Positions 1-64,000 of a stretch of 64,000 nucleotides of DNA are shown piece after piece (the stretch's first letter is position 1; each line of letters opens with the position of its first letter). The DNA comes from an uncultured Alphaproteobacteria bacterium. Lineage in GTDB: Bacteria; Pseudomonadota; Alphaproteobacteria; RF32; CAG-239. The notes beneath the pieces are model-generated. The model saw nothing but the letters and a program-made list of their open reading frames with translations. It did no database searches and was not told the DNA's origin. The position numbers were made by a program, and so were the translations under genes. The stretch spans positions 122,595 to 186,594 of the forward strand of contig CALYBC010000009.1 of assembly GCA_944393725.1 (NCBI GenBank), given 5' to 3'.

Positions 1-1626
1 AAGTCAACTGCTTGGAAAAGACTTGAAAGCCAAGCGAAAAAAATGCGCAAAATTCAAATGCGTGACATGTTTGATAAGGATCCTAAAAGAGCTGAAAAGT
101 ATACTTTGAAGCTTGATAATATGGTGCTCGATTTTTCTAAAAACATTATTGACGACAAAACTTTTGAATGTTTGCTGAAACTTGCTAAACAAGCCAAAGT
201 AAAACAAAAAATCGAGCAAATGTTCGCCGGAGATAAAATAAACATTACCGAAAACAGAGCGGTTTTGCATATTGCCTTGCGTAATAAAGATAATACACCG
301 ATTTATGTCGACGGAAAAAATGTTATGCCGGAAATCAATAATGTGTTGGCTAAAATAAAGAGCTTTTCCGAAGCCGTGCGTTTGGGTAAGTTCAAAGGGC
401 ATACCGGCAAAAAACTAACCAATATTGTGAATATCGGTATAGGAGGTTCTGATTTGGGACCCAAAATGGCGGTAGAAGCTTTGAGAAAATATTGGGGAAA
501 GGGTATTAATTGCTATTTTATTTCTAATATTGACGGGACGGCTTGTGCAGAGGTTTTGAGTAAATTAGATCCCGAAACTACCTTGTTTATAGTTTGCTCT
601 AAAACATTTACTACCATCGAAACTTTGACCAATGCCAAAACTTGTCGTCATTGGTTGGTAGACGCTTTGGGCGAACCTGCCGTATCAAAACATTTTGTGG
701 CGGTTTCTACCAATGCTAAAGAAGTAGAGAAATTCGGAATTGATACCGAAAATATGTTTGAATTTTGGGATTTTGTTGGCGGCAGATATTCAATGTGGTC
801 GGCTATCGGGTTGATTATTGCCATTGCGGCCGGATATGATAATTTTGAAAAAATGTTAGCCGGTGCTAATGCAATGGATAAGCATTTCTTAAACAGCGAA
901 GCTGATAAAAATATTCCGCTCATCTTGGCTCTTATCAGTGTTTGGTACAATAACTTTTTTAATGTTCGCAATCATGCAGTTGTAGCCTATGACCAGTACT
1001 TAACTTATCTGCCGGCTTATTTACAGCAGCTGGTCATGGAAAGCAATGGTAAATTTGTTAATCTTGATAATAAGTTTATCAATTATCAAACATCTCCGGT
1101 GATTTTCGGTGGAGCAGGAACCGATGTTCAACATTCATTTTTCCAGATGATACATCAAGGAACCAGCTTTGTGCCTTGCGATTTTATTGTACCGGCAATT
1201 TCGCATAATGAGGTGGGTGAGCATCATGAGATTTTGCTTGCTAATGTTTTGGCTCAGAGCGAAGCTTTGATGAAGGGAAAAACAGTTGCCGAGGCGGCCA
1301 GTGAGTTAAAGTCGGCCGGAAAGTCGGTCGATGAAATAAACAGGCTTAAAAAGTATAAAAGCTTTAAGGGAAATCGTCCGTCTAATACCATAATATTCAA
1401 GAAAATTGATGCTTATGCTTTGGGTATGTTGGTGGCAATGTATGAGCATAAGACTTTTGTCGAAGGAGTTATTTGGAATATTGATTCGTTTGATCAAATG
1501 GGGGTCGAACTCGGAAAACAAATGGCTCTAAAAATATTGCCGGAATTGCAAGGAAGTCGCGAAAGCAAAGACCATGATTCCTCAACCAAAGCTTTAATCA
1601 AAATGATTAAAAAAATGAGAAAATAA
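1..1626 (+). CDS. pgi: Glucose-6-phosphate isomerase (5' end outside window)
   Basis: Interconverts glucose 6-phosphate and fructose 6-phosphate in glycolysis/gluconeogenesis, in the cytoplasm. The reading frame is open from base 1, and the residues before the first ATG (position 43) still match the family N-terminus (TAW..L then MRDMF), so the true start lies upstream and the gene is cut by the window edge. Family signatures are clear: NIGIGGSDLGP, the SKTFTT phosphate-binding loop, VGGRYS, catalytic Glu in MESNGK, His in the GTDVQHSFFQ stretch, and the C-terminal catalytic Lys in VELGKQ. At least 541 residues are visible, the usual length. The stop codon is immediately followed by the mutL start, which suggests co-transcription. 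Confidence 0.97.
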   Translation, partial: KSTAWKRLESQAKKMRKIQMRDMFDKDPKRAEKYTLKLDNMVLDFSKNIIDDKTFECLLKLAKQAKVKQKIEQMFAGDKINITENRAVLHIALRNKDNTPIYVDGKNVMPEINNVLAKIKSFSEAVRLGKFKGHTGKKLTNIVNIGIGGSDLGPKMAVEALRKYWGKGINCYFISNIDGTACAEVLSKLDPETTLFIVCSKTFTTIETLTNAKTCRHWLVDALGEPAVSKHFVAVSTNAKEVEKFGIDTENMFEFWDFVGGRYSMWSAIGLIIAIAAGYDNFEKMLAGANAMDKHFLNSEADKNIPLILALISVWYNNFFNVRNHAVVAYDQYLTYLPAYLQQLVMESNGKFVNLDNKFINYQTSPVIFGGAGTDVQHSFFQMIHQGTSFVPCDFIVPAISHNEVGEHHEILLANVLAQSEALMKGKTVAEAASELKSAGKSVDEINRLKKYKSFKGNRPSNTIIFKKIDAYALGMLVAMYEHKTFVEGVIWNIDSFDQMGVELGKQMALKILPELQGSRESKDHDSSTKALIKMIKKMRK

Positions 1627-3426
1627 ATGCCGATAAGAATTCTGCCGTCAAACCTTGTTAACCAAATTGCCGCAGGTGAGGTCGTAGAGAGGCCGGCATC
1701 GGTGGTTAAAGAATTGGTGGAAAATGCATTAGATGCCGGTGCCAGCAGTGTGGAGGTTAGCTTATCCGAGGGCGGAAAAACACTAATTACCGTAACCGAT
1801 AACGGCAAAGGTATGAGTGCGGAAGAACTCAGTTTGGCGGTTGAACGACATGCAACCTCAAAGTTACCTGATGACAACTTGTTTAATATCTGTTTCTTTG
1901 GTTTTCGCGGAGAAGCTTTGCCTTCTATTGCTTCCGTGTCGAAGCTAAGTATTGTAACCAGAAAAAAAGAAGATGATTCTGGGTGGAAAATTGAGGTGAA
2001 CGGCGGAAAAAAATCTGAGGTAATGCCCGCAGCATATAATAAAGGAACCAGAATCGAGGTTAGGGATTTGTTTTATGCTACACCGGCAAGATTAAAATTT
2101 TTGAAAACCGCTGCGAGCGAAACCGCCGCTTGTGTAGATGTGTTGCAAAGGATAGCCTTGGCTAATCCGGAGGTTAGTTTTTCTTTGTATGCCGATGGCA
2201 AAAAGAAATTTTATTATCCTGCTGCCGCCGGTGATTTGTTTGAAGCACGAATTGAGAGACTTTCTGCCGTTATGGGCAAAGAATTCAGAGATAATGCAAT
2301 ATTAATCGATGCCGCACGAGAGAATCTGAAAATAAGCGGCTATATTTCGTTGCCGACACTAAATAAAGCCAATTCTTTGTCGCAATTCTTGTTTGTAAAT
2401 AATCGACCGGTAAGAGATAAACTATTGCTTGGTGCGATTAAGGGTGCTTATCAAGATGTTTTGACGGCAGGACGCTATCCGATGTGTGCGTTGTTTTTTG
2501 ATTTGCCGCCGGAAGATGTTGATGTGAATGTGCATCCGACAAAAGCCGAAGTCAGATTTTATGATAATAATCTGGTCAGAGGTTTATTGGTAACGGCAAT
2601 TAGAAATGCTTTAGAAAGAGCTTCGGGAAAAACTTCCAATACATTGGATTTAAACAAAATTGCAGTGCCGGAATATTCAAGGCCAATGGAATTATCAGAG
2701 CCACAACCATTTGTTTTTGCAACAGGATCGAATATTTGGCAAAGTCGTCCGAATCATGCAAGCACACAAGCTGTTTTACCGGAGTTAGAGCACAAATTTT
2801 CGCTTAAAGTAGAAGCACAACCAGAGGTAAATAATGTTGAAAAAATAGGTCCGTTGGGATTAGCAAAGGCTCAATTTAACGACACTTACATTATATCGCA
2901 GACGCCGGAAAGTATTATAATAGTTGACCAACATGCGGCTCATGAACGAATTGTGATGGAAAAGTTAAAAGAAGGCCTGCGTGAGCATAAACAAGCAACA
3001 CAGATTCTATTGATTCCGGAGATTGTTGAACTTAATCCGGCCGAAAAATCCAGGATTTTGGAAAATGCCGAACAACTACAGCAGTTGGGACTGGAAATTG
3101 AAGAGTTTGGAACTACGGCGGTTATAGTGCGTGAGATTCCGGCACTGCTGGGTAGTGTAGATGTCTCAGGATTGGTTCGGGATATTGCCGAACAAATGGT
3201 AGAGTGGGGCGGAGCTTTTGAACTAAAAGAGAAATTGCATCTGGTTTGTGCCACGATGGCTTGTCATGGATCGGTGAGAGCTGGTAGAAGACTTAATGCT
3301 GAGGAAATGAACCGCTTACTTAGAGATATGGAAAGGACTCCGCATTCGGGACAATGCAATCATGGTCGTCCGACTTATGTGGAACTGAAAATTAAAGATA
3401 TTGCCCATTTATTTGATAGGAAATAA
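1627..3426 (+). CDS. mutL: DNA mismatch repair protein MutL
   Basis: GHKL ATPase that couples MutS mismatch recognition to strand incision. N-terminal ATP-binding motifs are intact: ENALDAGA, DNGKGM, ATSKL and GFRGEAL within the first 110 residues, followed by VHPTKAEVRF in the transducer domain. The C-terminal domain has DQHAAHERIVME, which fits the DQHA(X)2E(X)4E metal-binding endonuclease motif, plus ACHGSVRAG and CNHGRP. This is therefore an endonuclease-type MutL, as in MutH-lacking bacteria, rather than the E. coli type. At 599 residues it has normal length. It starts directly after the pgi stop, with no intergenic base. Confidence 0.96.
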   Translation: MPIRILPSNLVNQIAAGEVVERPASVVKELVENALDAGASSVEVSLSEGGKTLITVTDNGKGMSAEELSLAVERHATSKLPDDNLFNICFFGFRGEALPSIASVSKLSIVTRKKEDDSGWKIEVNGGKKSEVMPAAYNKGTRIEVRDLFYATPARLKFLKTAASETAACVDVLQRIALANPEVSFSLYADGKKKFYYPAAAGDLFEARIERLSAVMGKEFRDNAILIDAARENLKISGYISLPTLNKANSLSQFLFVNNRPVRDKLLLGAIKGAYQDVLTAGRYPMCALFFDLPPEDVDVNVHPTKAEVRFYDNNLVRGLLVTAIRNALERASGKTSNTLDLNKIAVPEYSRPMELSEPQPFVFATGSNIWQSRPNHASTQAVLPELEHKFSLKVEAQPEVNNVEKIGPLGLAKAQFNDTYIISQTPESIIIVDQHAAHERIVMEKLKEGLREHKQATQILLIPEIVELNPAEKSRILENAEQLQQLGLEIEEFGTTAVIVREIPALLGSVDVSGLVRDIAEQMVEWGGAFELKEKLHLVCATMACHGSVRAGRRLNAEEMNRLLRDMERTPHSGQCNHGRPTYVELKIKDIAHLFDRK

Positions 3427-3428
3427 AA

Positions 3429-4205
3429 ATGAGTGTGTTTATGCATGGATTGTTGGCAGCGTTGGCGGCCGGAATGTTTACCGGTCTGGGCGGATTGTGT
3501 ATATTTGTAAAAAAACGGTACTCAAAATCGGAAATTAACCAACTGCTTAATTTGGCTGCCGGAGTGATGTTGGCGGCATCATTCTTTTCGCTGTTGGTAC
3601 CGTCTATGAATGATATCATCAAATATGATGAGCAAAATTTATATAAAGATGCTTTGGCTTATGTGTTGTCGGTTTTTGTCGGGGTGTTGTTGGTGTGGAT
3701 ATTAAATCTTGTATTGCCGCACGAACATAATGCCATGGGACGGCATGGGCCGAATTTTGATGTGAAAAAAGCATGGCTGTTTATTATTGCCATAACTTTG
3801 CATAAGCTTCCCGAGGGATTGGCCGTGGGAGTTGCGTACGGAGCCGAGACAATAATTAATCCGTTGTCTTTGGTGATCGGTATTGCCGTTCATAATGTTC
3901 CTGAAGGACTTACCATCGCCATATCTTTAATTGGAGCAGGGTATTCTAAATTTAAGGCGTCTGCCGTGGCTTTTTTAATCGGCTTTATGCAGCCGATAGG
4001 GGCATTGGTCGGATTGTTGTTGATGGATATCAGCTTTAATATTATTCCTTATGGAATGGCCTTGGCAGGAGGTACGATGCTGTTTGTGGTGATAAATGAG
4101 ATTTTGCCTGAAACCTATGGCATGAAAAACAGCAATAAATCTGCTGCAGCGGTGTTCTTGGGTTTTATTATAATGACTTTTATCTCAATAGTTTTTCATG
4201 AATAA
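3429..4205 (+). CDS. ZIP-family divalent metal transporter
   Basis: Inner-membrane transporter of the ZIP (ZupT-like) family, expected to import zinc or other divalent metals. The 258-residue protein is almost entirely hydrophobic, with about eight membrane segments. The two hallmark helices carry HKLPEG (125-130) and HNVPEG (155-160), whose His and Glu residues form the transmembrane metal site. A His-rich cytoplasmic loop, PHEHNAMGRHG (97-107), is also typical. It follows mutL by two bases, so it is probably the last gene of a pgi-mutL-ZIP transcript. Substrate cannot be set from sequence. Confidence 0.9.
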   Translation: MSVFMHGLLAALAAGMFTGLGGLCIFVKKRYSKSEINQLLNLAAGVMLAASFFSLLVPSMNDIIKYDEQNLYKDALAYVLSVFVGVLLVWILNLVLPHEHNAMGRHGPNFDVKKAWLFIIAITLHKLPEGLAVGVAYGAETIINPLSLVIGIAVHNVPEGLTIAISLIGAGYSKFKASAVAFLIGFMQPIGALVGLLLMDISFNIIPYGMALAGGTMLFVVINEILPETYGMKNSNKSAAAVFLGFIIMTFISIVFHE

Positions 4206-4220
4206 AAAATAAAAAAACTG

Positions 4221-4248
4221 TTGACGGAAAAATAAAGTTAAGTTAAAT
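4221..4248 (+). promoter_or_regulatory. Candidate promoter of tRNA-Ser(GCU)
   Basis: TTGACG (4221-4226), a 16-base spacer and TTAAAT (4243-4248) lie 16 bases before the tRNA 5' end. The -35 box is near consensus and the -10 box matches at four of six positions. Confidence 0.5.
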
Positions 4249-4264
4249 ATAAGCCCAGTGCCGA

Positions 4265-4352
4265 GGAGAGTTGGCAGAGTGGTAATGCAGCGGATTGCTA
4301 ATCCGTCATCGGGAATACCGATGCACAGGTTCGAGTCCTGTACTCTCCGCCA
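4265..4352 (+). tRNA. tRNA-Ser(GCU)
   Basis: An 88-base cloverleaf with a long variable arm, as in serine tRNAs. The acceptor stem pairs GGAGAGT with ACTCTCC. The anticodon loop TTGCTAA gives anticodon GCU for AGC/AGU serine codons. The T-loop is GGTTCGAGTCC. CCA is encoded at the 3' end (4350-4352). Confidence 0.97.
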
Positions 4353-4360
4353 CTAAAAAA

Positions 4361-4391
4361 CAGCCGTTTGCTTTGCAAGCGGCTGTTTTTT
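4361..4391 (+). terminator. Rho-independent terminator after tRNA-Ser(GCU)
   Basis: An 11-bp hairpin (CAGCCGTTTGC / GCAAGCGGCTG, one G-U pair) with a 3-base loop is followed by a run of six T. The rest of the gap to the next gene (4392-4532) contains no ORF or RNA that I can support, apart from a short possible inverted tRNA fragment at 4397-4412. Confidence 0.85.
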
Positions 4392-4532
4392 GTATTGGAG
4401 ACAGGACTACCCATTTAGGAACTTAAGCTTGCTTGCATTGTAAATAAAATTCCGGTTGATTTTTTTTATAACTGTGATATGAGAAAAATGTCATCTAATT
4501 TTTATTGTTAAATCTAAAAAAATTATTTTTTT

Positions 4533-4805
4533 ATGAAAACTTTTGCTTATATCTGTGGGTTGATTTTATGGTTTTTCATTGCCGTAATTTTGACAACTTT
4601 AATCGGTGCATTTTGCGGCTTGGTTGTCGGATGGTTCTTCGGAGACATAATTCTCGGAATCTTGTCTTGCTTGGGAATTAAAGGGTTTGCAATGTGGCAA
4701 ATCGGGGCTTTCTTAGGATTTGTCGGCGGCTTCTTTAGAGGTACGACGATAAATCATAATATTCGTCAGAGCGATTTAAGAGAAAAATCAACCTATGATT
4801 TTTAA
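4533..4805 (+). CDS. Small membrane protein, 90 residues
   Basis: Unrecognised. The protein has two or three hydrophobic stretches: residues 4-35, a Gly-rich segment at 38-52, and 55-70 with GAFLGFVGGFF. The tail is short and polar. Repeated Gly at helix-packing spacing suggests a tightly packed inner-membrane bundle. No good ribosome binding site precedes the ATG. The gene is followed 14 bases later by a strong terminator on the same strand, which supports a real, short transcription unit. No function is inferred. Confidence 0.6.
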   Translation: MKTFAYICGLILWFFIAVILTTLIGAFCGLVVGWFFGDIILGILSCLGIKGFAMWQIGAFLGFVGGFFRGTTINHNIRQSDLREKSTYDF

Positions 4806-4818
4806 GTTATTACTTTTC

Positions 4819-4851
4819 AGCGATCTCGATACTTTGCGAGGTCGCTTTTTT
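4819..4851 (+). terminator. Rho-independent terminator
   Basis: A 10-bp stem (AGCGATCTCG / CGAGGTCGCT, one G-U pair) followed by TTTTTTA, just after the 90-residue membrane protein. Confidence 0.85.
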
Positions 4852-4947
4852 ATATTTATATTGTTTGACTTTGTTTTATTTATGAAATATTCATATGGTT
4901 GTTGAGGTAATGCGACTGATGACAGTTGTGCGATAAGGAGAAAAATT

Positions 4948-5571
4948 ATGGATGTTGAAAAGCTTGAAAAATTAGCTGCTCTAAAGGAAAAAGGAATTCT
5001 TACGCAAAAAGAATTTGATGAGCAGAAAAAAATATTACTTAATGAAGATGATGAAAAGCCCAAAACAAAAAATACTAAAAAATCAAAAAACAGCAAAAAA
5101 ACATCAATTTCTGATGATGAGGATTTATCGTTGTGGGAGTATTTTATAAAATGTACTTTTGAAAAATATGCCTCTTTTAAGGGGAGAGCTCGCAGAAAAG
5201 AATTCTTTGGATTTTATTTGTTTTATATATTAATATCTTTTGTAATTCAGTTGTTTGTTGCACTGGTTTCAGGAGGAAATCCAGAAGCAGTACAAATTAT
5301 TGGTTGGTTAATCTCGTTGTTTATGTTCTTGCCTATTTTGGGTGTTACCGTCAGAAGGTTGCATGATGTTAATTATTCGGGATGGTGGGCAGCATCACCA
5401 TATGTAATGGTATTCTTTGTGATATCTGCAATGCTTCTTCAAACACCGGTGCTGATGGTGTTTGCTGTGTTGGCATTTTTGATTTCTTTTGTTCCGTTGG
5501 TAGCGTGCTTTTTCAAAAGCGATATGGAGGAAAATGATTATGGCGAAGTTCCTGCAGGAGTGATAGAATAA
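4948..5571 (+). CDS. SHOCT-like plus DUF805 membrane protein
   Basis: Residues 3-31 form a short charged helix-turn unit (KLAALKEKGILTQKEF) of the SHOCT type. A Lys/Asp-rich linker follows to about residue 55. Residues 65-205 are a DUF805 (YhaH-like) domain: FKGRARRKEFFGF, about four membrane helices, and the signature VRRLHDVNYSGWW. The family is inner-membrane and of unknown function. The start ATG has AAGGAG seven bases upstream. The next gene begins one base after the stop and carries its own SHOCT unit at the opposite end, so the pair is an operon and the two proteins may interact. The domain call is firm; the role is unknown. Confidence 0.85.
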   Translation: MDVEKLEKLAALKEKGILTQKEFDEQKKILLNEDDEKPKTKNTKKSKNSKKTSISDDEDLSLWEYFIKCTFEKYASFKGRARRKEFFGFYLFYILISFVIQLFVALVSGGNPEAVQIIGWLISLFMFLPILGVTVRRLHDVNYSGWWAASPYVMVFFVISAMLLQTPVLMVFAVLAFLISFVPLVACFFKSDMEENDYGEVPAGVIE

Positions 5572-5572
5572 T

Positions 5573-5944
5573 ATGGCTTTGTTACTATATTTGATTTATA
5601 TCTTTTTAATCCTTTTTATTCTTTATTGGATTATTCAGGTCCCTATCAGGATAGCCAAGAGTAGGGGAGTTTCTGGAAGTGAGTTGACAACAATTTCAAT
5701 ATTGAGTTGGTGCGGAATTCTTTTTGTCGGGTTTACTTGGTTTATTGCCATCGTTTTGGCATTGATTTGGCAGCCGAAAGATTGGATAGATAAAAGCAAG
5801 GCTATACCCGAAAAAGAAAAAAATGCTAACAAACTTGATAGTCTTGAAATGTTGGAAAAACTTGGAAATCTTAAAGAAAAAGGGATTATAACCGAACAGG
5901 AATTTAAAAAAGAAAAAAACAAAATAATGAAGAATATAACATAA
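5573..5944 (+). CDS. Membrane protein with C-terminal SHOCT unit
   Basis: A 123-residue protein with two hydrophobic segments (about 2-22 and 40-66). The second, ending in FIAIVLALIWQPKDW, resembles the Imm_superinfect (superinfection-immunity) membrane fold, but the match is weak. Residues 93-121 (LEKLGNLKEKGIITEQEF) are a SHOCT-type unit nearly identical in pattern to the N-terminus of the preceding DUF805 protein. Spacing to that gene is one base, so they are co-transcribed. A terminator follows directly. No enzymatic motif is present. Confidence 0.75.
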   Translation: MALLLYLIYIFLILFILYWIIQVPIRIAKSRGVSGSELTTISILSWCGILFVGFTWFIAIVLALIWQPKDWIDKSKAIPEKEKNANKLDSLEMLEKLGNLKEKGIITEQEFKKEKNKIMKNIT

Positions 5945-5948
5945 TTTA

Positions 5949-5980
5949 ATACCCCCGATTTTAGTTCGGGGGTATTTTTT
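5949..5980 (+). terminator. Rho-independent terminator
   Basis: A perfect 10-bp stem (ATACCCCCGA / TCGGGGGTAT) followed by five further T, closing the SHOCT/DUF805 pair. Confidence 0.9.
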
Positions 5981-6006
5981 AATTGTTTGCAACAAATAAC
6001 TTGTTT

Positions 6007-6035
6007 TTGACACTTGTGCAAATGTGTTGTAGAAC
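6007..6035 (+). promoter_or_regulatory. Candidate sigma-70 promoter of the terC-like gene
   Basis: Perfect -35 TTGACA (6007-6012), a 17-base spacer, and -10 TAGAAC (6030-6035), lying between a terminator and the gene start. Confidence 0.6.
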
Positions 6036-6072
6036 TCGTTTTAACTGAATAAATCAATGGAGAGTTTGTCAA

Positions 6073-7047
6073 ATGTGGGAAAAAATCGAATATTTGTTTA
6101 CTCATCATGCCGTATTGTCTCAAGAGGCAATGTGGGGCATTTTCGGCGTGGTGGTTTTGGCCTTGTTGTTTTTTGATTTGTTCTTGTTTAATCGGAAAAA
6201 TGAAGTGCCGAATTTTACTCATACCTTGGTATTGTGTATTCTATACATAGCTGCTGCTTGTGTGTTCGGTGTGTTTGTTATATATGAAGAGGGCGCTGCA
6301 AAAGGTATGGACTTTTTTACAGGCTTTTTGGTCGAAAAAAGTTTGTCCTTGGATAATATCTTTATAATGTCTTTGGTGTTTGCTTCCATTGGTGTGCCGC
6401 GTCAATATCAACATCGGGTGTTGTTTTGGGGTATCCTGGGTGCTATTGTTATGAGAGCTTTGCTGATTTATGTCGGCGAAACATTAATTGCCAATTTCCA
6501 TTGGGTGCTTTATGTGTTTTCTGCTGTATTGGTTTATACCGGAGCTAAAATGCTTGTGGTTAAAAACGAAGAAAATGCTGATTTTAAAGACTCGAAAATA
6601 TTTAATGTAATTGCAAAAATATTTCGCGTTACCAAAAGAGTTCACGGACCGCAATTTGTAGTGAAGAAAAATAAAAAATACTATATAACTCCACTTTTGT
6701 TTGCTCTTTTGGTAATTGAAACCATGGATGTTATTTTCGCTTTAGACAGTATTCCTGCGATATTCTTGATTACACAAGATGTGTTTATTGTTTATACAAG
6801 TAACATATTTGCTATTTTGGGGTTGCGTGCTTTGTATTTCTTATTGGAAGCCGTTGTTCATAAGTTCAAATATTTGAAGCCGGCTTTGGCAATTATTTTA
6901 ATCTTTATAGGACTTAAAATATTTGTACCGAAGTTGTTTGGTTTTGAGTTAGAAGCTTGGCATTCTTTGTCGGTTACTTTCGGACTTTTGTTTGCCGGTA
7001 TCGCGTTTTCTATGTATAAAAGCAGAGAAAACAGACAAGCTGAATAA
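6073..7047 (+). CDS. TerC/Alx family integral membrane protein
   Basis: A 324-residue polytopic inner-membrane protein of the TerC/Alx family, linked to tellurite resistance and to manganese efflux in characterised members. It has about nine hydrophobic helices. The two conserved acidic motifs are present: EKSLSLDNIF and ETMDVIFALDSIPA. The ATG has GGAGAG about seven bases upstream. The gene stands alone with its own candidate promoter. No yybP-ykoY (manganese) riboswitch could be seen in the short leader, although this RNA often precedes terC homologues. Metal specificity is not proven. Confidence 0.88.
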   Translation: MWEKIEYLFTHHAVLSQEAMWGIFGVVVLALLFFDLFLFNRKNEVPNFTHTLVLCILYIAAACVFGVFVIYEEGAAKGMDFFTGFLVEKSLSLDNIFIMSLVFASIGVPRQYQHRVLFWGILGAIVMRALLIYVGETLIANFHWVLYVFSAVLVYTGAKMLVVKNEENADFKDSKIFNVIAKIFRVTKRVHGPQFVVKKNKKYYITPLLFALLVIETMDVIFALDSIPAIFLITQDVFIVYTSNIFAILGLRALYFLLEAVVHKFKYLKPALAIILIFIGLKIFVPKLFGFELEAWHSLSVTFGLLFAGIAFSMYKSRENRQAE

Positions 7048-7062
7048 AAGTGAAAAAAACTC

Positions 7063-7091
7063 TTGCCAAAAAAATAAATGCGTATTATATT
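7063..7091 (+). promoter_or_regulatory. Candidate promoter of tRNA-Lys
   Basis: TTGCCA (7063-7068), a 17-base spacer and TATATT (7086-7091), 20 bases upstream of the tRNA 5' end. Confidence 0.65.
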
Positions 7092-7111
7092 CCGCTCTGT
7101 CATTGATTGAC

Positions 7112-7187
7112 GGGTGCGTAGCTCAGTTGGTAGAGCAACTGACTCTTAATCAGTGGGTCTGGGGTTCGAACCCCCACGCGCCTACCA
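7112..7187 (+). tRNA. tRNA-Lys(CUU)
   Basis: A 76-base cloverleaf. The acceptor GGGTGCG pairs with CGCGCCT, the D-arm is TAGCTCAGTTGGTAGAGC, the anticodon loop CTCTTAA gives anticodon CUU, and the T-arm is GGGGTTCGAACCCCC. CCA is encoded. A second, partial copy of its 3' part lies downstream (see the entries at 7221 and 7362). Confidence 0.97.
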
Positions 7188-7219
7188 ATAAAAAAGGTCT
7201 CTTTATGAGACCTTTTTTT
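7176..7219 (+). repeat. 44-bp direct repeat, copy 1 (tRNA-Lys 3' end plus terminator)
   Basis: Covers the last 12 bases of tRNA-Lys, including CCA, and the whole terminator. It is identical base for base to 7362-7405, 186 bp downstream. Confidence 0.95.
7191..7219 (+). terminator. Terminator of tRNA-Lys
   Basis: Stem AAAAAGGTCTC / GAGACCTTTTT with loop TTTAT and seven T in total. An identical copy recurs at 7377-7405 after the duplicated tRNA end. Confidence 0.88.
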
Positions 7220-7220
7220 G

Positions 7221-7361
7221 TTGGATAGGTAATGTCGGGTTTGAACCCCAGAGGCTGGGGTTCGACTACCAGCGAAAGCGATACGGGGGTATCGCGGTGA
7301 GCGGAGCTCATGAGCGCCAGTGCAACTCGAGCCTTTTATAAAAGGCGAAGAGTAACCCTTT
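7221..7361 (+). other. Structured tRNA-adjacent element A
   Basis: A non-coding stretch between the two 44-bp repeats. It begins with a degenerate inverted copy of the tRNA-Lys T-arm (GAACCCCAG, 7243-7251), then a direct copy of the T-arm 5' half (CTGGGGTTCGA, 7255-7265). A core of about 88 bases (7266-7353, starting CTAC and ending AGT) follows, then AACCC leading into repeat copy 2. Hairpins: GAACCCCAG / CTGGGGTTC, GCGATAC / GTATCGC (7278-7295), and GCCTTTTATAAAAGGC (7331-7346). The core shares its layout with the element after tRNA-Pro at 53322. No ORF is credible here. Confidence 0.8.
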
Positions 7362-7405
7362 ACGCGCCTACCAATAAAAAAGGTCTCTTTATGAGACCTT
7401 TTTTT
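7362..7405 (+). repeat. 44-bp direct repeat, copy 2 (tRNA-Lys 3' end plus terminator)
   Basis: Exact copy of 7176-7219: the 3' acceptor strand with CCA, then the same terminator hairpin and T-run. It has no complete tRNA in front of it, so it is a tRNA fragment, not a second gene. Confidence 0.95.
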
Positions 7406-7489
7406 ATGGAAGAGGTTTAATGTTAGAGTGTTTTTGAGCTAAATTAAGAGTGCTTTTTTATAATATTTTGTTTGTTTCTTAATAATTGC

Positions 7490-7519
7490 TTGCTTTAATT
7501 TCTTTTTTTAATATACAAT
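7490..7519 (+). promoter_or_regulatory. Candidate promoter of the AsmA-like gene
   Basis: TTGCTT (7490-7495) with TATACA (7512-7517, 16-base spacer) or TACAAT (7514-7519, 18-base spacer), about 40 bases before the start codon. Confidence 0.45.
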
Positions 7520-7554
7520 AAGTGCGAAAGTTTTTTAACAAGGAGATATTATCT

Positions 7555-8343
7555 ATGAAATTTGTCAAATATACTTTGCTGGCATTACTGGCAATTATCG
7601 TAATTGCTATTATTGCAGCGTGGATCTACTTAGAGCCGTTGGTTAAGGGCGTCGTTAATAAGTTTGGTACGCAAGTAGTCGGTACGGAAGTTACTTTGGA
7701 TGGTTTTAAATTACATCCCATTGATGGTGAATTGGAAATTACCGGTCTTAAAGTTGCCAATCCTCAAGGTTATAAAGAACCAAATTTGTTGAGCTTGGGC
7801 GGGGCTTTTGTCAAGGTAGATGTTAAGAGCTTATATTCCGATACTATAGTTGTCGAAAACATTAGAGTTACTGCTCCGGAAATTACTTATGAAATGCCGA
7901 ATTTTACAACCAGCAATATTCAACAGATTCAAGAAAATATTGCTGAAAATACTGCTTCGACTAAAAACAAACAACCGGTTAAGGAAGAAACAACCGAAGT
8001 CAAGTCCGAGCCGGCCAAAAATGTTGTTATTCGCAATGTCTTGGTTGAGGATGGTAAACTTTCGGCTTTGACACCGTTACAAAAGAGCGGCGAGGCTTTG
8101 GTGCTGGATTTACCAGCTATCGAAATTACCGGCATCGGTGACGGTCGTAAGAATATGACTATTGACGAATCGTTGACTATCGTATTTAACAGAATTCTGT
8201 TTAATGCGACTTCTGTTGCTACGAAAGCTTTAGGAAATGTTTCCGATGCGGCTAAAAAAATTGCCGATGAAGCAGCCGAACAAGCTAAAGGCAAAGTCAA
8301 GGACGAAGCTGAAGGTTTGTTGAATAAAGTTAAATTCTGGTAG
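7555..8343 (+). CDS. AsmA-like membrane-anchored envelope protein
   Basis: A 262-residue protein with an N-terminal membrane anchor (residues 5-27) and a periplasmic part resembling the start of AsmA/DUF748 proteins (VGTEVTLDGFKLHPIDGELEITGLKVANPQGY, shortened here to its pattern of beta-strands, about residues 42-75). AsmA-type proteins act in lipid transport or outer-membrane assembly, but this one is far shorter than AsmA itself. The C-terminus is an Ala/Lys/Glu-rich helix. I start it at 7555 because AAGGAG lies nine bases upstream; a GTG at 7522 is in frame but has no such site. It is a single-gene unit followed by a strong terminator. Confidence 0.75.
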   Translation: MKFVKYTLLALLAIIVIAIIAAWIYLEPLVKGVVNKFGTQVVGTEVTLDGFKLHPIDGELEITGLKVANPQGYKEPNLLSLGGAFVKVDVKSLYSDTIVVENIRVTAPEITYEMPNFTTSNIQQIQENIAENTASTKNKQPVKEETTEVKSEPAKNVVIRNVLVEDGKLSALTPLQKSGEALVLDLPAIEITGIGDGRKNMTIDESLTIVFNRILFNATSVATKALGNVSDAAKKIADEAAEQAKGKVKDEAEGLLNKVKFW

Positions 8344-8360
8344 TCTTGTTCTTGGGTATA

Positions 8361-8389
8361 AAAAAGCATCCGAAACCGGATGCTTTTTT
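8361..8389. terminator. Bidirectional terminator
   Basis: AAAAAGCATCCG / CGGATGCTTTTT with loop AAAC. A-rich and T-rich flanks make it usable by the AsmA-like gene (+) and by tRNA-Ser(UGA) on the opposite strand, whose 3' end is three bases away. Confidence 0.85.
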
Positions 8390-8391
8390 AT

Positions 8392-8481
8392 TGGCGGAGA
8401 GGCAGAGATTCGAACTCTGGGTGGGCTCGCGCCCACGACGGTTTTCAAGACCGCTGCATTAAACCACTCTGCCACCTCTCC
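8392..8481 (-). tRNA. tRNA-Ser(UGA)
   Basis: A 90-base cloverleaf on the minus strand with a long variable arm (GTGGGCGCGAGCCCAC). The acceptor pairs GGAGAGG with CCTCTCC. The anticodon loop CTTGAAA gives UGA for UCA and other UCN serine codons. CCA is encoded (complement of 8392-8394). Unlike tRNA-Lys and tRNA-Pro in this window, no duplicated 3' end is visible near it. Confidence 0.97.
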
Positions 8482-8641
8482 ATTAGGTATGACAAAATAA
8501 TTTCGTTTTGCTTTTTATATGAAACTTTTATAAAGGTCAAGATATATTTTATTATTGTATAAAAAATATTTTTTACCGGTTAAATCTTTTTTTAATTATG
8601 AAATATATAATAGTCATCATAAAGTCAAAATGGAGATGGTC

Positions 8642-9916
8642 GTGAAAAAAAGTGTCCTTGTAGTAGCTTGTTGTCTAAAAATTTGTATGTTATCAAGTAT
8701 GGCACAGGCTGATGTTAATCCGCCTGAAGAATATTTGGACTGGTTGGATAATCTAAAAGAGGAGATGATTGAAAAAGGCATTTCTGAAAAAACAATTGAG
8801 AAAGTCTATGGAAATAATACTTTTTATCATGCTACTCCCGATGCCGTTAAAAGTGACCGTAAACAATTAGAGTTTGTTTTGACTTCGGCTGATTATATTA
8901 ATCGTGTCGTTAATAAAACCAGAGTTGAAAAAGGGCAAGAATATTATATCGAATTGCAGCCATTTTTGAAAAAATTGGAAAGTGAATATAATGTTCAGGG
9001 AGAGTATATTATTGCCTTTTGGGGAATAGAAACCAATTTCGGTACCAATTTCGGCGGACATAATGTCATTGATGCCTTAACCGAGATGAGTTACGATAAA
9101 AGAAGACCGCAGTTTTTTAAGAAAGAATTGTATCAAGCCTTGAAAATAATTGATGATTGGAATGTCGATTTTAATAAAATGCAAGGCTCTTGGGCCGGAG
9201 CAATGGGACATTTTCAATTTATGCCTTCAACTTTTAATGCATATGCCGTTGATTTTAATGATGACGGAGAGATTGATATATGGGCAACATACGAAGATGC
9301 GGCGGCTTCGGCGGCAAATTATTTGACGGAAATAGGGTGGAAGAAAAATATGCCCTGGGGACAAGAAGTCGCGTTGCCGTGGAATTTTGATTATTCGTTA
9401 ACCGGCAGAAATAAACCTCAATCACCTCAAAAATGGCAAAAAATCGGTGTTAAGTCGGTCGATGGCAGTAAATTGAAATTGCCGGATAGCTGTCAGGCTT
9501 CGGTAATTATACCGGAGGGTAAAAAAGGCAAGGCTTATATGATTTGTGATAATTTTTATCGAATAATGCAATGGAATCGTTCGGAAAATTATGCTCTGGC
9601 TGTCGGAATTTTGGCTGATTATATCAAGATAGGCAAAAAATGGCAAAAGATAGATGCTAATTCAGCTCCAAAGGTAAAAACCGAAGATGTGATGAAAATT
9701 CAATCTTTTATTAATAAACTTGGCTTATCAAATCTTAAAGAAGATGGTATGCTGGGGTCCAAAACTCGCGAGGCTATCAAAAAAATTCAAAAAAAAGCAT
9801 TAATGCAACAAGACGGATATCCCGATTATCTGCTCCTGCACAAAATAAATAATTATAATTCCAATATCGGGTTTAGCGTGCCGGTGCCGGAAAGAAAATT
9901 ACACAAGGCAAAATAA
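8642..9916 (+). CDS. Lytic murein transglycosylase (MltB type) with peptidoglycan-binding domain
   Basis: Periplasmic enzyme that cleaves the glycan backbone of peptidoglycan with formation of 1,6-anhydromuramyl ends. I start at GTG 8642 because TGGAG sits six bases upstream and this gives a clean signal peptide (VKKSVLVVACCLKICMLSS then AQA|D). The slt/MltB domain spans about residues 27-320, with catalytic Glu in WGIETNFG (about E130) and AGAMGHFQFMPSTF. A PG_binding_1 domain follows at about 345-405 (KEDGMLGSKTREAIKKIQ). At 424 residues the length is normal. It lies upstream of rlpA and dacA, so peptidoglycan-remodelling genes are grouped here. Confidence 0.93.
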   Translation: MKKSVLVVACCLKICMLSSMAQADVNPPEEYLDWLDNLKEEMIEKGISEKTIEKVYGNNTFYHATPDAVKSDRKQLEFVLTSADYINRVVNKTRVEKGQEYYIELQPFLKKLESEYNVQGEYIIAFWGIETNFGTNFGGHNVIDALTEMSYDKRRPQFFKKELYQALKIIDDWNVDFNKMQGSWAGAMGHFQFMPSTFNAYAVDFNDDGEIDIWATYEDAAASAANYLTEIGWKKNMPWGQEVALPWNFDYSLTGRNKPQSPQKWQKIGVKSVDGSKLKLPDSCQASVIIPEGKKGKAYMICDNFYRIMQWNRSENYALAVGILADYIKIGKKWQKIDANSAPKVKTEDVMKIQSFINKLGLSNLKEDGMLGSKTREAIKKIQKKALMQQDGYPDYLLLHKINNYNSNIGFSVPVPERKLHKAK

Positions 9917-9985
9917 GTGCTTTACCAAAGTTAAAAAGAATTGTAGATTATAGGCGATTTTTTTAAATAGTTGTTGAGCAGATTG

Positions 9986-10804
9986 ATGAATAGAACTAAA
10001 TATGCGTCTTTGCTCCTGATTTTGTTGTTGGGAGCTTGTACCTACGGCAGAACCGATTTGGGTGATGGAAAATACACCCAAGCTTCGGCTATCACTGCAC
10101 AAGGCGGAACTTATAAGGTAGGTAATCCATATAAAATTATGGGCAAATGGTATTATCCCAAAGAAGATTATCATTATTCCGAAGTGGGAATGGCTTCGTG
10201 GTATGGCTCAGATTTTCATGCCAAGACAACGGCAAACGGCGAAAAGTATGATATGTATTCTTTGACCGCAGCTCATCGTACTTTGCCTTTGCCTTCAATC
10301 GTCAAAGTTACAAATTTGGAAAACGGTCGTTCATTGGTGCTGCGGGTTAATGACCGCGGACCATATGCTAAAGGTCGCATTATCGATGTTTCGAAAAGAG
10401 CTTCTCAACTTTTGGGATTCCATACTCAAGGTACAACAAAAGTTAGAGTAGAGATAATGCCGGAGGAAAGCAAAGCCTTGAAAGCTGCGTTGCTCGGTGA
10501 AAAATATTCTCCAAATATGAAAGAAATTGAACAAACCCCACTGCCTAAAACACAACAAAAGCAGGTGTATCCTAAGGGAAGTTATTTTGTGCAGGCCGGC
10601 TCATACAGTTATGAATCCGGAGCTCAGGATGTGGCCGCAAGACTGCAAAATGTCGGAAGCACCAATATCTATTATGTTAATGTAAACGGACAAAATTATT
10701 ACAGAGTCAGAGTAGGGCCTTTTAGTAATCAAGAAGAAGCAGAGGTTGCTTTGGAGGAGGTAAAAGGTGTCGGAATTTTTGATGCAAAAGTTGTATCTGA
10801 TTAA
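9986..10804 (+). CDS. rlpA: RlpA family septal lytic transglycosylase lipoprotein
   Basis: Outer-membrane lipoprotein acting at the septum on denuded glycan strands. The N-terminus has a lipobox (LLGAC, Cys at about residue 18). The double-psi beta-barrel domain spans about residues 55-160, with ASWYGSDFHAKTTANGE, LPLPSIVKVTN and VNDRGPYAKGRIIDVS, including the usual catalytic-site Asp and His positions. A SPOR domain at 195-270 (YFVQAGSYSYESGAQ, YYRVRVGPF) targets septal peptidoglycan. The start is ATG 9986; in-frame TTG codons upstream are less likely. It is followed 12 bases later by dacA. The 272-residue length is typical. Confidence 0.92.
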   Translation: MNRTKYASLLLILLLGACTYGRTDLGDGKYTQASAITAQGGTYKVGNPYKIMGKWYYPKEDYHYSEVGMASWYGSDFHAKTTANGEKYDMYSLTAAHRTLPLPSIVKVTNLENGRSLVLRVNDRGPYAKGRIIDVSKRASQLLGFHTQGTTKVRVEIMPEESKALKAALLGEKYSPNMKEIEQTPLPKTQQKQVYPKGSYFVQAGSYSYESGAQDVAARLQNVGSTNIYYVNVNGQNYYRVRVGPFSNQEEAEVALEEVKGVGIFDAKVVSD

Positions 10805-10816
10805 GAGAGGTATAAA

Positions 10817-11965
10817 ATGAAAATGCATAAATTTTATTTGAGTTGTGTAAGTGCCATGGTTATGTTGGCTGCGGCTAACGCTTGGGCTATTGATACCAAG
10901 GCTAAAAATATGGTGTTGGTTGATTATGACACCGGTGAATATATGTATGAAAAAAATATTACTGAGCCTATTCCTCCGGCATCTATGAGTAAACTTATGA
11001 CCGTTTATATGATTTTTGATAAATTAAGAAACGGTAGCCTTTCCCTAGATGATACATTTAAGGTAAGCGAAAATGCGTGGCGTAAAGGCGGGGCTCCAAG
11101 CGGCGGTTCAACAATGTTTTTGGCTATAGGTGACGAGGTTAAGGTCGATGAGTTGCTTAAAGGTATAATCATTCAATCGGGTAATGATGCTTGTATAGTG
11201 GCGGCTGAAAATATTGCCGGTGATGAAGACAGCTTTGTTGATGCCATGAATGAAAAAGCAAAAGAATTGGGGCTTAATAATTCGCATTTTGCCAATGTTA
11301 CCGGATTGCCGCATCCTGATCACAGAATGTCGGTTGAAGATTTGGCAAAATTAGCCAGACTTATAATCAAAGAATTCCCGCAATTCTATCATTTGTTCTC
11401 ACAAAAGGAATTTGTTTATAACAACATTCGTCAAGGGAACCGTAATCCGTTATTGTATTCTATGCCTTATGCAGACGGGCTTAAAACCGGACATACCGAA
11501 GAGGCGGGTTTTTGTCTGACGGCTTCGGCTAAAAAAGGAAACAGAAGAATCATCGGGGTAATGACGGGGTTAAGCTCTAATAAAGAACGTTCCGAAGAAG
11601 CTGAAAAGATGATGTCTTGGGGCTTTAGGGAATATGATAATTATAATTTGGCTGAAAAAGGTAAAAAAGTTGCCGATATTCCGGTGTGGTACGGTACATC
11701 TAAAACAGTGCCGCTGGTAATCTCTCAGGATGTGGTAAAAACTATTAAAAAAAGTGCCAGAAATCAGGTGAAAATGATAGTATCTTATGATAAGCCGGTA
11801 AAAGCTCCGATACAAATGGGACAACAGTTAGGGGTGTTAAAAATTGAGGCACCGGATATGCAAACAACTGAAGTTCCGCTGGTGGCCGGACAAACCATTA
11901 ATAAAGTCGGACTTTGGGGTAAGATGGTAGATAATTTGAAATATCTTTTGACCGGAGATATGTAG
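10817..11965 (+). CDS. dacA: D-alanyl-D-alanine carboxypeptidase (PBP5/6 family)
   Basis: Periplasmic, membrane-associated DD-carboxypeptidase that removes the terminal D-Ala of peptidoglycan stem peptides. The signal peptide ends ANAWA|ID at about residue 24. The three penicillin-binding motifs are intact: SMSK (nucleophile S56, K59), SGN (121-123) and KTG (223-225). A PBP5-type C-terminal beta domain and a short amphipathic membrane anchor (VGLWGKMVDNLKYLL) follow. AGAGAGG precedes the ATG by six bases. The tmk start lies two bases after its stop, so rlpA-dacA-tmk-holB look like one transcript, an order common in alphaproteobacteria. Confidence 0.94.
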   Translation: MKMHKFYLSCVSAMVMLAAANAWAIDTKAKNMVLVDYDTGEYMYEKNITEPIPPASMSKLMTVYMIFDKLRNGSLSLDDTFKVSENAWRKGGAPSGGSTMFLAIGDEVKVDELLKGIIIQSGNDACIVAAENIAGDEDSFVDAMNEKAKELGLNNSHFANVTGLPHPDHRMSVEDLAKLARLIIKEFPQFYHLFSQKEFVYNNIRQGNRNPLLYSMPYADGLKTGHTEEAGFCLTASAKKGNRRIIGVMTGLSSNKERSEEAEKMMSWGFREYDNYNLAEKGKKVADIPVWYGTSKTVPLVISQDVVKTIKKSARNQVKMIVSYDKPVKAPIQMGQQLGVLKIEAPDMQTTEVPLVAGQTINKVGLWGKMVDNLKYLLTGDM

Positions 11966-11967
11966 TA

Positions 11968-12612
11968 ATGACGGGTAAGTTTATTACTTTTGAAGGTGGT
12001 GAGGGGTGTGGAAAATCAACCCAAATCAAACTGCTATCAGAATATCTTAAACAAAAAGGTTATGATGTCGTCACAACAAAAGAACCCGGCGGTACCGAGG
12101 TGGGACAAGAAATCAGGAAGCTTTTGGTGTGCGGTGATAAAGATAAGTTTGATGATGTGGCTGAAATGCTACTCTATTTTGCCGACAGAAGAATTCACTT
12201 AACCAAAAAAATTTGGCCGGCTTTGGAAAAAGGTAGTATCGTACTGAGTGATAGATACGCCGATTCAACAATGGCTTATCAATATTACGGTTATAACAAA
12301 AGAATTCAAAAAAGCAGACTCAATGATATGTATAAAATCGTAGCCGGAGATTTTAAACCCGATTTGACATTAATTTTAGATATTGATGTCAAAAAAGGTT
12401 TGGCACGTTCTTATGCTAAGGCTAAAACCATGGAAGTAAAAGAATTAAGGTTTGAGGGCAGAGAGCTGGAGTTCCATGAAAATCTCAGACATGGTTTTTT
12501 AGAGATTGCTAAGGAAAATCCGGAAAGATGCGTAGTACTGAATGCTGATAAAACGATTGAGGAATTACATCAGGATGTGATTGATATCGTAAAAGAAAGG
12601 TTGGGATTATAA
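11968..12612 (+). CDS. tmk: Thymidylate kinase
   Basis: Phosphorylates dTMP to dTDP with ATP in the dTTP pathway. The P-loop FEGGEGCGKSTQ spans residues 8-19, the base/substrate motif DRYADSTMAYQYYG follows in mid-protein, and the lid region contains the EGRELEFHENLRHGF stretch. At 214 residues it has family-typical length. It is tightly placed between dacA and holB. Confidence 0.96.
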   Translation: MTGKFITFEGGEGCGKSTQIKLLSEYLKQKGYDVVTTKEPGGTEVGQEIRKLLVCGDKDKFDDVAEMLLYFADRRIHLTKKIWPALEKGSIVLSDRYADSTMAYQYYGYNKRIQKSRLNDMYKIVAGDFKPDLTLILDIDVKKGLARSYAKAKTMEVKELRFEGRELEFHENLRHGFLEIAKENPERCVVLNADKTIEELHQDVIDIVKERLGL

Positions 12613-12620
12613 TTTTGCCG

Positions 12621-13673
12621 ATGGAAGAAAATATATCTTTTGCACCAAAAGACAATGCTTTCTTGTTGGGGCACGAGACAGCAGAGAAGATGTTTTTGGA
12701 AGCATGGAAAAGTAATTCTTTGCATCAGGCGTGGTTAATATCGGGATTAAAAGGCGTCGGCAAAGCAACATTTGCTTATAAAATTGCTCGATTTGTCATT
12801 AATGCCGATGAAAATAATCGCTCAAATTATAATTCAATTGATGTTTCTTGTGATAATGAGATATTCAAACAAATAGCTCATGGATCTTGTCCGGATTTTA
12901 AATTGTTGGAAAGAAGTTATATCAAAACCGAAAAACAAAAAATTATTAAAGCAATAAAAGATGGTAATTATCTTTCTGATGATGAGCTTAAGGATTTGAA
13001 AAAATCTGCTGTTATTTCAGTTGATGATGTGCGTACGGTTAATGACTTCTTGTCTAAAAAATCAGCCAACGGTAAATGGCGAGTGGTGATTATTGATAGC
13101 GTCGATGATATGAATACCTCTTCGGCAAATGCTATTTTGAAAATTTTGGAAGAGCCGCCGGCAAAGACATTGATGCTTTTGATTTCGCATAATCCGGCAA
13201 GATTGTTGCCGACGATAAAGTCACGCTGCATAAAAGTCGAGTTAAAGCCTTTGCAAGATAATCAAGTGGCGAGTTTGTTGCGGCGATATAGGCCAAATTT
13301 GAGTGAGGCTATTATTAAAAAAACTGCCTCTATGGCCGGAGGAAGTATCGGAAAGGCAATATCTTATGCCGATGGGGAAGCAACCCAATTTTATGACGGA
13401 ATTTATGCCTTAGCCACAAAAGGAAGAAATTTTAAGGTTTCCGAGATGTTGGATTTTTGTGATGAGGTTAGTAAATCAGATGAAAATTATGATTTGTTCA
13501 AAGAACTTATTTTAAAGTTCTTGAGTGAACAAGCCAAGGCTTTGAATAAAGTTGAAGAAACTGCGGATATGTTTGATAAAACCACAAAAATTTTTGTTGA
13601 AACCGAAAGCCTTAACCTTGATAAAAGGGTAGCAGTGATGAACATAATGACTAACATTTGTAAGATATATTAG
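12621..13673 (+). CDS. holB: DNA polymerase III delta' subunit
   Basis: Clamp-loader subunit of the replicative polymerase. The AAA+ fold shows a Walker A-like GLKGVGKATFA near residue 35, the VVIIDSVDDMNTSSANAILKI region (Walker B equivalent, listed here only as a pattern), an ILEEPP motif and sensor-1 SRC in TIKSRCIKVE. The C-terminal collar helices are divergent, as usual. The four-Cys zinc module found in many delta' proteins is not obvious. I use ATG 12621; TTG 12615 is in frame and would add two residues. It ends 11 bases before tatD, where most alphaproteobacteria carry metG. Confidence 0.88.
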   Translation: MEENISFAPKDNAFLLGHETAEKMFLEAWKSNSLHQAWLISGLKGVGKATFAYKIARFVINADENNRSNYNSIDVSCDNEIFKQIAHGSCPDFKLLERSYIKTEKQKIIKAIKDGNYLSDDELKDLKKSAVISVDDVRTVNDFLSKKSANGKWRVVIIDSVDDMNTSSANAILKILEEPPAKTLMLLISHNPARLLPTIKSRCIKVELKPLQDNQVASLLRRYRPNLSEAIIKKTASMAGGSIGKAISYADGEATQFYDGIYALATKGRNFKVSEMLDFCDEVSKSDENYDLFKELILKFLSEQAKALNKVEETADMFDKTTKIFVETESLNLDKRVAVMNIMTNICKIY

Positions 13674-13684
13674 AGAGAAGATAA

Positions 13685-14443
13685 ATGTTGGCAGACAGTC
13701 ATTGTCATTTGGAAAACAACGAAAAACTTCCGGAAATCATACAAAAAGCCGCAGATAACGGAGTGGGGATAATTCTTGATGCCGGAAGTAATATTGATCA
13801 TATTAACGAGCATTTGGATATTACCAAAAAATATGAAAATGTTTATACCGCAGCCGGAGTGCATCCTCACAATGCTAAAGAATTTGCTCAAGTTACGGCT
13901 GAAGATATTTTGAATTATACTAAAAATCCAAAAGTAATTGCCATAGGTGAGGCGGGTTTGGATTATTTTTATGATTTTGCGCCTAAAGATTTGCAAAAAA
14001 AGGTATTGGAACAAAACATTAAGGCGGCACAAATAAGCGGTTTGCCGTTGATTATTCATAATCGAGATTCCGATGATGATATGATAGAAATGTTGCAAAA
14101 AATGTACGAACGACATAAATTTAAGGCGATAATTCATTGTTATTCATCATCTTGGCGGTTGGCTGAAGCGGCTCTTGATATGGGTTTTTATATTTCGGCT
14201 TCCGGTATTATTACTTTTAATTCAGCGGCAGAAATAAGAGAAAATTTTGCTAAAATTCCGCTTGATAGACTGCTGGTGGAAACAGATTCTCCTTATTTGG
14301 CTCCGGTGCCTAAAAGAGGACAGGAAAATGAACCGGCAAATGTTAAATTTACGGCTCAAAAGTTAGCGGAAATTAAAAATGTCAGTTTTGATGAAATTGC
14401 AAAAATAACAACAGAAAATTTTAAGAGGTTGTTTGAACTATGA
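13685..14443 (+). CDS. tatD: TatD family metal-dependent DNase/hydrolase
   Basis: TIM-barrel amidohydrolase-type nuclease; E. coli TatD has 3'-5' exonuclease activity. All metal-ligand motifs are visible: DSHCHLE near the N-terminus, AAGVHPHNA, GEAGLDYFYDF, IIHNRDSDDD, IHCYSSS and the closing ETDSPYLAPVPKRGQEN. The gene has GAGAGAAG upstream. Its last four bases overlap the next gene (ATGA), so the two are translationally coupled. Length (252) is normal. Confidence 0.93.
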   Translation: MLADSHCHLENNEKLPEIIQKAADNGVGIILDAGSNIDHINEHLDITKKYENVYTAAGVHPHNAKEFAQVTAEDILNYTKNPKVIAIGEAGLDYFYDFAPKDLQKKVLEQNIKAAQISGLPLIIHNRDSDDDMIEMLQKMYERHKFKAIIHCYSSSWRLAEAALDMGFYISASGIITFNSAAEIRENFAKIPLDRLLVETDSPYLAPVPKRGQENEPANVKFTAQKLAEIKNVSFDEIAKITTENFKRLFEL

Positions 14444-15228
14444 GTGGTAGTGTATTGTTTTTAGGTGCGGGGGCTTCTCCGGGTGTGCCGTCGCTTAGTT
14501 GCGGTTGGGGAGCTTGTAATCCTAATAACCCTAAAAATTTACGAAGAAGGACTTCTACACTTTATGAAATAAACGGAGTGAAGATATTAATTGATACTTC
14601 GCCGGATTTGCGAATTCAGCTTATTGATAACCATATAACTTATTTGGATGGTATTTGCTATACTCATGCGCATTCCGATCATTTGTACGGAATTGATGAG
14701 TTGAGAGAAATTAACCGAATAACCTGTAAGCCATTGGATATATTTGCTCCCGAAGTGGTGATGAAGGAAATAAAAAGAAGATTTGAATATTTGCTGCTTG
14801 ATAAAAAAAGCGATGATTTTTATTTATCAAAGCCGGGGTTGTTGCCGCATGTAATCAAGCCAAATCATGTGTTCTATATAAAAGATGTGAAGATAATGCC
14901 GCTAAAGCTGTTGGGGCATAATATGCCGTCTTTTGGTTATATTTTAAATGATGAGGTGGTTCATATTGCCGATTTCAAAACCTTTTCAAACTCCGCAATA
15001 AAACAAATTGTTGAGATAAAGCCAAAATTATTGGTTTTGCCGTTGACAATAATTGAACATCACCGTTATCATATCGGTCTAAGAGAGGCTTTGGATTATA
15101 TAAAAAAAATTAATCCGAAAATGGTGGTGTTAAACCATATGGCCAGTGAATGCGATTATGATTTTGTTAATGAAAATACGCCGAAAAATGTATATCCGGC
15201 ATATGATAATATGAAAGTTGAGTGGTAA
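14440..15228 (+). CDS. MBL-fold metallohydrolase (PhnP-like)
   Basis: Metallo-beta-lactamase-fold hydrolase of the phosphodiesterase type that regularly follows tatD in alphaproteobacteria. The metal-binding motif THAHSDH (HxHxDH) is present near residue 75, with downstream ligands in LLGHNMPSFGY, HIADFKTF and IEHHRYHIG. The N-terminal LGAGASPGVPSLSCGWGAC resembles PhnP and related cyclic-phosphate diesterases. It overlaps tatD by four bases. Substrate unknown; a cyclic nucleotide or cyclic phosphate is plausible from the family. Confidence 0.87.
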   Translation: MSGSVLFLGAGASPGVPSLSCGWGACNPNNPKNLRRRTSTLYEINGVKILIDTSPDLRIQLIDNHITYLDGICYTHAHSDHLYGIDELREINRITCKPLDIFAPEVVMKEIKRRFEYLLLDKKSDDFYLSKPGLLPHVIKPNHVFYIKDVKIMPLKLLGHNMPSFGYILNDEVVHIADFKTFSNSAIKQIVEIKPKLLVLPLTIIEHHRYHIGLREALDYIKKINPKMVVLNHMASECDYDFVNENTPKNVYPAYDNMKVEW

Positions 15229-15229
15229 A

Positions 15230-16099
15230 ATGTTGTGTATATATCATTTGGCTGATCATGACGGTAAAGGGTCTGCAGCCATCGTGAACAGAAAATTTAA
15301 GAATGTGGAATTCTTGGGGCTTAATCATGATATGGAAGTTCCGCTTGATGATATATTGAAACATGACCAAATTGTTATATGCGATATTTCTCTGCCGCTT
15401 GAAGTGATGTTTAGGCTCAATGATGAAAAAGATTTGACCTGGATTGACCATCATGCTTCGGTAATTGAAAGATATGAGGAAGCAATTAAATCAGGCGACA
15501 AAAAGGAAATCAAGGGGATAAGACGCAACGGAACGGCTGCTATCATGCTGACTTGGGAATATTTTTATCCTGATGAGGAAATTCCTGAAGGGGTAAAACT
15601 TCTGGCATTGAATGATATATTTGATTTAAGAGATAAAAGAGTGCGTCCGTTTGAATATGCTTTTCAATCTTTGGGGGTTAATAAACCTAAGGATAATACT
15701 TGGAAAGATTTGTTTTCAGGAAAACTTAATGTCGATGAAATGGTAAAAAAAGGCGAGGCTATTTTATCTTATATCAAAAATCGCAATCATCGTCTATGCA
15801 AAGCCATGTCTTTTGATACCGAATATATGGGGTATAAAGGAATTTGTGCCAATATGCCGCAAGGGTATTCCGAGTTTTATGACGGGGTTAAAAATATTAA
15901 AAATTATGATTTTATGTGCAACTTTTTTATGAACGGAAAAAATACTTGGAATTTGTCTTTTTATACGGCAAAAGATAATGTCGATGTCTCAAAAATAGCC
16001 GAGACTTTCGGCGGCGGCGGACATAAAAAAGCAGCCGGAGCATCGGGATTGAAAAAATTGCCGGACTTTTTGCTTAACGGAACGCCTCATAAGGATTAA
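15230..16099 (+). CDS. DHH/DHHA1 family phosphoesterase
   Basis: Predicted phosphodiesterase of the DHH superfamily (NrnA/NrnB, RecJ relatives), probably acting on oligoribonucleotides or cyclic dinucleotide breakdown products. ADHDGKG at residues 8-14 and WIDHH at 71-75 are the metal-binding motifs. The C-terminal DHHA1 domain carries the GGGGHKKAAG glycine motif around residue 260. It starts one base after the MBL gene, so it extends the same operon. The 289-residue length suits the NrnB-like group. A bidirectional terminator follows. Confidence 0.85.
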   Translation: MLCIYHLADHDGKGSAAIVNRKFKNVEFLGLNHDMEVPLDDILKHDQIVICDISLPLEVMFRLNDEKDLTWIDHHASVIERYEEAIKSGDKKEIKGIRRNGTAAIMLTWEYFYPDEEIPEGVKLLALNDIFDLRDKRVRPFEYAFQSLGVNKPKDNTWKDLFSGKLNVDEMVKKGEAILSYIKNRNHRLCKAMSFDTEYMGYKGICANMPQGYSEFYDGVKNIKNYDFMCNFFMNGKNTWNLSFYTAKDNVDVSKIAETFGGGGHKKAAGASGLKKLPDFLLNGTPHKD

Positions 16100-16100
16100 A

Positions 16101-16135
16101 AAAATAAAGCGTCATTTGCAATGACGCTTTATTTT
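16101..16135. terminator. Bidirectional terminator
   Basis: A near-perfect palindrome (AAAATAAAGCGTCATT / AATGACGCTTTATTTT, loop TGC) between convergent genes. Confidence 0.88.
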
Positions 16136-16145
16136 ATATTTTCAA

Positions 16146-16493
16146 TTATTCATCATCTATGTCATTTAAGATGATTGGGTTATTGAAAACAGTTCCCGAG
16201 CGGATGGTGTTGTGGCGTCCGATATGGGACAGAGGTTCAATAGAGCAATCGTTACCAATGATGGTTTCGGCACTAATTACGGTGTTGTCTCCGATTTTAG
16301 TGTTATGTCCGATAATTACTCCGGAACAGATTTTACAATTTTTACCGATGGAAACATTGTTTCCGATAATTACATTGGTAAAAATTACACTTCCTTTACC
16401 AATTTTGGTTTTGTTGCCGATGCAGGTTTTTGACTTGTCATAAAACTCAACCCCTATAAAACAAGTTTCGGCATTGGTCGTTTTTGTTGCCAT
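16146..16493 (-). CDS. Left-handed beta-helix (hexapeptide-repeat) protein
   Basis: A 115-residue protein made almost wholly of hexapeptide repeats ([IV]-G-x-x-x-x: IGNKTK, IGKGSV, IGNNVS, IGKNCK, IGHNTK, IGDNTV, IGNDCS, IGRHNT), that is, about six coils of a left-handed beta-helix. Such folds are usual in acyltransferases and carbonic anhydrases, but there is no separate catalytic or C-terminal domain and no clear catalytic His pair. It may be a small standalone transferase-like or scaffolding protein. It lies alone on the minus strand, convergent with the DHH gene. Confidence 0.78.
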   Translation of the reverse strand: MATKTTNAETCFIGVEFYDKSKTCIGNKTKIGKGSVIFTNVIIGNNVSIGKNCKICSGVIIGHNTKIGDNTVISAETIIGNDCSIEPLSHIGRHNTIRSGTVFNNPIILNDIDDE

Positions 16494-16598
16494 AGCAGAA
16501 TAATTTTAAAGTTATACAATAGGTAGTTTTGTGTTAACTTATTATGTCGATTTTGTCAAGCATAAGTTAAAAAGTAGTGACGACAGTGTTTTTTTTAC

Positions 16599-16626
16599 TT
16601 GAGAATTATATCAAATGTTGTAAATT
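16599..16626 (+). promoter_or_regulatory. Candidate promoter of metG
   Basis: TTGAGA (16599-16604), a 16-base spacer and TAAATT (16621-16626), 40 bases before the metG start. Upstream at 16534-16570 is a 9-bp inverted repeat (TTAACTTAT / ATAAGTTAA) whose role is unknown. Confidence 0.4.
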
Positions 16627-16666
16627 ACAAAAGTTAAAAAACAACAATAAAAACAGGAGTATAAAA

Positions 16667-18355
16667 ATGTCTAAAATCTTGGTTACATCAGCTTTACCGT
16701 ATATAAACGGCGTTCCTCATTTGGGTCACATGGTCGGCTGCCTTTTGCCTTCCGATACTTATGCTCGTTTTATGCGAATGATGGGAAACGAGGTCTTATA
16801 CATTTGCGGTACCGATGAACATGGCACAACATCCGAAGTAGGAGCTTTGAAAGCCGGTATGGATGTGCAGGCATATTGTGATATGAATCATAATCGCCAT
16901 GCACAGACTTATAAAGATTTTAATTTATCTTTTGACTTTTTCGGTCGTACTTCAACCGAAGAAAATAAAGAGATGACTTATCATATTTTTGAACAACTTG
17001 ATAAGAACGGTTTTATTGATGAAAAGACGGTTAAACAAGTGTATTCGGTTGATGATAAAATGTTTTTGGCCGACAGATATATCGTCGGTACTTGTCCTTA
17101 CTGCGGTTATGACAAAGCTCGCGGCGATCAATGCGAAAATTGTACCAAAGTATTGGATCCTACCGAGTTGATTGATGCCAGAAGTGCTATTTCGGGATCT
17201 AAAAATTTGGAAGTGAGAGAAACTAAACATTTATTCCTTAACTTACCAAAAATTGAGGATAAATTAGAAGCCTGGTTAAAAACCAAAGAGCCGTTCTGGC
17301 CCGATGTTGCTTATACGATTGCCAAAAAATGGCTTAAAGAAGGTTTGCAAGAAAGATGTATTACCCGCGATTTGAAATGGGGTTTTCCGGTTAATAAAAA
17401 AGGTTATGAGGATAAAGTCTTTTATGTTTGGTTTGATGCTCCAATCGGGTATATCGGAATTACCAAACAATGGGAAGAAGAAAAACCTCAAGAACGAAAC
17501 TGGAAAGACTGGTGGCTTAATCCGCAAAATGTCAGACATGTTGAGTTTATGGGGAAAGATAATGTGCCTTATCACTCAATCACTTTTCCGGCAACCCTGC
17601 TAGGTACCGGTGAAAATTGGACACAAGTCGATTTCTTAAAAGGTATGAGCTATCTTACTTATGAGGGTGGAAAATTTTCTAAGTCAGAAAGACGCGGAAT
17701 CTTTGCCGAAGATGCAGTTAAAGAATTTCCGGCAGATTACTGGAGATATTGGCTGATGTCCAATGCTCCGGAATCTTCGGATTCTTCATTTTCTTGGGAT
17801 TTGTTTGCCGGTGCGGTTAATAAGGACTTAAACGGTGTGTTGGGTAACTTTGTATCCAGAGTGCTTAAAATGACGGCTTCCAAAATTGGCGATAAAGTTC
17901 CTGAAGGCGGAGATAATTCTAAAGCTGATGAAGATTTAATTGCTGCTTTGCAAAAAAAAGTGGATGACTATATCAAGTATATGGAAGAAATGGAATTTCG
18001 CAAGGCTTTGGCTGAGTTAAGAGCTATTTGGGTGGAAGGAAACAACTATATATCCGCTGAAGAGCCTTGGTCAGTTATTAAAACCGATGAACAAAGAGCT
18101 AAGGTCATTTTGAGAAATTGTATAAATTTGATTCGTATTTATGCGTTGCTTTCGGCTCCGATTATGCCTGAAACTTCACAAAAAATATTGGATAAGCTCC
18201 ATGCAAATTCTATCATTATCAAAGATTTTGATGTCAGAAAAGAAATGAACTTCTTTAAGGGGGGAGAAAGCTTTGATGTGGGGGATATGCTCTTTGAAAG
18301 AATTACGCCGGAAAGAATTGAGGAATTAAAGGTTAAATATGCAGGTGCAAAATAA
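16667..18355 (+). CDS. metG: Methionyl-tRNA synthetase (zinc-containing type)
   Basis: Charges tRNA-Met. Class I signatures are HLGH (HIGH box) and KFSKS (KMSKS box). A four-Cys zinc knuckle CPYCGYDKARGDQCENC lies near residue 145, as in the E. coli-type enzyme. The C-terminal Trbp111-like tRNA-binding domain is absent; the protein ends after the anticodon-binding helices at 562 residues. ATG 16667 is chosen because CAGGAG sits eight bases upstream; the frame is open further but without a site. The gene is not in the holB-tatD gap where alphaproteobacteria normally keep a zinc-less metG. Its stop overlaps the next start (TAATG). Confidence 0.95.
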   Translation: MSKILVTSALPYINGVPHLGHMVGCLLPSDTYARFMRMMGNEVLYICGTDEHGTTSEVGALKAGMDVQAYCDMNHNRHAQTYKDFNLSFDFFGRTSTEENKEMTYHIFEQLDKNGFIDEKTVKQVYSVDDKMFLADRYIVGTCPYCGYDKARGDQCENCTKVLDPTELIDARSAISGSKNLEVRETKHLFLNLPKIEDKLEAWLKTKEPFWPDVAYTIAKKWLKEGLQERCITRDLKWGFPVNKKGYEDKVFYVWFDAPIGYIGITKQWEEEKPQERNWKDWWLNPQNVRHVEFMGKDNVPYHSITFPATLLGTGENWTQVDFLKGMSYLTYEGGKFSKSERRGIFAEDAVKEFPADYWRYWLMSNAPESSDSSFSWDLFAGAVNKDLNGVLGNFVSRVLKMTASKIGDKVPEGGDNSKADEDLIAALQKKVDDYIKYMEEMEFRKALAELRAIWVEGNNYISAEEPWSVIKTDEQRAKVILRNCINLIRIYALLSAPIMPETSQKILDKLHANSIIIKDFDVRKEMNFFKGGESFDVGDMLFERITPERIEELKVKYAGAK

Positions 18356-19152
18356 TGCTTTCCCGTAAAAGAAAAAATGAAAACAATGTCATAGGACCAA
18401 GCACCGGATGGATGAAGTGGATTAACAGATTTTTTAGGTTTATCTTATATCCGTTTATCCATCCAAAGGCTTTTGTCATACTGCTAGTATTGGTTCTGGC
18501 TGCCGTAATCGTATGGCCAATATCTCAAGGTGTGCAGCCCGAAGATTTGAAAAAGTGGTATGGTGAAAAGTATAATCAGTATTCTGATGTAGTTAGATCT
18601 CATATTGCAGGTAGTTATTTGGAAAAAATAATTCCGGACAAAAAGAAAATAAATGACAATGTTGCTCCCGTAGTCAGGCCAAAATTTGAAGCTCCAAAAC
18701 AGAAGATGGCTGATTATAAATCACCTCAAAAAAACAGACGCAAAGCGTTCCAAAAAGTTGAGATAAATAAAGATAAACAAAATGTCGAGGTGAGAAAACG
18801 AGTCAGCTCTTCTTATAATGGTCCTGATTTTAAAAGAAATAACTCTTTGGATTTGAATTATTTGGAAAATCCTAGAAAAGTCAGCGGAGTATTGGAAGTG
18901 GTGAATGCTAACGAGGTTATGCTCGGAGCTAGAAGACTTTTCTTGTATGGGATATATGTGCCGCCATCATCGGATAAAGGACTTAATGCCGAGATATTTT
19001 TAAGAAAAAATTATGGCGGTAAAAATGTCGATTGTTATATAGGTGCTTATGCCAAATCAGGGCAGGGTACGGCTATTTGTGTTATTGATGGTATAAATAT
19101 TAATCAAAAACTAGTCGATGCAGGATTTTCACAAAATGTAAGTCTGTTCTAA
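18355..19152 (+). CDS. Membrane-anchored protein with degenerate thermonuclease-like domain
   Basis: A 265-residue protein with a cytoplasmic basic N-terminus, one membrane helix (about 40-62), a Lys-rich linker, and a C-terminal domain at about 175-265 resembling a staphylococcal-nuclease fold. The strands VSGVLEVVNANEVMLG, LFLYGIYVP and the closing DGININQKLVDAGFS follow the family layout. The usual catalytic Arg, Asp and Glu of the RLxGIDxPE segment and the later Arg are not seen, so nuclease activity is doubtful. It overlaps metG by one base and precedes trkH by 14, so it is part of that transcript. Confidence 0.7.
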   Translation: MLSRKRKNENNVIGPSTGWMKWINRFFRFILYPFIHPKAFVILLVLVLAAVIVWPISQGVQPEDLKKWYGEKYNQYSDVVRSHIAGSYLEKIIPDKKKINDNVAPVVRPKFEAPKQKMADYKSPQKNRRKAFQKVEINKDKQNVEVRKRVSSSYNGPDFKRNNSLDLNYLENPRKVSGVLEVVNANEVMLGARRLFLYGIYVPPSSDKGLNAEIFLRKNYGGKNVDCYIGAYAKSGQGTAICVIDGININQKLVDAGFSQNVSLF

Positions 19153-19166
19153 AGGAGAATATACCA

Positions 19167-20600
19167 ATGTGGCAGCCGATTTGGATGATTTGCGGGTACT
19201 TCGTCAGTCTGTTGGGAATCGCTATGCTGTTTCCGGCTGCAGTCGATATTTATTATAATCACACCAAGTGGTCTATATTTGTAAGTTCGGCTATTGTTTC
19301 GTTGTTCATCGGTGTTTCTTTGTTTTTGGCAAATCGCGGGAAAATTAAAGATATATCAATACAGCAGGCTTATTTGATAACGGCAATAAGTTGGGTCGCG
19401 GTGACAGTACTTGCAGCCGTGCCATTTATGTTTTACGGTACACATTGGACAGAAGCTTTGTTTGAAGCGGCATCGGGAATTTCTACAACCGGAGCTTCCA
19501 TATATGCTGATGTCGAGAGTTTACCAAAATCGATTTTATTGTGGCGTGCACTACTTAATGGTTTGGGCGGCGTGGGAATTGTTATTTTTGCAATTGCAAT
19601 GCTACCGTTTTTGGGAATCGGCGGAATGCAGATATTTCAACGCGAAAACTCCGATGTAAATGAAAAGTTTTTGCCTAAAATAAGTTATATTGCCAAAAGG
19701 ATTATCTCGGTTTATTTGTTATTGATGATAGCTTGTATTTTATCTTTGAAATTGGCAGGAATGGGTTGGTTTGATGCGGTTTGCCATTCTTTGTCTACCA
19801 TATCAACGGGAGGATTGTCGACTAAAAATACTTCTATCGGATTTTTTAAGAGTGCTGACATTGAATGGATTATAACGCTTTTTATGTTTTTAGGGGCTTT
19901 GCCCTTAACTTGGTATCATAGCTTGATGTTTACCAAAAGTATTCATTCGCTGCGTTCATCCCAGGTGGTGGTATTTGTTAAAATTTTGGTTTTTTATATA
20001 ACGATAATGACTGTTTGGTTGATTTGGAATGATGTTTATGATTTTGGTGATGCCATAAGATATGCGGCGTTTAATGTTATATCAATTGTTACTTCTACGG
20101 GATTTAATTCAACAGATTGGTTGAAATGGGGCTCTTTTGCGGCAACGGCTTTTGTGATATTTGCCTTGACCGGCGGGTGTGCCGGTTCAACATCCGGCGG
20201 TATAAAAATGTTTCGTTGGCAAGTGGTGGCGGCACAGCTTAAAAAGGTTTTTGTTACAACAACCGAACCTAATCGTTTAATGCCGTTGAAAATAGGTAAT
20301 GCCGTTATAAGTTCTGATGTCGCAAATTCGGTATTTGTATTTTTTGCGGCTTATGCTTTTTCGGTAGCTATAATATGTTCATTGGTAGCTGTGAGCGGTA
20401 TTGATTTTGCAACGGCTTTTGGTGCGACAATCGCTTGTATTACTAACTCCGGTCCCGGAATTACCGAAAATATAGGACCATCCGGAAGCTATGCCGGGCT
20501 GAGCGATTTTGTGAAACTGTTGCTTGCTTTCACTATGATATTGGGTAGATTGGAAGTATTGACAATATGGGTGTTATTTACCAAAGGCTTTTGGCGATAG
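19167..20600 (+). CDS. trkH: Trk potassium uptake system membrane subunit TrkH
   Basis: Potassium-translocating channel-like subunit of the Trk system, in the inner membrane; it works with the NAD-binding TrkA protein, encoded here at 50243. The four P-loop selectivity-filter regions are visible (ISTTGAS, ISTGGLST, TSTGFNST, TNSGPGI) among about ten membrane helices. AAAGGAG lies ten bases before the ATG. The length of 477 residues is typical. It is convergent with the DUF2155 gene, 11 bases apart, with no obvious terminator between them. Confidence 0.95.
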   Translation: MWQPIWMICGYFVSLLGIAMLFPAAVDIYYNHTKWSIFVSSAIVSLFIGVSLFLANRGKIKDISIQQAYLITAISWVAVTVLAAVPFMFYGTHWTEALFEAASGISTTGASIYADVESLPKSILLWRALLNGLGGVGIVIFAIAMLPFLGIGGMQIFQRENSDVNEKFLPKISYIAKRIISVYLLLMIACILSLKLAGMGWFDAVCHSLSTISTGGLSTKNTSIGFFKSADIEWIITLFMFLGALPLTWYHSLMFTKSIHSLRSSQVVVFVKILVFYITIMTVWLIWNDVYDFGDAIRYAAFNVISIVTSTGFNSTDWLKWGSFAATAFVIFALTGGCAGSTSGGIKMFRWQVVAAQLKKVFVTTTEPNRLMPLKIGNAVISSDVANSVFVFFAAYAFSVAIICSLVAVSGIDFATAFGATIACITNSGPGITENIGPSGSYAGLSDFVKLLLAFTMILGRLEVLTIWVLFTKGFWR

Positions 20601-20611
20601 TCATTTCTAGC

Positions 20612-21274
20612 TTATTCGGTTTGAATTGAGCTTGCCGTATCGGCAGTATCATCAGATATAGTCGGAACTTGAACGGCTTCCGCAGGAACTGATAGCAGTT
20701 CGTCTTCGGCGATAAATTCCTCTTCTTCATATTCAGTCGGTTCTGCAATCGGCTGAGATGTAGCTTCAGCTGGGGCTGTTGTGTTTTCTTCCACCTCAAG
20801 AGATTCTACTTTAATGGCTTTTTTGCGAGGTTTCATAGGTATAGTATCGCGTAAAGCAAGTTGTTCCTCGGACAGCGTTTGTCCAAGGTTTTGTGTGGTG
20901 TTGTAGCATTTGAGCAACCATACATCATAAATAGGGTGTTCGACTGCGTTTAGTGCCGGAGTCGATGAAAACATCCAGCCTTTGAATATGTTAATAGGTT
21001 CATCGGTTTTATAATTGTCAACTACATCAACAAAAGCAGTATTTTCGGGAGTTTCTTCCGGAGACTTGGTAATGCATTTACGAACCAAAATGGAAAAACT
21101 GCCGAAATTGGCAATGCCGTTAACCGGAACATCTATTTCGCTTACACGGCCGGTTATCTTGTCCATAGCTTGCATACGAGCTGTATTGGCAGCTATATCT
21201 TCGGCATATGATATGTTGCTGCCAGAAAGTAATATGAGGGAGGAGGTCAGAAAACTCTTTAGCTTATTGTTCAT
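20612..21274 (-). CDS. DUF2155 domain protein with signal peptide
   Basis: Exported protein with a signal peptide (about 24 residues, ending NISYA|ED), followed by a DUF2155 domain at 30-125: MQAMDKITGRVSEIDVPV, FGSFSILVRKC and IFKGWMFSSTPALNAVEHPIYDVWLLKC as a pattern. The family is almost confined to Alphaproteobacteria and unstudied. A Thr/Glu-rich, probably disordered tail of about 90 residues follows. Its start overlaps the end of the MlaD gene by 11 bases, so the three minus-strand genes form one operon and the protein probably shares an envelope role. Confidence 0.85.
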   Translation of the reverse strand: MNNKLKSFLTSSLILLSGSNISYAEDIAANTARMQAMDKITGRVSEIDVPVNGIANFGSFSILVRKCITKSPEETPENTAFVDVVDNYKTDEPINIFKGWMFSSTPALNAVEHPIYDVWLLKCYNTTQNLGQTLSEEQLALRDTIPMKPRKKAIKVESLEVEENTTAPAEATSQPIAEPTEYEEEEFIAEDELLSVPAEAVQVPTISDDTADTASSIQTE

Positions 21275-21737
21275 CGCCGGTAACCATAAAAATTACTTCT
21301 CCAACCAAATCTTCTATCGTTTTGAAATCTTTGGTGTTGGTCATCGAATCGCCGTCTTTTAAGATTTCTTGGGTATGACCGGGGTCAATTTTTATAAATT
21401 TGTTGCCGATAAGTCCGTCAGCAACAATAGAGGCAACACTGTCAGAGGGAAGCTTAATTTCCGGAGAGATACTCATAATGACATTAGCCGTGTAATCTGT
21501 TTCATCAAGGTTTTGGCCTACGACGGTGCCAATTTTGATGCCGTTAATGCGGACATCGGAACCGACATTCAAACCTCCGACTTTTAAAAATTTTGCCGTG
21601 ATGTTATAACCTTTAACGACTTGTAAGTCTGATACATTATATGCAAAATAGCAAAACAGGGCAGCTACGGTTAAGACCAATATTCCCATAATTGTTTCGA
21701 CAGGTCTTTTATACATAAAAAAATCAGTTTTTGCCAT
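21264..21737 (-). CDS. MlaD-family phospholipid transport protein (second copy)
   Basis: Single-pass inner-membrane protein with a periplasmic MCE domain. The membrane helix lies at about 12-32 and the MCE core at 38-115 (FLKVGGLNVGSDVRINGIKIGTV, LPSDSVASIVADGLIGNKFIKID as patterns). MlaD hexamers sit with the MlaE permease and MlaF ATPase to move phospholipids between membranes; neither partner gene is nearby. At 157 residues it is like stand-alone alphaproteobacterial MlaD. It overlaps the upstream MlaD paralogue by 14 bases and the DUF2155 gene by 11. Confidence 0.88.
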   Translation of the reverse strand: MAKTDFFMYKRPVETIMGILVLTVAALFCYFAYNVSDLQVVKGYNITAKFLKVGGLNVGSDVRINGIKIGTVVGQNLDETDYTANVIMSISPEIKLPSDSVASIVADGLIGNKFIKIDPGHTQEILKDGDSMTNTKDFKTIEDLVGEVIFMVTGDEQ

Positions 21738-22239
21738 CTTCAGAGGTCTCCTTTTTATTTTGTCTTTTGGCTTTACCTATGCCTATAATTCTTTCAATAA
21801 GTTCTTCTATTACCATAGCATCTTGGGTGTATGAAAATTCACCACCGGGAGCAATCATGTCTTCAGAACCGCCAGGTTCAATTTCAATGTATTTGGCACC
21901 CATAACGGCAGAGCTAACTATAGCAGCTGAGCTGTCGTCCGGAAGTTGGATTTTTTCATTAATTTCGAGTGTCATTATTGCTTTGAAGTCATTATCAAGT
22001 TTGGCTCCGACGACTCTTCCGATGTCCATTCCGGCAAGTCTGACCGCATCTCCGACCATAAGACCGTCGGTACGATTAAATCGGGCATATACTTGATAGT
22101 AGTTGCCGCCACCTTTGTGCGTAATTTCGTCGCGTGAAAATAAGACGGCAAAAAACGCAACCAATACAACCAAAAGGACGGATAAACCGACTTTTAAGTT
22201 TTTGGTTTCTTCTTTATTATAGGTCTCTAGAATTTTCAT
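21724..22239 (-). CDS. MlaD-family phospholipid transport protein (first copy)
   Basis: First gene of the minus-strand operon: a 171-residue MlaD paralogue with a membrane helix at about 17-35 and an MCE domain at 45-125 (FNRTDGLMVGDAVRLAGMDIG, LPDDSSAAIVSSAVMGAKYIEIE as patterns), ending in a charged tail. Sequence similarity to the following gene shows tandem duplication; the two could form mixed rings. Divergent from the ABC transporter operon at 22392. Confidence 0.88.
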   Translation of the reverse strand: MKILETYNKEETKNLKVGLSVLLVVLVAFFAVLFSRDEITHKGGGNYYQVYARFNRTDGLMVGDAVRLAGMDIGRVVGAKLDNDFKAIMTLEINEKIQLPDDSSAAIVSSAVMGAKYIEIEPGGSEDMIAPGGEFSYTQDAMVIEELIERIIGIGKAKRQNKKETSEDGKN

Positions 22240-22354
22240 CTGGTTAATATTCCGTGTTTAATATAATTCTCGTCACCCCTTATACATTATTTTATTTGCT
22301 TTGTCATCAAAGATTTTGAAAAATAAAAATAATTGTTAAAATTTTAAAATTATC

Positions 22355-22363
22355 TGTTATGAT
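22355..22363 (+). promoter_or_regulatory. Candidate extended -10 promoter of the ABC operon
   Basis: TGTTATGAT is an extended -10 element (TGn plus TATGAT). TTGTTA at 22333-22338 could act as a loosely spaced -35. The site is 28 bases before the start codon. Confidence 0.45.
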
Positions 22364-22391
22364 GGAGCGTGGTTTGCAAAGGATTAACAAT

Positions 22392-23102
22392 ATGTTGATG
22401 GTAAAAAATCTATCCAAGTCACTGGAAAATAACAAAATATTGGATAATATTAACTTTGAGCTAAAAGATAAACAAATAACCGCATTGTTGGGGGTGAACG
22501 GTGCCGGAAAAACAACTTTAATGCGTTGCTTGGCCGGAGTTTACGAACCTGATGCCGGCAGTGTGGTTTTCGATAATTTTTCAGTGAAAGATAATAGAAA
22601 AAAATATTTGCAAAATATTGCTTATGTGCCGGAATTAGGTGGGTTGTACCTTGATATGACGGTGTTTGAATATTTAACATTCATTGCCGCACTCAATGGC
22701 GGTTGCGATAAAAAAATATTTGCTCAAACCGTTAAAGCTCTTGAATTAGAATCGGTCATTGATAAAAAATGTGCGGCGCTTTCGAAAGGTTATAAAAAAA
22801 GAACAGCTTTGGCAGCAGCACTGCTTAAACAACCCAAACTTTTGATTTTGGATGAACCTACGGAAGGATTGGATCCCAAGCAAAAAATTGCGTTGCGTAA
22901 ATTGCTTAAAAAATATGCCGAAAATAATACAATTTTGATTTCGACTCACATTATGGAAGAGGTCTCGGCTCTGGCATCACATATAATATTGATAAATAAA
23001 GGACAAATCATTTGTGATGCTCCGGAAAGTGAAATACGAAAAGTGGTTCCGGATGGAAATTTTGAGTTGTTGTTTTCTAATCTTGACGGAGATATGCAGT
23101 GA
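22392..23102 (+). CDS. ABC transporter ATP-binding protein (GldA-like)
   Basis: Cytoplasmic ATPase of an ABC-2 type exporter. Walker A is GVNGAGKTT, the signature is LSKGYKKR (a variant of LSGGQ, common in ABC-2 ATPases), Walker B is LLILDEPTEGLD, and the switch His is in ISTHIMEE. The start at 22392 is supported by AAAGGA eight bases upstream; ATG 22359 is in frame but lacks a site. It overlaps the permease gene by four bases. With the next three genes it matches the widespread GldA/GldF/GldG plus DUF4340 arrangement, originally named for gliding motility but found in many non-gliding bacteria. Confidence 0.9.
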   Translation: MLMVKNLSKSLENNKILDNINFELKDKQITALLGVNGAGKTTLMRCLAGVYEPDAGSVVFDNFSVKDNRKKYLQNIAYVPELGGLYLDMTVFEYLTFIAALNGGCDKKIFAQTVKALELESVIDKKCAALSKGYKKRTALAAALLKQPKLLILDEPTEGLDPKQKIALRKLLKKYAENNTILISTHIMEEVSALASHIILINKGQIICDAPESEIRKVVPDGNFELLFSNLDGDMQ

Positions 23103-23845
23103 GAGATTTTGTAAATAACATGATAGTTTTCTTTTTAAAGGAATTTAAATCATTTTTTCAAAACAAAATGATTTATGTGCTATTGCCGATATATTTGGTT
23201 ATTAACTTTACAACCGTTATATATTTTTCTGACTTTTTGAGCGTCGCAAGTTCGTCAATGCAACAATTTTTTCTTTTGCAGCCAAGAATTTTTTTAATAT
23301 TTGTACCGGCCTTGACAATGAGAATCTGGGTGGAAGAATATAAAAATAATACATGGGAAATTTTGTTGTCTCAACCGATATCCATTGCAGCGGCAGTAAT
23401 TGGAAAATTTTTGGCAGTGTGGGCCGTTACCGGAATTATGTTGTTGTCATCTACGGTATTGTGGGGAATTACGGCTTGGTTCGTCGGTTGTGATAATGTT
23501 TGGGTTTTAACTAATTATTTGATGACATTTTTGATAATAGGAATTATGTGTGCCGTGAGTGCTTGGGCAGGAGCTTTGTGTTTTAACTATGTCGGTGCTT
23601 TTTTATTATCTTGGGCTTTTTTGGCAATATTATTTGCGGTCAATTTTGATAATTTGATAAACAAAATAATGGCGGTGTTTGTTGATAATTTTAATGCCAG
23701 AGTTTTTTCTGATTTTGCGGAAATAGCGGCAAGTCTTGTCAGCGGAGAAATAAAAACGGCCTTTATATTTTATGCCATTGCACTTATTGCGGCAGCATTG
23801 TGGGCAAATGTGGTCGCTGTTGAGTATAAAAGGAGTGAAAAATAA
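23099..23845 (+). CDS. ABC-2 type permease (GldF-like)
   Basis: A 248-residue inner-membrane protein with six predicted helices, partner of the upstream ATPase. An amphipathic N-terminal stretch (FLKEFKSFFQNKMIYVLLP), RIWVEEYKNNTWEILLSQP (both as patterns) and a Gly/Ala-rich third helix are usual for ABC-2 permeases of the GldF group. The start is GTG 23099, overlapping the ATPase stop (GTGA). Its stop overlaps the following start by one base. Confidence 0.86.
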   Translation: MRDFVNNMIVFFLKEFKSFFQNKMIYVLLPIYLVINFTTVIYFSDFLSVASSSMQQFFLLQPRIFLIFVPALTMRIWVEEYKNNTWEILLSQPISIAAAVIGKFLAVWAVTGIMLLSSTVLWGITAWFVGCDNVWVLTNYLMTFLIIGIMCAVSAWAGALCFNYVGAFLLSWAFLAILFAVNFDNLINKIMAVFVDNFNARVFSDFAEIAASLVSGEIKTAFIFYAIALIAAALWANVVAVEYKRSEK

Positions 23846-25716
23846 TGCCGAAGTGGTCAATAAAAATAGTCATGGCCGTGTTTATTGTCGGCATAGTAAT
23901 TGTGTCAGTGGCGGCCGGCGTGGTCGGAAATTTGGTATTTGGCAACAGTAGTGTCGATGTGACAAAAGAGAAGGTTTACTCTTTGTCGCAACAATCGAAA
24001 AAATTTCTGGATAAGAATAATGATTTTTTGTTCATAAAATTATATGCGGCGGAAAATTTAACGCAAAAAGACCCGAGATGGAAAAAATATTTGGCTCAGG
24101 TTATTAAATTGGCTGAAACATATGAAAAAGAGAGCAATGGCAAAATTAAATTTGCTTTCGTTAAAGTAAAGCCGTTTGCCAATACTCAAGCTGAAGCAGA
24201 GAAAGTCGGAATCAAAGAGTTTTCGTATCCAAGCGGAGAAAAATATGCTTATTTCGGAATGGTGCTGGCTAATGAAAAAGGTAAATTTATTACCATACCC
24301 AGGTTTAGATTTGAAGATTTTGCATATATTGAAAATTTAATTACTCGAAACCTGTCATGCTTGACAACCAAAGAAAGTAAAAATGTTGGTATAATTTCTC
24401 CGGCCTTTAATGTGGCAGCCAAACAAACATATTTTGGAATATCCGAAGAATGGCCGTTTGTGACAGCACTCAGAAAAAACGGCTATAATCCGATTGCACT
24501 TGATGATGTTTCAAGAGGAATAAATCCTAATTATGATGCCGTGGTTGTGTTTTATCCAATGTCGTTGGATAATTTGACAATTTATTCTATTGATCAATAT
24601 CTGATGAGGGGCGGAAATGTTATAATGTTTCTTGATGCTTTTTCCGAAAATAGATTTGCCGATGCCGATCAGTATACAAATTATGTGAGCGGAATGGATG
24701 AGTTTTTGGAAAATTATGGTATAAAATATTCTGCTGATTTATTGGTGGGAGATAATGAATATAATCGTAACTTGGTGTTGGATGGAGAGAAAATAAATTA
24801 TCCGTTGCGACTTGTCGTTACAAAAGAAAATTTTAGTAAGCATAAAATAAATGAAAATATTAATTCATTACAGCTTAATCACAGCGGATTTTTAAAGTAT
24901 CAGAATATGCCAAATCTTACAACCAATGTGTTGTTCACTACTTCGGAAAACAGTGGAATAATGCCGGTTGATAAAATGAGATATCTTGATTATGATGTCT
25001 TTGTTGAAAACTATCAAGCGACAAAACAAAAATATCCTTTGGCAGTGCTGGTTGAAGGTAAATTTAAGTCTATGTTTAATGCTCCAATTTTTAATAATCC
25101 GGAATTGATTGCAAAAAGTTTGCCTTTCTTGATTATGCCATTGAAAGAAGGAAAACTCTTGATTGTGGCTGATAGTGATATGATGGGTGAAAATTTGTGG
25201 AATGCAAATTATGCAAAAAATCATGATACCAACGGTGAGTTATTTACTTCTGATAATTTGCAATTTTTATTAAACGCTCTTGACTATATGACGGGTGCTG
25301 ATTATGTATCGGTTCCGCTCAGAAAAAGAATGATTAAACAAATGACATGGCTGGTATTTTTACAAGAAATGGCTGCGCAAAAATATGCTCAAGAAAAAAA
25401 TGATGAGCAGAAGAAATTAATCGACGCACAAAAAAAATTGGCCGAGTTGGCCTCTCAGATGAAAATCACAGAATTGAGTTCCGTCAAAAAAATCAAAGAA
25501 ACAGAACAGTTGCAGCGAGAATTGGATAGGCATAAAAATAATCTGGAAAAAATCAATTACGATATCGAAAAAGAGTATAATAAACTATTTGCCTCGTTTG
25601 TTTGCTTGTTGATTGTGGTGCTACCTGTGGCGGTTACCTTGCTTTTAGCACTTTTGTACGGAGTATACAGTAAAAATATTGTGAAAAAAGCCATGATGAG
25701 GGATGATAATGAGTAA
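23845..25716 (+). CDS. GldG-like auxiliary component of the ABC transporter
   Basis: A 623-residue protein with one membrane helix near the N-terminus (about 8-30), a large periplasmic ABC_transp_aux (GldG) domain up to about residue 500, a coiled-coil region (about 505-575, rich in Lys/Gln/Glu) and a second membrane helix near the C-terminus (585-608). Motifs such as DVTKEKVYSLSQQSKKFL and RGGNVIMFLDAF are typical. It presumably gates or guides substrate to the ABC core. The transported substrate is unknown in this family. Confidence 0.85.
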   Translation: MPKWSIKIVMAVFIVGIVIVSVAAGVVGNLVFGNSSVDVTKEKVYSLSQQSKKFLDKNNDFLFIKLYAAENLTQKDPRWKKYLAQVIKLAETYEKESNGKIKFAFVKVKPFANTQAEAEKVGIKEFSYPSGEKYAYFGMVLANEKGKFITIPRFRFEDFAYIENLITRNLSCLTTKESKNVGIISPAFNVAAKQTYFGISEEWPFVTALRKNGYNPIALDDVSRGINPNYDAVVVFYPMSLDNLTIYSIDQYLMRGGNVIMFLDAFSENRFADADQYTNYVSGMDEFLENYGIKYSADLLVGDNEYNRNLVLDGEKINYPLRLVVTKENFSKHKINENINSLQLNHSGFLKYQNMPNLTTNVLFTTSENSGIMPVDKMRYLDYDVFVENYQATKQKYPLAVLVEGKFKSMFNAPIFNNPELIAKSLPFLIMPLKEGKLLIVADSDMMGENLWNANYAKNHDTNGELFTSDNLQFLLNALDYMTGADYVSVPLRKRMIKQMTWLVFLQEMAAQKYAQEKNDEQKKLIDAQKKLAELASQMKITELSSVKKIKETEQLQRELDRHKNNLEKINYDIEKEYNKLFASFVCLLIVVLPVAVTLLLALLYGVYSKNIVKKAMMRDDNE

Positions 25717-26665
25717 AAAAAATTGGTTGGTGTTATGTGGTATAATAATTGCCTGTTTGATGATTGCTACATGGGCAATTTGGTTAAAACAAAAAAGTAG
25801 TAGCAGTGATTTGCAAGGAAAGTTGGTCTTTGCCGCAACATACAACGAAGGTAGCAAAGTGGATAAGATTATAATTTCCGCAAAAGGTGAGAATGTAATA
25901 TTACGACAGAAAGATAGCTTTTGGTTGATTGAAAATATCAACGATTATTTTGCTGATTTTAGATTGATTCATTTGTTTTTATCTACGGTAAATAACAGCA
26001 TGTATATGATGAAAATACCCTATAATAAAAATGGTTTTAATGATTACGGGTTGCAAAATCCAGATGAGCAAAATGAAAATAGCGGAATATTGATTAAGAC
26101 TTATGCCGATGGCAAAAAATTAGATGAAGTCATTGTCGGAAAAAAAGCCGAAAATAAAGGCTATTTTTATTTAAGAAAGGTCGGTGATAAAAATATTTGG
26201 TTAGTAGACGGTAATTTTAGTTTGCCGACCAAATCTCGGTCTTGGTTGCTTAATCCGATTTTATCCGTGCCGCAGGATGCGGTAGAAAGTATTACGGTGG
26301 CAAAAAATTATATACAACGGGATAATAAAAATGCTTATTTTTTTAATGAGAAAGGAAAAAAAATAACTGCGGAACCTTTGCTTAATGCTTTGTACGCATT
26401 GAATATTGTTAATGCCGTTAAACAAAAGACAAATAATGAACCTGTGCGTGTTATAGATATAATAACTTTTTATGGATTGGAATATATCGTTAAATTATAT
26501 GAAAAAGATAAAAAAATATGGGCCGCGATAGATTTAACAACAACATCATTACCAATGTCACAAGTCAAAGAATATGTGCTCGAAAACAGCTTTCTTTATG
26601 ATGGCTGGATGTTTGAAATAGCCCCCGGTCAAGCTCATATATTGCGCGATTTTAGATTGGAATAA
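25709..26665 (+). CDS. DUF4340 domain protein
   Basis: A 318-residue protein with an N-terminal membrane anchor (about 5-27) and a periplasmic DUF4340 region: short beta-rich repeats such as VILRQKDSFWLIENI and FYLRKVGDKNIWLVDGNF (patterns at about 65-165). DUF4340 proteins travel with GldG-type ABC systems and are of unknown function. ATG 25709 is preferred, with AGGGA at six bases, over ATG 25703; it overlaps the GldG gene by eight bases, which completes a four-gene coupled operon. Confidence 0.83.
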   Translation: MSKKNWLVLCGIIIACLMIATWAIWLKQKSSSSDLQGKLVFAATYNEGSKVDKIIISAKGENVILRQKDSFWLIENINDYFADFRLIHLFLSTVNNSMYMMKIPYNKNGFNDYGLQNPDEQNENSGILIKTYADGKKLDEVIVGKKAENKGYFYLRKVGDKNIWLVDGNFSLPTKSRSWLLNPILSVPQDAVESITVAKNYIQRDNKNAYFFNEKGKKITAEPLLNALYALNIVNAVKQKTNNEPVRVIDIITFYGLEYIVKLYEKDKKIWAAIDLTTTSLPMSQVKEYVLENSFLYDGWMFEIAPGQAHILRDFRLE

Positions 26666-26687
26666 AAGAATATCTCGTTAAAAAAAA

Positions 26688-26716
26688 TTGCAATTCATAA
26701 TAAATTAAAATAATAT
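26688..26716 (+). promoter_or_regulatory. Candidate promoter of the msbA-like gene
   Basis: TTGCAA (26688-26693), a 17-base spacer and TAATAT (26711-26716), in the gap after the DUF4340 gene. Confidence 0.55.
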
Positions 26717-26753
26717 CAGTGGCGATAGTAGGTTAAATGTTTTATGGTGATTT

Positions 26754-28517
26754 ATGATAAAAAAAATAAAAGATAAAATAAAAAAATCGCAGATGGTTCG
26801 CGATTATTCAAAAATGTGGAAATATGTGAAGCCGTACTGGGGCAGGGCACTGTTGGCAATAGTAATAACTATTCCAATCGGTGCGATGGATGCGGTTATT
26901 GCGTGGGCTTTGAAACCATATATGGATGTGGTTATGGTGGAAAAAGGGACACAATATACAGCACTTATTCCGTTGGCGATTATTTTGTTTACTTTGGTGC
27001 AAAGTATATTTAACTATGTGTCTACATACCTAAATACTTGGGTGGGGCAGAAGGTCTCCATGGGGCTAAAATTAGATTTGTTTAGAAAGCTTTTGCACTA
27101 TAATGCTGCCTTTTTTGACAAGAGAAATTCGGGAGAGATTATTTATCGCTTTAATGGTGATGTCGATACAAGTTGCAGCGGATTATTGGCCAATCTTAAA
27201 TTATTTACAACGAGATTGTTTTCATCAATAGCGTTGGTTGCCGTGTTATTTTATAATTCTTGGCAGTTGGCAATCGTAGCTGTAATCGTGCTGGGCGCGG
27301 CTTTGTATCCGTTGATGTTGGTTAAGAAAAAGATTAAGCCAATCGTTGATAAGACAGTCTTTACAGGTTCGGAGGTCGTGACCCATTTTAATGAGACTTT
27401 TAGCGGTAACCGAATTATAGCTTCGTATAATCTTTATGATTATCAAACCGGAAGATTTAAAGATGCATTACAGAAATGCTTTAAACTCGGTATTAAAATG
27501 ACACAACGCACCGGTATTATGTCGCCGATGATGCATTTTATTGTGTCTTTAGGCGTGGCCGCGGTTATTTGGTTGGGCAGTTATTTGATTGTTACGCATG
27601 AAATAACTGCCGGAAACTTTGTTTCGTTTATTGCCGCACTGATTATGCTATATACTCCGATTAAAAACATCGGAAATAACTACAATGCCGTACAAGTAGC
27701 ACTATTGGCTATGGACAGAGTGTTTGAGCTTTTGGAAGGAACTCCCGATATTATCAATCGAGAGAATCCGGTGATTATGAAAGGGCTTAAAAAAGGTGTC
27801 GAGTACAAAGATGTTTGCTTTGAATATGAGCAAGGAAAGCCGATATTGAAACACATAAATCTTAAAATCAAAAAAGGTGAAACAATAGCATTTGTCGGTA
27901 ATTCCGGAGGCGGTAAGACCACAATGGTGAACTTGCTGCCTAGATTTTATGATGTGTCGTTCGGAGCTGTTTTGTTTGATGGGGTAGATGTAAGAGATAT
28001 AGAATTGGATTCTTTGAGAAATAATATTGCGATAGTCTTTCAAGATAATTTTCTGTTTTCGGGTACTATTCGTGATAATATTATGCTCGGAAACGAAAAA
28101 GCCTCTGAAAAACAAGTTATGGAGGCGGTTAAAAATGCTTGCTTGGATGAGTTTATAGCCGGATTGGATAAAGGGCTTGATACCAATATCGGTGAAAGGG
28201 GTGTGTTACTCTCAGGCGGACAGAAGCAAAGAATCGCCATTGCCAGAGCGTTCTTAAAAAATGCTCCGATTGTTATTTTGGATGAGGCAACATCGGCTTT
28301 GGATAATAAGTCTGAAGCCGTGGTACAACAAGCAGTCGATAATTTGATGAAAGATAGAACGGTGTTTATTATTGCTCACCGTTTATCAACCGTTAGGAAT
28401 GCCGATAAAATTGCCGTTATCAATTACGGAGAGTTGGTGGAGATTGGTACTCATGACGAGCTCATCGAAAAAGAAGGTTCAATTTATGCTTCGTTGTATC
28501 ATTCGCAGTTAAAGTAA
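26754..28517 (+). CDS. msbA: MsbA-like lipid A/multidrug ABC exporter
   Basis: Fused membrane-ATPase half-transporter (587 residues), homodimeric in the family, flipping lipid A-core or exporting lipophilic compounds. Six helices lie in about residues 25-310. The ATPase domain carries Walker A GNSGGGKTTM, Q-loop FQDNFLF, signature [14 protein letters not shown], Walker B PIVILDEATSALD and the switch IAHRLST. It has its own candidate promoter. The MsbA call rests on overall similarity; a general exporter cannot be excluded. Confidence 0.85.
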   Translation: MIKKIKDKIKKSQMVRDYSKMWKYVKPYWGRALLAIVITIPIGAMDAVIAWALKPYMDVVMVEKGTQYTALIPLAIILFTLVQSIFNYVSTYLNTWVGQKVSMGLKLDLFRKLLHYNAAFFDKRNSGEIIYRFNGDVDTSCSGLLANLKLFTTRLFSSIALVAVLFYNSWQLAIVAVIVLGAALYPLMLVKKKIKPIVDKTVFTGSEVVTHFNETFSGNRIIASYNLYDYQTGRFKDALQKCFKLGIKMTQRTGIMSPMMHFIVSLGVAAVIWLGSYLIVTHEITAGNFVSFIAALIMLYTPIKNIGNNYNAVQVALLAMDRVFELLEGTPDIINRENPVIMKGLKKGVEYKDVCFEYEQGKPILKHINLKIKKGETIAFVGNSGGGKTTMVNLLPRFYDVSFGAVLFDGVDVRDIELDSLRNNIAIVFQDNFLFSGTIRDNIMLGNEKASEKQVMEAVKNACLDEFIAGLDKGLDTNIGERGVLLSGGQKQRIAIARAFLKNAPIVILDEATSALDNKSEAVVQQAVDNLMKDRTVFIIAHRLSTVRNADKIAVINYGELVEIGTHDELIEKEGSIYASLYHSQLK

Positions 28518-28526
28518 TTAAGTATG

Positions 28527-28556
28527 AGGTTTGCCGATGAGGGTAAACCTTATTTT
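28527..28556 (+). terminator. Possible terminator after msbA
   Basis: A 9-bp stem (AGGTTTGCC / GGTAAACCT, with one G-U pair) followed by TATTTT. The T-run is short, so termination may be partial. Confidence 0.5.
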
Positions 28557-28614
28557 AATAATTGGACGGTACAATGCAAAATTGTGGTAATTTTTATAAG
28601 AAAGGTCTGTAACA

Positions 28615-31209
28615 ATGACAAATAAAACAGTCAAGACAGCAAAAGATTTGGAAGCCTTGATTAAAAAAGTTAAGGAAGCTCAAAGAGTTTTTGCGACTTT
28701 TGATCAAGAAACCGTAAATAAAATCTTTAAGGCTGCCGCAACCGCCGCCGATATGGCGCGTATTCCTTTGGCTAAAATGGCCGTCGAAGATACCGGTATG
28801 GGTGTGGTGGAAGACAAGATAATTAAGAATCATTTCGCCTCGGAATATATCTATAATAAATATAAAAATGAAAAAACTTGCGGAATTATAAAATCTGATA
28901 AGACAAACGGCGTAAAAATCGTGGGCGAGCCGTTGGGAGTTATTGCCGGTGTTGTTCCTACAACCAACCCGACTTCTACGGCTATATTTAAATCTTTGAT
29001 ATGCTTAAAGACCAGAAATGCAATCATCTTTTCTCCGCATCCGAGAGCTAAAAAATCAACAATCGAGGCAGCTAAAGTTGTATACGAAGCAGCCGTTAAA
29101 GCCGGTGCGCCAGAAAATATTATCGGATGGATTGATGAGCCGTCTATTGAGTTGACTGATTTGTTGATGACGCATCCTGATATTGACGGAATTTTAGCTA
29201 CCGGCGGTCCGGGCATGGTTAAGGCTGCTTATTCCTCCGGTAAACCGGCACTGGGCGTCGGGGCCGGTAATGTGCCTGCAATTATCGATGAAACCGCCGA
29301 TGTAGAAATGGCCGTTTCTTATATCTTGATGTCTAAAACATTTGATAACGGTATGATTTGTGCTTCGGAGCAGTCAGTCATTGCTTTGAAGCCTGTATAT
29401 GAAAAAGTTAAAAAAGAATTTGTATTTAGAGGAGCATATTTGCTTAATGCCAAAGAGGCCGAAAAATTATCAAAAATCATTCTAACTCCTAAGGGGGTAA
29501 ATCCGGAGATAGTCGGTCAGCCGGCAGTTAAGATTGCTAAAATGGCAGGAATTAATGTTCCTGAACATACTAAAATACTTTTGGCTGAGCAAACAGTTAT
29601 TGATGTCGCAAATCCTTACGCTCATGAAAAATTGTCTCCGATTTTGACTTTGTATCAGGCAGATGATTTTGAAACCGCAGTAGAAAAAGCTCTGCACTTG
29701 GTCGAATTAGGCGGTATGGGACATACTTCGGTTTTGTATACCGATACCAGAAAGCAAGACAGAGTTGATTATTTTGCAAAGAAACTCCCGACCGGAAGAT
29801 TATTGATTAATTCTCCTTCTTCTCAAGGGGGAATCGGCGATTTGTTTAACTTTAGACTTGAACCTTCGTTGACTTTGGGGTGCGGCTCTTGGGGCGGAAA
29901 CTCCGTGAGCGAAAATGTGGGGGTTAAACATTTGTTGAATTATAAAACCGTTGCCGAAAGGAGAGAAAATATGTTGTGGTTTAGAGTGCCGCCAAAAATT
30001 TATTTCAAACGCGGGGCAACGGATTTTGCTTTACGCGAATTGGAAGGTAAAAAAAGAGCGTTTATTGTTACCGATCGTTATTTGTTCGATTCGGGAATGG
30101 TTAATGCTATTACCAATGTGTTGGAAGAATTAAATATTGAATATCAAATTTTCTTTGATGTTAAGCCGGATCCTACAATTTCTACCATTGAAGAAGCTCT
30201 GGTTATGATTAATGTCTTCAAGCCGGATGTCTTTATTTCATTTGGCGGCGGCTCACCGATGGATGCTGCTAAAATTATGTGGCTTAAATACGAAAGACCT
30301 GATATTAAATTTGAAGATATTGCAATGCGCTTTATGGATATCAGAAAACGTATTTGTACAATCGGCGATTTGGGACAGAAGGCAATTATGGTCGCTATTC
30401 CGACTACATCCGGTACCGGTTCGGAAGTTACGCCTTTTGCGGTTATTACCGATGATGAAAACCATGTAAAATATGCTATTGCCGATTATGCGTTAACGCC
30501 TAATATGGCAATCGTTGATGCTAACTTTGTTGACAATATGCCCAAAGGCTTAACTTCTGCCGGCGGTATCGATGCTCTTGTGCATGCTATTGAGGCTTAT
30601 GTGTCGGTAATGGCAACAAACTTTACCAATTCTGCAGCCTTGGAAGCAGCCAAACAAGTAGTAAGATATTTGCCTCGCGCTTATAAAAACGGAGTTAATG
30701 ATCCTATAGCCAGAGAAAAAATGCATCACGCCGCAACTATTGCCGGTATGGCTTTTGCCAATGCTTTCTTAGGCTTGTGCCACTCTATGGCTCATAAACT
30801 CGGTGCAGCATTTAATATTCCGCACGGTATTGCCAATGCATTGCTGATTTGTCAGGTCATTAAATATAATGCTACTGATTGTCCGCGTAAGCAGGCAATC
30901 TTCCCGCAATATAAAATGCCGGAAGCTAAAAAAAGATATGCGCAGATAGCCAGCAACTTAAAACTCAAAGGGAAAACCGATGATGAAAAAGTTGCGGCAT
31001 TGATAGATGCCATTGTTGAGTTGAAAAAGGAAATCGAAATTCCGGCTTCAATCAAAGAATGGGGCATCTCTAAAAAAGATTTTGAAGCCAAACTTGATTG
31101 GTTGGTGGAAAATGCTTTTGATGATCAATGCACGGGAGCAAATCCGGTATATCCGTTAATGGAAGATATCAGAAAAATTTATCTGGATGCTTTTGAAGGT
31201 AAAATATAA
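28615..31209 (+). CDS. adhE: Bifunctional aldehyde-alcohol dehydrogenase AdhE
   Basis: Reduces acetyl-CoA to acetaldehyde and then ethanol with two NADH, the main ethanol-forming step of fermentation. The N-terminal aldehyde dehydrogenase half (about 1-440) has the catalytic Cys in GMICASEQS (C249). The C-terminal iron-dependent alcohol dehydrogenase half (about 455-864) has GGGSPMDAAK, TTSGTGSEVTPFAV and the iron-binding GLCHSMAHKLGAAF and PHGIANA. At 864 residues it is full length; AdhE normally forms helical spirosomes. AAAGG precedes the ATG. It is directly upstream of the hydrogenase cluster, so ethanol and H2 formation are probably co-ordinated. Confidence 0.97.
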   Translation: MTNKTVKTAKDLEALIKKVKEAQRVFATFDQETVNKIFKAAATAADMARIPLAKMAVEDTGMGVVEDKIIKNHFASEYIYNKYKNEKTCGIIKSDKTNGVKIVGEPLGVIAGVVPTTNPTSTAIFKSLICLKTRNAIIFSPHPRAKKSTIEAAKVVYEAAVKAGAPENIIGWIDEPSIELTDLLMTHPDIDGILATGGPGMVKAAYSSGKPALGVGAGNVPAIIDETADVEMAVSYILMSKTFDNGMICASEQSVIALKPVYEKVKKEFVFRGAYLLNAKEAEKLSKIILTPKGVNPEIVGQPAVKIAKMAGINVPEHTKILLAEQTVIDVANPYAHEKLSPILTLYQADDFETAVEKALHLVELGGMGHTSVLYTDTRKQDRVDYFAKKLPTGRLLINSPSSQGGIGDLFNFRLEPSLTLGCGSWGGNSVSENVGVKHLLNYKTVAERRENMLWFRVPPKIYFKRGATDFALRELEGKKRAFIVTDRYLFDSGMVNAITNVLEELNIEYQIFFDVKPDPTISTIEEALVMINVFKPDVFISFGGGSPMDAAKIMWLKYERPDIKFEDIAMRFMDIRKRICTIGDLGQKAIMVAIPTTSGTGSEVTPFAVITDDENHVKYAIADYALTPNMAIVDANFVDNMPKGLTSAGGIDALVHAIEAYVSVMATNFTNSAALEAAKQVVRYLPRAYKNGVNDPIAREKMHHAATIAGMAFANAFLGLCHSMAHKLGAAFNIPHGIANALLICQVIKYNATDCPRKQAIFPQYKMPEAKKRYAQIASNLKLKGKTDDEKVAALIDAIVELKKEIEIPASIKEWGISKKDFEAKLDWLVENAFDDQCTGANPVYPLMEDIRKIYLDAFEGKI

Positions 31210-31265
31210 ACTGATATTATAAAAAAAATAAAACCCCGTCAATCTTTGTAGAGGAGGATAAGATT

Positions 31266-31508
31266 ATGGCAAATAAAATACAGATTTGTATGGGTAGTTC
31301 TTGTTTTGCAAGAGGAAACAGCAAAAATTTGCAAATCATTACCCAATATCTCAAGGAACATAATCTTGATGTCAAGGTAGAGTTGTCTGGTTTGAGATGC
31401 TGTAATATGTGTGCTAAAGGTCCTAATCTTACGATTGACGGGGTTGAATATCATAATGTTGATGCCGGTACTTTGGTCGATATTTTAGATAAAGCTTTTA
31501 AGGAGTAA
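31266..31508 (+). CDS. Thioredoxin-like [2Fe-2S] ferredoxin
   Basis: An 80-residue protein of the NuoE/TRX-like [2Fe-2S] type. Cluster ligands are CMGSSC (residues 8-13) and the later CCNMC (about 45-49) followed by AKGPNL, the usual C-x4-C ... C-x3-C arrangement. It probably passes electrons to or from the hydrogenase-like protein encoded six bases downstream. GAGGAGG precedes the ATG. A second gene of this type lies at 34475. Confidence 0.88.
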   Translation: MANKIQICMGSSCFARGNSKNLQIITQYLKEHNLDVKVELSGLRCCNMCAKGPNLTIDGVEYHNVDAGTLVDILDKAFKE

Positions 31509-31514
31509 TGCCGA

Positions 31515-33272
31515 ATGTCCAGCCGCGAACATCCTCTGTTTACCATTAAAAATGATTGTCAGGACTGTTATAAGTGCGTTAGAGAATGTCCGGTTAAGGC
31601 AATTAAAATTGAAGATAATTCGGCGCAGATTGTACCGGAGTTGTGTGTGGCTTGCGGTAAGTGCTATAAAGTTTGTCCGGTCAGAGCTAAGCAAGACCGA
31701 GATGATGTGCCGAGAGTGAAAAATATGATTGCGGCCGGAGAAAGGGTTTATATATCTTTGGCTCCATCGTGGATTGCAGAGTTTGATAATACCACAAAAG
31801 AACAACTTCTTACCGCAATAAAAAAGCTTGGATTTAAGGGCGTAAGCGAAACCGCTTTGGGAGCCGAAGAAGTGTCTGCTCATGTGGCCGATTTCTTGGC
31901 TGATAAAAAAGAGGGCGTTTTCCTTTCAACCGCATGTCCGGCATTTGTTGAGTATATAAACAAGTATATGCCGGAGTTGACTGCTGATTTAACTCCGGTA
32001 TTGTCACCGGTTTTGGCTCACTGCAAGTTGATGCGTGACAAATTGGGGCAAGATATTAAAATCGTTTTTGTCGGGCCTTGCATCGCCAAAAAATTTGAGG
32101 CCGACCGTAATGCTAATTTATTGAACTTGAGTATCTCGTTTAGAGATTTACGGCGTTGGTTTCGCGAAGCCGGAATTAATTATCACACCATAGAAGCCGA
32201 AAACGGAATAGATTTCATATACAAAAGAGCGGAAGAGGGTAGGTATTATCCCATTGAAGGCGGTATGATAGAAACAATTAAACCATATGGTAAGACTAAT
32301 CATGTTTATATGATGCAGTTAACCGGATTGGAAAATATTCAACGCGAGTTGGCAGATATTAAAGGTTCTTTGCCGGATTATCCGATTTTTATTGAATGTC
32401 TGGCTTGTGAAGGCGGATGTGTTAACGGACCTTGTACCCGAAATATAAAATCAGGTTTTGAAAAAAGAGCCAAAGTGCTTAAAGATGCACATAAAACTGA
32501 TATGACGGGAAATAGGATTCCGGAGGAAGATATTTCTAAAAATTATCAAGAAAAGCCCATCGAAAATCATAGTTATACCGAAGAACAGATTAGGCGGGTA
32601 TTGGCAATGCTCGGCAAATATACGGTTGAAGATGAAATTAATTGTAATGCCTGCGGTTATGATAATTGCCGAAATTTTGCCAAAGCCATATTGGATGGTA
32701 AGGCTGAGATTGATATGTGTGTATCTCATATTAAACAACAAGCTCAGCGTAAAGCAAATGCCTTGTTAAAATGCATTCCTTCTCCGATTGTCATCGTTAA
32801 CTCTAAGCTTTCGATTATGGAGTATAACGATTATTTTGTTAATGAGTTTTGGGATGATGAAGAACATAGCGATATCTATGATAAAAATAATCTAATCGGT
32901 GCTAATTTACGCGATTTTGTGAGCTTTACCAATTTATTCTCGGCATCGCTCGATTTGGGAGAAGATGTTAAAAGAGAAAATGCTCGCAACAAAAATAAAC
33001 TCTATGATGTTATGGTGTTTAACATTGAGCAAAAACAAGTAGTCGGAGGGGTTATTGAAGATGTTACCAAAGTCGAGATAAAACGCGAAAAAATTGCCGA
33101 AAAAGCTAAGGAAGTTATTGAAAAGAATTTAGCGACCGTGCAACAAATTGCCTGTACTTTAGGTGAACATATGGCCGAAACCGAAGTGTTATTGCGCTCA
33201 ATTGCCAAAGACTATGCCGCCGATGATTATGATAAACCAAGTGTGACCATTCGTAATAAAAGGGATGATTAA
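31515..33272 (+). CDS. hydS: Sensory [FeFe]-hydrogenase with PAS domain (HydS-like)
   Basis: A 585-residue protein. Two [4Fe-4S] ferredoxin motifs come first (CQDCYKCVREC at 15-25 and CVACGKCYKVC at 44-54), then an H-cluster domain (about 75-335), a further Fe-S domain (C377, C380, C385, C402) and a PAS domain (about 415-525) ending in a charged helix. The H-cluster motifs are modified: L1 is STACPAF (ligand C141, with Ala140 where catalytic hydrogenases have the proton-relay Cys), L2 is VGPCIAKKFEA (C189), and L3 is ECLACEGGC (C298, C302; Leu for Met). This pattern, with a C-terminal PAS, is that of sensory group hydrogenases such as Thermotoga HydS. The neighbouring SpoIIE-type phosphatase suits an H2-sensing relay. 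Confidence 0.88.
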   Translation: MSSREHPLFTIKNDCQDCYKCVRECPVKAIKIEDNSAQIVPELCVACGKCYKVCPVRAKQDRDDVPRVKNMIAAGERVYISLAPSWIAEFDNTTKEQLLTAIKKLGFKGVSETALGAEEVSAHVADFLADKKEGVFLSTACPAFVEYINKYMPELTADLTPVLSPVLAHCKLMRDKLGQDIKIVFVGPCIAKKFEADRNANLLNLSISFRDLRRWFREAGINYHTIEAENGIDFIYKRAEEGRYYPIEGGMIETIKPYGKTNHVYMMQLTGLENIQRELADIKGSLPDYPIFIECLACEGGCVNGPCTRNIKSGFEKRAKVLKDAHKTDMTGNRIPEEDISKNYQEKPIENHSYTEEQIRRVLAMLGKYTVEDEINCNACGYDNCRNFAKAILDGKAEIDMCVSHIKQQAQRKANALLKCIPSPIVIVNSKLSIMEYNDYFVNEFWDDEEHSDIYDKNNLIGANLRDFVSFTNLFSASLDLGEDVKRENARNKNKLYDVMVFNIEQKQVVGGVIEDVTKVEIKREKIAEKAKEVIEKNLATVQQIACTLGEHMAETEVLLRSIAKDYAADDYDKPSVTIRNKRDD

Positions 33273-33275
33273 GAA

Positions 33276-34451
33276 TTGAGCGATTCACTTTTTATTGAAA
33301 TAGGCTCTTATCAAGAACATAAAGCTTCCGAAAGTTGTTTCGGTGACGCTATTCTTTCGGAAAAATTGCCCGAGGAGCAAAGAATTATTTCCGTTTTATC
33401 TGATGGCTTGGGTAGTGGTGTTAAAGCCAATATTCTTTCATCCATGACAACAAGAATGGCAATGAAATTTGTAGAAAGTGATTTGGATTTGGTTCGCTCG
33501 GCCGAGGTTATGATGCAGGCATTACCGGTGTGCCAGATAAGAAAAATAAGCTATGCAACTTTCTCAATAATAGATGCAACTTTGGAAGGAAAAACCCGTA
33601 TTTATGAAATGGATAATCCACAGTGCTTTGTGGTGCGTGATTTTCAACAATACCATCCGGCACATCATGAAATTTCTTCGGAAAATTGGAAAGACAGAGT
33701 TATTAATGTTTATCAATTTGTAGCTAAAGAAGAAGACCGCATCATTATTATGTCGGACGGGGTTACTCAGGCCGGACTGGGTAATCCGAAATATCCTCTG
33801 GGCTGGCAAAGGGATGGAGTGTGGAAATTTATTGAAAATCAGGTGCGGCGACACCCGCATATCTCGGCTAAAGATTTGGCCGAAGCGATAGTGAAAGAAG
33901 CTCTGACCAAAGAAAAAGACGGTAAAGCCGGCGATGATATCAGCTGTGTGGTGGTGTACTACCGAAAACCTCGCAAGTTGTTGCTTTTAAGCGGACCACC
34001 GTTTGATGAAGAAAAAGACCACGAAATTGCTGAAATGATTGATTATTATGACGGTAAAACCGCTATTTGCGGCGGTACAACCGCTAATATAATCGAAAGA
34101 GAGCTTTGTCTTAAATGCGAAATGGATAAAACTTCATTTGATCCTAACATACCGATGGCTTCAATAATGCCCGGAATTGACTTGGTTACCGAGGGTATTC
34201 TCACTTTGACCGAGGTTTACCGAATGTTAAAAGAAGGAATCGATGAAAACAAAGATAATGCGGCAACCAGATTGGCAAAGCTGTTGCTCGATTCCGATAA
34301 GATAGATTTTGTTATCGGAACCAAAATAAATGAAGCTCATCAGGATCCAAATTTGCCGATGGAGCTTGACATTCGTCGAAATATTGTTAAAAAGATTTTT
34401 AGGATTTTACAAAGTAAGTTCTTAAAAGAAATTACGGTGAAATATGTTTAA
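33276..34451 (+). CDS. SpoIIE-type PP2C protein phosphatase
   Basis: A 391-residue serine/threonine phosphatase of the PP2C/SpoIIE class. Metal-binding Asp motifs are VLSDGLGSG, IIIMSDGVTQAG and AGDDISCVVV in the first 230 residues. A C-terminal region of about 160 residues (from KLLLLSGPP) is conserved with hydrogenase-linked homologues but has no domain I can name. The start is TTG 33276, three bases after the HydS stop; ATG alternatives would remove the first strands. It probably dephosphorylates a regulator in response to the HydS state. Similar hydrogenase/phosphatase pairs occur in Clostridia-type hfs clusters. Confidence 0.87.
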   Translation: MSDSLFIEIGSYQEHKASESCFGDAILSEKLPEEQRIISVLSDGLGSGVKANILSSMTTRMAMKFVESDLDLVRSAEVMMQALPVCQIRKISYATFSIIDATLEGKTRIYEMDNPQCFVVRDFQQYHPAHHEISSENWKDRVINVYQFVAKEEDRIIIMSDGVTQAGLGNPKYPLGWQRDGVWKFIENQVRRHPHISAKDLAEAIVKEALTKEKDGKAGDDISCVVVYYRKPRKLLLLSGPPFDEEKDHEIAEMIDYYDGKTAICGGTTANIIERELCLKCEMDKTSFDPNIPMASIMPGIDLVTEGILTLTEVYRMLKEGIDENKDNAATRLAKLLLDSDKIDFVIGTKINEAHQDPNLPMELDIRRNIVKKIFRILQSKFLKEITVKYV

Positions 34452-34474
34452 CCCTTAAAAGAAGGATTTGTCCC

Positions 34475-34750
34475 ATGGAAAAAATACAGGTAAAAATCTG
34501 TGCCGGAACTGCTTGCTTCGTAATGGGAGCTCCGCAAATACAGGCTCTGGAGTTTTCAATGCCCGAGGATTTGGTCGATAAAATCGAAGTTACCGAAGTG
34601 AGATGTATGAATCATTGCTCACAAGGTAAAGGATACAATAAAGGACCATTCGTTGAAATAAACGGAGAAGTTGTTGAAGAAGCTACTATGGAAAAAGTCC
34701 TTACCAAAATTAGAGATTTGATTGCCAAAGAGGAAGAAGAAAAGTGTTAA
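34475..34750 (+). CDS. Thioredoxin-like [2Fe-2S] ferredoxin (second)
   Basis: A 91-residue protein of the same fold as the one at 31266: ligands CAGTAC (9-14) and CMNHC (about 44-48) followed by a Gly-rich stretch and FVEINGEVVEEAT. AGAAGGA lies upstream of the ATG. The end overlaps the next hydrogenase gene by seven bases, so it is probably its electron partner. A Glu-rich C-terminus precedes the stop. Confidence 0.87.
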   Translation: MEKIQVKICAGTACFVMGAPQIQALEFSMPEDLVDKIEVTEVRCMNHCSQGKGYNKGPFVEINGEVVEEATMEKVLTKIRDLIAKEEEEKC

Positions 34751-36195
34751 TACCTAAGAATTATGCCAACCAGATGCGTAGCCGCATCTTGGTTAAAGTT
34801 GTGGAAAGCTTTTATAAAGACAGATTTGAGAGTGCCGATGAGATTCCGATTGAAATGCGGCCAAAAGATTATGATTCAAGCCGCTGCTGTATCTATAAAG
34901 ACAGAGCAATCTTGAAATATCGTATGATGGCGGCGATGGGATTTACTCCGCAAGAGGAAACCAATGAGGCTAAACAGTTGAGAGATTACGGTAAAGATGC
35001 TTTGAAAAGGCAAAATCATGCCAAGAGCTGTTTGGCGGTGATTGATATTGCTTGTTCGGCTTGCGTAAAGTCTCAGTATATGGTTACCGATGCCTGTCGC
35101 GGTTGCTTTGCTCGTCCTTGCGTTATGAATTGTCCTAAGCAAGCAATTTCGATTGTTAACGGCCGTTCGCATATAAATCCCGACCTCTGTGTATCTTGCG
35201 GTAAATGTTTGGAAGTTTGTCCGTATCATGCCGTAGTTAAGTTGCCGGTGCCTTGTGAAGAGGCTTGCCCGGTAGGTGCTATTCGCAAAGATGAACATGG
35301 GGTTGAGCATATTAACGAAGAAATTTGTATTTCTTGCGGTAAGTGTTTGCAATCTTGTCCGTTCGGAGCAATTGTTGAACGTTCGCAATTAGTAGATGTT
35401 TTGAATTTAATCCATAACACCGACAAAAAAGTTGTTGCCATGTTGGCTCCGGCCGTTGTAGGACAATTTCCGTTTGAGATAGGCCAAGTGGTCGGGGCTT
35501 TGAAAAAAATCGGTTTTGATGATGTGGTCGAAGTAGCCGCCGGTGCCGATGTTACTTCAAAGAATGAGGCCGCGGAATTTATCGAAAGGATGAAAGAAGG
35601 TAAAAACTTTATGACAACCTCTTGTTGTCCTGCTTATTTCAGGGCGGCGGAAGTTCATATTCCGGAATTGAAACCGTTTGTTTCAAATACTAAGACTCCG
35701 ATGTATTATACAGCAGAAATGCTCAAAAAAGAACAACCGGATTGTGTATCGGTGTTTGTCGGTCCTTGCTTGGCAAAAAGAACCGAGGCCGAATATGATC
35801 CAAATGTGGATTATGTGCTTACTTTTGAAGAAATCGGTGCAATGTTTGTTGGTGCCGGTGTTGAAATCGGTGATTGTGAACCGGCTCAGTTCGCTAAAGT
35901 TTCTTCGGCTCAAGGTCGTAATTATCCGTTATCGGGCGGTGTGGCCGGTGCTGTCGGAAATTTGGTTGACGGGCAGGTCGATTTTAGACCGGAAAGAATT
36001 GACGGATTGAGCAAAGAAAATATTAAGTTGCTTAAAAAGTATGCGACTAAGGGTTCGGAAAATAACATGATCGAAGTGATGTGCTGCGAAGGTGGATGTG
36101 TGGCAGGGCCGGGTTGTATTGCCCTAGCCAAAAAAGCGGCTCGTCAGGTCGAAACTTATGTTGCTCAGGGAACAAATCAAAAGGATATGAAATAA
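34744..36195 (+). CDS. [FeFe]-hydrogenase, group B type
   Basis: A 483-residue catalytic-type hydrogenase that would reduce protons to H2 with ferredoxin electrons. The N-terminal region has several Cys clusters (CSACVKS near 104, CRGCFARPC near 118, CVSCGKCLEVC at 149-159, CISCGKCLQSC at 195-205). The H-cluster motifs are complete: L1 TSCCPAY (292-298, including the proton-relay Cys294), L2 VGPCLAKRTE (C342) and L3 EVMCCEGGC (C448, C452). The ferredoxin arrangement and short length suit group B enzymes. It starts at GTG 34744 inside the preceding gene. The hydEFG maturases needed for the H-cluster are not in this window. Confidence 0.9.
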   Translation: MLIPKNYANQMRSRILVKVVESFYKDRFESADEIPIEMRPKDYDSSRCCIYKDRAILKYRMMAAMGFTPQEETNEAKQLRDYGKDALKRQNHAKSCLAVIDIACSACVKSQYMVTDACRGCFARPCVMNCPKQAISIVNGRSHINPDLCVSCGKCLEVCPYHAVVKLPVPCEEACPVGAIRKDEHGVEHINEEICISCGKCLQSCPFGAIVERSQLVDVLNLIHNTDKKVVAMLAPAVVGQFPFEIGQVVGALKKIGFDDVVEVAAGADVTSKNEAAEFIERMKEGKNFMTTSCCPAYFRAAEVHIPELKPFVSNTKTPMYYTAEMLKKEQPDCVSVFVGPCLAKRTEAEYDPNVDYVLTFEEIGAMFVGAGVEIGDCEPAQFAKVSSAQGRNYPLSGGVAGAVGNLVDGQVDFRPERIDGLSKENIKLLKKYATKGSENNMIEVMCCEGGCVAGPGCIALAKKAARQVETYVAQGTNQKDMK

Positions 36196-36208
36196 TCCTT
36201 AAAAACCA

Positions 36209-36240
36209 AAAAAACTCCTCGTAAAAACGAGGAGTTTTTT
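36209..36240. terminator. Bidirectional terminator
   Basis: AAAAAACTCCTCG / CGAGGAGTTTTTT with loop TAAAAA, between the convergent hydrogenase and proS genes. Confidence 0.9.
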
Positions 36241-36253
36241 ATTGTTATTAAAA

Positions 36254-37771
36254 TTAATAACTTCTGGCGTAGATAACATCCATGGTTGCCGGTTTGCCGG
36301 TTAAAAGACAGGTGCCGGTAGTGCCGGATTGGTTGAAAGGAATGCAACGGATGGTAATCTTCATTTGTTTCAAGATTTCTTCCGTTTCGGGTTCTCCACA
36401 CCATTTACCGCGAACAAAGGCGACCTTGCCTTGGGTGTTGTCTGCAATCCATTCGTTGGCATTGGCAAAGTATTCGGCAAAGGCTTCTTTATCGATGATG
36501 TCTTCGCGGATATTACTCATCAATCTTTTTTGTGCTTTGGTGAACATTGCATGCTGAATGTTTTCTAAGTATTGAGCAGCTTTAGCTACGAATTCGTCTT
36601 TAGATACGACTTGTTTGCCTTCGGGGGTGTTGATATAAATTCTTTGACGCAACATCAAATTATTGCCTTCAACATCGCGTTTGCCAATTTCCAAGATAAT
36701 CGGGGCACCTTTGCGGGTCCATTCCCAGAATTTGTCGATTGAAGACTTATCTCTCTTGTCTAATTTTACTCTGATTTTTTCACCAAAAGGTGTTTGTTTG
36801 GCTAAATCAGACTGTAATTCCTTGATATAACTCATTACCAATTCGCTGTCATCAGGGTTCTTGATTACCGGAATAATTACAATTTGGTAAGGTGCTATTT
36901 TGGGCGGAGTTACCATTCCTTCGTCATCAGCATGGGTCATAATAACACCACCGATTAAGCGGGTAGAAACGCCCCAAGATGTCGTGTAAGCGTATTCTTG
37001 CTTATTTTCTTTATTTACGAAAGAAATATTGGCCGACTTGGCAAAATTTTGACCTAAGAAATGCGATGTTCCGGCTTGCAGAGCTTTACCATCTTGCATC
37101 ATGGCCTCTACGCAATAGGTATCAACGGCTCCGGGAAATTTTTCATGTTCGGGCTTGCGACCGCTTAAGACGGGCATAGCCAGAGTTTGCTCACACAATT
37201 CTTTATATGCTTCAAGCATGGTCAAGGTTTCTTTTTCGGCTTCTTCGGCTGTCGCGTGAGCGGTATGTCCTTCTTGCCACAAAAATTCTCTGGTTCGTAA
37301 AAATAAGCGCGGTCTCATTTCCCAACGCACAACATTGGCCCATTGATTGATCAAAACCGGTAAATCGCGATAGGATTTTACCCATTTGGAAAAAGAATCG
37401 GCAATAATGGCTTCGGAAGTAGGCCGAACAATCAAAGGTTCTTCTAATTTGGAAGAGGGAACCAATTTACCGTTTTCCATGGCCAGACGCGAGTGCGTGA
37501 CAACGGCCATTTCTTTGGCAAAACCATCGACATGTTCGGCTTCTTTTTGGAAAAATGAAAGCGGAATAAACATCGGAAAATAGCAATTTTCGTGGTCGGT
37601 AGATTTTATTTTTTCATCAAATACATCGCGAATTCTTTCCCAAATGCCATACCCCCAGGGTTTTATTACCATGCATCCCGGAGAAGATGAGTTTTCGGCC
37701 ATGTCGGCTTCGGAAACCACGCATTGATACCATTCGGGATAGTTGTCTTTTCTTAATTTTTTTAAACTCAT
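36254..37771 (-). CDS. proS: Prolyl-tRNA synthetase, archaeal/eukaryotic type (ProS type 3)
   Basis: Charges tRNA-Pro. Class II motifs include LIVRPTSEAII, NQWANVVRWEMRPRLFLRTREFLWQEGHTAH (motif 2 region, given as a pattern) and TTSWGVSTRLIGG. The editing INS domain of bacterial ProRS is absent. The C-terminus has the extra zinc-type domain layout ending in VIYARSY, as in archaeal and eukaryotic enzymes. At 505 residues this is ProS type 3 and not the roughly 440-residue form usual in alphaproteobacteria, so horizontal replacement is likely. It is monocistronic. Confidence 0.94.
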   Translation of the reverse strand: MSLKKLRKDNYPEWYQCVVSEADMAENSSSPGCMVIKPWGYGIWERIRDVFDEKIKSTDHENCYFPMFIPLSFFQKEAEHVDGFAKEMAVVTHSRLAMENGKLVPSSKLEEPLIVRPTSEAIIADSFSKWVKSYRDLPVLINQWANVVRWEMRPRLFLRTREFLWQEGHTAHATAEEAEKETLTMLEAYKELCEQTLAMPVLSGRKPEHEKFPGAVDTYCVEAMMQDGKALQAGTSHFLGQNFAKSANISFVNKENKQEYAYTTSWGVSTRLIGGVIMTHADDEGMVTPPKIAPYQIVIIPVIKNPDDSELVMSYIKELQSDLAKQTPFGEKIRVKLDKRDKSSIDKFWEWTRKGAPIILEIGKRDVEGNNLMLRQRIYINTPEGKQVVSKDEFVAKAAQYLENIQHAMFTKAQKRLMSNIREDIIDKEAFAEYFANANEWIADNTQGKVAFVRGKWCGEPETEEILKQMKITIRCIPFNQSGTTGTCLLTGKPATMDVIYARSY

Positions 37772-37932
37772 AATGTTTATTCCTTTTCATAACGTAATGA
37801 AATACTCACACCCCCATTGGCGCGAGTTTGCCGGCGAAGTATAACACAAGTTTTTATTTTGTGAAGTCTTTTTATTCCTTGTAAAAGCTTATAAAAAAAT
37901 ATGTGTGAATTTAGAAGAATGTTTTTATAAAA

Positions 37933-37961
37933 TTGTCTTGCCAAGCCAAAAATACTGTATT
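37933..37961 (+). promoter_or_regulatory. Candidate promoter of the cold-shock gene
   Basis: TTGTCT (37933-37938), a 17-base spacer and TGTATT (37956-37961). The roughly 70-base leader that follows holds a small hairpin (GAGGC / GCCTC near 37989-38003) followed by T-rich sequence, compatible with temperature-dependent folding of csp leaders. Confidence 0.38.
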
Positions 37962-38037
37962 AGAGTCTTATTTATGACGGATAAGTCATGAGGCTTTTTG
38001 CCTCGGTTTTTAACCTGTTTTTTGAAGGATTTTTGAT

Positions 38038-38253
38038 ATGGCAACAGGAACTGTTAAATGGTTTAATAAGAAAAAAGGCTATGGTTTTATTACTCCCGAT
38101 GAAGGCGGAAATGATGTATTTGTTCATATTACCGCTGTTAAGGCCGCGGGAATGTTTACCTTGCATGAGGGTGCAAAAGTAAGTTATGAGCTGAAAACAG
38201 AAAGAGAAAAAACTGTTGCCGGCGATTTGAAATTGCTTGAGGCTGCCGAATAA
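38038..38253 (+). CDS. Cold-shock domain protein (CspA family)
   Basis: A 71-residue single-stranded nucleic-acid-binding OB-fold protein acting as an RNA chaperone. RNP1 KGYGFI and RNP2 VFVHI are intact, with the N-terminal GTVKWFN. GAAGGAT lies nine bases before the ATG. It is monocistronic with a long untranslated leader and a strong terminator, the usual cspA arrangement. Confidence 0.95.
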   Translation: MATGTVKWFNKKKGYGFITPDEGGNDVFVHITAVKAAGMFTLHEGAKVSYELKTEREKTVAGDLKLLEAAE

Positions 38254-38271
38254 CAGCTTTGAGACTTTATT

Positions 38272-38305
38272 AAAACCCCCGTTCTTAATTTAGAGCGGGG
38301 GTTTT
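38272..38305. terminator. Bidirectional terminator
   Basis: AAAACCCCCG and CGGGGGTTTT arms around an AT-rich loop, shared by the cold-shock gene and the convergent rubrerythrin gene. Confidence 0.88.
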
Positions 38306-38324
38306 GAGCTTTGATTACAAGCAA

Positions 38325-38864
38325 TTAGAATTGTTCTTGCAATTCAAAGAAATAAGCTTGCGGGTGATCACAAACCGGGCATTTGGCCGGTGCAGACGGA
38401 GATTCTACACGGTGACCACAGTTAGCACATTCCCAAATAACTCTGGTCGGACGTTCGAAGATTTTGCCTTCTTCCAAAGATTTTAGTAATGCTTGATATC
38501 TTTCTTCATGGCCTTTTTCGATTTTGCCTACCAACTCAAACAGAGCGGCAATCTTTTCAAAGCCTTCTTCCTTGGCTTCTTTGGCCATACGAGCGTACAT
38601 ATCTGTCCATTCGTAGTTTTCACCGGCAGCAGCATCTTTTAAGTTGGTCAAGGTTGAGGGAACTTCACCGCCGTGCAACAATTTGAACCAAATTTTGGCA
38701 TGTTCTTTTTCATTGTTGGCTGTTTGCTCAAATTTGTCGGCAATGATGTTGTAGCCTTCTTTTTTGGCTTTGGAAGCATAGTAGGTGTATTTGTTGCGAG
38801 CTTGCGATTCGCCGGCAAATGCTTCCATCAAGTTTTTTTCGGTCTTTGAACCTTTGAGTTCCAT
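38325..38864 (-). CDS. rbr: Rubrerythrin
   Basis: NAD(P)H-linked peroxidase of anaerobes that reduces H2O2 to water. The N-terminal ferritin-like di-iron domain (about 1-135) has the Glu/His ligands in [22 protein letters not shown] and [13 protein letters not shown]-terminal rubredoxin domain carries CANCGHRV and CPVCDHPQ. At 179 residues it is slightly short but complete. It lies 18 bases after perR on the same strand, so it is co-transcribed with its likely regulator. Confidence 0.96.
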
Positions 38865-38882
38865 AAGTTTTCTCCTTTAATG

Positions 38883-39269
38883 TTAGTTGTTTGAGTTCTT
38901 TAGACAGTCGGGGCAAAGTCCGGAAAATGAGATTTCCATATCCTCAACCGTCAAACCTTGCTGCTTTAGAATGCTTTGCTTTATTTCCGGTATGATATTG
39001 GCTTTAATATCGAAAATTTTGGAGCATTTTGAGCATACAAAATGATAATGCTTTTCGGTGCAATAATCAAAATGAGACACATTGTCTATATAATCAAGCT
39101 TTTTTATTATTCCATTTTCTGTCAGCTGATTGAGATTGCGATATATGGTCGCAAGACTTATGTCTGGCAACAGCTCTTTTACTAAAGCAAAAACTTGCTC
39201 TGCGGTTGGATGGCAGGGGTTGTTTTGCAAGACCTCCAGTATTAAAGAGCGTTGTTTGGAATATTTCAT
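38883..39269 (-). CDS. perR: Fur-family peroxide regulator (PerR-like)
   Basis: Metal-dependent repressor. The winged-helix DNA-binding half (about 1-62) is followed by the metal-binding half. All five regulatory-site ligands known from B. subtilis PerR have equivalents: H20, D68, H74, H76 and D87. The structural zinc pairs are C79/C82 and C119/C122. That favours H2O2 sensing over iron sensing. I start at ATG 39269, which has AGGAA six bases upstream; the other in-frame ATG (39275) would overlap that site. A PerR/Fur-like operator lies just upstream. Rubrerythrin follows in the same operon. Confidence 0.9.
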   Translation of the reverse strand: MKYSKQRSLILEVLQNNPCHPTAEQVFALVKELLPDISLATIYRNLNQLTENGIIKKLDYIDNVSHFDYCTEKHYHFVCSKCSKIFDIKANIIPEIKQSILKQQGLTVEDMEISFSGLCPDCLKNSNN

Positions 39270-39291
39270 ATTCATTTCCTGTGCATAAAAA

Positions 39292-39306
39292 TGATAATGA
39301 TTATTA
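39292..39306. promoter_or_regulatory. PerR/Fur-type operator
   Basis: TGATAATGATTATTA matches the B. subtilis PerR box TTATAATnATTATAA at 12 of 14 defined positions. Its core ATAAT-G-ATTAT is a perfect palindrome. It lies 22 bases upstream of the perR start and 84 bases upstream of the divergent flavodiiron gene, so one site could control both. Confidence 0.75.
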
Positions 39307-39328
39307 GTTCTAAAAAAAATATTTTATC

Positions 39329-39356
39329 TTGTCAATCAAAATAAAAAGATTATCTT
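39329..39356 (+). promoter_or_regulatory. Candidate promoter of the flavodiiron gene
   Basis: TTGTCA (39329-39334), a 16-base spacer and TATCTT (39351-39356), 34 bases before the start codon and 22 bases after the PerR box. Confidence 0.45.
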
Positions 39357-39390
39357 ATCAGCAATGGCTTAATTTTTGAGGAGAATACAG

Positions 39391-40572
39391 ATGAATGCTG
39401 TCGAAATAAAAAAAGATGTATACTGGGTCGGTGTTAAAGATTGGAATTTGAGAGAATTTCATGGTTATAACACTCCGGACGGTTCAACCTATAACAGCTA
39501 TTTAATTATGGATGAAAAAATTACTTTGGTTGACGGAGTTAAGGCTTATTTAACTCATGAACAAATTGCCAGAGTAAAATCCATGGTCGATTTTTCAAAG
39601 ATATCTTATGTGGTGGTAAACCATGTCGAACAAGACCACTCGGGCAGTATTCCGGAGATTATGAAACTTGCTCCGCAAGCCGTTATTGTTACCAACTCGG
39701 CCGGTAAAATGGCTTTGGAAGCTCATTTTGATACAACCGGTTGGCAATATTATATTATTAAAACCGGAGACAGTCTAAATATCGGAAAACGCAATTTGAG
39801 CTTTTTGACAACGCCGATGTTGCATTGGCCGGATTCAATGATGACTTATGTGGCCGAAGATAAATTGTTGTTGCCTAACGACGGGTTTGGTCAACATTTG
39901 TGCTGTGAAGCTTTATTGGTCAAAGATTATCCGAATGATTTGGTTATGAAAGCGGCAAAAAGCTATTATGCAAATATCTTGCTTCCTTACGGACAACAAG
40001 CCGAGAAAGCCTTATCCGCTGCCGGTGAGATGAAACTTGATATTGATATGATCGCGCCGTCTCACGGTTTGATTTGGTCAGGAAAAGAAGAGGTTAATCA
40101 GATACTTGGGGCATATGCTTCTTGGGCTAAGGGAGAGACAAACCATAAAGCCGTTATCGTTTACGATACAATGTGGGGTGCTACCGCTAAATTGGCCGAA
40201 ACCGCTATGGCAGAATTCCAAGATGCCGGTATCAATGTAGTAAAACATAATTTGGGAATCAGCCATATTTCCGATGTCATTACCGATGTGTTGGATGCAG
40301 AATATGTATTAATCGGTAATCCTACTCTTAATAACCAGATGTTTCCGAGAGTTGCCGCCTTTGTTACTTATATGAAAGGATTGGCTCCGAAAGGTAAGAA
40401 AGGTTTGGCTTTTGGTTCTTACGGATGGCGTCCGGGAGTGGCTAAAGAAATCAAACAAGTTATGGATGATTTGGGCTGGAAAACCGCAGATGTATTTGAA
40501 GAAAAATATACGCCGAAATCTGATGTGTTGAGCCAATTTGCTCAAAGAGTAAAAGAGTTTATCAATCTTTGA
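39391..40572 (+). CDS. Flavodiiron protein (FprA/Rbo type oxygen or NO reductase)
   Basis: A 393-residue cytoplasmic enzyme reducing O2 to water, or NO to N2O, with electrons from rubredoxin or F420/NADH systems. The N-terminal MBL-like di-iron domain has HVEQDH (H78, E80, D82, H83), HWPDSM and PSHGLIW. The C-terminal flavodoxin domain (about 255-390) carries VYDTMWGATAKLA for FMN binding. The start at 39391 has GAGGAG eight bases upstream. It is divergent from perR-rbr with a shared regulatory region, completing an oxygen/peroxide defence module. Confidence 0.93.
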   Translation: MNAVEIKKDVYWVGVKDWNLREFHGYNTPDGSTYNSYLIMDEKITLVDGVKAYLTHEQIARVKSMVDFSKISYVVVNHVEQDHSGSIPEIMKLAPQAVIVTNSAGKMALEAHFDTTGWQYYIIKTGDSLNIGKRNLSFLTTPMLHWPDSMMTYVAEDKLLLPNDGFGQHLCCEALLVKDYPNDLVMKAAKSYYANILLPYGQQAEKALSAAGEMKLDIDMIAPSHGLIWSGKEEVNQILGAYASWAKGETNHKAVIVYDTMWGATAKLAETAMAEFQDAGINVVKHNLGISHISDVITDVLDAEYVLIGNPTLNNQMFPRVAAFVTYMKGLAPKGKKGLAFGSYGWRPGVAKEIKQVMDDLGWKTADVFEEKYTPKSDVLSQFAQRVKEFINL

Positions 40573-40592
40573 TAAATTGAATAATGTACTTG

Positions 40593-40640
40593 AAAAAATA
40601 TGTCCGTGAGGTAAACTCCATCTCATGGACATATTTTTTT
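40593..40640 (+). terminator. Rho-independent terminator before kdsA
   Basis: A long stem (AAAATATGTCCGTGAG / CTCATGGACATATTTT, one G-U pair) with a T-run, ending 15 bases before the kdsA start. kdsA must therefore have its own promoter or depend on readthrough. Confidence 0.85.
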
Positions 40641-40654
40641 ATAAAGAGGTAAAA

Positions 40655-41503
40655 ATGGAGCAAAAAACTGTTAAAATCGGCAATTTTGAAATCGGAAATC
40701 GGTTACCGTTTTCTTTGTTGTGCGGGCCTTGCCAAATTGAAAGCAAACAACACGCCATTGATATATGCGGTGCCATGTGCGAAATTACCAAGGAATTGAA
40801 CATAAATTACATTTTTAAGGCTTCTTTTGATAAGGCAAACCGAACCTCTATTAACGGAGCCAGAGGTGTGGGCTTGGACAAAGGAATGGAAACTTTTGAT
40901 GAAATAAAAAAAATCTATAACAATATTCCGATTGTTACCGATGTGCACGAAACCTGGCAGTGTGAAAAAGTGGCAGAACATGTAGATATGCTCCAGATAC
41001 CGGCTTTCTTGTGCCGTCAAACCGATTTGGTGGTCGCCGCGGCAAAAACACAAAAGGTAGTTAATATCAAAAAAGGTCAGTTTTTAGCTCCGTGGGATGT
41101 CAAAAATTTGGTACAAAAAGTTACCGATTCCGGAAACAACAGAGTATGCATTACCGAACGAGGAACATCATTCGGATATAATACCTTGGTGGTGGATATG
41201 AGAGGCTTCCCGCAGATGGCTAAAGATACCGGATTTCCGGTTATATTTGATGCTACACACTCGGTACAACAACCGGGAGGTAAAGGATCTTCTACCGGAG
41301 GACAAAGAGAGTTTGCCCCGGTGTTGGCCAGAGCGGCAATTGCCGTGGGCGTAGGCGGATTGTTTATCGAAACTCACGAAAATCCTGACAAGGCATTGTC
41401 CGATGGTCCCAATACCATTGCATTGAAAGATATGAAACCAATGCTGACATATCTTAAAGAATATGATGCCTTGACTAAATCTAAGGTAAGCGATTTTTAC
41501 TAA
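40655..41503 (+). CDS. kdsA: 3-deoxy-8-phosphooctulonate synthase (KdsA)
   Basis: Condenses arabinose 5-phosphate with phosphoenolpyruvate to KDO 8-phosphate for the LPS inner core. The TIM-barrel motifs are GPCQIES, ASFDKANRTS, DATHSVQQPGG and ETHENPDKALSDGPN. The Cys in LLCGPCQIES corresponds to the metal-ligand Cys of the metal-dependent class (A. aeolicus type), not the Asn of the E. coli type. The ATG at 40655 has GAGG six bases upstream; the longer frame from 40625 runs through the terminator arm. It precedes recO by two bases. Confidence 0.95.
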   Translation: MEQKTVKIGNFEIGNRLPFSLLCGPCQIESKQHAIDICGAMCEITKELNINYIFKASFDKANRTSINGARGVGLDKGMETFDEIKKIYNNIPIVTDVHETWQCEKVAEHVDMLQIPAFLCRQTDLVVAAAKTQKVVNIKKGQFLAPWDVKNLVQKVTDSGNNRVCITERGTSFGYNTLVVDMRGFPQMAKDTGFPVIFDATHSVQQPGGKGSSTGGQREFAPVLARAAIAVGVGGLFIETHENPDKALSDGPNTIALKDMKPMLTYLKEYDALTKSKVSDFY

Positions 41504-41505
41504 AA

Positions 41506-42225
41506 ATGCAGTTTATTGACGAAGGATATATCATAAAGTGTCGCAAGCATGGTGAGAAATCTTTAATAATCACCGTTTTGTGCAAAAATTACGGTAAAGT
41601 GTGCGGTTATGTTAAAAACGCCATGACTAAAAAAAATATGGCGGTGTTTCAACCGGGAAATCTGGTTAAAATCGATGCTTGGTCCAGAGTTGATGACAAT
41701 ATGTTGTTGCTTAAGGTTGATCTAATTAAACCTTGTGCAGTCAATTTTATAACCAGCGCCGATAAACTCAAAGCCTTATCTTGTTTTTGTACGTTGTCGG
41801 ATATTTGTTTGCCCGAATTGCAACCTCTGGACAGGTTTTATTATTGGGTTGAGAGTTTTGTTAATCTGATACTTGAAGAAAATTGGGTAACTCATTATTG
41901 TTTCTTTGAATATGGGCTTTTAGAGTTTTTGGGGGTGGGACTCGATTTATCGGAATGTGCCGCTACCGGAACGACCGAGAATCTTGAGTTTGTTTCGCCC
42001 AAAACAGGTAAAGCCGTATGTTACGAAGCCGGACTGCCGTATAAAGATAGATTGTTTAAATATCCGCATTTCATTGTAGAACAAAATTTTGCTCCGGCAC
42101 CGTCGGAAATGGCTGATTTGCTAAAGTTAACAGAGTTTTTCCTCAATAAAAACTTTTTTGCAATTCATAACTTGAAATTTCCGGAATGCCGTGATAATTT
42201 GGCAGAAATTGTAGAGAAATTATAG
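41506..42225 (+). CDS. recO: DNA repair protein RecO
   Basis: Mediates RecA loading with RecF/RecR in recombinational repair. The N-terminal OB-fold (about 1-80) includes [11 protein letters not shown] and [10 protein letters not shown]; a helical C-terminal part holds the typical [13 protein letters not shown] and [12 protein letters not shown] segments. The zinc-knuckle of some RecO proteins is reduced to scattered Cys. At 239 residues it is normal. It sits between kdsA and parC, two and eight bases away. Confidence 0.9.
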
Positions 42226-42233
42226 GATTTGCA

Positions 42234-44456
42234 ATGCCTGAAATTGAAGAAAAAATAAAAACCGTATCTTTGGCCGAAGAACTTAGTAATCGCTACCTTT
42301 CTTATGCGATGTCTACCATCGTGGCTCGTTCGCTGCCTGATGTGCGTGACGGCTTGAAGCCGGTGCATCGTCGTCTTTTGTATGCTATGCGCCAGTTGCA
42401 CCTTGATCCTAAATCAGGTTTTAAAAAGTGCGCCAGAGTGGTCGGTGATGTTATCGGTAAATATCACCCGCACGGTGATAGTGCGGTATATGGTGCCATG
42501 TGTCGTTTGGCTCAAGATTTTTCGGTCAGATATCCTTTGGTGGACGGGCAGGGCAACTTTGGTAATATAGACGGGGACAGTCCGGCGGCAATGCGTTATA
42601 CCGAGGCAAGACTTACGGAGTTTGCCATTGCCTTGATGGAAGGTCTTAATGAAGATGCCGTTGATTTTATGGATACTTATGACGGCGAAGAACAAGAGCC
42701 TGTCGTTATGCCCGGTGCAGTTCCTAATTTGCTTTGCAACGGTTCGAGCGGTATTGCAGTCGGTATGGCTACAAATATACCACCGCATAATCTGGCAGAA
42801 GTTTGTGATGCTTTATTGCTGATGATTGAAAAGCCTGATTGCTCAATCGAAAGTTTGGTGCGCAAAATAAAGGGTCCGGATTTTCCGACCGGAGGAATTA
42901 TCGTTGATAAATTTGCAACCATTCTTGATGCTTATACCACCGGAAAAGGAAACTTTAGAATCAGAGCAAAGTGGCAAAAAGAAGATTTAGGAATGGGTCA
43001 ATACCAAATCGTGGTTACCGAAATTCCGTATCAGGTCATAAAGTCAAAGCTTATTGAAAAAATAGCCATTTTGTTGCAAGAAAAGAAACTTCCGTTGCTT
43101 AATGATGTCAGAGATGAATCGGCACAAGATGTCAGAATCGTATTGGAACCTAAAAATCGCAATGTCGATGCCAATATGTTGATGGAACTCTTGTTTAAGC
43201 AGACCGAATTAGAAGCTAAGTTCAACATGAATATGAATGTGCTTGATTCCGACGGTGTTCCCAGAGTAATGAGCATTGCCGAAGTATTAAGAGAGTTCTT
43301 AAATCATCGCTTGATTGTTTTGGAAAGACGCACCAAGTATCGTTTGCAAAAGATTATCAACCGTTTGGAAATACTTTCGGGGTATTTGATAGCTTATCTT
43401 AATTTGGATGAGGTTATTCATATTATTCGCAACGAAGATGAACCTAAGCCTAAATTAATGGAAAAATTTAAGCTTTCTGATGTGCAGGCTGAATCAATAC
43501 TTAATATGAAATTGAGAAACTTACGCAAGCTTGAAGAAGCCGACATCAGAAAAGAGTTTGATGACTTAACGGCAGAAAAACAAGAGCTTGATGCTTTGTT
43601 GGCGGATGAAAATCTGCGTTGGCAAAAAGTAGCAGAAGAAATCAAAGCAATCAGAGAAAAATTTGGTAAAAAGACGGCTCTGGGGCGTCGCAGAACCGAA
43701 TTTGCCGAAGTTGATGTCGAGAATATTGATATTTCAATCGAAGCTTTGGTCGAAAAAGAGCCTATTACCATAATATTGTCGGAAAAAGGGTGGATAAGAG
43801 CCATGAAAGGTCATATCCCCTTGAATGAAGAATTTAAGTTTAAGGATGATGATTGCTTGCTTAAGGCTATCCATGCGCAGACCACCGATAAGATAATTTT
43901 GTTTGATACCGTGGGTAAGTTCTATAATATCAACGCTTGTGATGTTCCTTCGGGGCGTGGTTTCGGACAACCTTTAAGATTAATGGTCGATTTAGGTAAT
44001 AATGATAATATTACCGAAATGTTTGTATTTGAGCCCAAAGCTTCTTATCTTATTGCTTCGGACAAAGGGTATGGCTTTATTGTCGATGAGAACCATCTTA
44101 TTGCTCAAACCCGCCAAGGACGCAAGATTATGAATGTGGCCGAAGGAGAGAAGACATTATTCTGCAAAAAAGTGGTCGGCGATATGGTGGCTATGATTGG
44201 TGATAATCGGAAAATATTGGTATTTAAAATGGAAGAAATTCCGACTATTGCTCGCGGACGCGGCGTGTGTTTGCAAAAATATAAAGACGGTGGCTTGAGC
44301 GATATCCAAATCTTTAATCAAGAAGACGGTTTTAGTTATAATCGTGCCGGAGGTGTCAGTGTTGAAAAAGATTTACTTACATGGCTTGGTCACAGAGCTC
44401 AGGTCGGAAAGCTTGCTCCGTTTGGCTTTTCTAAGGATAATAAGTTTTTGAAATAG
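42234..44456 (+). CDS. parC: DNA topoisomerase IV subunit A
   Basis: Breakage-reunion subunit that decatenates daughter chromosomes with ParE. The N-terminal domain has [14 protein letters not shown], the quinolone-determining [12 protein letters not shown] and the catalytic Tyr in AMRYTEARL. The C-terminal part is a beta-pinwheel of diverged repeats without the GyrA-box (QRRGGRG-like), which favours ParC over GyrA, as does the 740-residue length. It follows recO by eight bases. The Ser of HPHGDS is the usual quinolone-sensitive residue. Confidence 0.94.
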
Positions 44457-44458
44457 CT

Positions 44459-44641
44459 ATGGAAGGTGTTTTGTTTGAATATGTGAGATACGGTACTTCG
44501 GTAAAGGTTACGGCGATTGAACCGCAAACCAAAATTGAGGCCGTGGTCATCGTTCCGGCAGATATTCCGGAGGCACAAATGCAGGCTCGGGCTTTGCAAA
44601 AGCTGCTATATATTTTGAATAAAAAAATAGATGAAAATTGA
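44459..44641 (+). CDS. Small conserved protein, DUF6898-like
   Basis: A 60-residue protein starting two bases after the parC stop. The layout FEYVRYGTSVKVTAIEPQT-xEAVVIVPADIPEAQ-x-ALQKLLYILN (as a pattern) resembles the small DUF6898 proteins found in alphaproteobacteria: two or three strands then a helix. Function unknown. Tight coupling to parC and a terminator 70 bases on support a real gene. The identification is from memory of the family pattern and is moderate. Confidence 0.65.
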   Translation: MEGVLFEYVRYGTSVKVTAIEPQTKIEAVVIVPADIPEAQMQARALQKLLYILNKKIDEN

Positions 44642-44710
44642 AATCTCTGTGGATAAAAAACCATAACCTGATGATTGTGTTTCCAATTTTAAAAAATTTT
44701 TTTATAATGC

Positions 44711-44741
44711 CCCCGAGAACTTGTTTCTCGGGGAATTTTTT
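44711..44741 (+). terminator. Rho-independent terminator
   Basis: CCCCGAGAA / TTCTCGGGG with a 5-base loop and TTTTTT (after AA). It ends the kdsA-recO-parC transcript and lies just before the large coiled-coil gene. Confidence 0.88.
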
Positions 44742-44754
44742 ATGGGGAAAACTA

Positions 44755-47700
44755 ATGTCGGACAAGACTACTGACAAGGCTGCCGCTTTGCCGCAATTTA
44801 TGAAAGAAAATACAAATTCTTTTGAAATTGAAGAAAAAGAATCTTGGCTTAATCAAAATTTACATAAGTTAATGATTGCAATCAGCATTATCTGGTTTGC
44901 CGTCGTGTTAATTTATGTTACTCAATTTTTCGGGTGGTCAAATCTGTTTTTGATGATGCCGGATGAATTTGGAGGCTTTTTGGCCGGAGTAACGTTGCCT
45001 TTGGCTATAATTTGGGTGGTGATGGCCTATATTGATCGTGGCTCGGCTTTTAATAAAGAAGCTAAATTCTTGCGTGCTTATATGAACCAATTAGTTTACC
45101 CTGAAGACGGTGCTCCCCAAACTGCCAAGGCTATGGCTGATGCAATTCGCTCACAAGTCGTTGAGCTGCAACAAGTTTCTAAATTAGCTCATGAACAGAC
45201 TTCCCAGATTAAAGATGCTATTAAAGAAAATGTTGATGATTTTGCCAAGCTGGTTGCCAAATTAGATAATTATTCTTCCAAAACAATCGTGGAACTTAGT
45301 GACGGGGTTAAGTTCTTAACTGCAAATTTTGAAAATATTTTGAGCAGAGCACAAACATCAACGCAAAATTTGGCTCAGATAAATCGTGAATTTATTAACG
45401 GAGGAAATGATATAGAAGAGGTCTTGGGGCGGATGTTTGCCAAAATCGTTCCTTGCCTTAATGAAATTAAAGAAACTTCCGAATCTTTAAGAAGTGTTAC
45501 CGATAATTCGTCAGAAGATATTGTAAAAGCGAATGAAAATTTGCAAGCCTATATCGAAAAAACAAATGTTTCTATGGCTGCAATGCGGAATTTGCTGGAG
45601 GCTCAAATCGGTGCTTTGAAACAAGTGGCTGATAAAACAAAATCTAACAGTGATGAAATGAAATCTGTTTTGGCCGGAGAACTCAGTGAATTTGATGAAA
45701 TTATTCAAAAACACGGACAAAAACTTAATCAAGTACTTATTGAGGCCGAAAAATCCGCTAAAGAAAAAACCGATGATCTGGCGAAAGCCGCTTTGGCTAA
45801 TATCGGAATTATCAATAATTCCATTAAAAACGGAATGGATGGTATAGGTGATGCCGTGGGAGTGCAAATCGGCAGAATGGATGAAGCCTTGGTCAAAAAT
45901 AATCGTGATATTGCGGCGTTTATCAAGTCTTTGGAAGACAAGGCCGAAAATATCAATAAAAAGTTTGCCGCTCATGGCGAGTTGGTGGCTCAAGAGCTTG
46001 ACAAACTCATGGTCAGAAGTGCTAATTTGGAAGAGGCTATTGCAATGAGAGTAGCTAACCTTGGCGGTATCTCCGAAAAAGCAATAACTTCAATCAAACA
46101 GGTTGATGATGCCTTGAGTGCTAATGTAGCTAATTTAGATGAAAAAGTTTTGGCGGCAAATAATGATATTTTGTCTTATACCGCTACTTTACAAGAAAAG
46201 ACTTCCGATTTTGAGAGAATTTCCGGTGATAGTGCCGATAAAGTTTTGGATTTGACCGAGGTATTGAACAAAAGGTATGAATACTTGCAAAAGGTTACGG
46301 CTGATGGGTTGAAGCAATTACAAAGTGCCGATAAAGAAATTAATTCGGCAACCGAAAATTTGATTGTACAGACGGCTCAATCAGTAGAGAATATTAACAA
46401 AGTGTCGGAAATTATGCAGAAAAACACCAATAACCTCAATGAGGCTTCTTCGGTAGTGGTTATGCAAAGCCAAGTCAGTGAAGCATCATTGTCTCAGCAG
46501 CAGAAACTTATTACCGACACTGCTGCTCGTGTTGAAGGAATTAAAAATGAGCTTAAACGGCAGATTAATGAATTATCTTCGGCTTCCGGTGAGCTGGAAA
46601 AAGATGCCGCTAAGTTGCTTGATAATGTTAAAGCTAATATTGCTAAAATGCTTTCGCAGTGTAATGACGCCATAAATAAGAGCAGAGCCATAAACGATAA
46701 TTTGTCGGAGCAGGCAAATATGTTTGATACTTCGGCAAACAGAACCATGGCAAAAGTTACGCAATTTGAAACGACTTTACTTAAACAGTCTCAAAATATG
46801 GAAACTTTGGCTAAAACCATTGCCGAAAAATCAGAGGAAATCGGTAAAACTTTGGATATACATACCGTGAAATTATCCGATACCTCAAACGAAACAGTTT
46901 CTATGTTGTCTGCATCCATAGCTGATTTTGAAACCAAAAGTGACAATATTTACAGCGTTTCGCAAAATGCGGCTGAATTGATTCAAAAAACCATAACCGG
47001 CTTGGATGATAAAATGGCCACGCTGACAATGCTGCTTAAACAGCAAGAAGGTGATTTTTATGAATATTGTGCCAAAGTGCAGGAAAATGCCGATAAAATG
47101 GCCGATGTTTTACGGAAACAAATCTCCGGTGTCGAGGACGGAGCCGATAAGCTATTTGCAAAGTTGGTGATATTAGAAGATGATACCGGCAGAAGAGCTG
47201 ACGCGATCGCGGAAAGTTCGCAGAAATCATTCGATAAGCTGACAGAAATAGAAAAATCGTTAGCCGACAAGCATGATTTAATTGAAAAAACAGTGGATTT
47301 TGCTTTGGATAAAATGAAAAATGCCAATGAACTGATTGAAAACGGACTGGAAAAATTTGGAAATTCGGTCGAAGGAATAAAGGAAACTACTACCGACACA
47401 ATTAAAGGTCTTCGTGAAAATTCTACTCAACTTAAAGATATACACGAAACGGTCCTTAAAGAAGGTGAGGTATTACAGCATAATCTGGAAAGTCAGATTA
47501 AATATGCAGAGAATGCCGGTGTTAAGTTGTCATCACAAAATAAGAATATCGCCGATATGTTGGAAATGCAGAAAAACAGCATTACCGAAGTGGTGAACAC
47601 CTTAGCTACTCAAGCAAGATTAGGGGAGGCTTCTTTAGCCCAACAATATAAATATCTTACCGATGCAACCGTTGAAGCGACAGCCAAATTGCAAGAAATT

Positions 47701-48921
47701 AATGCCGTATTTAATGGTAATACCGGTGAGATTTTTGAAACAACCAATAAGCTTTCTTATGAATTTGAAGTATTAAGTGATAGATTGCTGAAAGCCTGTG
47801 ATGCCATTAATAAAGCATCAAAGGATTCAATTAAAAATGTTGATCAAATAAGTTTGAGACTTAATCAGTGTAGTGAAGAGCTGGATACAACTATCTATCA
47901 TTCAGTAGAAAATATCGGAAGTGTGTTTAACGAATATGAAAAATATGTTGCCGGTTTTAATACTATAACTTCAGAAACTTCTACCGGTGTTGTTGAGGTT
48001 AATAATCTGATTTCGGCCCAAAGCGACAAAATGCTCAAGATATCAAATGATGCCAAAAAATTAATTGATTGCTTTAATAATGTTTTGAGTGATATTGCTA
48101 ATCAGCTATCTAATAAAGCTAATGAGGCTTATGATAAAGTAAATGGCTTGGGACAAGACCTTAAAAAACTTGGAATGGAAATGGATGATGCGGCTAAGCT
48201 TAGTGCTACGCATTTGGAAAAATCAAGTGATAAAATGCGTGCAACAATTAACGAAGTTGCTTCTAATGCCGAAAGAATTTCGAATACAATACTGTCTTCG
48301 GGAGAAGTATTTATAAAACAATCCGATGCATTGACTGCAATTGCCGATGAAACCGCGGCTAAAGTTAATAACAGTATTGAAAACATGGTTAATGCCGGAA
48401 AAGTTTTTGAAAAACAAGGTGAAGAAATCGTAAAAAGCAGTATCAGGTTTAATGATACCGTCAATACCCAGACCCAAATTCTGAGTGAATGTTCCGGAAA
48501 GGCCGAAAAAGCCTTGCGAGCATTGACAAATAAATATAAAGATATTGATGTAGATACTTTCTTGAAAGATGCCGGAAAAATCATATTTTCTCTGGAGAAT
48601 GTTTCGGTCGATATCAACCGTTTGCTCAATCCTAAAGACGAAGAAGATTTGTGGAAAAAGTTTTATAGCGGCGACACCCAAATATTTGTACGAACAATAG
48701 CTAAAAACATGACTAACGCACAAGTAGCGGCTTTGCGTAAAGAGTTAGAAAAAAATGCCGAGTTGCGTCGGTTAGTGGGGTTGTACTTAAGCGAGTTTGA
48801 AGGATTGGTTGAGAAATCAAAGAACCATGAATATTCGGCGGCCTTGATGGCTGTTATATCAGGTGCTGATCTGGGTAGACTGTATTATGTACTGGCAAAA
48901 GCTCTTAATAAACTAAATTAA
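44755..48921 (+). CDS. Large membrane-anchored coiled-coil protein, 1388 residues
   Basis: Not recognised by name. Residues 1-35 are polar, followed by two membrane helices (about 38-58 and 73-92) with a short loop, so both ends face the cytoplasm. About 1140 residues of helical, Ala/Lys/Glu/Asn-rich sequence follow, with apolipoprotein- or chemoreceptor-like repeats. A compact conserved-looking domain closes the protein (about 1255-1388; FVRTIAKNMTNAQVAALR, RRLVGLYLSEFEGLV, GADLGRLYYVLAKAL). The start is ATG 44755 with GGGGAA upstream; a longer frame from 44638 runs through the terminator. Topology recalls the Caulobacter polarity factor TipN (two N-terminal helices, long coiled coil), but homology is not shown. 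It may be a structural or polar-organising protein. Confidence 0.75.
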   Translation: MSDKTTDKAAALPQFMKENTNSFEIEEKESWLNQNLHKLMIAISIIWFAVVLIYVTQFFGWSNLFLMMPDEFGGFLAGVTLPLAIIWVVMAYIDRGSAFNKEAKFLRAYMNQLVYPEDGAPQTAKAMADAIRSQVVELQQVSKLAHEQTSQIKDAIKENVDDFAKLVAKLDNYSSKTIVELSDGVKFLTANFENILSRAQTSTQNLAQINREFINGGNDIEEVLGRMFAKIVPCLNEIKETSESLRSVTDNSSEDIVKANENLQAYIEKTNVSMAAMRNLLEAQIGALKQVADKTKSNSDEMKSVLAGELSEFDEIIQKHGQKLNQVLIEAEKSAKEKTDDLAKAALANIGIINNSIKNGMDGIGDAVGVQIGRMDEALVKNNRDIAAFIKSLEDKAENINKKFAAHGELVAQELDKLMVRSANLEEAIAMRVANLGGISEKAITSIKQVDDALSANVANLDEKVLAANNDILSYTATLQEKTSDFERISGDSADKVLDLTEVLNKRYEYLQKVTADGLKQLQSADKEINSATENLIVQTAQSVENINKVSEIMQKNTNNLNEASSVVVMQSQVSEASLSQQQKLITDTAARVEGIKNELKRQINELSSASGELEKDAAKLLDNVKANIAKMLSQCNDAINKSRAINDNLSEQANMFDTSANRTMAKVTQFETTLLKQSQNMETLAKTIAEKSEEIGKTLDIHTVKLSDTSNETVSMLSASIADFETKSDNIYSVSQNAAELIQKTITGLDDKMATLTMLLKQQEGDFYEYCAKVQENADKMADVLRKQISGVEDGADKLFAKLVILEDDTGRRADAIAESSQKSFDKLTEIEKSLADKHDLIEKTVDFALDKMKNANELIENGLEKFGNSVEGIKETTTDTIKGLRENSTQLKDIHETVLKEGEVLQHNLESQIKYAENAGVKLSSQNKNIADMLEMQKNSITEVVNTLATQARLGEASLAQQYKYLTDATVEATAKLQEINAVFNGNTGEIFETTNKLSYEFEVLSDRLLKACDAINKASKDSIKNVDQISLRLNQCSEELDTTIYHSVENIGSVFNEYEKYVAGFNTITSETSTGVVEVNNLISAQSDKMLKISNDAKKLIDCFNNVLSDIANQLSNKANEAYDKVNGLGQDLKKLGMEMDDAAKLSATHLEKSSDKMRATINEVASNAERISNTILSSGEVFIKQSDALTAIADETAAKVNNSIENMVNAGKVFEKQGEEIVKSSIRFNDTVNTQTQILSECSGKAEKALRALTNKYKDIDVDTFLKDAGKIIFSLENVSVDINRLLNPKDEEDLWKKFYSGDTQIFVRTIAKNMTNAQVAALRKELEKNAELRRLVGLYLSEFEGLVEKSKNHEYSAALMAVISGADLGRLYYVLAKALNKLN

Positions 48922-48940
48922 AATAGAAAGTTGTTGAAAA

Positions 48941-49258
48941 TTGGCTTATTCAAAGATAGATAATTATGTTGCTTCTTTACAACGGCAAGTTGCTGATATT
49001 GCAGGAAAAGTTAAAAAAATGCAAAATTCGGCAAGTTTTGAGCCGGCAGAAGAATATAATTATTCTTTGGGAGTAGAAAATATAGCATATACTCCGGTGA
49101 AGGCAGAAGTGTTTTCCGGCACTTTGGGGCAGATGGATAATGCTGATTGCGGATATGCAGCCGAGTCATACCAAGCCGTAGCCACGACAAAAGAAAAATC
49201 GCCGATAGTTGAGGGGTTGATTTTTAATAATAACAAGAAATTTGATTTTAGAGTGTAG
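48941..49258 (+). CDS. Small hypothetical protein, 105 residues
   Basis: Unrecognised. It starts at TTG 48941, 19 bases after the coiled-coil gene, and ends four bases before dusB. The first 27 residues form an amphipathic helix (SKIDNYVASLQRQVADI), the rest looks unstructured with acidic and aromatic residues. No membrane segment or catalytic motif. Its place between two close genes on the same strand, with no better frame, supports it moderately; the start codon is weak. Confidence 0.45.
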   Translation: MAYSKIDNYVASLQRQVADIAGKVKKMQNSASFEPAEEYNYSLGVENIAYTPVKAEVFSGTLGQMDNADCGYAAESYQAVATTKEKSPIVEGLIFNNNKKFDFRV

Positions 49259-49262
49259 CGGT

Positions 49263-50246
49263 ATGATAAATGGCTTGAATAGTAATGTTTTCTTGGCTCC
49301 GATGGCCGGTATCACCGATAAACCGATGCGAAAAATGGTCAATTCGTTCGGCAATGGGAATATTGTTTCGGAAATGGTTGCCATTAATGCTTTATCTCGA
49401 AAAAATCCTAAAACATACAGAATCGCAGATGTCAGAGATGAAAATTATCCGGTAATCGTGCAGTTGGTCGGAAATGACCCGAAAATTTTTGTTTCGGCGG
49501 TTGAGTTGATTGAAGAATTGGGGGCTTATTCCATCGATATTAACATGGGGTGTCCGGTAAAAAAAATTGTGGCTAATAAGTCGGGTTCATATCTGATGAA
49601 AGACATGGAGTTGGCTGCAAAAATCATAAAAACCGTGAGAAATACAACAAAGTTGCCGGTGAGTGTAAAATTTAGAAAAGGTTGGGATCACAACAGTATT
49701 AATGCCGTAAATTTTGCCAAAATGTGTGAGGATTGCGGGGCAGATTATGTTACAGTTCACGGACGGACGCGTTCTGATTTCTATTCAGGCACGGCTGACT
49801 GGGATATTATTGCCAAAGTCAAACAGTCGGTGAAAATTCCGGTGATTGGTAACGGTGATGTTGATACTCCAGAAAAGGCAAAAGAAATGCTTGAATATAC
49901 GAAAGCTGACGGGGTTATGATCGGAAGAGCCGCTCTTGGGTGCCCGTGGCTTATTGCACAAGTGCATAATTATTTACATAATCAAGAAAATAATTTTACT
50001 GTTAATGTAGATTTAATAAAAGCCACCTTGCTTACTCATATAAATGAATTAGCAAATTATTATGGTGAAAAATTAGCTTTAGCATTATCCAGAAAATATG
50101 TGTGCTGGTATTCTAAAAACATGCGTGATGCCAAAAAATTTAGAGAAATATATATGAAGTTGGCTAATTTTGAAAATGCATTGCAGGAAATTGATAAATT
50201 TTTTGTGACTGATAATTTTGTAAACAGTGAGGAGGCCGACAGATGA
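49263..50246 (+). CDS. dusB: tRNA-dihydrouridine synthase B
   Basis: FMN enzyme that reduces uridines in the tRNA D-loop. The TIM-barrel carries the Dus motifs: FLAPMAGITDKPMR, INMGCPVKKI with catalytic Cys, VTVHGRTRSDFYSG, VIGNGDVDTPEKA and MIGRAALGCPW. The 327-residue length and helical C-terminus suit DusB (NifR3). ATG 49263 is preferred over an upstream frame start inside the preceding gene. It overlaps trkA by four bases. In most alphaproteobacteria ntrB, ntrC, ntrY and ntrX lie between these two. Confidence 0.94.
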   Translation: MINGLNSNVFLAPMAGITDKPMRKMVNSFGNGNIVSEMVAINALSRKNPKTYRIADVRDENYPVIVQLVGNDPKIFVSAVELIEELGAYSIDINMGCPVKKIVANKSGSYLMKDMELAAKIIKTVRNTTKLPVSVKFRKGWDHNSINAVNFAKMCEDCGADYVTVHGRTRSDFYSGTADWDIIAKVKQSVKIPVIGNGDVDTPEKAKEMLEYTKADGVMIGRAALGCPWLIAQVHNYLHNQENNFTVNVDLIKATLLTHINELANYYGEKLALALSRKYVCWYSKNMRDAKKFREIYMKLANFENALQEIDKFFVTDNFVNSEEADR

Positions 50247-51598
50247 GAATAATTGTTTGCGGTGCCGGAAATCTTGGCAAAAGTGTGGTTAGTTACTTGG
50301 TAAAAGGAAACAATGATATCGTTGTTATTGATGATAATCAACGCAATTTGGATGAAGTGGCAAAAGAATTCGATGTATTGCCCATATTAGGTAAACCTTC
50401 ACATCCCGATGTTTTGGAAAGAGCAGGGGCTAAAGACTGTGATATGATTTTGGCCGTCAGCGACGTTGATGAAGTGAATATGATTGTTTGTCAACTGGCG
50501 TATACTTTGTTTGCAATTCCTAAAAAAATTGCGGCAATTAACAGCAAAACTTTTTTGGATCCGTTATGGGGAATGCTTTATAATGATAATCATTTGCCGA
50601 TTGATTTATTGATATCCCCGGATATTGATATTGCTGATAATATATTAAAAATTTTGAAATATCCAGGGTGTTCGGGGATTATTTCGGTGCTAAATGAAAA
50701 GTACTGTATTTTAACCATAAATATAAAAGAAAATTGTCCTTTCTTAAACGCAGAACTTATACAAGTATCTCGTCATGACGGCATTGATATCGGATTTGTT
50801 AATATTATAAGAAATAATCAAAGCTTTTTACCTGATATGTATGAAACTCTGCAAGTAAACGATGAAGTTAATATATTGATAAAAACTTCTGATATTTATG
50901 GCGTTATAAGTGCCTTTGGTCTGGAAAAACCAACAAATGAAAGATTGGTGATTTTTGGCGGTAATGAAATAGCCGAATATATTGGCGATAAGATAGAAAA
51001 TGATGACACAATTACCTCTTGTCGCTTGATTGAAGAAGATATTGATAATGCTCAGCGGTTGGCAAAAAAATTAAATCATGTGGTGGTTATACATGGAGAA
51101 ATGATGAGCGATGTTATCTTAAAAGAAGCTGAAATTAATCGTGCAGATGCGGCTATTGCATTAACAGATAATGATAAAGATAATCTTTTGGCAGCACTAC
51201 TTGCTTCAAAAAACGGTGTGTTGACAACAATTTCGGTAATTAATACTCCATCATATAATAATCTGATGTTTAGTGTTACCGATAATATATTGATTGACAG
51301 GAGTGCCGTTACAATATCAAAAATATTAAAAGAAATCAGAACAGCAAAGCTTAAAAAGGCTTATTCCGTGTCCAGAGAACAAGGAGAAATTTGGGAAATA
51401 AAGCTAAGTGAAGGAATGATCTGCTGTAATAAAAAAATCGGTGAACTTAATATGGCTAAAAATTGTCGTGTTTTTGCCATATTACGCGGTGATGATTTGA
51501 TCCTTCCGGATCAGATTACCAAATTGGAAGTGGATGATTTGATATTGGTGTATGTCGATTCAACAGCCGTAAAACAATCTGAACAAATTTTTTCGTAA
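50243..51598 (+). CDS. trkA: Trk potassium uptake regulator TrkA
   Basis: Peripheral membrane, NAD(H)/ATP-binding subunit that gates TrkH (encoded at 19167). The 451-residue protein is a duplicated TrkA-N/TrkA-C unit: the first Rossmann motif is CGAGNLGKSVV (5-15), the second half begins near IFGGNEIAEYI (about 235). AGGAGG lies eight bases before the ATG, inside the dusB end. Normal length and domain order. Confidence 0.94.
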   Translation: MRIIVCGAGNLGKSVVSYLVKGNNDIVVIDDNQRNLDEVAKEFDVLPILGKPSHPDVLERAGAKDCDMILAVSDVDEVNMIVCQLAYTLFAIPKKIAAINSKTFLDPLWGMLYNDNHLPIDLLISPDIDIADNILKILKYPGCSGIISVLNEKYCILTINIKENCPFLNAELIQVSRHDGIDIGFVNIIRNNQSFLPDMYETLQVNDEVNILIKTSDIYGVISAFGLEKPTNERLVIFGGNEIAEYIGDKIENDDTITSCRLIEEDIDNAQRLAKKLNHVVVIHGEMMSDVILKEAEINRADAAIALTDNDKDNLLAALLASKNGVLTTISVINTPSYNNLMFSVTDNILIDRSAVTISKILKEIRTAKLKKAYSVSREQGEIWEIKLSEGMICCNKKIGELNMAKNCRVFAILRGDDLILPDQITKLEVDDLILVYVDSTAVKQSEQIFS

Positions 51599-51604
51599 AA
51601 AACT

Positions 51605-51633
51605 TTGACAGAGAAAGAAAAATAATATTAAAT
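51605..51633 (+). promoter_or_regulatory. Candidate promoter of hfq
   Basis: Perfect -35 TTGACA (51605-51610), a 17-base spacer and TTAAAT (51628-51633), immediately after the trkA stop and 44 bases before hfq. Confidence 0.55.
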
Positions 51634-51677
51634 AAAGGAAATTTGAGATAAATAATAAATAAAAAGGGATTAATTCT

Positions 51678-51893
51678 ATGAGTACAAATCAAGAAATCGA
51701 AACAAAATTTCTCAATAAACTTAAGTCAGAAGAAGTATCCGTGACCGTATTTTTGGTAAATGGGGTTAAACTGCAAGGCATAATTACTTGGTTTGATGAT
51801 ACTTCCTTGTTGTTGCGTCGTGACGGGCATACACAGTTGGTGTATAAGCATGCAGTTTCGACGATAATGCCGGGCGATCCGGTTGATCTCTAG
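51678..51893 (+). CDS. hfq: RNA chaperone Hfq
   Basis: Hexameric Sm-like protein that pairs small RNAs with mRNAs. The 71-residue chain holds Sm1 ([19 protein letters not shown] as pattern) and Sm2 with VYKHAVSTI, where the YKH motif binds RNA. GGGATTAA lies upstream. hfq followed by hflX is the standard order. Confidence 0.97.
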
Positions 51894-51903
51894 GTCTTGA
51901 AAT

Positions 51904-53186
51904 TTGCCTCGTAAAGAAAATGTAAAGGCAGCCGTCGTTTTTCTTGATGTGGATGGCGTGAAGCTGTCTTTATCACCTGAAAACAGATTGCAAGAAGCCG
52001 CTGGCTTGGCGGCCGCAGTCGGGCTTGATGTTGTATTCAAAGAAATTGTCAAGCTTAAGGCAATTAAGCCGGCGACTTTTATAGGACAAGGGGTAATAGA
52101 CCGCCTTATTGTGTTGATTGATGACCTTAAAATAGATTTGATAATCTTTGATACGGCACTTTCTCCAATACAACAAAGAAATTTGGAAAAAAAATTACAA
52201 GTAAAGGTTATTGATAGAACTGCTCTAATTCTTGAAATTTTCGGAGAACGCGCTCAAACCAAAGAAGGTAAGCTACAAGTTGAGCTTGCTCATTTAACCT
52301 ATCAGCGCAGTAGGTTGGTTAGAAGCTGGACACACTTGGAACGGCAACGCGGAGGAGCCGGATTTTTGGGAGGTCCCGGGGAAACGCAAATTGAGTTGGA
52401 TCGCCGAATTATTGATGAAAAAATATTAAGAATTAAACAAGATTTGGAAAAAGTTAAGAAAACCAGATTGTTACATCGTAATGCCAGAAAAAGAGTGCCT
52501 TATCCGGTGGTGGCTTTAGTCGGCTATACAAACGCCGGAAAATCTACGCTTTTTAACAAATTATCAGATAGTGATGTATTGGCAAAAGATTTGCTGTTTG
52601 CGACTTTAGATCCTACGATGAGAAAGGTCATCTACCATCGGGAAAAGAAATAATTTTATCTGACACGGTGGGATTTATATCTGATTTGCCACATGAACTT
52701 ATAATGGCTTTTAGAGCAACATTGGAAGAAGTGGTGGCGGCCGATTTAATTGTTCATGTGCGAGATATTGCTGCAAAAAACACTAAAGAACAGTGTGTGG
52801 ATGTGCTTAAAGTGTTAGAAAATTTGGGATTTGAAGATATAAAAAATTCTAACAAGTATATTGAAGTGCTAAATAAAACTGATTTGCTGACAGACAACAG
52901 AAAAGCTGAAACAGCAAAAAAAGCCAAAGAAAATCAAATTATGATTTCTGCCGTTACCGGTGATGGTTTGGGGAGTTTGGTATCGGCAATCAACAAAAAA
53001 TTGTCTTCGGGTTATGTGGTTGCGACGCTTAAGGTGGCTGCGGCTGACGGGAAAAAAGCTGCTTGGTTGTATGATAATGCCGAAGTTTTGGAAAAAACGC
53101 TAAAAGGAGAGACTTGGTTTATAAAAATTGCGGCTGAACCGGCAATTATGGCAAAAATTGAGGGTAAATTTGCAAATAATAAATAA
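51904..53186 (+). pseudogene. hflX: hflX, GTPase gene interrupted by a frameshift
   Basis: HflX is a ribosome-splitting GTPase. The first part (51904-52653, start TTG) covers the N-terminal domain, the glycine-rich linker (RGGAGFLGGPGETQIELD) and G1 (GYTNAGKSTLFN), then stops after ATLDPTMRKV plus six aberrant residues. The second part continues in another frame: from about 52629 it reads HLPSGKEIILSDTVGF (G3) and runs through AFRATLEEV and NKTD (G4) to 53186. One missing base (or two extra) near 52627-52629 explains it. There is no homopolymer at the site. HflX is dispensable in many bacteria, so a real loss is possible; a sequence error cannot be excluded. Confidence 0.88.
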
Positions 53187-53192
53187 AAATGC

Positions 53193-53221
53193 TTGCTTTA
53201 ATAAAAATTATGGTTTAGAAG
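53193..53221 (+). promoter_or_regulatory. Candidate promoter of tRNA-Pro
   Basis: TTGCTT (53193-53198), a 17-base spacer and TAGAAG (53216-53221), 13 bases before the tRNA. Confidence 0.45.
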
Positions 53222-53234
53222 GTTAGGTGTTTTA

Positions 53235-53311
53235 CGGGACTTAGCTCAGCCTGGTAGAGCGCTTGCTTTGGGAGCAAGATGTCGTTGGTTCGAATCCAAT
53301 AGTCCCGACCA
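53235..53311 (+). tRNA. tRNA-Pro(UGG)
   Basis: A 77-base cloverleaf. The acceptor CGGGACT pairs with AGTCCCG, the D-arm is TAGCTCAGCCTGGTAGAGC, the anticodon loop TTTGGGA gives UGG, and the T-arm is TTGGTTCGAATCCAA. CCA is encoded (53309-53311). Its 3' portion is duplicated 160 bp downstream. Confidence 0.97.
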
Positions 53312-53321
53312 AAGTTTGAAG
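53293..53321 (+). repeat. 29-bp direct repeat, copy 1 (tRNA-Pro 3' end)
   Basis: Runs from the middle of the tRNA-Pro T-loop (AATCC) through CCA and ten bases of flank. Identical to 53453-53481. Confidence 0.94.
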
Positions 53322-53452
53322 TAAAAAATAATTATTTGTACTATTGGATGAGAACCAACGGGCGTTGGTTCGACTACAAGGAATAGGCGAGACGCGGGTA
53401 TCGCCGATTTTGTTTTTTATAAAAACAAAAATTCCGCAGAGGCAACTTTAGT
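53322..53452 (+). other. Structured tRNA-adjacent element B
   Basis: A non-coding insert between the 29-bp repeats. It carries an inverted copy of the tRNA-Pro T-arm region (ACTATTGGAT, three altered bases, then AACCAACG, 53340-53360) and a direct copy of the T-arm 5' half (CGTTGGTTCGA, 53363-53373). A 79-base core follows (53374-53452, starting CTAC and ending AGT), leading into AATCC of repeat copy 2. Hairpins: AACCAACG / CGTTGGTT; GGCGAGAC / GTATCGCC (53386-53405, one mismatch); TTTTGTTTTT / AAAAACAAAA (53408-53430). Layout and core motifs match the element after tRNA-Lys at 7221. Confidence 0.8.
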
Positions 53453-53481
53453 AATCCAATAGTCCCGACCAAAGTTTGAAG
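53453..53481 (+). repeat. 29-bp direct repeat, copy 2 (tRNA-Pro 3' end)
   Basis: Exact copy of 53293-53321, including T-stem 3' half, acceptor strand and CCA, without a complete tRNA before it. Confidence 0.94.
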
Positions 53482-53516
53482 AAGAGTTTTACTTTATTGG
53501 TGAGACTCTTATTTTT
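53481..53516 (+). terminator. Possible terminator after tRNA-Pro element
   Basis: AAGAGTTT / AGACTCTT (one G-U pair) with a 13-base loop, followed by ATTTTT. It is the only terminator-like hairpin between tRNA-Pro and the RNHCP gene. Confidence 0.5.
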
Positions 53517-53534
53517 GTATGAAGGGTGTAGTAA

Positions 53535-53852
53535 TTGAAAGTTTTTCAGAGAAAAAAAGAAGATTTTATCTGCTCTAATTGTGGAGCAAAAGTTAAAGGC
53601 AACGGATATACCAATCATTGTCCGGAGTGCTTATATTCAAAGCATGTAGATATTAATCCGGGTGATAGGGCTTGCGAATGCGGGGGATTGATGGAGCCGG
53701 TGGATGTGGAACTAAAGGACGGAAAGTATGTGTTGTTGCATCGGTGCTTAAAATGCGGATTTGAACGTAAAAATAAAATATCTCCCGAAGATAATTTTGA
53801 TAAAGTAATTGCGTTAGTAAAAGAAAAAACTCAGAGATTGAAACATAATTAA
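53535..53852 (+). CDS. RNHCP domain zinc-finger protein
   Basis: A 105-residue protein of the RNHCP family: FICSNCGAKVKGNGYTNHCPECLYSKHVD and DR-CECGG-M, then HRCLKCGFERKN (patterns). Four Cys pairs suggest two zinc sites. The conserved family sequence RNHCP appears here as TNHCP. Function unknown. The start is TTG 53535 with GAAGGG upstream. A terminator follows immediately. Confidence 0.82.
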   Translation: MKVFQRKKEDFICSNCGAKVKGNGYTNHCPECLYSKHVDINPGDRACECGGLMEPVDVELKDGKYVLLHRCLKCGFERKNKISPEDNFDKVIALVKEKTQRLKHN

Positions 53853-53880
53853 AAAAGCCGTCTTTAGTGACGGCTTTTTA
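53851..53880. terminator. Bidirectional terminator
   Basis: AAAAAGCCGTC / GACGGCTTTTT, loop TTTAGT, between convergent genes. Confidence 0.88.
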
Positions 53881-53883
53881 ATG

Positions 53884-54912
53884 CTAAAGGCTTATTCCCT
53901 TTTGTTTGCAACGATTGTTCCATTTTAGTTTGGCATAAACCTGCATATCGGTGATGGTGTCTGTTTCGTCGACAATTTCTTTGCCAAGAATGGTCTCAAT
54001 GATATCCTCAAGGGTTATAATACCAATCCAGTTGCCGAGTTGGTCAACAACCATTGCCATATGATTGTGGTCTTCTATCATGGCCGAAAGGACATCTTGT
54101 AAACGAGCCTCGGGGAGAAACGAACGCATTTCTCGGGCGTATTTGTCAACTTTATCATCATCTTTGGCTTTGTATGAGCTTGATTTATGAATATACCCTT
54201 TGAATAACTTTTTCTTTTCGTCAACCAGCGGAAATCTTGAGAAAGGGGTGGTAGATAAAAATTTATCAAAATCTTTAATTTTGGTCCCCGGTGCAACGGT
54301 ATGCACAACGGTGCGAGGCGTCATAACATCACGCAAATCTACCTGTTTGAGGTTTAGGGTGTTGATAATAATTTTGTATTCAATATCATCAACGATTTTG
54401 GAAGCCTGTCCCATTTTGGCGAGGGCTTTTATTTCTTCTTTGATGTTAGAACAATCATCATTGGTGGTAAACCATCGCGTAATTAATGTCGAAAGCCAGA
54501 TAAACGGCTTCATAATCCAAATCATACCGATAAGTGTCGGCACCATAATCGGAACTAAATTTTTCCAATATTTGGCACCGATAGATTTTGGTAATATTTC
54601 AGAGGTGGTCAGAATTAAAAAAGTCATGATACCACTGGCCCAACCAACATAAGCTTGTCCATAAAGAGAGGCCACTTGTGCACCAACTCCGGTAGCACCG
54701 ACAGTGTGAGCTATGGTATTTAATGATAAAATAGCAGCCAAGGGCTCATCAATATTTTCTTTTAGGTGAGAAACTTTTTTAAATAAAGTGGGATTTTTAT
54801 CTTCCATCTGAGCAATATAACTCGGAACAATGGAAAGTAGGGCGGCTTCCAACACCGAACACAAGAATGAAACCGCTATTGCCACAATGGCAAAAGTTAA
54901 TAAAATAAACAT
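53884..54912 (-). CDS. CNNM/CBS-pair membrane protein (hemolysin-like, CorB type)
   Basis: Inner-membrane protein with an N-terminal CNNM (DUF21) domain of about three or four helices (1-160; SVLEAALLSIVPSYI, TTSEILPKSIGAKY) followed by two CBS motifs (about 190-320; DVMTPRT, FPLVDEKKKLF, MVVDQLGNWIGIITLED). The family exports or senses magnesium or other divalent cations. The C-terminal CorC/HlyC domain found in many relatives is missing; at 342 residues this is the short form. AAGGAT lies upstream of the ATG. Confidence 0.88.
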   Translation of the reverse strand: MFILLTFAIVAIAVSFLCSVLEAALLSIVPSYIAQMEDKNPTLFKKVSHLKENIDEPLAAILSLNTIAHTVGATGVGAQVASLYGQAYVGWASGIMTFLILTTSEILPKSIGAKYWKNLVPIMVPTLIGMIWIMKPFIWLSTLITRWFTTNDDCSNIKEEIKALAKMGQASKIVDDIEYKIIINTLNLKQVDLRDVMTPRTVVHTVAPGTKIKDFDKFLSTTPFSRFPLVDEKKKLFKGYIHKSSSYKAKDDDKVDKYAREMRSFLPEARLQDVLSAMIEDHNHMAMVVDQLGNWIGIITLEDIIETILGKEIVDETDTITDMQVYAKLKWNNRCKQKGISL

Positions 54913-55034
54913 ATTATCCTTATTAATTGTTAATGTTGTTTCTTTAATAACAGCTTTTTTTACAAAAATAAAGCATAAATATCTATAATTGTTATATTTG
55001 TTGATGAATTTGTTACACTTTTGTTACAAAATCC

Positions 55035-55063
55035 TTGTGTTAAGATAAGTAATGTGTTACAAT
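55035..55063 (+). promoter_or_regulatory. Candidate promoter of the 121-residue gene
   Basis: TTGTGT (55035-55040), a 17-base spacer and TACAAT (55058-55063), 38 bases before the start codon. Confidence 0.55.
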
Positions 55064-55101
55064 ACATTTATTAGGATAAACCTTCATTATAGGAGGGTAT
55101 T

Positions 55102-55467
55102 ATGATGAAAAATATTAAGTCGCAAGGGCTTAAATTTCTTGAAGAAATGCAAAAGCCGATTACTTCTAAAGAGCAAATATTTGAGGCTTTGTTTGAGGCT
55201 TGCGGTGTAGGCGATGATTTGAATACCAAACATGTGTTCTTTCAGGAGGTAATTATAAGGTTTAATGCTTCTAAGGCAGTTGCGGTGATAGCCAATCATT
55301 TGCCTTATGAAAATGAAAGCCATTATGTTGATGTCGCTCTTAACACATACATTAAGGCCGGTTTTGATATGCGAGATTTTGATAAGGATCTGCAGAAATA
55401 TAAGGAAAAATTCTGGTTTTTATATCCGCATTTGGTTGCAAAGCAAGATTTGTATGCCAATGCTTAA
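55102..55467 (+). CDS. Hypothetical protein, 121 residues
   Basis: Unrecognised soluble protein, mostly helical, with no signal peptide or membrane segment. It opens with a basic, charged helix and has a Phe/Tyr-rich C-terminal half (KYKEKFWFLYPHLVAKQDL). The gene is well supported by a perfect AGGAGG eight bases before the ATG pair, a candidate promoter, and a strong terminator right after the stop. A helical scaffold or small adaptor is possible, but no family could be named. Confidence 0.75.
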   Translation: MMKNIKSQGLKFLEEMQKPITSKEQIFEALFEACGVGDDLNTKHVFFQEVIIRFNASKAVAVIANHLPYENESHYVDVALNTYIKAGFDMRDFDKDLQKYKEKFWFLYPHLVAKQDLYANA

Positions 55468-55472
55468 AACAA

Positions 55473-55519
55473 GACGAATTCCCGCTTTTTCTCTCCTTTT
55501 GAGCGGGAATTCGCTTTTT
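55473..55519. terminator. Strong terminator (probably bidirectional)
   Basis: A perfect 12-bp stem (CGAATTCCCGCT / AGCGGGAATTCG) and TTTTT. It lies between convergent genes and overlaps the last bases of the minus-strand gene by two. Confidence 0.85.
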
Positions 55520-57272
55520 AAAAAGCTTCAAATATAATTCCGTTTACCGGGATGTGATTTTCATAACGCAAAACCTGTTCGTGCAACCTTACGCTATTGT
55601 AATTATTTGACTGTAGCAGATTTTTTATATAATTGGGATTGTGCTTAAATCTTCCGTTCTTTTGAATTTGGTATTGCGGAATGTTATTATCCGTTTCAAC
55701 GCTAAAAATGACTTTTTTACCATTGCAAAGCTTGATGAATTCTTCTAAATCACCAAAATAAACGAGAACATCAGCGGCAATTATTAAATCAAAATCTTTT
55801 CGGCTCTTCAAAAAATCACAAATATCTGATTTTATCAGTTCATTATAAACATTTTTCGTTGCCGCTTGTTTTAACATCTGTGATGAAATATCTACTCCTA
55901 TTATATAATTCGAAATAGTTTTAACAGCTTTACCGATAAGCCCCGAACCACACCCAAAATCCACAATACGACCTTGAAAATCTCCGATAATTCTTCTAAT
56001 AGCCAGCGGAGTTGAATACTCCAAATTTTGCATAACCAGTTCGTAATTATCAGCAAAATTGTCAAAAAGCTTTTCATTATAAACTTTATTATCGACAAAG
56101 TTGTCTCCTTTCATAATAGCTCGCAAATGTTGGGCATAAATACTGTCAGGATATGATTTTACCCAATTATTTGCTATTTCCAGAGCTTTATCTTCATCTT
56201 GACGCGAAAGCAGAATGATACATTCGGTAATATTTAAGGAAATTGCCGTTTGTGTGCTGTCAAGTTGTAGGGCATTAAAGAAAAGGCCTAAGGCTTCTTC
56301 ATATTCTCCCATATCTTTTAATATCAACCCTATGTTATTACATACTTCGGCTGATTTTGGGTTTATTATAACAGCTTTACGGTACTCTTCAAGAGCTTCC
56401 GATAATCTTTTTTGCCTATACATCATCTCGGCATAATTGTTATGCAGGGCAAATTCATTCGGTATTATCTCGGCCAATTTTCGGTAGCGAATTTCTGCTT
56501 CGTTAAAATTATTCTCTTGGCTTAGTATGTTGGCTAAATGAAATTTAGCTTGAGTATTATTGTCGTTGAGAAATTCGGCTTTTATAAACGCTGATTTGGC
56601 TTTCTCTGTTTGGTGCCAAGCTTCGTAAATCAGACCTTTTAAGGTGAGAATACTGTCATAATTAGAAGATATGCTATAAGCCTTTTCAATATATTCAATA
56701 GCTTGATTATACTCGCGGTTGTTGTATGAAAGCCACGATAAATCATACCAAACAAGGGCATTGTCGGGATATTGTTGAGCTAAATAGGTTAATTGTTTTT
56801 TTGCTTTTTCAGGATTATCTATGCGGTAACTGTTGGCTCTGTTTATTATGGCCTCAATATAATCAGGCTTTATAGACAGCACCTTATCCCAATACTCGCG
56901 GGCTGTCTCCAAATTACCTAAAATTTCATGTATATTAGCTATTTCATCGTAGGTTTCTTTGACTTCCGGAGCCAGTTTCAGTACTTTGGCATAATTTTGC
57001 AGGGCTTCGGTATATTTTTGCTGTAATTTTTGCGAAAAAGCTAAGTTGTAGTAATAACCGGCATTTTCTTTTCCGTTACGAATGGCCGCAGAAAAATAGG
57101 AGCAGGCCTCGTCATGATAACCTTTATTCTGAGCTATCAGACCAAGCATATTTAATACATCAGAATTATCGGGAGAGGCTTCTAAAATTTGCCTTAGATT
57201 GTTTTCGGCAGAGCCGAAATCTCCATTATCAAACTGCCTTAAAGCCTCAACAAATAAATCATTGTAAGACAT
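55518..57272 (-). CDS. TPR-repeat protein with C-terminal SAM-dependent methyltransferase
   Basis: A 584-residue protein. Residues 1 to about 370 are tetratricopeptide repeats (A-x2-YY-N-x-A, for example AGYYYNLAFSQKLQQ and EVCNNIGLILKDMGEYEEAL). Residues about 415-580 are a class I methyltransferase: motif I VDFGCGSGLIG, then GVDISSQML and LIIAADVLVYF. This fusion is common in alphaproteobacteria; substrates are unknown, though TPR-methyltransferases often act on proteins or glycans. Divergent from rpsD. Confidence 0.87.
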   Translation of the reverse strand: MSYNDLFVEALRQFDNGDFGSAENNLRQILEASPDNSDVLNMLGLIAQNKGYHDEACSYFSAAIRNGKENAGYYYNLAFSQKLQQKYTEALQNYAKVLKLAPEVKETYDEIANIHEILGNLETAREYWDKVLSIKPDYIEAIINRANSYRIDNPEKAKKQLTYLAQQYPDNALVWYDLSWLSYNNREYNQAIEYIEKAYSISSNYDSILTLKGLIYEAWHQTEKAKSAFIKAEFLNDNNTQAKFHLANILSQENNFNEAEIRYRKLAEIIPNEFALHNNYAEMMYRQKRLSEALEEYRKAVIINPKSAEVCNNIGLILKDMGEYEEALGLFFNALQLDSTQTAISLNITECIILLSRQDEDKALEIANNWVKSYPDSIYAQHLRAIMKGDNFVDNKVYNEKLFDNFADNYELVMQNLEYSTPLAIRRIIGDFQGRIVDFGCGSGLIGKAVKTISNYIIGVDISSQMLKQAATKNVYNELIKSDICDFLKSRKDFDLIIAADVLVYFGDLEEFIKLCNGKKVIFSVETDNNIPQYQIQKNGRFKHNPNYIKNLLQSNNYNSVRLHEQVLRYENHIPVNGIIFEAF

Positions 57273-57368
57273 ATTTCCACCTTTATTGCCACTTATATTA
57301 TGCCTTATATCAGATTAATCTGAAAAATCCAGAAAAATTATAAAAAATGCTTGATTTTGATAAAAGAT

Positions 57369-57377
57369 TGGTATACA
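57369..57377 (+). promoter_or_regulatory. Candidate extended -10 promoter of rpsD
   Basis: TGGTATACA is an extended -10 (TGn plus TATACA). TTGATT at 57351-57356 may give a short-spaced -35. This places the transcript start near 57385 and leaves a leader of about 107 bases. Confidence 0.55.
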
Positions 57378-57491
57378 TTGCCATCACTTCCGAGAAGGCA
57401 GATTGCTGAAAATGCAGTCTCGTTCGGCTTGAAATATGAGTGCGGACTATCGGGACAATAATCGTAATTAATAAATGTAAGGTGTATAATA
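57378..57491 (+). promoter_or_regulatory. Structured leader of rpsD, possible S4 autoregulatory site
   Basis: GC-richer than its flanks and foldable: AGATTGC / GCAGTCT with loop TGAAAAT, enclosed by CCGA / TCGG. S4 binds its own mRNA in several bacteria. No known Rfam S4 leader could be matched by eye, so this is a hypothesis. Confidence 0.4.
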
Positions 57492-58103
57492 ATGAAAAGT
57501 ATCGTTTCTGCTAAAAAGAAAAAAGAAAGACAATACGGCGTAATTTGGGGCGCTCCCAACAGTTCCGTCGCTAAGAGAGAATATGCTCCCGGTCAACATG
57601 GTCAAAGAAGAAAAAAACCAACTGATTATGGTGAGCAACTTTCCGCAAAACAAAAATTGAAAACATATTATGGTAATGTTTCGGAAAAACAGTTTCATAA
57701 GTACTATGTAGAGGCTGTTCGTCGTTCTGGCGATGCCGCCGAAAACTTGATCGGTATCTTGGAATCTCGCTTGGACAATATAGTTTATAAGGCTAAGTTC
57801 GTTCCGACTATCTTTGCCGCTCGTCAGTTTGTTAACCATGGCCATGTTACCGTTAACGGCAAAAAAGTTAACATCCCTTCTTACATGCTTAAGGCTGGCG
57901 ATGTAGTTGAAGTAAGAGAAAAATCTAAGCAGTTGCCTATAGTTGTTGCTGCCTTGGAGTCTTCTTCTCGTGATGTTCCGGCTTATGTTGAATTGGATGC
58001 TAAAAAAGCTGTTGCTAAATATGCTTTCGTGCCTAAGTTTGAAGATATTCCTTATGCTTCGCTTATGGAACCGAATTTGGTTATCGAATTCTACTCAAGA
58101 TAA
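57492..58103 (+). CDS. rpsD: 30S ribosomal protein S4
   Basis: Primary 16S rRNA-binding protein that nucleates small-subunit assembly. [39 protein letters not shown] and the S4 RNA-binding domain [19 protein letters not shown] (patterns) are unmistakable. The 203 residues are normal. The N-terminus ([16 protein letters not shown]) is slightly different from the usual alphaproteobacterial start, but stops directly upstream fix this ATG. It is monocistronic, as is common for rpsD in alphaproteobacteria. Confidence 0.97.
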
Positions 58104-58122
58104 TAGAATTTATCCAATTTAT

Positions 58123-58159
58123 AAAATCCTCAGAAGTTGTGCAAACTCTGAGGATTTTT
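58123..58159 (+). terminator. Terminator of rpsD
   Basis: AAAATCCTCAGA and TCTGAGGATTTTT arms around an 11-base loop. Confidence 0.88.
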
Positions 58160-58231
58160 GTTTTAAATATGTAATTTATCGTTTATCATCGCAACTAGCT
58201 GAAAGTTTTGATTGAAAATAAGGATTGTGAT

Positions 58232-61054
58232 ATGGATGATATTCTTCTCGATGACCCTCGTAGAGCCTCGGCAAAAAGAGTTTTAGAAGCTCAAAAACAA
58301 GAAAAATTAAAACCCAGAAGAACTTTTGGTCAATATCTTTTTGATTTAATAGTGAACACTGTGGCTTGTTTCGTTTTGCTCGCCATCAATTTTACTCTGT
58401 TCGCAAATTCGGGAAATTATAATATATTCGGTGCTTCAGCGATCTTAAATCAAGAAGTTATTCTTATATATGCAGCCTTATTATTTGTAAGTTTTGCCAT
58501 AACTTTTGTGCTGTCTTTTTCAAAAAACTTGCAAAATGCTTTACCGGCAATTATTGCCGCATTATTCGTAATTGCCGTAATAAATCAGTTTGCTACCTTT
58601 GAAAAACATTCTACTTTACTGTTATTGCTGGGTAATTTTTTTAGTGAAAGCACTAATAATCTACTCTATGAGTATTCTTTTGAAATTATCGGAATCGCTG
58701 TATTCTTAATGGCTTTTCTGCTGATTACTTTCTTAAAAAGAGCATATAGATTATATCTGGTGTTGGCATTGTGTGCCGCTTTGGCTTGGATTGTTAGTGA
58801 AGCTTATTTTAATACTTCACAAACTTATTTTAAAACAACAGCTTCGGCTCCGGCTTTGAGAGCACAAAACAGCGGAAAAACATTATTGTTTTTATCGTTT
58901 AATAATATGACTTCGCCCAATAATTTACGGAGATTGGCCGGTGATGACGGCAAAAATGTCGAAATGTACAAAACATTCAACAATATGTTAGGAGTATTAG
59001 CTCAAAATGGTTTTGTGTTATACCCCAATGCTTTGTTGCCGGTTGTCGAACATCCTTTTTATAATTTGGTAAAATTATACAATCCTAATGAAAATAAAGA
59101 TCCGTCGGCTTTTATTCAAAATGTGGCTTTACAAGATGATTATTTGGACTTTACCAGCTTGCAGTACGATAAAATGAGAATGAAAAAAAGTTCTCTTTAT
59201 GAACTGCTGCGTAAGAAAAATTATAACATCAATGTATATCAAACCAGAGAACTGGATACTTGTTATGTCGATAATAAACTTGCAGTAGTGTCTTGTAAGG
59301 ATAAAATAAATTATCCTTTTGCGCTTAATGACAATAACTTTAAATTGGCAGACAAAACATTGTTGCTGGCTACACAATGGTTGGAATCTACAGGCTTTGT
59401 CAGTTCACTGAATGTACCACTAAAGTTTTTGTCGTATATTTTGCCGGTGAAACCTTTGGCCGTAAAGCCAAATGAAGTATATGCCGTAAATGCATTCAGA
59501 GTCTTTGATCAAATTGCCGATGATATGGATCGTAAAAAAGGAAATCAAGCCTATTTTGCAGTTATAGATTTGCCATCGGATAATTTTGTTTATGATGAGT
59601 TTTGTCAATTCAAAAAAGTAGAAGATTGGGTCGGCGAAAAGGGAGAAACATTTGCAGATACTTCTTTAACAAATAAACAAAAGGCTTATGCTAATCAGCT
59701 TAACTGCGTAATCGGTTCTTTGGAGTATTTGTTACGCAGGTTAGATAAAAGCGGACAAATAGGTGCTACGACCATAGTATTGGCCGGTTTGGATAATCCG
59801 CAAGAATTATTGCCTAAAGAAATTGAGTATTATCCGAAATTACAGGCGGAAAGACAAACTTTGTTGGCGGTAAAGCCAGAAGAAAATTATAAGTTTTCGG
59901 CAGATTACAGCGTTTGTAAAGCAGATGAAATATTAAATTCACACTTTTTCTCCGGAAAATGCAAGGAATTTTCCGATCTGGAAACTACAGATAAGAATTT
60001 GGAAAAGATTAGAGAAGAAATAAATCAGCAAAAATTTGATGCTTCAACACTGGCAAAAGCAAAAGATAACTTTAATGAGTGGTTTAAGTCTTGGGTGGCC
60101 AACAATCAAAATGGAAATAATTTTGATTATCAAGCCATTAACTCATTAAATGATAATAATGTGGCAACATTTAAACCTAAATCTCAGATGGTGGTTGAAG
60201 ATATCGTCAATATAGAAACTGAAATATCAGCTGATGAGGTGATAAAATCAGAAGAAGATGTTGCTAAAAAGCAAGGAAATCTTATGCCGACACAAGAACC
60301 TGTTCCGGTCGTCGAAATAACAAAAACACTTGCCGAAACAAGTAATGAAATAACTGATGAAGTGTCAAATCCGGTTGAGAATGTTAATGTTGCGACAAAA
60401 AGTGATAATGTAGTTACACCTGATGCTCCATCTGTGGATGAGAGCATTACTGACACAAAAATTAAGGAAACAGTAAATCAAATTGCAGACGAGCCTATAG
60501 AAAATAAAATGTCGGAAGCTGTTGAAGGTATTGAGGAGAAAGCCTCGACTCAACCTGATGAGGATATAGTTGAAAAAACTCAAGCCGTTGAAGATGTCAA
60601 AGCAACAGAAGTGGTGCCGGAAACTTTGTTCGATGAGATCCCACAAGCAGAACAACCGCAAGCCTCTGTAAACGTTGATAACGCAAAAATTGAAGTGTTA
60701 ACGAAAGACCAAAATGTCGTTGAAACTGTTCCGGTAGCAGCCGATAAAAAAGCGGAGGTTATCTCAACAAAAGAAGATATTATAAATAAAGCAAAACAAG
60801 CTTTTGAAAACAAACAAAAAACGGAGCAACAAAAGAAAGAAGAAATTAGAAAAAAGGTGAAATATTTATCGGATAATATTGAAGAATTGTCAAAAAATCA
60901 AGAATTTAGACAAGTCTTAGAAGCTCCTGTAGCTCAGGGAAGCAATTTGTCACCGCAAGAATTGAAAAAACAATATCATAAAAATTTAATTGAAGCGGCA
61001 GATAAAGCAAAAAACGACATGAATATAGAAGTAAAAGTCATTGAAAATAAATAA
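58232..61054 (+). CDS. Large membrane protein with sulfatase-like topology and disordered tail
   Basis: A 940-residue protein. Residues 1-30 are basic, then five membrane helices (about 36-57, 75-97, 104-122, 150-168, 172-190). A soluble domain of about 430 residues follows (LLFLSFNNMTS, YFAVIDLPSDNF, TTIVLAGLDNPQELLP), in the order of alkaline-phosphatase/sulfatase proteins such as LtaS or YejM. The metal-binding Asp/His/Thr residues of those enzymes are not visible, so it may be inactive. About 190 residues rich in Glu/Val/Thr/Asp follow, then a charged helical end (860-940). ATG 58232 has AAGGAT seven bases upstream. It lies just before yejE. Confidence 0.7.
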   Translation: MDDILLDDPRRASAKRVLEAQKQEKLKPRRTFGQYLFDLIVNTVACFVLLAINFTLFANSGNYNIFGASAILNQEVILIYAALLFVSFAITFVLSFSKNLQNALPAIIAALFVIAVINQFATFEKHSTLLLLLGNFFSESTNNLLYEYSFEIIGIAVFLMAFLLITFLKRAYRLYLVLALCAALAWIVSEAYFNTSQTYFKTTASAPALRAQNSGKTLLFLSFNNMTSPNNLRRLAGDDGKNVEMYKTFNNMLGVLAQNGFVLYPNALLPVVEHPFYNLVKLYNPNENKDPSAFIQNVALQDDYLDFTSLQYDKMRMKKSSLYELLRKKNYNINVYQTRELDTCYVDNKLAVVSCKDKINYPFALNDNNFKLADKTLLLATQWLESTGFVSSLNVPLKFLSYILPVKPLAVKPNEVYAVNAFRVFDQIADDMDRKKGNQAYFAVIDLPSDNFVYDEFCQFKKVEDWVGEKGETFADTSLTNKQKAYANQLNCVIGSLEYLLRRLDKSGQIGATTIVLAGLDNPQELLPKEIEYYPKLQAERQTLLAVKPEENYKFSADYSVCKADEILNSHFFSGKCKEFSDLETTDKNLEKIREEINQQKFDASTLAKAKDNFNEWFKSWVANNQNGNNFDYQAINSLNDNNVATFKPKSQMVVEDIVNIETEISADEVIKSEEDVAKKQGNLMPTQEPVPVVEITKTLAETSNEITDEVSNPVENVNVATKSDNVVTPDAPSVDESITDTKIKETVNQIADEPIENKMSEAVEGIEEKASTQPDEDIVEKTQAVEDVKATEVVPETLFDEIPQAEQPQASVNVDNAKIEVLTKDQNVVETVPVAADKKAEVISTKEDIINKAKQAFENKQKTEQQKKEEIRKKVKYLSDNIEELSKNQEFRQVLEAPVAQGSNLSPQELKKQYHKNLIEAADKAKNDMNIEVKVIENK

Positions 61055-61071
61055 TTGTTTTGGAGATATTT

Positions 61072-62112
61072 GTGGCAAATCGAGTTAAAACACGGGGTAA
61101 ATCCACAACCAATAGCAAAACTTTGGCTTTTAGAAAAAACAAAAGAGCAACCATATCTTTGTGTATTTTTGCCGTGTTGTTTATTTTGAGCTTGTTAGCA
61201 GAAGTTATTGCTAATGATAAGCCGCTGCTGGTGAAATACAACGGGGATTGGTATTTTCCTTTTTTATTTGAGTATAACGAACAGATTTTCGGCGGAGATT
61301 TTCCAACTGCAACAGATTATCAAGATCCGTTAATTTTTAATAATATCAAAAAAAACGGGGATATGTGGTTTACCATTATTCCTTATTCTTTCAATACGGT
61401 AGATTATCAAATTGATGTGCCGACGCCATCGGCTCCCGATAAAAAACATTGGTTGGGAACCGATGATGAGGGAAGGGATATCTTAGCTAGAATACTTTAT
61501 GGCATTAGGCTGTCGGTAATTTTTGCTTTTGTACTTACGGCTATATCTTCGTTAATAGGTATCACCATTGGAGCTATTCAGGGGTATTTTGGCGGAAAAA
61601 CTGACATCGTAATTCAAAGATTTATCGAAATTTGGGAAGCATTACCGCAACTTTTTATTTTAATTATTATTGCCAGCGTATTTACGCCCAATTTCTGGAT
61701 ATTGCTAGCTATTATGCTATTGTTTAGCTGGACATCTTTGGTCGGGGTAGTGAGAGCAGAATTTCTTAGAGTACGCAATTTTGAATTTGTTAAAGCGGCA
61801 AAAGCTTTGGGTGTTAGTGATACAAGAATAATGTTTAAGCATATTTTGCCAAACGCATTGGTCGCGACCATAACTTATATTCCGTTTATTCTTTCCGAAG
61901 CGATTGTGGCTTTAACAGCTCTTGATTTTTTAGGCCTCGGCTTGTCTCATGAATATCCGTCGCTTGGCGATTTGGTTAGACAAGGAAAAGACAACCTACA
62001 GGCACCGTGGATAGGAATATCTATCTTTGTAGTTTTGTCGCTGTTACTCACGATTTTGGTCTTTATAGGCGAGGGAATTCGAGATATGCTTGATACGCGG
62101 AGGAATAAATAA
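61072..62112 (+). CDS. yejE: Oligopeptide ABC transporter permease YejE
   Basis: Inner-membrane permease of a peptide importer; in E. coli YejABEF takes up oligopeptides and microcin C. The first helix is at about 25-45. A YejE-specific periplasmic stretch precedes the six-helix core, which carries [19 protein letters not shown] and the EAA-type motif [21 protein letters not shown] 61072 is chosen with GGAG six bases upstream. The 346 residues are normal. yejA and yejB, usually just upstream, are absent; the preceding gene is the 940-residue membrane protein. The stop overlaps yejF by one base. Confidence 0.92.
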
Positions 62113-63743
62113 TGCCTCTGTTGGAAATAAAAAATCTAACCCTTGGCTTCCATACCAACGAAGGAAATAAATATAAGGTCGTAAAAAATGTTTCGTTCAA
62201 TCTGGAAAAAGGCGAAATTCTGGGTGTTGTTGGGGAATCAGGTTCGGGTAAATCAATCACCGCTTTATCAATATTAGGATTATTACCGTACCCAAAAGCT
62301 TTTCATTCACCGGAAAGCTCAATAAAATTTAACGGCATTGAACTTCTGGATAATAAAAATATTCGTGATTTTCGCGGCGGTAAAATCGGCTTTGTATTTC
62401 AAGAACCGATGTCAAGCCTAAATCCTTTGCATAAAGTAGGGCGCCAAATTGTTGAAAACATTTTAATGCATCAAAGTATCAGCTACAAAAGAGCTAAAGC
62501 ACAAGCATTAAGGCTTTTGAAAATTACCGGAATTAAAAATCAGAAAGAAAAATTTGATGCCTATCCTCATGAATTATCAGGAGGTCAACGACAAAGGGTT
62601 ATGATTGCAATGGCTATTGCAAATAAACCGGACATTTTGATTGCTGACGAACCTACAACCGCTCTAGATGTAACAATAGCTGCACAGATACTCGATACTT
62701 TAATGCAGCTTAAAAAGACCATGGGAATGTCAATTATTTTGATTAGCCATGACTTGAGTGTGATACGCAAGGTTGCAGATAGAGTTTTGGTGATGAAAAG
62801 CGGTAAAATAGTTGAGCAAGGGAGTAGTGATGATATATTTTACCATCCTAAGAATAGTTATACAAAAGCTTTAATATATTCTTCCAATGTCTTGAAAAAA
62901 TACAATAATGTAAAATCAGAATATGCGTGTGATATCAAAAATTTAATTGTTAAATACCCTATTGTTAAAAACTTCTGGGGCAAGGTGACAGAATATTTAT
63001 TTGCAGTTAATAATGTGTCTTTGAAGCTAAAAAAAGGAAAGACGCTCGGTGTAGTCGGGGAGTCAGGTTCCGGTAAAACGACATTAGCTATGGCGGTTGC
63101 AAATCTTGTTAAATATGAAGGAGATGTTTTTATCGGCGGTAACAATATCAAAGAAATACCCAATAAATTATTGCGTAAGAAAGTGCAAATCGTATTTCAA
63201 GATCCGTATAATTCCCTAAACCCTCGAATGACAGTCAGGGAGATTGTAGGCGAGGGGCTGGAAGTACATTTTAAAAACGAAAGTAAATTCAACAAATTAA
63301 AACGGATTAAAAAAGTTCTTTCTGAGGTAGGACTTAAAGGAAATGCGGCTGATAAATATCCACACGAATTTTCCGGCGGACAAAGGCAAAGAATTGCCAT
63401 CGCTCGAGCATTGATAGTGGAGCCGGAAATTTTGATATTGGATGAGCCAACATCTGCTCTTGATGTAACAATAGCAGCGCAAATATTAAAACTTTTGCAG
63501 AAAATTCAAGAAACAAGAGGGATTTCTTATCTGTTTATATCTCATGATATGCGGGCGGTCAGAGCCTTGGCCGATGATATTGCGGTTATGAAAGATGGTA
63601 AAGTTCTGGAAATAAACTCGGCTATTAATATATTTAATCATCCGTTTAATTGTTATACAAAATCTTTAATAAAAGCGGCAAATATCACTAAAGGGAAAAA
63701 ACATGGAAATCGAGCAGTTAATAAAAATCTGCGGCAAAATTAA
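62112..63743 (+). CDS. yejF: Duplicated ATP-binding protein YejF
   Basis: Energises the YejBE permease. It is a tandem fusion of two ABC ATPase domains: first half Walker [13 protein letters not shown], signature [12 protein letters not shown], Walker [13 protein letters not shown]; second half [39 protein letters not shown]. The oligopeptide-type C-terminal motifs [10 protein letters not shown] and [10 protein letters not shown] end each half. At 543 residues it is the usual fused form. It overlaps the next gene by about 40 bases. Confidence 0.94.
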
Positions 63744-64000
63744 AGATGTAAAAAGAACCGGTTGGAAATACAAAAATGTAAACTCTCCGGAATCTGATGC
63801 CGATCACAGTTTTGGGGTGGCGCTATTAGTGATGTTGCTTACGCCTAAACATTTAGATTTACTAAAATCAATTAAAATGGCGCTAATTCATGATTTACCA
63901 GAGATCTATGCAGGGGATGTTACACCACATGACAGTATATCGCCGGAAATCAAACAGAAAAATGAGATACTTGCCATTAATAAGATAAGTCAAGAGCTTG
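63704..64000 (+). CDS. HD-domain phosphohydrolase (HDDC2/YfbR-like), 3' end outside window
   Basis: Begins at ATG 63704 inside the yejF end and stays open to the window edge (99 residues seen). HD-type ligands are [13 protein letters not shown] (His and Asp) and [18 protein letters not shown] (the HD pair and following acidic ligand), the pattern of HDDC2/YfbR 5'-deoxynucleotidases that hydrolyse dNMPs. The 40-base overlap with yejF and the complete N-terminal motifs support the start. The C-terminal half is not available. Confidence 0.82.

Follow-up and report, generated by a model that had tools for sequence, protein, structure and literature searches.

Bacterial islands and phages classically integrate at tRNA genes, and the choice of site is thought to be fixed by the integrase together with its attP. 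Small mobile DNAs without genes of their own are represented by MITEs, REPs and PATEs, which are short, multi-copy, hairpin-forming and dependent on a helper. Folded single-strand sites such as the integron attC consist of an imperfect hairpin with extrahelical bases, the paired arms of which rebuild the recombination site. Integration inside the T-loop of a tRNA gene has been described for the mycobacteriophage Ms6, which uses a tRNA-Ala gene (class II sublocation) and carries the attP core AGGGGTTCGAATCCCCTTAGCTCCAC (PMC1762012). The ssrA islands of Dehalococcoides, associated with the serine recombinase DsiB, lie in the middle of the T-loop of tmRNA, with 20-bp direct repeats (PMC3146451).

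The window analysed here, a stretch of 64,000 nucleotides, is part of the 1.44-Mb draft genome G000. Like these systems, it contains repeats of a tRNA 3' end that begin at the T-loop, but the DNA between the repeats is a structured unit of about 170 bases (165–190 bp) with several hairpins and no gene.

The element downstream of tRNA-Lys

All features of this element lie on the + strand. The host or target gene is tRNA-Lys(CTT) at 7112–7187, with the T-loop TTCGAAC, as called by ARAGORN and Rfam RF00005. Its 3' side is occupied by a terminator-like hairpin (7188–7219), which belongs to a 44-bp repeat, and then by the spacer GTTGGATAGGTAATGT (7220–7235), which, compared with the reverse complement of the tRNA 3' end, is a decayed inverted CCA and acceptor strand; this inverted acceptor copy is better kept in two other copies of the element (L102 and L116). 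The inverted copy of the tRNA-Lys T-arm (7236–7251, the start being approximate), recognised from the sequence and its local match score, pairs as a hairpin with a direct copy of the T-arm 5' half, CTGGGGTTCGA, which runs through A58 of the T-loop (7255–7265) and was assigned by the identity of its T5' stem to its own tRNA. Where the rest of the T-loop would be expected stands the conserved core CTAC...AGTA (7266–7354), placed by alignment A2 and scoring 91.5 bits with the covariance model R1; its ends are ambiguous by one A, the alternatives being 7266–7353 (CTAC...AGT) and 7266–7354 (CTAC...AGTA).

Covariation supports three parts of the core, namely helix P2 (7272–7315), in which GCGAA at 7272–7276 pairs with TGAGC at 7311–7315, hairpin A (7278–7295, GCGATAC-GGGG-GTATCGC) and hairpin B, which is variable in sequence (7298–7310, TGAGC-GGA-GCTCA). 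Alignment and covariation together support the conserved linker GTGCAACTC with hairpin C (ACTC/GAGT) at 7320–7353. Helix P2 contains tandem G-A pairs in the Lys core, whereas in another subtype it is Watson-Crick. The core is followed by a second copy of the tRNA-Lys 3' end (7355–7373), comprising an altered T3' half, the acceptor strand and CCA, and by a second terminator-like hairpin (7374–7405) identical to the first. Since the second T3' half is inexact (AACCCTTTACGCG vs AACCCCCACGCG), the exact 44-bp repeat (7362–7405) starts 12 nt before the end of the tRNA rather than 19 nt as in most relatives, and it consists of these 12 nt, up to and including CCA, and 32 nt beyond. The original prediction had described this exact repeat, the inverted T-arm, the direct T-arm 5' half at 7255–7265 and a core at 7266–7353, and each was found where it had been placed.

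The sister element that had been proposed at a tRNA-Pro gene is likewise real. Downstream of tRNA-Pro(TGG) (53235–53311, ARAGORN), and again on the + strand, are an inverted tRNA-Pro T-arm (53340–53360, 19 of 21 positions matching, with TC changed to GA in the loop), a direct T-arm 5' half (53363–53373), a core of the subtype with a Watson-Crick P2 (53374–53453; covariance-model hit at 53365–53459, 61.7 bits) and an exact second copy of the tRNA-Pro 3' end (53454–53471). The layout of this element (53340–53471) is that of the Lys element, while the sequence of the core and the arms differ, and it folds far better than shuffled sequences, with z-scores of -7.0 as DNA and -4.3 as RNA.

The 64 kb contain three copies of the motif GACTACC (4405, 7264 and 8339), each of them just downstream of a tRNA and on the strand of that tRNA; the fourth tRNA of the window is accompanied by GACTACA instead. 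At tRNA-Ser(GCT), ACAGG (T5' stem) and ACTACC follow the terminator (4402–4411, + strand), and at tRNA-Ser(TGA) the terminator is followed by CAAGACTACCAG (8333–8345, - strand). By their sequence both look like remnants of deleted elements, and all four tRNAs of the window therefore seem to be present or former hosts.

Unit layout and match to the local tRNA

Throughout the family the unit begins with the terminator hairpin, continues with the inverted acceptor and T-arm copies, a short loop and the direct T-arm 5' half, which ends in TTYGA, and reaches the core CTAC...AGTA, after which come the second tRNA 3' end through CCA and usually a terminator. Where a tRNA lies upstream, the element sits on its 3' side and on the same strand. 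In the first set, 66 of the 94 copies with an upstream tRNA begin 50–85 nt past it, and most of the remainder are one or more units further along tandem arrays. The hosts amount to about 20 tRNA species (Lys-CTT and Lys-TTT, Trp, three of Pro, three of Arg, three of Ser, two of Val, Met, Gln, Leu, two of Glu, and Ala), and a degraded copy adjoins Thr-CGT.

The arms of each unit correspond to the tRNA beside which it stands. Identity of the T5' stem is 0.968 to the unit's own tRNA against 0.523 to other tRNAs, that of the T3' half plus acceptor is 0.825 against 0.498, and the local match score of the inverted T-arm is 0.675 against 0.385. The element also tracks variants of the T-stem between species, such as GTTGG, GTAGG and GACGG at Pro-TGG, AGAGG and AGACG at Arg-TCT, and CGGAG at Lys. 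Inspection and counts indicate that the inverted copy is often short by two or three nt at the joint of acceptor and T-stem, and that its T-loop is often changed to TTTGAA, TTAGAA or TGAGAA. Departures from the usual layout were observed at some tRNA-Lys genes: in L049, L008 and L015 a second, related hairpin form (GGTTCGAACCAAGGTTCGTCTAGC...) follows the inverted T-arm without a core and is perhaps a decayed or different element, and in L046 (G021:C14:13600-16200) about 1.1 kb of different DNA stands in place of the core after GACTACCA, and beyond it the usual tRNA 3' copy resumes.

The left end of the direct repeat falls exactly at T-loop position 58, giving a repeat of 19 nt (58–76) in 47 of 65 cases. 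The repeat stops 0–5 nt past CCA in 20 of 48 single units and includes the terminator in the others. A tRNA 3'-end repeat that starts in the T-loop and leaves the tRNA intact is the mark of T-loop-type integration, and this is the arrangement observed. Some 36 loci have no good second 3' copy, and many units are therefore decayed.

Cores at different tRNAs within one genome are usually about 65% identical (median 0.65). The Ser and Met elements of G060, two Ser elements of G121 and the Ser and Arg elements of G015 nonetheless have cores that are 93–95% identical, with flanks that match each tRNA, and the hybrid L207 (G536) combines an inverted T-arm and T5' half of Pro-GGG type with the T3' half and acceptor of the local Pro-TGG. 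The core, and once the core with its 5' arm, has therefore reached new tRNAs, although on sequence comparison the near-identical cores could stem from gene conversion rather than transposition. No clean pair of empty and filled sites from one strain was found.

Structure of the core

Most helices escaped automatic consensus folding; the structure was therefore drawn up manually and assessed by counting. In 100 distinct copies 83.5% of cells are paired, compared with 65% in shuffles, 24 of the 27 pairs change on both sides, and double-change cells number 445 against 139 in shuffles and 24–132 in slid controls, these counts being taken from an alignment that was fitted to the model and hence leans towards it. 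Three motifs, GACTACnAG, GTGCAACTCAAG and AGAGTA, are near-invariant and mostly unpaired. The helices contain 1,731 Watson-Crick, 27 G-T and 10 A-C pairs (about 1770 pairs in all, 1.5% of them G-T), whereas the tRNA stems of the same loci have 5–10% G-T. The small number of G-U pairs argues for a fold in DNA, or for ongoing hairpin correction, rather than for RNA; the conserved G-A pairs and GNRA-like loops make an RNA form of the core possible.

These results bear differently on the three readings offered in the original prediction, of which the miniature mobile element is the best supported. A tRNA-mimicking RNA ending in CCA received no direct support: the copies are without the tRNA 5' half, a terminator separates them from the tRNA, and the low share of G-U in the core fits a DNA fold better. 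tRNA identity requires both acceptor strands, and the element has only the 3' part from the T-arm on. A single template-switch accident leaves the same layout at about 20 tRNA species unexplained, though template switching may help to keep the arms matched to the tRNA.

Distribution of the family

BLAST searches with the element matched 30 of 58 genomes, all of one genus, and none of 24 genomes of other families. Covariance model R1 was built from 18 relatives with aligned cores (A2) and the hand-set structure. The search with such a model, which the original prediction had suggested, gave hits in 30 of the 35 genus genomes and, across the order, in 138 of 153 genomes, all but one of these in a single family, with 15 of 17 genera represented. 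Far from being restricted to the Lys and Pro loci with no conserved structure, the core is thus widespread and strongly covarying. Chance is thereby excluded as the source of the arrangement, as it is by the folding of the Pro copy. The host family comprises uncultured gut Alphaproteobacteria, nearly all of which have the element; a single genome can contain as many as 18 copies, which frequently form tandem arrays with a period of about 165–190 bp. In a spread of 385 genomes across the class, clear R1 scores were confined to that family and to one genome (G340) of another family, in which 2 of 12 genomes have the element; a second outsider was borderline (E = 0.0099), and the other Alphaproteobacteria sampled in this spread had no element.

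When 84,980 species genomes were scanned with a pattern, 47 stretches were returned, nearly all of them titled uncultured Alphaproteobacteria or proteobacteria and several from ruminant or deer gut samples. Typical elements were also seen in one record titled Lactobacillaceae (L167) and one titled Kiritimatiellae (L199), both probably mis-titled or mis-binned MAG contigs. The strict pattern had no match in viral contigs, and no match was found in plasmids and phages. A phage origin was considered and rejected, the two matches of a short pattern in viral contigs lying inside phage coding genes and being due to chance. No Rfam family came near its gathering score for the element at curated or relaxed thresholds, and the literature on tRNA-linked miniature or SINE-like bacterial elements yielded no description of it.

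Candidate helper enzymes and neighbouring islands

The unit has no integrase of its own, its 165–190 bp leaving no room for a gene. Tyrosine recombinases and integrases do not track the element, and the element-rich genomes G060, G005 and G120 have only two tyrosine recombinases, presumably XerC and XerD. Among 33 genomes of the genus, Y1_Tnp, sought as a test of REP/RAYT and IS200/IS605 systems, was present in 8 and absent from most element-rich ones, and reverse transcriptase was present in 10 and does not track the element. The DEDD recombinase that would indicate IS110 exceeded the cut-off in 1 of the 33, and the TnpB nuclease, a test of OMEGA RNA, did so in none; neither follows the element. 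No autonomous partner with the same ends was seen among the islands read.

Islands at the same tRNAs contain Ssp-type phosphorothioation defence, Gabija, HEC-05 and AbiU-like genes. After tRNA-Leu(TAA) in G003:C7 (L134/L209) lies an Ssp-type island (SspC, SspD, PbeC/DndD-like) with a possible integrase gene beside the tRNA and the element at its far end. A prophage-like island at tRNA-Ser, with a terminase and a serine recombinase of 543–549 aa, occurs in two genera (L123/L124, G153:C1:48500-72000, and L208/L133, G016:C51), and the defence genes at its right end differ, being Gabija and HEC-05 in G016 and a HamB-like helicase in G153. Its left end directly follows the tRNA in G016 and the 3' copy of the element in G153, as expected if that copy was the landing site within an array or if the unit was inserted later. 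Also in G153 (L123), the start of a Cas9-like gene (160 aa seen) lies directly past the second element, downstream of the element-bounded island. The Pro-CGG elements L118 (G008) and L090 (G009) have a similar stretch past their CCA (CATCAGACAGCTAGGATTTTT and CATTGGACAGCTAGGATTTTT), perhaps a shared island end. The notion of the elements as general boundaries of defence islands was rejected: the right ends of islands stop at a tRNA 3' fragment with the element beyond, and islands and elements therefore use the same tRNA independently.

Proposed mechanism and rival explanations

The preferred explanation, given about an even chance of being correct, is a gene-less, non-autonomous and target-specific mini-element that inserts into the T-loop and is moved by an enzyme acting in trans. 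It is favoured because the repeat has the form left by T-loop integration in Ms6 and the Dehalococcoides ssrA islands. The element would insert on the strand of the tRNA, with the 3'-end repeat (58 to CCA) on both sides and the tRNA whole, and would bring along a terminator of its own, two T-arm copies (one inverted, one direct) and the core with its many hairpins. The recombinase would most likely be an integrase specific for the T-loop and encoded by a co-resident island or phage. It would act on the element with the core folded out, probably as a cruciform or as single-stranded DNA, and the T-arm copies would offer a site resembling the target. Because neither reverse transcriptase nor Y1, TnpB or IS110 tracks the element, and some element-rich genomes have only two tyrosine recombinases, the role of helper may fall to XerC/XerD or to a passing integrase, or there may at present be no helper. 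The arms might become matched to a new tRNA through hairpin-templated repair, or conversion among T-arm copies within 200 bp, which is a guess. Against mobility, an integrase with a fixed attP would not alone yield arms that follow the local T-stem, and the candidates tried (tyrosine recombinase, Y1, reverse transcriptase, TnpB, IS110) included no helper. That the family forms a new class of gene-less element, retargetable and family-wide, whose flanks are rebuilt from each target and whose core, folded as DNA (or RNA), directs the insertion to the T-loop while the tRNA is restored, is a more doubtful proposition, offered tentatively.

Old, immobile tRNA-linked repeats are a rather unlikely source of the same features. 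Direct-inverted-direct duplications of the 3' end would have arisen by template switching at the terminator palindrome, with an old core, and gene conversion, hairpin-templated correction and unequal exchange would have kept them alike. All parts do lie inside 200 bp with large palindromes, tandem copies are near-identical, the scarcity of G-U fits quasipalindrome correction, and elements at a given tRNA are retained in different genera (Lys in g1 and g39). Cores that are nearly the same at unrelated tRNAs, and likewise the hybrid L207, nonetheless require transfer between loci, the near-invariant unpaired motifs are not explained by hairpin correction, and about 20 tRNAs with the same layout would need many independent switches. 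It is unlikely that the unit is an attachment-site remnant (a CIME-like attR) of one larger integrative element with the core as its conserved end. A tRNA 3' fragment does end the unit as it would any attR, the tRNAs concerned also receive islands, and in the Dehalococcoides ssrA islands the repeat is immediately preceded by a conserved motif (PMC3146451). The island right ends examined carry other sequence, however, no integrase-bearing element ending in the core was seen, and a single fixed end would not take on the T5' and inverted arms of some 20 tRNAs.

An element with a structured RNA core, copied through RNA, for example by reverse transcription of a tRNA-linked transcript, is quite unlikely. 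The multi-branched fold with its GNRA-like loops, tandem G-A and conserved unpaired motifs would suit it, as would the excess of G-T over A-C (27 vs 10) on the tRNA strand and the terminator that follows most units, and the limit of the repeat at position 58 (tRNA 58–76) would have a parallel in the 18-nt primer copy of retroelements. G-U pairs are, however, four to five times rarer than in the tRNA stems of the same loci, the reverse transcriptase of 10 of the 33 genus genomes does not follow the element, and no promoter was identified. A benefit to the host, as a regulatory RNA or as a decoy landing site that diverts integrases from the tRNA gene, has a still smaller probability. The presence of the element in 90% of family genomes is in keeping with such a role, and so is the use of the same tRNA 3' ends by islands and prophages, the prophage left end standing after the element copy in G153 and after the tRNA in G016. 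Complete genomes of the same genus nonetheless lack the element, the occupied tRNAs vary between species, many copies are decayed, and the element lies past the right end of several islands, which means that the tRNA itself was used.

Comparison with known systems

A gene-less family that matches its arms to about 20 tRNA species would show another way of choosing and changing a target. It would also offer hundreds of natural folded sites for the study of T-loop recombination and would mark defence islands that share these tRNA loci.

With the integron attC the element shares an imperfect hairpin with paired arms, but no integron integrase or attC consensus was recognised, and the target is the tRNA T-loop. 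MITEs, REPs and PATEs are similarly short, gene-less, multi-copy and hairpin-forming, whereas for the units described here a matching transposase is lacking (Y1_Tnp occurs in 8 of 33 genomes); they are adjacent to tRNAs and possess a 19-nt repeat of the tRNA 3' end. Ms6 is alike in its T-loop integration and in the block of identity from the T-stem and T-loop to near the tRNA 3' end (PMC1762012); it differs in having its own integrase and an attP that matches one tRNA family, in contrast to a gene-less element that combines an inverted T-arm with a structured core and occupies about 20 tRNA species. The Dehalococcoides ssrA islands and their cis-mobilizable relatives are also found in the middle of the T-loop, with tandem 3'-end repeats and integrase-less members (PMC3146451), but they are of kilobase size, carry cargo, use one tmRNA gene and have only a 15-bp motif before the repeat, and they are not known to have a target-matched inverted arm. 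Islander-type tRNA islands resemble the family in that a regenerated tDNA and a displaced 3' fragment mark their ends and in forming tandem arrays (PMC4383910); Islander searches require an integrase gene, which units of about 170 bp do not have. The direct and inverted copies of its own host tRNA's 3' end in each unit point to an undescribed kind of miniature mobile element.

What the first reader, a model, noticed from the sequence alone, without database searches (positions are those of the whole stretch)
53283..53481. Second element of the same design at tRNA-Pro, with tRNA-specific arms changed to match
Element B has the same plan as A: inverted T-arm copy, direct T-arm 5' half ending TTCGA, a core from CTAC to AGT, then the T-arm 3' half with acceptor and CCA (exact 29-bp repeat). 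The arms match tRNA-Pro here and tRNA-Lys in A, while the cores share CTAC, a hairpin ending GGGTATCGC, a hairpin with TTTTATAAAA, and AGT. In B the inverted ACTATTGGAT could also pair with the downstream ATCCAATAGT, closing a multi-way junction. Host-specific arms with a shared core imply a mechanism that copies tRNA sequence on insertion or keeps it matched afterwards.
Basis: partly seen in the sequence, partly recalled or inferred. Interest (0 to 1): 0.8.

Follow-up and report, generated by a model that had tools for sequence, protein, structure and literature searches.

The report
Tiny tRNA-matched cassettes inside tRNA genes
Downstream of many tRNA genes in a group of uncultured Alphaproteobacteria sit gene-less units, mostly 140-190 bp, that were inserted into the T-loop and rebuilt the tRNA's 3' end; they share one structured core, yet each carries direct and inverted arms that match its own tRNA, so some unknown process fits them to their target.

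Summary
Elements A and B belong to a family found with a covariance model in 135 of 152 genomes of the host's family, next to 20 tRNA species. The core is a structured motif: helices P1 and P2 covary, and P2 usually ends in a GNRA-like loop. It has no Rfam match. Each unit reads nt58-CCA / terminator / inverted T-arm copy / short loop / direct T5' half / core. The displaced original 3' half follows and starts exactly at nt 58 in 56 of 71 scored cases. Both arms match the neighbouring tRNA (direct 4.80/5 and inverted 4.60/5 T-stem letters, against 2.88 and 2.58 shuffled), even where one isoacceptor has different T-stems. Element-less orthologues show that, in some cases at least, the whole unit with its own terminator entered at 57|58. 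Core sequences switch tRNA often. No compensatory change occurs inside the arms (0 of 51). No reverse transcriptase, Y1 transposase, IS110 recombinase or extra tyrosine recombinase is shared by carriers. Best reading: gene-less cassettes integrated at T-loops by an unidentified machinery, working like tRNA-integrating islands or integron cassettes but meeting neither definition. How the arms are fitted is unresolved.

The parts
53235..53311 (+). tRNA-Pro(TGG); nt 58-76 (53293-53311) is the copy supplied by the unit
   Evidence: ARAGORN and Rfam RF00005
53293..53452 (+). Unit B, 160 bp: the block inserted between nt 57 and 58 of tRNA-Pro(TGG)
   Evidence: direct repeat with start-to-start spacing 160; family-wide boundary at nt 58
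53340..53360 (+). Inverted copy of the tRNA-Pro T-arm and start of the acceptor 3' strand
   Evidence: pair I1, 90% complementary
53363..53372 (+). Direct copy of the T-arm 5' half (CGTTGGTTCG), paired with the inverted copy
   Evidence: family D2; fold
53373..53452 (+). Structured core ACTAC...AGT: P1 GGAA/TTCC, P2 GGCGA..TCGCC, P3 TTTTG..CAAAA, tail GCAGAGGCAACT
   Evidence: R1 score 90 bits (B is one of the three sequences R1 was built from); family covariation of P1 and P2
53453..53471 (+). Displaced original tRNA-Pro 3' half (nt 58-76), followed by a different, hairpin-forming flank read as the native terminator
   Evidence: exact 29-bp repeat; flanks compared
7112..7187 (+). tRNA-Lys(CTT); nt 58-76 at 7169-7187 supplied by unit A
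7169..7353 (+). Unit A, 185 bp, at tRNA-Lys(CTT): 3' half, terminator, arms, core
   Evidence: read
7237..7252 (+). Inverted T-arm copy of tRNA-Lys (GGGTTTGAACCCCAGA)
7255..7264 (+). Direct T5' copy of tRNA-Lys (CTGGGGTTCG)
7265..7353 (+). Structured core of unit A
   Evidence: R1/R2 hit G000:C9:129855-129922
7354..7373 (+). Displaced, slightly diverged original tRNA-Lys 3' half with CCA, then a second copy of the same terminator

Best explanation
These are gene-less integrative cassettes of tRNA T-loops. SHOWN: the unit is nt58-CCA, terminator, inverted T-arm copy, short loop, direct T5' half, structured core. For tRNA-Glu, tRNA-Ser(CGA) and probably tRNA-Pro(GGG), comparison with element-less orthologues shows that the whole unit, with its own terminator, was inserted between nt 57 and 58, so the tRNA keeps its 5' part and takes a new 3' half from the unit while the old 3' half is displaced downstream. 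Units stand singly or in tandem. Both arms match the adjacent tRNA. The core folds into P1 enclosing P2 and P3, with P1 and P2 maintained by covariation. INFERRED: the unit moves as a circle whose junction is core|nt58. On one strand the inverted copy can pair with both halves of the interrupted T-arm and so rebuild a double-stranded T-arm from which the core protrudes; a site-specific recombinase, or single-strand annealing to the target T-arm, would use this folded site, much as integron integrase uses folded attC. UNKNOWN: the catalyst, and how arms are refitted when a core moves to another tRNA.
For: Boundary exactly at nt 58 in 56/71 scored copies. Element-less orthologues: the terminator after the second CCA is the native one in Ser(CGA) of G043, G095, G129 against G000, in Pro(GGG) of G023 against G064, and in Glu of G064 against G000; the first terminator is foreign. 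Two terminators clearly different in about 42% of 66 first units. Arms match own tRNA: direct 4.80/5 vs 2.88 shuffled (max 3.23), inverted 4.60/5 vs 2.58 (max 2.94), 20 tRNA species, 22 T-stems; ten isoacceptors with more than one T-stem have arms that follow each variant. Covariation 10 of 11 pairs two-sided, 0/500 shuffles. Hairpin arm pairing predicted in 77/83 units, closing helix in 38/83. Tandem copies with about 165-190 bp spacing. 135/152 family genomes.
Against: No recombinase common to carriers was found: G000 has a single PF00589 match; G033 and G048 have a XerC/D-like pair plus few others. No circular form is observable in assemblies. The closing helix is predicted in fewer than half the units. 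In 53% of first units the two terminators are alike, which tandem amplification alone could give. The Ser(CGA) insertion shares terminators across genera, so it may be one old insertion inherited vertically; movement may be rare.
Confidence: 0.55

Rival explanations
1. Local template switching: a polymerase turns round at the terminator hairpin and copies the tRNA 3' half backwards, then turns again and copies T5' forwards; the core then enters at the T-loop. Arms match because they were copied from the neighbouring tRNA.
For: The inverted copy often runs past the T-arm into the acceptor strand and a TGG complementary to CCA, continuing the terminator palindrome. Inverted copies also occur next to tRNAs without this core, e.g. 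Thr(GGT) and Arg(CCT). Inverted and direct arms match the tRNA independently, without compensation.
Against: It does not explain units carrying a foreign terminator with the native one displaced, nor the exact 57|58 boundary at many tRNAs.
Confidence: 0.2
2. Attachment-site remnants or satellites of ordinary tyrosine-integrase islands that target tRNA T-loops; the core is the attP arm region.
For: The geometry (split gene restored by a copied 3' block, displaced fragment) is that of tRNA islands (PMC4383910); T-loop attB sites are known (Ms6, PMC1762012). Islands are also seen at these tRNAs, e.g. fMet fragments starting at the anticodon upstream of units.
Against: One core family is used at 20 tRNA species, no conserved integrase beyond the Xer type, no integrase gene in units, no hits in viral, phage or plasmid collections.
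Confidence: 0.15
3. A domesticated non-coding RNA gene kept beside tRNA genes, whose inverted arm pairs with the tRNA T-arm and acts on its maturation or level; mobility is incidental.
For: P1/P2 covariation and GNRA-like loops suggest RNA-level selection; the inverted arm tracks the tRNA.
Against: Presence per tRNA is patchy between close relatives; the unit normally lies behind a terminator; no transcript data.
Confidence: 0.1

Closest known systems
tRNA-integrating genomic islands and phages using T-loop attB (Islander set, PMC4383910; mycobacteriophage Ms6, PMC1762012)
   Same: Insertion inside a tRNA gene, 3' part restored by the incoming DNA, displaced original fragment at the far end, T-loop crossover region.
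   Different: Units are mostly about 140-190 bp without genes, one core family serves 20 tRNA species, there is an inverted T-arm copy, and no integrase is shared by carriers.
Integron gene cassettes with folded attC sites (e.g. PMC3053210)
   Same: Tandem cassette-like units; an inverted segment complementary to the sequence spanning the junction; a site that can fold on one strand.
   Different: No integron integrase recognised (only Xer-type and a few other PF00589 proteins in three genomes), the site is the tRNA's own T-arm instead of fixed R/L boxes, and a roughly 80-90-nt core protrudes from the paired arms.
REP/BIME elements with RAYT (Y1) transposases
   Same: Short structured non-autonomous repeats with a CTAC/GTAG-like tetranucleotide (recalled from general knowledge), arrays.
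   Different: Strictly tRNA T-loop located; Y1_Tnp is absent from element-rich genomes.
IS110/IS1111 elements with bridge RNA / seekRNA (PMC11208160, PMC11187229)
   Same: Structured non-coding part beside sequences complementary to both sides of a target.
   Different: No DEDD recombinase above cut-off in 10 of 11 carriers; the arms flank the core and are not internal loops.

Membership tests
tRNA-integrating island (tyrosine integrase) | Target tRNA restored by a copied 3' block; displaced fragment at the other end | tested here: met
tRNA-integrating island (tyrosine integrase) | Integrase gene in the element, or one dedicated integrase present in all carriers | tested here: not met
   no gene in the unit; G000 has a single PF00589 match, G033 and G048 a Xer-like pair and few others
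Integron cassette | IntI-type integrase in the genome | tested here: inconclusive
   few PF00589 proteins per genome and one (320 aa, Xer-like length) in G000; IntI was not searched with its own model
Integron cassette | attC-type R''/L''-L'/R' pairing across the junction | tested here: inconclusive
   inverted copy pairs with T5' in 77/83 predicted folds but with the 3' half in only 38/83; the GTTRRRY box (from general knowledge) is not matched by GTTCGAC
REP/RAYT | Y1 transposase (RAYT) available in carriers | tested here: not met
   PF01797 in 53/152 genomes, no match in G033, G034, G048
Retroelement (group II intron, retron, retroplasmid type) | Reverse transcriptase in carriers | tested here: not met
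   PF00078 in 1 of 9 carriers
IS110/IS1111 | DEDD recombinase in carriers | tested here: not met
   PF01548 above cut-off in 1 of 11 carriers
Known Rfam RNA family | Match at gathering score | tested here: not met
   only tRNA at gathering score, and no credible weak match to the core

The most novel reading that the evidence does not exclude
A mobile element that re-tailors itself to each target: a shared, folded single-strand (RNA or DNA) core that on entering a new tRNA gene acquires direct and inverted arms copied from that tRNA, using a host activity that is not a known transposase, integrase or reverse transcriptase.
Probability: 0.35. Interest if true: 0.92.

Novelty: categorically new. 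Interest (0 to 1): 0.74.

Why it matters
It shows a bacterial family in which tRNA genes repeatedly receive small structured inserts that replace their 3' half, with insert arms fitted to each of 20 tRNA species. No known mobile element found here combines a common core with target-matched arms on both strands. If the arms are copied from the target, this is a new way to reach site specificity and perhaps a programmable insertion principle. It also warns that tRNA 3' halves in this clade can be supplied by inserts.

Tried and rejected
RAYT/Y1 transposase, reverse transcriptase, IS110 recombinase and a dedicated tyrosine integrase as common agent: not shared by carriers. Known RNA family: none. 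Phage, plasmid or IMG/VR origin: no match, or only coding chance hits. Exact motif scan of 84,980 genomes: only three loci with the motif just downstream of a tRNA, in alphaproteobacterial or unnamed proteobacterial MAGs; the others lay near no tRNA and look like chance matches. Compensatory maintenance of the hairpin arms: 0 of 51 departures. A first script for the arm comparison mis-set the T-stem when the element had TTTGA and was replaced. A cassette with a gene was suspected in G013 (L268: 266-aa ORF between two Glu units 1.6 kb apart) but the stretch looks like inserted DNA with a truncated 3' end, so it is not used as evidence. Literature searches found no description of such units; the library holds open-licence papers only.

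Full report
What is there. B lies behind tRNA-Pro(TGG) at 53235-53311 and A behind tRNA-Lys(CTT) at 7112-7187. In B a 29-bp sequence (53293-53321) recurs exactly at 53453-53481, a 21-nt T-arm segment recurs inverted at 53340-53360, and the T-arm 5' half recurs directly at 53363.

It is a genome-wide pattern. Printing the 3' flanks of the tRNA genes of the window's genome (1.44 Mb, 97% complete) shows the same plan behind Pro(CGG), Val(TAC), Arg(CCG), Met, fMet and, truncated, Ser(GGA); Gln(CTG), Asn, Asp and others carry the same arm plan around different cores. A small covariance model found the core in 102 of 152 genomes of the family and a refined one in 135 of 152. Among a sample of the class, one genome of another family (G340) also has a unit with Pro-like arms at a contig end. 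An exact-motif scan of 84,980 genomes gave real-looking copies only in three uncultured alphaproteobacterial or proteobacterial MAGs.

The core is a conserved fold. After an almost invariant CTACMA comes P1, which encloses P2 (usually a GNRA-like loop) and a variable P3, then a tail GC..G.GCAAC. On 95 distinct copies, 10 of 11 pairs of P1 and P2 change on both sides, 92.6% of cells pair against 79.3% when shuffled, and no shuffle reaches the covariation score. The alignment was fitted to the model, which favours the structure, but the slid controls fall to 16-46%. Rfam holds no match.

The arms follow the tRNA. Of 137 copies inspected, 112 have a recognisable tRNA gene upstream on the same strand; most of the other 25 lie at contig ends or behind a tRNA 3' fragment. 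With the inverted copy located without using its stem letters, the five T-stem positions agree with the own tRNA in 4.80 (direct) and 4.60 (inverted) of 5, against 2.88 and 2.58 for shuffled tRNAs. Where one isoacceptor has several T-stems (Pro-TGG: GACGG, GGAGG, GTAGG, GTTGG; Arg-TCT: AGACG, AGAGG; eight more), the arms follow each version. The two arms depart from the tRNA independently: 33 times only the inverted, 17 times only the direct, once all three differ, never both alike. So matching is to the tRNA and is not held by base pairing within the unit.

It was inserted as a block. The copy after the core starts at nt 58 in 56 of 71 scored cases and runs through CCA (22 further copies gave no clear 3' copy). 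The terminators after the first and second CCA are alike in 53% and clearly different in 42% of 66 first units. Where an element-less orthologue was at hand, the native terminator is the second one: Ser(CGA) in G043, G095 and G129 against G000, Pro(GGG) in G023 against G064, Glu in G064 against G000. Two comparisons at Arg(TCT) matched the first terminator, but those two genomes themselves carry the element or its deletion remnant. Thus the incoming unit brought nt58-CCA and its own terminator. This is insertion at 57|58 and not a simple tandem duplication; alike terminators can come from later tandem amplification.

Cores move between tRNAs. On a tree of 92 cores the tRNA label changes 51 times (shuffled mean 70, minimum 63) and genus 32 times; cores about 94-97% alike sit at Arg(TCT), Pro(GGG), Pro(TGG) and Lys(CTT), each with its own arms. 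The alignment is short, so single nodes are weak.

Who does it. Four kinds of enzyme were sought in carriers. Y1 transposases occur in 53/152 genomes and not in several element-rich ones. Reverse transcriptase occurs in 1 of 9. IS110 recombinase occurs above cut-off in 1 of 11. Tyrosine recombinases are mainly the Xer-type pair, judged by length and number. Viral contigs, phages and plasmids gave nothing. The catalyst is therefore unknown.

Mechanism proposed. The unit as a circle carries the T-arm interrupted by the core at 57|58, plus an inverted copy able to pair with both halves. The T5' pairing is predicted in 77 of 83 units and the second, closing helix in 38. A folded single strand would thus present a double-stranded T-arm with the core protruding at the junction, and exchange with a tRNA T-loop gives exactly the observed product. 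That step is inference. The inverted copy often reaches into the acceptor strand and the terminator palindrome, which leaves turn-round copying at the terminator hairpin as a serious rival for how the arms arise.

Comparison. It works like a tRNA-restoring island (PMC4383910; T-loop attB in Ms6, PMC1762012) and resembles an integron cassette in layout (PMC3053210). It is filed as neither: the unit has no integrase, carriers share none beyond the Xer type, and the inverted, target-matched arms around a common core have no counterpart that I found. The rating 'categorically new' rests on that combination; a specialist who weighs only the insertion geometry would call it a new variant of tRNA-integrating elements.

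Noticed in passing
G000 tRNA flanks L003, L007, L009, L016: A second repeated module (CTGGCTCGTARRGCTCAA...TAACTCGCTNCGGTCACCGC...) also sits behind tRNAs next to inverted T-arm copies, with its own terminator, sometimes in tandem (Lys-TTT).
   Followed up: no
L117 1100-1270, L119 820-940, tRNA-Ala pair in L021: A third module family (..ATCTTNGAACATCTT..TTNCAGATAAAAA..) is inserted in or after the displaced tRNA 3' halves, in either orientation.
   Followed up: no
element arms: TTCGA in the arms is altered in a strand-specific way: TTTGA in the direct copy or TTTGAA in the inverted copy, and both copies are intact in only 4 of about 75 tabulated elements.
   Followed up: partly
L268 (G013) 1100-2560: 1.4 kb with a 266-aa ORF lies between two Glu-type units at tRNA-Glu; the right end keeps only a short ATCACCA remnant.
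   Followed up: partly
L129, L153, L203: Units preceded by tRNA-fMet fragments starting at the anticodon, as left by islands that use the anticodon loop; the unit travelled to the far end of the island.
   Followed up: no
L262 (G000:C19:1817-3583): A Trp-type unit without a complete tRNA is followed by a near copy of the native flank of tRNA-Trp found on another contig (C6); probably the far end of an island.
   Followed up: no
window 53535-53852: The ORF after B looks like a small cysteine-rich protein that I read, from memory, as RNHCP-like; not tested.
   Followed up: no
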